NCBI GenBank assembly: GCA_021795795.1 | Contig: JAJYPA010000240.1 | Span: forward strand, 1 to 11,226 | From: Pseudomonadota bacterium | Lineage (GTDB): Bacteria; Pseudomonadota; Gammaproteobacteria; Halothiobacillales; Halothiobacillaceae | DNA length: 11,226 nucleotides | Direction of reading: 5' to 3' | Shown here: in pieces, positions 1 through 11,226 of the stretch | How positions within the stretch are numbered: the first letter of the stretch is position 1 | Layout of the letters: each line of letters begins with the position of its first letter | Translations under genes and position numbers: made by a program | The notes under the pieces: model-generated | What the model was told of the DNA's origin: nothing | The model's database searches: none | What the model saw: the letters and a program-made list of their open reading frames with translations, nothing else

Positions 1-258
1 GTCAGGGCCTTTTTGCAGCGCATCAACCAGCTTTTTGGTGTCGGGCCGGTCTAAAAAATCATCGAGCGACAAAGGCGCAAGCGATAGTTCTTCTTCAGTC
101 GCGCAAGGGTCGGCGCGGTTTTCCGCGAGCGCCTGGTTGTGATCGTCGTGCGCGCGGTAAATCACATCTTTTGCCACCTCCCGCCAATTTTCAGGGGTAA
201 AATCCGCGTCGCTGTAATTGATGCCCGCGACCATTTTGTCCAGCTTTCCGATGCTCAT
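1..258 (-). CDS. hypothetical protein, N-terminal 86 residues, cut by the left window edge
   Basis: The frame is open from an ATG at 258 down to base 1 with no stop (86 codons), so the gene runs out of the window. An AAAGGA ribosome-binding site lies just upstream of the ATG. The ATG at 263 is excluded because it meets TGA after one codon. The peptide starts MSIGKLDKMVAGINY, is soluble-looking and acidic (runs such as TEEEL and LSLDDFLD), and has no signal peptide or membrane segment in the visible part. I do not recognise a family. It follows the lipoprotein gene by 38 bases in the same direction and is probably co-transcribed with it; the gap is nearly filled by a GC-rich hairpin. Confidence 0.75.
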   Translation of the reverse strand, partial: MSIGKLDKMVAGINYSDADFTPENWREVAKDVIYRAHDDHNQALAENRADPCATEEELSLAPLSLDDFLDRPDTKKLVDALQKGPD

Positions 259-271
259 TTCATGATCCTTT

Positions 272-287
272 GGGGCCGGGTGGCCCC
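272..287 (-). promoter_or_regulatory. GC hairpin just before a ribosome-binding site
   Basis: GGGGCC, four-base loop, GGCCCC. On the minus strand this 6-bp all-GC stem ends directly before the AAAGGA ribosome-binding site of the edge gene. The same arrangement recurs before the lipoprotein gene (806-822). There is no T-tract, so it is not a standard terminator; it may stabilise mRNA ends or tune translation (inference). Confidence 0.55.
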
Positions 288-296
288 TGCTGTTGA

Positions 297-791
297 TTAA
301 GGTTTTGCTACTGCTGGTGCAGGCTGATTTGCGGGTTCGACGCGGTAATGCCCTTTTCCGCTGTGCATCACATAAACCGACTCGCCAGGGGTAAGATGCA
401 CCATCCCTGCCTCCGGGATTGATAACGTCTGACCAGTTGTAAGCTTCACAAAAACGTCGGTTCCGACGCCAGATCCGGGGGTAATTGCGTCGCCGATTAC
501 GCCTCCGCCGACCGCACCGACCAGCGCGCCGATCAGCGGAGAGCCCATCATCGCCCCGCCAATGCCGCCGGCTATTCCCCCTGCACCCGCGCCCAGGCCG
601 GTTGCCTGATCTACACGCGCGGAATTGTTGATCTTGATCTGCATAGTTCTGATAACTACGCCGGTTTGAACTGTCTGAACGGCAAGATTTGATGATCCGG
701 AAAATCTTGTTGATGAAAGCGGGACGCCTGCACAACCGGAAAGCATTGCCGCTGATAGAAGTGTTACTGCTACTGAGATTTTGCGATTCAT
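297..791 (-). CDS. glycine-zipper lipoprotein
   Basis: 164 residues from the ATG at 791, chosen because it gives a clean lipoprotein signal and has an AAAGGA site upstream; the longer open frame upstream has no such support. Residues 1-20 are a type II signal peptide: basic MNRK, hydrophobic core, lipobox LSGC with the lipidated cysteine at 20. Residues about 65-105 are a Gly/Ala-rich stretch with repeated GxxxG spacing (GAGAGGIAGGIGGAMMG and a second run), as in the glycine-zipper domain of SlyB-like and entry-exclusion-like envelope proteins. The tail ends in a Pro/Ala-rich segment. It probably sits at the inner face of the outer membrane or spans it as an oligomer. It lies between two other minus-strand genes. 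Exact role unknown; envelope stress, surface exclusion or cell-envelope passage are possibilities only. Confidence 0.85.
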   Translation of the reverse strand: MNRKISVAVTLLSAAMLSGCAGVPLSSTRFSGSSNLAVQTVQTGVVIRTMQIKINNSARVDQATGLGAGAGGIAGGIGGAMMGSPLIGALVGAVGGGVIGDAITPGSGVGTDVFVKLTTGQTLSIPEAGMVHLTPGESVYVMHSGKGHYRVEPANQPAPAVAKP

Positions 792-805
792 TTTAGAAGT
801 CCTTT

Positions 806-822
806 GGGGCCGGTCTGGCCCC
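806..822 (-). promoter_or_regulatory. GC hairpin just before the lipoprotein ribosome-binding site
   Basis: GGGGCC, five-base loop, GGCCCC, followed on the minus strand by AAAGGA and the lipoprotein start. Stem and flanking bases match the hairpin at 272-287, so this is a repeated unit: GGGGCC hairpin, then AAAGGA, then ATG. Confidence 0.55.
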
Positions 823-862
823 GTGATTGATGAGAGTTGATGATCTTGAATCTTGAATAAGC

Positions 863-885
863 CCCGCCGTTTTTTACACGGCGGG
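863..885. repeat. 7-bp GC inverted repeat in the gap between two minus-strand genes
   Basis: CCCGCCG and CGGCGGG separated by nine bases, lying just after the stop codon of the 65-residue membrane protein. Read on the minus strand the stem is followed by GCTTATT rather than a run of T, so a rho-independent terminator is possible but weak. It may protect the 3' end of the small upstream transcript. Confidence 0.45.
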
Positions 886-898
886 TGTGATGGTGGAA

Positions 899-1096
899 TT
901 ACCAGCCAAAGCCAGCGCCGACGCCGACCTGCACCCCGGCCGTGCCTTGCGCCAGGGTCACGTTGGCAGTCCAGTTGCGACCAAAAGCGTGCTGGTAAGC
1001 CACACTCTCGGCCATCCAAAAAAACAGCCCCATCGCTATAACTACAGCAATAAACTGACCTACTGCTGATCCTGCGAACTCTGTTATACTGTCCAT
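899..1096 (-). CDS. small single-pass membrane protein, 65 residues
   Basis: The ATG at 1096 has a strong AGGAG site six bases upstream. Residues about 11-34 form a single hydrophobic segment (AVGQFIAVVIAMGLFFWMA), preceded by a short acidic N-terminus and followed by a polar, Gly-rich tail ending GVGAGFGW. No lipobox. The size and layout resemble small envelope or pilus/coat-type proteins of mobile elements, but I do not recognise a family. It is the first gene of the leftmost minus-strand group, ahead of the lipoprotein. Its ribosome-binding site sits in the loop of a perfect hairpin (1098-1116), which suggests translational control. Confidence 0.72.
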   Translation of the reverse strand: MDSITEFAGSAVGQFIAVVIAMGLFFWMAESVAYQHAFGRNWTANVTLAQGTAGVQVGVGAGFGW

Positions 1097-1097
1097 G

Positions 1098-1116
1098 ACG
1101 TAAACTCCTTTTACGT
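1098..1116 (-). promoter_or_regulatory. ribosome-binding site displayed in a hairpin loop
   Basis: On the minus strand: ACGTAAA, loop AGGAG, TTTACGT, one base, then ATG. The 7-bp stem is perfect and the five-base loop is exactly the Shine-Dalgarno sequence. Such a structure could present the site to ribosomes, or be a protein-binding site controlling translation of the small membrane protein. Confidence 0.6.
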
Positions 1117-1129
1117 TGGTTGTCTTGAT

Positions 1130-1153
1130 GGGGTCGGGCTGCTACCCGGCCCC
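1130..1153 (-). promoter_or_regulatory. GC hairpin in the leader of the small membrane protein gene
   Basis: GGGGTCGGG and CCCGGCCCC with a six-base loop; nine pairs, one of them a G-T wobble. This is the third GGGG(C/T)C-type hairpin upstream of a minus-strand gene in this segment. No clear minus-strand promoter is visible between it and 1235. The interval 1154-1235 holds nothing else I can identify. Confidence 0.45.
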
Positions 1154-1235
1154 TTCATTCTTTACTGTCATCGTTCCAAAAAATGGGATTGCTTAAATTT
1201 TTTGGAATGCGTGGTGTAAGTAGCCCCTGATAAAA

Positions 1236-1605
1236 TTAAAACTTCGCTTGAAAACCCATGCCCGCATCTCTTGAGGTGAGCGCGTTGCCATCGCCGACGT
1301 ATCTTTCCTGCCGCGCAAAAAACGAAACGGAAAGATTTTTGTTGACCGGGTACGCGGCGCGACCGGAAAAGATAAAGTCGTTTCCGGGGCGGTTCAGGTG
1401 CCAGCCCACGGTTCCAGAAAGCCCGCGCAGCGCCGCAATTTTCTCCCCCGCGCATGATGGTGCCGCCCAAGGATGAGACGTGCAGCGCGTCACGGTGACG
1501 GATAACATCAAGAGATAGGGCGAGCGGTCAGGGAAAGGGGGCAAATTCTGGGAGTTGAGGCTGCGCCGAGAGCCGCCGGCAGGCACACGAACCACAGGTG
1601 GGTTT
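1236..1605 (-). pseudogene. remnant of a gene with a beta-barrel-like C-terminus, probably frameshifted
   Basis: The last ~65 codons before the stop at 1236-1238 encode alternating polar and hydrophobic residues (GTVGWHLNRPGNDFIFSG, later NLSVSFFARQERYVG) and end in aromatic F (FQAKF), as outer-membrane barrel proteins do. Upstream in this frame the peptide turns implausible (MVRVPAGGSRRSLN), while better-looking sequence is found in other frames: ALHVSSLGGTIMRGG in one and a signal-peptide-like LWFVCLPAALGAAS in the third. Switching frames near 1445 and near 1510 would join them. There is no convincing start with a ribosome-binding site. The reading is that the gene has lost its frame twice; the alternative is a short unrelated real ORF (1236-1595, GTG start). 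Confidence 0.4.
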
Positions 1606-1659
1606 GTGTGTTGGAGCCTACTCCGAAGGGGTGGGCGTCTTTATCCTGCTTTTATCCTG
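1584..1659. other. candidate transfer origin (oriT-like): hairpin plus nic-like TATCCTGC
   Basis: A 10-bp inverted repeat (1584-1593 CACACGAACC with 1601-1610 GGTTTGTGTG, one wobble) is followed 31 bases later by TTTATCCTG at 1640-1648 and again at 1651-1659, exactly 11 bases apart. The first copy reads TATCCTGC, matching the YATCCTG core of nic sites in P-type (RP4-like, MOBP) transfer origins. The adjacent operon (1845-3694) recalls the accessory operons found beside such origins. The spacing from hairpin to nic is longer than in RP4, and no relaxase gene is visible, so this remains a candidate. Confidence 0.35.
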
Positions 1660-1730
1660 AGAAATACCCGCAAAATACCCTATTCGGGCATTTCGCTAGA
1701 TAAATTCTGGTACTTTTCGGGTATTTCTCA
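1658..1730. repeat. paired inverted repeats GAAATACCCG upstream of the HTH/ParA operon
   Basis: TGAGAAATACCCG at 1658-1670 and its exact complement CGGGTATTTCTCA at 1718-1730 form a perfect 13-bp inverted repeat. Inside it lie AAATACCC at 1673-1680 and GGGCATTT at 1686-1693, a second, one-mismatch pair. AGGATAAA at 1752-1759 is also complementary to TTTATCCT at 1651-1658, extending the symmetry. Four half-sites in this arrangement, 115 bases before a small HTH gene, suggest an autoregulatory operator, a partition site or part of an oriT. Confidence 0.6.
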
Positions 1731-1844
1731 GTCAAAAGTGAGACAAGGTGAAGGATAAAATCAGGCAATTTTCAGGAAAAAATCACGAATTTTTTGGAAT
1801 GGACGCAGCAAGGGTTGAAGGCGGTCAAAAAGGAGGTGAAAGAG

Positions 1845-2195
1845 ATGGAAAGCACAAAGCTCACTCAGCGTCTAGGAGGGTACATTGAAGCAATACAGGC
1901 CGCACGCGCCGAGGGGGTGACCTGGCGGCAGTTGGCGGTGTTGTTTGGTGCCGAGCCGAAATACTTTCATGCAGCTGTTAGAAAAGTGGTAAAGGCGGGA
2001 AAGCATGTTGGGCGGGAACAAAAGCCTTTGCCAGATACAGAACGCGCCGCGAGGCCTGTGCCTGTTGGTGTACAGGCAAAGGAGAACACGGTGACCGCCC
2101 CACGGCGGCCGCTGCCGAGAGTAGGAAGCAGTAACGAAGGCGAAGGCAGTAATGAAGCGGCCAGGGCGATCTTGGCGAACGTTCCCAAAATATAG
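1845..2195 (+). CDS. small helix-turn-helix protein, first gene of the ParA-type operon
   Basis: 116 residues. The ATG at 1845 is chosen over the in-frame TTG at 1794 because it has a near-perfect AGGAGGTG site seven bases upstream. Residues about 15-50 (RAEGVTWRQLAVLFGAEPKY and on) look like a helix-turn-helix; the basic segment KVVKAGKHVGREQK follows, then a low-complexity Pro/Arg/Ser/Glu tail. By position (first, directly before a ParA-type ATPase and next to repeats) it matches the DNA-binding partner of plasmid stability or mobilization operons such as StbA or MobC; homology to either is not established here. It probably binds the repeats at 1658-1730 and represses its own operon. Its stop overlaps the ribosome-binding site of the next gene. 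Confidence 0.8.
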   Translation: MESTKLTQRLGGYIEAIQAARAEGVTWRQLAVLFGAEPKYFHAAVRKVVKAGKHVGREQKPLPDTERAARPVPVGVQAKENTVTAPRRPLPRVGSSNEGEGSNEAARAILANVPKI

Positions 2196-2205
2196 GAGAG
2201 TAGAG

Positions 2206-2943
2206 ATGAAAACTTTATATTTGAGTCACGGTGATAAAGGCGGATGCGGTAAAAGTGTGCTGGCAATGCTGATTGTTGAGCATTTATTGGCCGATGGGCA
2301 AAAGGTGCATCTGGTTGAATCGGACCCGAGCCAGCCCGACCTAGCCGCGCGCTATGCAGATGACCGGGAAATTGTTAACGGTTTTCTGTCGCTCAATAAA
2401 GCGGGTGATTCTGAAAACGCGGTTTCCAAGTTTAATACTTGGCTTGAGGATTGCCGTGGTGAAAATGTGGTGGTCAATTTGCCGGCCGGGGCCTCTGAAA
2501 CGCTGGACAGCTTAGGCGATTTATTGCTGGATGTTTGTGACACGTTGGGTTATCGGTTGGTTGTTACTTACTCGCTTGAGAAAAACGGCATGGCGGCAAA
2601 CATGTTGGAAGGGAGCCTTAAAAACGGGTTAATGAGCGTTGTTGCTCCAGAAAACCGTTTTGTCGTTTACCCGCGCTTCAAAGGGGAACCTAGCGACTTT
2701 GCATGGTTTTCACATCCGGCGCGGGATCAATACGATGCCGGTGAAATTGTAATCCCGGAGATGAAAAATACGGATGCGTGGACGGTTTTGGAGGCAACCC
2801 CAGGTCGCCTTGGTGTTCTTTCTGATAAGAGCATAGCAATTCCTTCGGGCTGGAGAGTCACCAACCAGGCCAGCGTTTTTCGTTTCTACAAAGCGGCCAT
2901 GGATGCCATAGCACCGCTGTTTATTGTTCACGAGGAGAAATAA
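2206..2943 (+). CDS. ParA/MinD-superfamily ATPase, StbB/MobD-like in context
   Basis: 245 residues from the ATG at 2206, with AGGAG at 2194-2198. The N-terminus carries a deviant Walker A motif, KGGCGKS (residues 11-17), including the signature lysine K11 of the ParA/MinD/SIMIBI class. LVESDPSQPD (37-46) matches the following switch motif, and VVVNLPAG (88-95) is the Walker B-like strand, with Asn91 where most members have Asp. No N-terminal HTH is present, so it belongs with the short ParA-type proteins. Such ATPases position plasmids or promote mobilization. It sits second in a tight operon, 10 bases after the HTH gene and one base before the next gene, so it likely works with both. Confidence 0.85.
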   Translation: MKTLYLSHGDKGGCGKSVLAMLIVEHLLADGQKVHLVESDPSQPDLAARYADDREIVNGFLSLNKAGDSENAVSKFNTWLEDCRGENVVVNLPAGASETLDSLGDLLLDVCDTLGYRLVVTYSLEKNGMAANMLEGSLKNGLMSVVAPENRFVVYPRFKGEPSDFAWFSHPARDQYDAGEIVIPEMKNTDAWTVLEATPGRLGVLSDKSIAIPSGWRVTNQASVFRFYKAAMDAIAPLFIVHEEK

Positions 2944-2944
2944 G

Positions 2945-3694
2945 ATGAGTGATATTGATGACATGGAAGCGGCGATGGGGATGAAAGCGACCACTCCGAA
3001 CTTGCCGGGGGAAACCCCGGCGCAGGAAACCGCTTTGGATGTTGCGCTTGAAGGCAAGCCGCATGACTTGCAACTTCGGGTCATGCGCGTGGTATCAAGG
3101 CGCGGTCTTGATGATAACGATCCGGCGTTGGACTTGTTTACGGCGGCGGGGATCACTGCGGATGCGGCTGCGGCGACCGAGGCGGCGGCTAAAGAGGTTT
3201 CTGCTGGTGTCGGGAAGATCCAGGGGCAGATTTTCGCCGGGGCGGTCAAGGCAGGTAACAGCGTCAAGAATGATGTTGTCGCCGGCATAGAAGCCAAGAT
3301 GACCGAGGGCGGGCAAGCCATCGTTGCCGCGATCGGGATCGCGGCAGACGCCGGGTCTGTCAAAATAAAAGCTGGATCGCTGGACTTGATCAGTAAACTC
3401 GACGCGGCTATCGAAGCAAAGAAGGGCGAGGGCGTCGACATCTTCGCCAAGGCCGCCGCCGATGCCGCTAGTAAGGCTGCGAAGGCGGCTTCCACTCGGC
3501 GGTTTGCATGGTCGATTTGGGGCGTCGCTTCCCTATTTTTAGTGTTCGCTGGCATAGGCTGGGAGGCAAACTCTGAGTATTTGAGCCTGACTCACCAGAT
3601 CACCCCTGCGCCGCTGGTAATCACCCCTGCAGGCAAGCCGGTGTGTGGGATCCTCAAAAACGGTGAAAGGGTTTGCCAGATCCAAAATCAGTGA
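2945..3694 (+). CDS. Ala-rich protein with a C-terminal membrane anchor, third gene of the ParA-type operon
   Basis: 249 residues. The ATG at 2945 is preceded by AGGAG at 2933-2937 inside the end of the ATPase gene. Residues 1-40 are acidic and Pro-rich; 60-185 are strongly Ala-rich with spaced Lys and Glu, consistent with long helices or coiled coil; 187-206 (FAWSIWGVASLFLVFAGIGW) is one membrane segment flanked by Arg on the cytoplasmic side. The last ~43 residues would be periplasmic and hold two cysteines (Cys234 and Cys244) that could form a disulfide. Its place in the operon matches StbC or MobE, whose functions are poorly known. A membrane partner for the ParA-type ATPase is the simplest inference. 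Confidence 0.8.
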   Translation: MSDIDDMEAAMGMKATTPNLPGETPAQETALDVALEGKPHDLQLRVMRVVSRRGLDDNDPALDLFTAAGITADAAAATEAAAKEVSAGVGKIQGQIFAGAVKAGNSVKNDVVAGIEAKMTEGGQAIVAAIGIAADAGSVKIKAGSLDLISKLDAAIEAKKGEGVDIFAKAAADAASKAAKAASTRRFAWSIWGVASLFLVFAGIGWEANSEYLSLTHQITPAPLVITPAGKPVCGILKNGERVCQIQNQ

Positions 3695-3717
3695 CAAATC
3701 TCCAGCCGTGACCTATT

Positions 3718-3742
3718 GCCCCGCTCTAACCGGGGCTTTTTT
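3718..3742 (+). terminator. rho-independent terminator of the ParA-type operon
   Basis: GCCCCG (3718-3723), seven-base loop, CGGGGC (3731-3736), then six T. It lies 23 bases after the stop of the membrane-anchored protein. Confidence 0.88.
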
Positions 3743-3816
3743 ATGGCTGCCGACCCTGCCGACCCAGACCAAGAGGCTGCTGAAAAAGTTACAGCGTAAC
3801 GGGCCGTCATTGAAAA

Positions 3817-3886
3817 ATGAATAAAATTCACAGGCACAAGACTTGCTAATAATAAGCACAATACATTCCCGATGAATTTTATTCAT
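3817..3886. repeat. perfect 14-bp inverted repeat with 42-base spacer
   Basis: ATGAATAAAATTCA at 3817-3830 and TGAATTTTATTCAT at 3873-3886 are exact complements. The arms are AT-rich in otherwise GC-rich DNA. Possible binding site, recombination end or part of an origin. Confidence 0.7.
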
Positions 3887-4170
3887 GATGGCGGCGCGGG
3901 GTGAGGGGGTCGGCGGATTGCACGATCAGAGCCTTATCCACGAAATCCACGGCCCTTGCCCAGACAACGAAGGGGGTCCACCCAGACCCCCGGCGGCAGG
4001 CTGGGTTGTGGTCGGCAAGCTGCGACGTGTCGCGGCTGGTCACTGTGACAACAGGGAGCCGTCCACAAGGCGGTGGAGTTTGTGGGGAAGGCGGGGCGGG
4101 GGTGATCGGTGATCGGGGATTTGGGTTTTCCGCAAAATTGAGTAAAACTGGTATCTATCTGATTTTATTT

Positions 4171-4194
4171 AAAAGGGTGTTTTCCGCCCTTTTT
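4171..4194. terminator. possible bidirectional terminator
   Basis: AAAAGGG (4171-4177) and CCCTTTT (4187-4193) with a T run to 4194; the A-rich left arm allows function in both directions. The stem is only 7 bp and AT-rich outside, so it is weak. Confidence 0.4.
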
Positions 4195-4196
4195 AG

Positions 4197-4254
4197 CTGT
4201 CCGGATTTCGGACAGTTGCCGGGTGTCCTGATTTCTGATGCAAAACGTCCTGAT
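4197..4254. repeat. iteron-like repeats GTCC(G/T)GAT with a dyad
   Basis: CTGTCCG/CGGACAG (4197-4215, five-base loop) is a perfect dyad. GTCCGGAT at 4199-4206 is followed by GTCCTGAT at 4225-4232 and 4247-4254, with starts 26 and 22 bases apart. This looks like a protein-binding array: iterons of an origin or an operator for the gene at 4301. Confidence 0.55.
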
Positions 4255-4269
4255 ATGTGATACACTTCT

Positions 4270-4294
4270 TCATATGAAAATTTGTAACATATGA
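4270..4294. promoter_or_regulatory. inverted repeat TCATATG/CATATGA just before the AT-rich gene
   Basis: TCATATG at 4270-4276 and CATATGA at 4288-4294 are exact complements, 11 bases apart, ending six bases before the first ATG of the next gene. TATGAT at 4290-4295 could be a -10 element for a downstream start, which would make the dyad an operator. No good -35 is visible. Confidence 0.4.
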
Positions 4295-4300
4295 TAGTTC

Positions 4301-5086
4301 ATGTACATTTTGTTGTGGGTTATATATATGCAAAAAAATCAAAAATTTTGCTCAGATGACGACTTTAAAAAAGCAGCCATAAGAGCTATAGAATTCAAGT
4401 CTGAAATTGAACGTAAAATTGAATCTTATCAGAATAACAGCTTGCTTACTAAAATAACCATGTCGATTGGTGGCATTTCAAAGATGAAGCGCCAAGGATT
4501 CCATGTTGCAATAAGACCATCACATTATATTTCTTGTATTTTACCATTTTCTAACCCGCATTATTCACTCAACGATATGCAGCCCGCCTTTGCAGATCCT
4601 TATCTGACAATTCGTGGTAATTTTCAAATATATAACCAGCATGATGCAAAGGAAGAACTGGCAGAAATAGGCCGCCTTAACAATGTAACAGCCAGTTATA
4701 TTAAAAACAATAATCAATCACACCATGATCTAGCTAGATACTGCACCATAGACGGATTTCCATTTTTTATTCCACTAGAAGGGAAAAATAGGGTTGACCT
4801 CTTTAGACGCCACTCGCAAAGCATCCACGTAATGCTAACGGTAACCAAATATCCACGCTCTCACGAACTCTGTATTATCAAGGCACGACCATTCGGCATT
4901 TATTATTTACATCACAAAAATAAGCGTGGAGTCAATGTTGAGCCTCTAGCTTTTCCAAGCGTTTCCATCCCAATATTAAAGTGCTACGGTGTTCACGAGT
5001 GTGACTTTACCCCCTTTTGGCTGAGTTCTTATTTAGAGTGGAGGCGGTCACGCAATCGGGTGACATCAAGTCAAATGCGTAGCTAG
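4301..5086 (+). CDS. AT-rich cargo gene, unknown function
   Basis: 261 residues from the ATG at 4301, or 252 from the ATG at 4328; neither has a strong ribosome-binding site, so the start is unsure. Base composition and codon use are clearly AT-rich (AAA, AAT, ATA, TTT common) against GC-rich neighbours, a sign of recent acquisition. The protein is soluble and basic at the C-terminus (EWRRSRNRV). Residues 151-170 read DGFPFFIPLEGKNRVDLFRR; the GKNRV element followed by a strand-rich segment faintly recalls ParB/sulfiredoxin-fold proteins, but this is only an impression. It sits alone between the dyad-rich region and the convergent primase gene, 23 bases from that gene's stop. A defence or accessory role would be in keeping with the position but is not shown. 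Confidence 0.75.
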   Translation: MYILLWVIYMQKNQKFCSDDDFKKAAIRAIEFKSEIERKIESYQNNSLLTKITMSIGGISKMKRQGFHVAIRPSHYISCILPFSNPHYSLNDMQPAFADPYLTIRGNFQIYNQHDAKEELAEIGRLNNVTASYIKNNNQSHHDLARYCTIDGFPFFIPLEGKNRVDLFRRHSQSIHVMLTVTKYPRSHELCIIKARPFGIYYLHHKNKRGVNVEPLAFPSVSIPILKCYGVHECDFTPFWLSSYLEWRRSRNRVTSSQMRS

Positions 5087-5109
5087 CTGCTTATCATACG
5101 GTAAATACA

Positions 5110-8100
5110 CTACCACGGCGGCGGCACCCCTTCCGTCCGGCCCAAGGTTTCCAGCACCAGACGCGCGGCCACCAGTTCAATATTGGTAACATCCCCGTGT
5201 TCGATGGTGTTCCAGGCGATTTCCGCCAGCCGGTCGGCGTCGCCGCCAGTTGATTTGAACAGCAAATCAGCCATCTGCAGCGCCTCTTTGACCATTTCCT
5301 CACCGAAGCACTGAGCGGCTTCCTGGGCGGCCTTCACTACACGGGCGTTCCGCCCGGTGGTGGACAGGTGCTGTGATAGTATCGGCGCCCGGGTGGCGAA
5401 CCACTCCTGCACCACCCGTTCATGAGGCATGGTGAAGATCTGGCCGTGGGCACTTTCCCTTTGTGCCGGGGTGGTATGTATATTATATCCACCCTGGCAC
5501 AAACCAGTATTTACGGGGCGTTGCGGGCCATCGGTGCCGGTGGCCTGCATCTCCACGGCCTCCGCTTCAAGCGCCGCGCGGGTCACTGTCTGGCCCATGG
5601 AGATCACGCGGGCGGCCAGCACGTCCAGCCTAGCAAGGCTGGCTCCGCGCTCTTCCTGCATGTCCTGCATGTGCTCCGCCTTGGTATGGCCCAGGCATTC
5701 CGGATCATCAGCATACTCGGTCACGGTCAGCCCATGCTGCCAAAGTCCATGTAGCGGCGCTCCGCCATAGATATGAATGTCGATGGTGTTCTCCGCGTTC
5801 GCCCCGCGCGCGCGGCCAATAGCTTGAACAGTTTCACTGGTGACGCGGTTCATGAGCCAGTTGCGGATTCGGCGATCGGCGGGCAAAGGCAAGCGGCACT
5901 GGACTTCTGTGTCACCCTCGCAGATCCATTCATCAGCCACGGTCTGCATATCATCCTGCCATGCGGGCCAATTTTCGGGGTTGGCCCCGGCGGACAAAGC
6001 CGCTATCCGGCTGACCTGATACATGGCCCGCCATGTTTCCAATGGGGGGAAAAAGGAGCCAACGATGATCAGCGGTTTGTCTTTCCATTGATTATGCGCC
6101 CTGTGGTGCCGACCCCAATATCCCAGTCTCTCCATGGGGCCGCCGCCCTTCCTGATCTTGTATTTTTGCCCATCGGCCTCCACCACTTCCAAAAGTTCAT
6201 CATGGGCTTTTTTGTGAAACAGAAAAGCCGCGGCTTCACCATGGTGTTTCATAAGTGATTCATATTTCTGAACCTCCCGGTCGCGGCGCTCTGCCCCGCT
6301 GCGCTTCACGTTCAGGGGGGTTAATCCCCAGAAGCGGGTCGGGTAACGGGTGATCTTCACATTCTGGCGGGCTATTGCATTGATGATCTGCCCGCCCTGC
6401 GCTTGCACCACGTCCAGAATAACAGGGTCGGGGGTGGCGTCCATGATGACTGTTGGCTGACCACCAGCCAGCCGTTCCATGACAGGCAGACTATGGGCTA
6501 CGATCAGTTCACCGTTGTCCACAAAGCCATCGCCGAACTGTAAACTCTCGGCAATTGCATGGGCCGCACGGAGGGGATTATCGGACATTTCGCCAGCGGC
6601 ATTGAATTGCAACCTTTCCCAGCCTGCCAGGGCTATATCTGCTTTGCTGGATTTCCTGGCGGCTTCCAGAATCCCTTTTATAGCTTCCAGCAAAGTAGTG
6701 TCTACGCTGATAGCGCCGGTTTTCCCCGCCCATCCAGCCATAGCCATAGCCATAGCCCGGAAGAATTCGCCAGCCTGCTGATAGCGGGCCAGCGCGTCGG
6801 CGTCGCCGCCGGTCTTCTCCATATACTCAATGATGCCTTGGTTGCGCCGGATCCAGTGGTCAATGTCTTGCAAAGTGACGTTGACGCCCTTGCCCGGTTC
6901 AAAGTGCTCATCAAGGATGACCAAAGAATCGCGCGTCAGGCTATGGCTATAGGAGCCGCTGGCGGCCACCAAGAATTGCGCTTCCAGGGCATCCCGCAAG
7001 TGACTCTGCCAGACGCAAGGGGTCACCTTTCCCCAATCTAACCCCCTTGCGGCAAGGATGCTCTTGGCTTTTGCGACTTTCTCTCGGGCTGTTTTTGTTT
7101 TGGCAGTTTGCCCGCGCCCATCCGTGTAGTAGTCAATCTGCCAGGCAAAGCCATTGCTACAGGATTTGCAAACTTCTGCCTGCGAGACGTGCCCTTTCTT
7201 CATAGCCTCCTGACAGGCCGCATGATTGGGGCAATATGCCGGACTATCCGGCTCCGGGTTCCTGCCCCAAAAATGGAAGAACCCCTCTGCGGCATACTCG
7301 CCTGCCTGGTCATGGTCGGGCACAAAAACGCATAGCCGACCGGCTTCCAGTCGCAATCCGGCGGCATGCCGGGTCAGCGCCTTGGCGGCAGTGCTCTTGC
7401 CCGTCCCAGTTGTGGGCATCATGAGAACAGGATGGAAAGGCTGCCTATTGTCTTTCATCCATTCCAGATAAGCAGCAACCGTTTCCTGCAATGCGGTTTG
7501 CAGATTGGCTCGGACTTCCTGGGTCGGCCTGGTTTGTGCGGACGCCTGCGGATTTTGTGCGGGCCGCCAGTTACGGATCTGAACCGGCCTGGACAGGATC
7601 ATGCCGGGGTCTTCCACTTCCGGCATTTCCTGATCACCGTGGGCAATCGCAAGCGCCAGATGTGCAGCTAGAATATCAGCGCTTATCCCTTCTCGCGGAT
7701 AATCGCCCCAATCGCTGCCCTTTTTGCCGCCCTTGGGGCCGCCATTTTCAGGGGATGGGGGAATAGCGTAGAAGGCTTTCAGGCCAGCGGCGCGAAGGAT
7801 TCTGACCGCGCGGGCAGACGCCTTTTGCCCGGCTTGCGATTCATCCCGGTCTACCAGGGCCACGACCGCCGGGGCTTGGGCGACCTGTTCTGGAGTCAAG
7901 CCTTTTGCCTGAATCGCTTGCTGTTCAGCCCATTTGACCATGCCACCCCCATCATAAGCGCAAATTCCTGACCAGCCCGTCGCTTGCACGGCGGCGGCTG
8001 TGGTTTCCCAACCCTCGCCCAGCAATAAGGCCTTGCCGATCCCAAGATCGCGGGGGGCAACCCTGGGTGGCGGGGGCAATACTTGCACCCCGTGCGTACC

Positions 8101-8712
8101 CAGCATTTTCCTTTCAGCTTTCTGCCCATCTTGATCAAAGTAGGTGCGCTGAATCCCAACAATCTGACCCGATTTTTGCATCGGTGCCAGCATCAGGCCG
8201 TCTTTCCCGATGCGAGCTTGGCGGCTCCAGTGATCCAGGTGGGCGACGCCAAGGCGGGCAGCCAGGTATGCCCTGACAGTATTACGCTGCTGCTCAATCT
8301 TCGTGCGCTGGCGGCCTTTCTGACCAGCAGGCAAACCTTTATCCCATCCTGCGGGCAAGTCAGTCGCATGGGTGCATGTCCAGCCTGCACCCCATATACG
8401 CTGTGCGGCATAAGTGGTAGTAGAGCCTGAACCCTGCCCGCCGAAGGCGGGGTGTGCAGGGGCGATAGCCCCTGCTGGCACTTGAGCATTGATCTGGCGC
8501 AAGAGGCTGGCAGCGGTGCCGCCCTTGCCGGTAGCCGCATCCAGGTACACCCCCTTTGCGGGGGTGATCTTGATGTGGTGGTGACCGGCGCCATGCAGGT
8601 CGGCGTTGATCTGCCGCCCCTCGACTTGAAAAGGAATTCCTTTCTCCTGCAGGGCACTGATCACCTGATCCACGGTAAAGGTTTTGGCGGAGTTTGGAAA
8701 TGAGCGGCTCAT
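5110..8712 (-). CDS. Toprim primase fused to an SF2-type helicase, replication protein
   Basis: 1200 residues. The ATG at 8712 is chosen because GGAGGT lies six bases upstream and the start overlaps the previous stop as ATGA; 31 further upstream codons are open but unsupported. Residues 12-75 form a small N-terminal domain. Residues 228-310 are a Toprim domain: LLLGEGWETT with the acidic GEG (232-234) and VDRDES with D288/D290, the metal-binding residues of DnaG-type primases. PTTGTGKST (433-441) is Walker A; Cys494, 500, 515 and 518 form a cluster; LVILDEHF (597-604) is a DEAH-like Walker B; QAIGRARG (963-970) is SF2 motif VI with arginine finger. A cysteine cluster between motifs I and II recalls the iron-sulfur site of XPD/DinG helicases. 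It likely primes and unwinds the element's DNA. No zinc-finger primase N-terminus is seen. Confidence 0.88.
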   Translation of the reverse strand: MSRSFPNSAKTFTVDQVISALQEKGIPFQVEGRQINADLHGAGHHHIKITPAKGVYLDAATGKGGTAASLLRQINAQVPAGAIAPAHPAFGGQGSGSTTTYAAQRIWGAGWTCTHATDLPAGWDKGLPAGQKGRQRTKIEQQRNTVRAYLAARLGVAHLDHWSRQARIGKDGLMLAPMQKSGQIVGIQRTYFDQDGQKAERKMLGTHGVQVLPPPPRVAPRDLGIGKALLLGEGWETTAAAVQATGWSGICAYDGGGMVKWAEQQAIQAKGLTPEQVAQAPAVVALVDRDESQAGQKASARAVRILRAAGLKAFYAIPPSPENGGPKGGKKGSDWGDYPREGISADILAAHLALAIAHGDQEMPEVEDPGMILSRPVQIRNWRPAQNPQASAQTRPTQEVRANLQTALQETVAAYLEWMKDNRQPFHPVLMMPTTGTGKSTAAKALTRHAAGLRLEAGRLCVFVPDHDQAGEYAAEGFFHFWGRNPEPDSPAYCPNHAACQEAMKKGHVSQAEVCKSCSNGFAWQIDYYTDGRGQTAKTKTAREKVAKAKSILAARGLDWGKVTPCVWQSHLRDALEAQFLVAASGSYSHSLTRDSLVILDEHFEPGKGVNVTLQDIDHWIRRNQGIIEYMEKTGGDADALARYQQAGEFFRAMAMAMAGWAGKTGAISVDTTLLEAIKGILEAARKSSKADIALAGWERLQFNAAGEMSDNPLRAAHAIAESLQFGDGFVDNGELIVAHSLPVMERLAGGQPTVIMDATPDPVILDVVQAQGGQIINAIARQNVKITRYPTRFWGLTPLNVKRSGAERRDREVQKYESLMKHHGEAAAFLFHKKAHDELLEVVEADGQKYKIRKGGGPMERLGYWGRHHRAHNQWKDKPLIIVGSFFPPLETWRAMYQVSRIAALSAGANPENWPAWQDDMQTVADEWICEGDTEVQCRLPLPADRRIRNWLMNRVTSETVQAIGRARGANAENTIDIHIYGGAPLHGLWQHGLTVTEYADDPECLGHTKAEHMQDMQEERGASLARLDVLAARVISMGQTVTRAALEAEAVEMQATGTDGPQRPVNTGLCQGGYNIHTTPAQRESAHGQIFTMPHERVVQEWFATRAPILSQHLSTTGRNARVVKAAQEAAQCFGEEMVKEALQMADLLFKSTGGDADRLAEIAWNTIEHGDVTNIELVAARLVLETLGRTEGVPPPW

Positions 8713-9416
8713 GGCTGCACCTCCAAATCCCAGCCAAGCTGCTGATTTTCCTGCAAAATCACTGGCGCGGAGCCAACCCCACCGGAAAATTTGTCCAGAC
8801 TGCAATGCTCATCAACCCAATCCTGCCGCTCTTTTACCCCCCTCAATTCTGGTTTTAATTTGTGGAAAGTGGCATAAATTGCCCCGTCGGTTTTCTCAAC
8901 TTTTTCGGCGATTTCCTGAATGGACAGGCCATGCTCAAAACTCAATTCTAGGACTTCCCTATCTCTGGGTTTCAACTGATTTTTGAGCTGGAGCAACCGT
9001 TTAACCTGTTGCTCCCTTTCACTTTCCCCATCAAGCTGCCCAGGCGAAAATTCCGTGAATTTTTCAGCAAAATTGATCAATGGCATGGGCCATTTTTTAG
9101 ATTCTTTTTCTGGCTTAGCCTGGAAGCGGGGAGCAAGTTGGTGCTCGTCCACCGTCATAGCTGCCCGCTCACCCAGGAGCGGGGTCTCGGCATCGACAAT
9201 CCCCGCAGGGCCGTCAATTTTTGGCATGGTCAGCCCACAGGCCCACTCAGATCGGGTGGACCTGTTCATTTCCCCTCGGGCTAGCATGGCCGCCCTGGGA
9301 TGATCCAGGGTCAAACCCCATTTTTTGATTTTAGATAGGGCCAGATAAGCGCTGGCCAAGTCTGATTTGGCCAGCTTGGCAAACTCTTGCATTTGCTGCA
9401 GATCGGGGGTCCTCAT
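8709..9416 (-). CDS. sigma-70 region 4-like HTH protein, coupled to the primase-helicase gene
   Basis: 235 residues from the ATG at 9416, with AAGGGGG upstream. Residues 148-191 (LKPRDREVLELSFEHGLSIQEIAEKV and on to KLKPEL) closely follow the sigma region 4 pattern: a 'R-D-REVLEL' helix, then 'SIQEIAEKVEKTDGAIYATFHKLK' as recognition helix-turn-helix. The first 130 residues match no sigma region 2 and hold no recognisable domain; 130-147 is charged and helical. It is therefore more likely a DNA-binding regulator or initiation partner than a full sigma factor. The gene overlaps both neighbours by four bases (ATGA), so it is translationally coupled to the primase-helicase and probably acts with it. 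Confidence 0.8.
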   Translation of the reverse strand: MRTPDLQQMQEFAKLAKSDLASAYLALSKIKKWGLTLDHPRAAMLARGEMNRSTRSEWACGLTMPKIDGPAGIVDAETPLLGERAAMTVDEHQLAPRFQAKPEKESKKWPMPLINFAEKFTEFSPGQLDGESEREQQVKRLLQLKNQLKPRDREVLELSFEHGLSIQEIAEKVEKTDGAIYATFHKLKPELRGVKERQDWVDEHCSLDKFSGGVGSAPVILQENQQLGWDLEVQP

Positions 9417-9967
9417 GCCGCACCCCCTTGCTTCACAAGGGCAATCCGGGGGCGGCCTACCTTCTTGCGGCTGGCGGCCTGGGGTGCGGGTTTGACGGTA
9501 TGCGCAGGGCGGTCAGCAAGCCATGCCTGGACTGCCTGGGGGGTCCACCTGGGTCCACGGGCACCAGGGACAGAGATTGCCCGGGGGAGAAGCCAGGGGG
9601 TCTTACTATAGATGTTCTGAACGGATTTTTTGGAGATTTTGAGCAGATCGGCAAGGGGTGCCTGATCATAAAGTCGCTCGGGGTCGGGGTCATCAGAAGA
9701 ATTGCCGTCGCCGGATTTTGCCGAAGACCGACTGCCCTCGCCACCACGGCGGGCACGGGGGACGCGGTGGATCGCAACAACGCGGGCGGGCTTGGGTTTG
9801 GGGTTGGCTTTGCGCGCTTCCTTGAAGTCCATTTCTGCAAGCCACTGGCGGATATTGCTGATAACCCCGTGTTTTTTATCGCTGCGGATCGCGGAGTCTC
9901 GGTTTTTTCTGTCCTGGTAAAGCTGCGCTGGGGTTTTGGGTGCTCCGGATGCTTGGATCTTCTTCAT
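9413..9967 (-). CDS. AlpA/excisionase-like winged-HTH protein, first gene of the replication operon
   Basis: 184 residues from the ATG at 9967, chosen for its AAGGAGA site; an upstream ATG at 10009 has AGGGAG directly against it and is less likely. Residues 98-153 (RLYDQAPLADLLKISKKSVQNIY to RWTPQAVQAWLADRP) fit the short winged-helix pattern of AlpA, Xis and pyocin-activator-type proteins: helix, turn, recognition helix, Pro-containing wing, then W-x-x-x-x-V-x-x-W-L. Residues 51-95 are a basic then Ser/Gly-rich linker, and RKKVGRPR (168-174) near the end resembles an AT-hook. Likely a regulator of the operon and possibly an excision factor acting at the att region. Its stop overlaps the next start by four bases. 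Confidence 0.78.
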   Translation of the reverse strand: MKKIQASGAPKTPAQLYQDRKNRDSAIRSDKKHGVISNIRQWLAEMDFKEARKANPKPKPARVVAIHRVPRARRGGEGSRSSAKSGDGNSSDDPDPERLYDQAPLADLLKISKKSVQNIYSKTPWLLPRAISVPGARGPRWTPQAVQAWLADRPAHTVKPAPQAASRKKVGRPRIALVKQGGAA

Positions 9968-10007
9968 GTAAATCTCCTTTTCGCTTTTTGTTCGTGATCG
10001 TTTTTGC

Positions 10008-10064
10008 ATCTCCCTTTTTAAGCGACCCGGCCACCCATTTCGAATAGCCGGGCTTAAAGGAGAT
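10008..10064 (-). promoter_or_regulatory. long imperfect hairpin in the leader of the replication operon
   Basis: CCCGGC (10026-10031) pairs with GCCGGG (10047-10052). With small bulges the stem extends outward through AAGC/GCTT, TTT/AAA, CC/GG and ATCT/AGAT to 10008 and 10064, about 18 pairs. It falls in the roughly 120-base transcript leader between the promoter at 10095-10122 and the start at 9967. It could attenuate transcription or gate translation; no T-tract follows on the minus strand. Confidence 0.55.
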
Positions 10065-10094
10065 CGTCTGGGCGATCAAACCCTGACAGTTGTT

Positions 10095-10122
10095 ATTATA
10101 GTCGCTCTTGCAGAATGATCAA
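10095..10122 (-). promoter_or_regulatory. sigma70-type promoter for the replication operon
   Basis: On the minus strand: TTGATC (10122-10117), 16-base spacer, perfect TATAAT (10100-10095). Transcription would start near 10088 and run into the excisionase-like, sigma-4-like and primase-helicase genes. Confidence 0.65.
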
Positions 10123-10372
10123 GGTCTTTCTGCTTGATTCAATGAGATATTTTCAAATAAACAGAACCGCTATATGTATAACGTGACGTTGCGTTTTTCG
10201 CTTCATAGGCATAAATCTTCGGCCCTGCAGCAAAAAATATTTTTTGCTAGAACAGCATAGCGTAAGTGCGGGGATGGTTGTCAAATTAGAGCTTGACGGT
10301 GTGAACGGGTGCGTTTTTTTGGAATGATGACTGTAAAGGGTGAGGCTGTAATTCACAAAAGGAGAATATGAC
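10123..10372. promoter_or_regulatory. divergent intergenic region between the replication operon and the GIY-YIG gene
   Basis: About 250 bases without a gene. It holds the imperfect palindrome AACGTGACGTT (10180-10190), the 20-base palindrome at 10229-10248, and TTGTCA and TTGACG hexamers near 10278-10300 that could be -35 elements for the plus-strand gene, although I find no matching good -10. The ribosome-binding site of the next gene, AAAAGGAG, ends at 10364. Confidence 0.45.
10229..10248. repeat. perfect 20-base palindrome
   Basis: AGCAAAAAATATTTTTTGCT is self-complementary over its whole length. The A6/T6 runs would give bent DNA or, in RNA, a hairpin. It is centred about 135 bases before the GIY-YIG gene; likely an operator or a DNA-bending site near the att end. 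Confidence 0.65.
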
Positions 10373-10957
10373 ATGGCGACGTTTAGTCAAACGAAAGACA
10401 GGGACGGCAATCCGATTGGTTGGCAGGTCATGATCAGGCGGAAAGGGTTTCCGCCAATGTACAAAACATTCAGGGCAAAGCGCGATGCCATGGCGTGGGC
10501 AACTCATGCTGAAAGCCAAATTCTTGCGCGACGCGATGCGCTGGATGTTGCTCAATCAGTCGGGCGGCGTCCGATCATTGGTTATCTCGATGATCTGGAC
10601 AGAGACGCGATCATGAGCGCCGTGTCTTTATTGAGCGATGGCAAGGCTGGCCAGCCCGGCGATGTGTACATCGCTCTATCGTCAGCGTTGGGTTGGCGGC
10701 AGGTCAAGATCGGGCGCACGGTCAATGTTGGCCAGCGTATGCGTGACCTGTCACGCGATACCGGCGTGCCGGAAGCGTTCAGTGCCGTTTACCACAAGAA
10801 GTTTGCCGACGCTGCCCTGGCCGAGTCGGTCATGCACGAGGTCTTTGCCGACCGCCGCATGAATGAGAAGCGGGAGTTTTTCGCGGTTCCGGTCCAGCAC
10901 GCAATTGAGGCCTTGGATCTGCTTCATGGTGTGATGACCGGCGGGCGGACACACTGA
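10373..10957 (+). CDS. integrase arm-binding N-terminus fused to a T5orf172-type GIY-YIG domain
   Basis: 194 residues from the ATG at 10373, with GGAG eight bases upstream. Residues 1-53 (MATFSQTKDRDGN, GWQVMIRRKGFPPMYKTF, KRDAMAWATHAES) match the three-strand-plus-helix arm-DNA-binding start of proteobacterial tyrosine integrases. Residues 54-95 are a linker. Residues 96-172 fit the GIY-YIG/T5orf172 family: DVYIALS for the GIY strand, VKIGRT for YIG, Arg122 in QRMRDLSRDTGVP, Glu151 and His155 in ALAESVMHEVF, and REFFAV. There is no R-H-R-Y integrase catalytic domain. It lies next to attR, where an integrase usually sits. The likely activity is sequence-targeted DNA cleavage or binding, perhaps at the arm sites just downstream. 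The fusion reading rests on motif pattern only. Confidence 0.8.
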   Translation: MATFSQTKDRDGNPIGWQVMIRRKGFPPMYKTFRAKRDAMAWATHAESQILARRDALDVAQSVGRRPIIGYLDDLDRDAIMSAVSLLSDGKAGQPGDVYIALSSALGWRQVKIGRTVNVGQRMRDLSRDTGVPEAFSAVYHKKFADAALAESVMHEVFADRRMNEKREFFAVPVQHAIEALDLLHGVMTGGRTH

Positions 10958-10978
10958 CGAAAAATCAGCCCGTCGCCA

Positions 10979-11046
10979 GCGCTCAATTTGCGCTCAATCG
11001 AGTATGGGAATGGCAGGGAATATAAGGGAATGGCATAACGCATAAC
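10979..11046. repeat. phased direct repeats beside attR, candidate integrase arm sites
   Basis: GCGCTCAAT at 10979-10987 and 10990-10998 (11-base period); GGGAAT at 11006, 11016 and 11026 (exact 10-base period, the outer two extended as GGGAATGGCA); CATAAC at 11034 and 11041. Short phased repeats between an integrase gene and the core att site are typical arm-type binding sites. Confidence 0.65.
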
Positions 11047-11101
11047 CTGCTGTTTACATTATTGTTCTATCTGTATCTTGTTGATACAAAAGGCATCAAA
11101 A

Positions 11102-11151
11102 ACCGATTCGTAATCGGTAGGTCGGAGGTTCGACTCCTCTCGCCGGCACCA
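11102..11151 (+). other. attR: 3' half of tRNA-Thr(CGT), remnant of a split tRNA gene
   Basis: The 50 bases fold as the 3' part of a tRNA: anticodon arm ACCGA-TTCGTAA-TCGGT with anticodon CGT (threonine), variable loop AGGTC, T-arm GGAGG-TTCGACT-CCTCT, acceptor strand CGCCGGC, discriminator A and encoded CCA. No D-arm or 5' acceptor strand (GCCGGCG) occurs upstream, so this is not a whole gene. It is the duplicated tRNA end left by site-specific integration; the intact tRNA should lie at the other end of the element. tRNA-Thr(CGT) genes are known integration sites, for example thrW in E. coli. Confidence 0.85.
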
Positions 11152-11154
11152 CAT

Positions 11155-11189
11155 TAAAAAAGCACCCAGCCAATCGGTTGGGTGCTTTT
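11155..11189. terminator. terminator after the tRNA fragment
   Basis: AGCACCCAGCC (11161-11171), loop AATC, GGTTGGGTGCT (11176-11186): 11 pairs with one wobble, flanked by an A run on the left and TTTT on the right, so it works in either direction. It is probably the original tRNA-Thr terminator and so already chromosome. Nothing is identifiable in 11190-11226. Confidence 0.88.
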
Positions 11190-11226
11190 GTGTCAAATCG
11201 TTTTCAGGGACCAACTCAGGTATCAA

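Follow-up and report, generated by a model that had tools for sequence, protein, structure and literature searches.

What would a nuclease do with the DNA-binding arm of an integrase? Near one end of a stretch of 11,226 nucleotides, which we refer to as the window, an open reading frame (10373-10957, forward strand; 194 amino acids) encodes both: an N-terminus like the arm-binding domain of tyrosine integrases and a C-terminal domain of the GIY-YIG nucleases. It lies beside the attR site of a mobile element. We propose that it encodes a chimeric, att-directed nuclease of Acidithiobacillus ICEs, which would exclude rival elements with another class of arm boxes. From the sequence comparisons, we give this explanation a probability of roughly 50%. 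More broadly, the chimera is real and tied to att, and a role in conflict between elements is plausible.

An integrase arm joined to a T5orf172 nuclease

The original prediction was that a T5orf172-type GIY-YIG domain follows the N-terminal domain, and two Pfam models agree: T5orf172 matches residues 98-183 (1.2e-12; 48.6 bits vs. a gathering score of 20) and MUG113 matches residues 111-182 (3.7e-13; 50.3 bits vs. a gathering score of 22.3). Both scores are above the curated cutoffs, which places the protein in the T5orf172/MUG113 subfamily. The five catalytic-type residues that are listed for this domain in Table 1 are invariant in 25 of 25 sequences. By reading the motif, we take R122 and E151 to be equivalent to the catalytic arginine and glutamate of Odn (Gp88; PMC8263062), and the domain is predicted to cleave DNA. 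Two defense-related families from PADLOC have a related GIY-YIG domain: the candidate family PDC-S57 matches residues 96-186 (2.5e-21), and PD-Lambda-1 matches the GIY-YIG domain (4.6e-4). However, only the nuclease domain matches these families, and the arm lies outside the matched stretch.

The N-terminus is that of an integrase, as predicted. Residues 1-52 are 43-58% identical to the N-termini of integrases from Acidithiobacillaceae (considering matches below 1e-8; the best is 4.6e-14). Integrases that share this N-terminus carry the integrase catalytic domain, PF00589 (all three that we scanned, L042, L014, and L023, and also proteins P0036-P0045), while PF00589 is absent from the fusion protein, where the Pfam scan gave T5orf172 and MUG113 only. 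Integrase arm-binding domains typically consist of a three-stranded sheet and a helix. When the arm was modeled by itself (mean pLDDT of 83.7), the predicted fold was of this kind, with strands at residues 2-8, 14-21, and 29-33 and a helix at 36-52. The HMM searches that were suggested along with the original prediction recognized the nuclease part but not the N-terminus: no Pfam model matched residues 1-55 when they were searched alone. Similarly, Foldseek with both models of the fusion protein's structure found no match at E ≤ 0.001, and a search of PDB by sequence found no useful match. From its homology to the integrases, residues 1-52 are expected to bind arm boxes.

Table 1. Features of the window
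Feature	Positions	Strand	Evidence
ParA/MipZ-like ATPase, in a plasmid-like gene set	2152..2943	+	weak (5e-4)
Probable primase-helicase, 1231 residues	5110..8805	-	Toprim_3 domain (6.5e-9) and DNA-primase-like stretch (phrog_510)
Sigma-70 region 4-like protein, adjoining the excisionase-like gene	8709..9416	-	1e-9
Excisionase-like DNA-binding protein, diverging from the nuclease gene	9413..10009	-	phrog_597 (DNA binding protein), 3.3e-8; phrog_66 (excisionase and transcriptional regulator), 5.7e-4
Arm-binding domain, tyrosine-integrase type (residues 1-52)	10373..10528	+	identity to integrase N-termini; arm-only model
Linker (approximately residues 53-94), with GYLDDLDRDA	10529..10654	+	homolog alignment; model confidence low at 64-73
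T5orf172/MUG113 GIY-YIG nuclease domain (residues 95-194) and stop codon	10655..10957	+	Y99, K112, R122, E151, H155
Two integrase arm boxes, GCTCAA ... GCTCAA (starts 10981 and 10992, 11 bp apart)	10981..10997	+	box class also at L008
GGGAAT, three copies at 10-bp spacing; candidate excisionase sites	11006..11031	+	pattern scan of 29 genomes
attR core, 3' half of tRNA-Thr(CGT)	11102..11151	+	resemblance to the complete gene at L042 and L165

The gene is at attR, and the integrase is at the other end

The gene was predicted to lie directly before candidate arm sites and attR, and this is what we see: a pair of GCTCAA boxes begins 23 bp past the nuclease gene, and the 3' half of tRNA-Thr(CGT) lies further on (Table 1). 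ARAGORN found no tRNA in the window, and a search of the window against Rfam gave nothing useful. The window covers the attR end of a related element, and that element's own integrase lies outside the window.

The closest named relative of the protein (85% identity) is at locus L001 of A. ferrivorans DSM 22755 (genome G001). At the attR of G001, the order is the nuclease gene, arm boxes, three copies of GGGAAT, the 3' half of tRNA-Thr(CGT), and then the chromosome. The contig with the nuclease gene also encodes a MobF relaxase. The intact tRNA-Thr(CGT) is on a separate contig (C17), where 111 bp separate the tRNA from the start of an integrase gene, and DotA/TraY and TraD-like genes lie beyond the integrase. 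Support for the two contigs of G001 being the ends of one element comes from another genome (G005). There, a single contig carries the left flank of G001 (93.9%), tRNA-Thr(CGT), and, about 3.2 kb beyond the tRNA, the right flank (93.7%). Its attR (L001) and attL (L008) have 51 exact bases in common, and GCTCAA boxes are present at both of its ends, as they are beside the window's gene. We therefore read it as an ICE that has the integrase at attL and the arm-nuclease at attR.

The gene was also said to occupy the usual position of the integrase, which is not correct. In G001, the integrase is at the opposite end of the element, beside the intact tRNA. This is the layout of most of the integrase loci that we compared, and the nuclease gene points at attR instead. 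We ruled out that the nuclease gene is the element's integrase, given that a full one is present at the other end of the related element. The full integrase also counts against the suggestion of an unconventional route of integration, as does the absence or decay of the nuclease gene at most of 12 attR ends (see below).

As to the rest of the window, the relatives of the Toprim_3 protein include one at L052 that is 75% identical, while the one at L001 is only 26% identical.

Homologs of the fusion protein

A first protein search found 22 homologs, 18 of which span 75-100% of the query. A profile search found 72 proteins, including five further near-full-length ones (P0023-P0025, P0027, and P0028). 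The near-full-length homologs are from Acidithiobacillus, from one metagenome-assembled genome (MAG) of Acidiferrobacteraceae (P0027), and from metagenomes. An arm-like N-terminus is present in 22 homologs (P0001-P0017, P0023-P0025, P0027, and P0028, which starts late), while P0018 and P0026 are without one. As for the remaining proteins from the profile search, we read ten sequences in part and judged the others by their coverage and their Pfam labels (nuclease domain or integrase). By this partial reading, P0019-P0022, P0033, P0034, P0037, and P0046 have no arm.

When we compared the armless P0018 to 369 genomes of the class, 11 loci matched, and the ten that are outside of G001 match only from P0018's residue 38 onwards. 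Six arm queries found nothing at E ≤ 0.1 at those ten loci. Among plasmid records, there were 13 partial matches to the fusion protein, all beginning at residue 67 or later; among phage records, there were none. IMG/VR scans with the fusion protein, with its alignment, or with the GGGAAT pattern gave no useful match. Separately, within the same bacterial family, L047 and L048 (in G007 and G010) encode other T5orf172-type proteins, in which the nuclease domain comes first and an integrase arm is missing.

The nuclease gene is present at some attR ends only

We drew a GGGAAT pattern from the first attR ends and, allowing up to 3 mismatches, found 11 sites in 9 of 29 genomes; a reversed control pattern found 0. 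With the window, this gives 12 attR ends, 8 of which were collected through the pattern itself. (L166, an attR that was found otherwise, lacks the pattern.) The nuclease gene is intact at two of the 12 ends (the window and L001), and at two others, a coding remnant is clearly visible at that position (L043 and L044), so the predicted link to att holds. At L066, L068, and perhaps L071, we see by eye only a short stretch that resembles the region of the gene's stop codon, and the remaining ends of this sample have no recognizable trace of the gene. In L064 and L052, the excisionase-like gene and the attR boxes are present with no nuclease gene between them. Since the gene is intact at just 2 of 12 ends, it is an accessory of this type of attR, and its benefit cannot be strong or constant.

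This patchy distribution might instead reflect a free-standing homing endonuclease, whose arm would find attR sites that lack the gene, after which repair would copy the gene in; a mismatch between the arm and the nearby boxes would then mark a resistant donor site. The nuclease family is that of phage homing enzymes that swap their DNA-binding domains (PMC10448857). Also, some attR ends have the gene and others do not (it is missing from L064 and L052), the gene is just 23 bp from the arm boxes, and there are decayed copies at L043 and L044. Between the window and L001, the gene and attR form one block of 856 bp with 80% DNA identity, while four neighboring proteins are just 26-54% identical. 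On the other hand, copying in the att region of another box class would presumably leave boxes that the recipient's integrase does not read. Furthermore, among the attR ends that we compared, no closely related pair of alleles with and without the gene shows a precise insertion point. Overall, we consider homing to be unlikely. Both homing and the exclusion of rivals need foreign att DNA to be cut.

Since the GGGAAT repeats are also present at attR ends that lack the nuclease gene, we rejected them as the nuclease's own site. They accompany arm boxes of several classes at attR ends and are likely to be excisionase sites. We also noticed that at L052 (9700-10300), elements are stacked at one tRNA-like 3' end: the attR of a window-like element (with the 75% identical replication protein) abuts an integrase gene that is broken and belongs to another box class.

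Integrase arms predict arm boxes

At many integrase loci, a six-base direct repeat with 11-bp spacing lies between the tRNA and the integrase gene. We placed 56 of 78 integrase loci into 12 box classes, by eye and with the protein sequences in view, which might bias the assignments. An exact 11-bp pair is present at 47 of the 56 loci, and at another 8, there is a box that is not part of an exact pair; the last (L006) has none in the 130 bases that we checked. The other 22 of the 78 loci were left out (loci with GGTACA boxes and short arms, loci whose arms have insertions or whose boxes are unclear, and others).

Once three short or cut arms and the duplicates had been taken out, we had 47 integrases, with 44 in classes of at least two. 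Assigning each integrase to the class of its nearest neighbor by arm residues (leave-one-out) recovered the box class for 38 of 44 (using 14 positions that we chose) or 40 of 44 (using positions 4-33), and shared descent contributes to both results. With shuffled labels, the fraction recovered had a mean of 0.10 and a maximum of 0.34. The most informative positions were 20, 5, 30, and 28.

The boxes at attL and attR were the same in 9 of 9 pairs that we assembled. Four of these pairs are each on one contig (L064/L009, L044/L023, L066/L066, and L166/L111), one was paired by synteny (L001/L008), and for four, the two ends share a tRNA and a genome (L067/L012, L070/L082, L071/L084, and L068/L075); the window, L043, L052, and L069 are without an assigned integrase. 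In 8 of the 9 pairs, the att cores have 30-57 identical bases in common. For L068/L075, the longest common stretch is the box pair itself. At L066, the integrase gene is broken, and the second of the attL boxes reads GCAGCA instead of GCTGCA.

The window's arm does not match the class of its neighboring boxes

If the fusion protein bound the boxes beside its own gene, then we might expect its arm to resemble those of GCTCAA-class integrases. It does not: the window's arm agrees with the three GCTCAA-class integrases at 4, 3, and 3 of the 14 chosen positions, as compared to a mean of 10.3 for pairs within a class (minimum 6) and a mean of 5.4 for pairs from different classes. By both measures, GCTCAA is last or tied for last among the 12 classes for the window's arm, and it is about eighth and tenth for L001's arm; the argument from mismatch is based on these two loci, whose arms are nearly the same.

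No integrase class matches the window's arm well. The best single integrase at the chosen positions is L017 (GCCCAA, 7 of 14), the best class mean is 6.0 (GCCACA, which is the single integrase L016), and the closest integrase over the whole arm is also L016 (23 of 35). So, the target class cannot be named, and the correspondence between arms and boxes may not carry over to this arm. Nevertheless, these comparisons favor a target other than the element's own GCTCAA boxes.

Because the window's arm is outside the class that reads the neighboring boxes, the likely targets would be other box classes. We propose that the recognition sheet (approximately residues 1-35, of the tyrosine-integrase arm type) would dock on arm boxes that are 11 bp apart, and that the tethered T5orf172 GIY-YIG domain would nick or cut beside them. 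The foremost target would be the attP of an incoming circle from an ICE of another box class, and attL and attR would probably be targets as well. The resident element would exclude rivals without cutting itself. The original prediction offered this exclusion as one of three roles, and it fits the best, given the arm's mismatch and the working precedent of Odn, which has the same nuclease family (PMC8263062).

Another of the three roles, competing with the integrase as a regulator, fits less well. The protein would compete with its own element's integrase for the boxes of attP or attR, and the nuclease fold would be structural or would nick during excision. The gene's location suits a regulator: it is beside attR with boxes 23 bp downstream, and judging by gene order, it would read toward attP and int in the excised circle. 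Also, I-TevI is described as both a homing endonuclease and a transcriptional repressor (PMC10448857). But the arm is unlike those of the GCTCAA class, a mere competitor would not need invariant catalytic-type residues, and an intact copy is present at only 2 of 12 attR ends. We think a regulatory role is quite improbable.

Alternatively, the arm might read GCTCAA by other contacts and exclude elements of the same type, and the integrated copy would escape either through regulation or because, in attP, both arms are on one molecule. GCTCAA boxes are certainly near the gene, and another family member, P0007, shows that arms of the family can be equal to those of integrases in a box class (see below). 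Besides the poor match to the GCTCAA class (3-4 of 14), this would have to contend with G001, which has a second GCTCAA element (on C6) together with an intact nuclease gene. Exclusion of the same type of element seems very unlikely.

We also considered GCCACA/GGCACA as the target, based on Met20, and rejected it: among the integrases, such a methionine is present only in L016 and, by eye, in L111. Across 398 genomes of the phylum, a codon pattern for Met20 had two matches, the nuclease gene of G001 and a sequence that is not an integrase, and a longer form of the pattern had no match in IMG/VR. Pairs of GSCACA at this spacing occur 61 times in 22 of 29 genomes (3 are in G001), vs. 17 for the reversed pattern.

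A faster-changing arm

We compared the two parts of the protein across 20 sequences (the window's protein, P0002-P0017, and P0023-P0025; P0001, P0018, and P0026-P0028 were left out). Over the 190 pairs, the mean identity is 53% for the arm (residues 3-35) and 74% for the nuclease (residues 95-190), and the arm is less conserved than the nuclease in 170 pairs. For example, P0002 and P0012 are 48% identical in the arm and 89% identical in the nuclease domain, and P0006 and P0011 are 55% and 91% identical. The window's protein and P0002 show the reverse (97% for the arm vs. 83% for the nuclease). (The homolog alignment had seemed to have no invariant residue in the arm, but this is an artifact, as P0018 lacks residues 1-50; we used pairwise identities instead.)

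At the DNA level, the first 15 codons are identical between the window and L001, while codons 53-95 are 68% identical. A 28-codon stretch with only 4 changed codons was equaled in 26 of 20,000 shuffles. It looks as if the arm-coding end has been exchanged, with constraint as the alternative explanation. The arm of P0007 is identical at 34 of 35 residues to that of the integrase L078 (class GCCAC/GCCAT), including all 14 of the 14 chosen positions. The donor of the arm domain was presumably a rival element. The variability of the nuclease arms correlates with that of the integrases (Spearman 0.83), and since the variability of the integrases alone does as well as the class information (also 0.83), the correlation adds nothing.

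Might the gene just be a passive hitch-hiker, inert or decaying, that is carried along with the att module? The remnants at L043 and L044 could be read that way, as could the lack of an intact gene at eight other attR ends. However, 22 homologs have an arm-like N-terminus and an open frame, the five key residues are invariant, and change is concentrated in the part that would recognize DNA. We give a hitch-hiker almost no credence.

Comparison to known systems

The closest precedent for an att-directed nuclease that excludes rivals is Odn (Gp88) of phage ICP1. In Odn, the nuclease is of the T5orf172 family, and the N-terminus has 42% identity to the DNA-binding domain of RepA from the rival element PLE1 (PMC8263062). 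Odn cuts the rival's replication origin, and mutants in its conserved glutamate lose the effect. Its authors described it as the first case, to their knowledge, of a captured sequence-specific DNA-binding protein that is fused to an endonuclease and acts against the source genome. The fusion protein has the same make-up: a C-terminal T5orf172 domain joined to an N-terminal DNA-binding domain of a type that belongs to another mobile element's own protein (43-58% identity to the integrase arm here, vs. 42% to RepA_N). Unlike in Odn, the borrowed part is an integrase arm, and the predicted target is an att site rather than a replication origin. Also, the family is carried by ICEs instead of a phage, the arms vary within the family, and the activity is a prediction from sequence.

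Phage homing endonucleases of the T5orf172 family are modular and have an exchangeable DNA-binding part, as the protein's family seems to; those parts are mostly of the zinc-finger CapR/DUF723/DUF4397 types, and the genes are often near essential phage genes (PMC10448857). In contrast, the fusion protein has the beta-sheet arm of an integrase and its gene is at the attR of an ICE. The tyrosine integrases of Acidithiobacillaceae (such as L008 and L023) share its arm sequence and its location beside att sites with arm boxes, but in the fusion protein, the nuclease replaces the PF00589 domain, and its gene is at the opposite end of the element.

The nuclease family was already known, and so was the principle of a chimeric anti-element protein, from Odn. 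An integrase arm as the address was not found in print: in open-licence papers from PMC, judged partly by title among the matches listed, there was no fusion of an integrase arm to a GIY-YIG/T5orf172 domain. (Earlier work on the mobile elements of Acidithiobacillia includes PMC10561277.)

If our explanation is correct, then the fusion protein is a further case of the Odn principle, in another kind of element and with the integration site as the target. Tentatively, and with odds that we would put somewhat against it, the ICEs of Acidithiobacillus may contest att sites with arm-guided nucleases that are aimed at other box classes by exchangeable recognition sheets from integrases, and this pressure may help to split the boxes of a single bacterial family into a dozen or more classes. 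Such a contest makes it testable why the arm sites of integrases diversify, and also how tRNA sites are shared or fought over by ICEs. Because the nuclease family is diverse, the rule that the arm decides the target could be tested with natural variants. As for the integrases themselves, arm residues predict the arm boxes across the Acidithiobacillaceae loci (L004-L111), possibly by a recognition code that is centered on positions 5, 20, 28, and 30, and this correspondence may help to read an integrase's specificity from its sequence.
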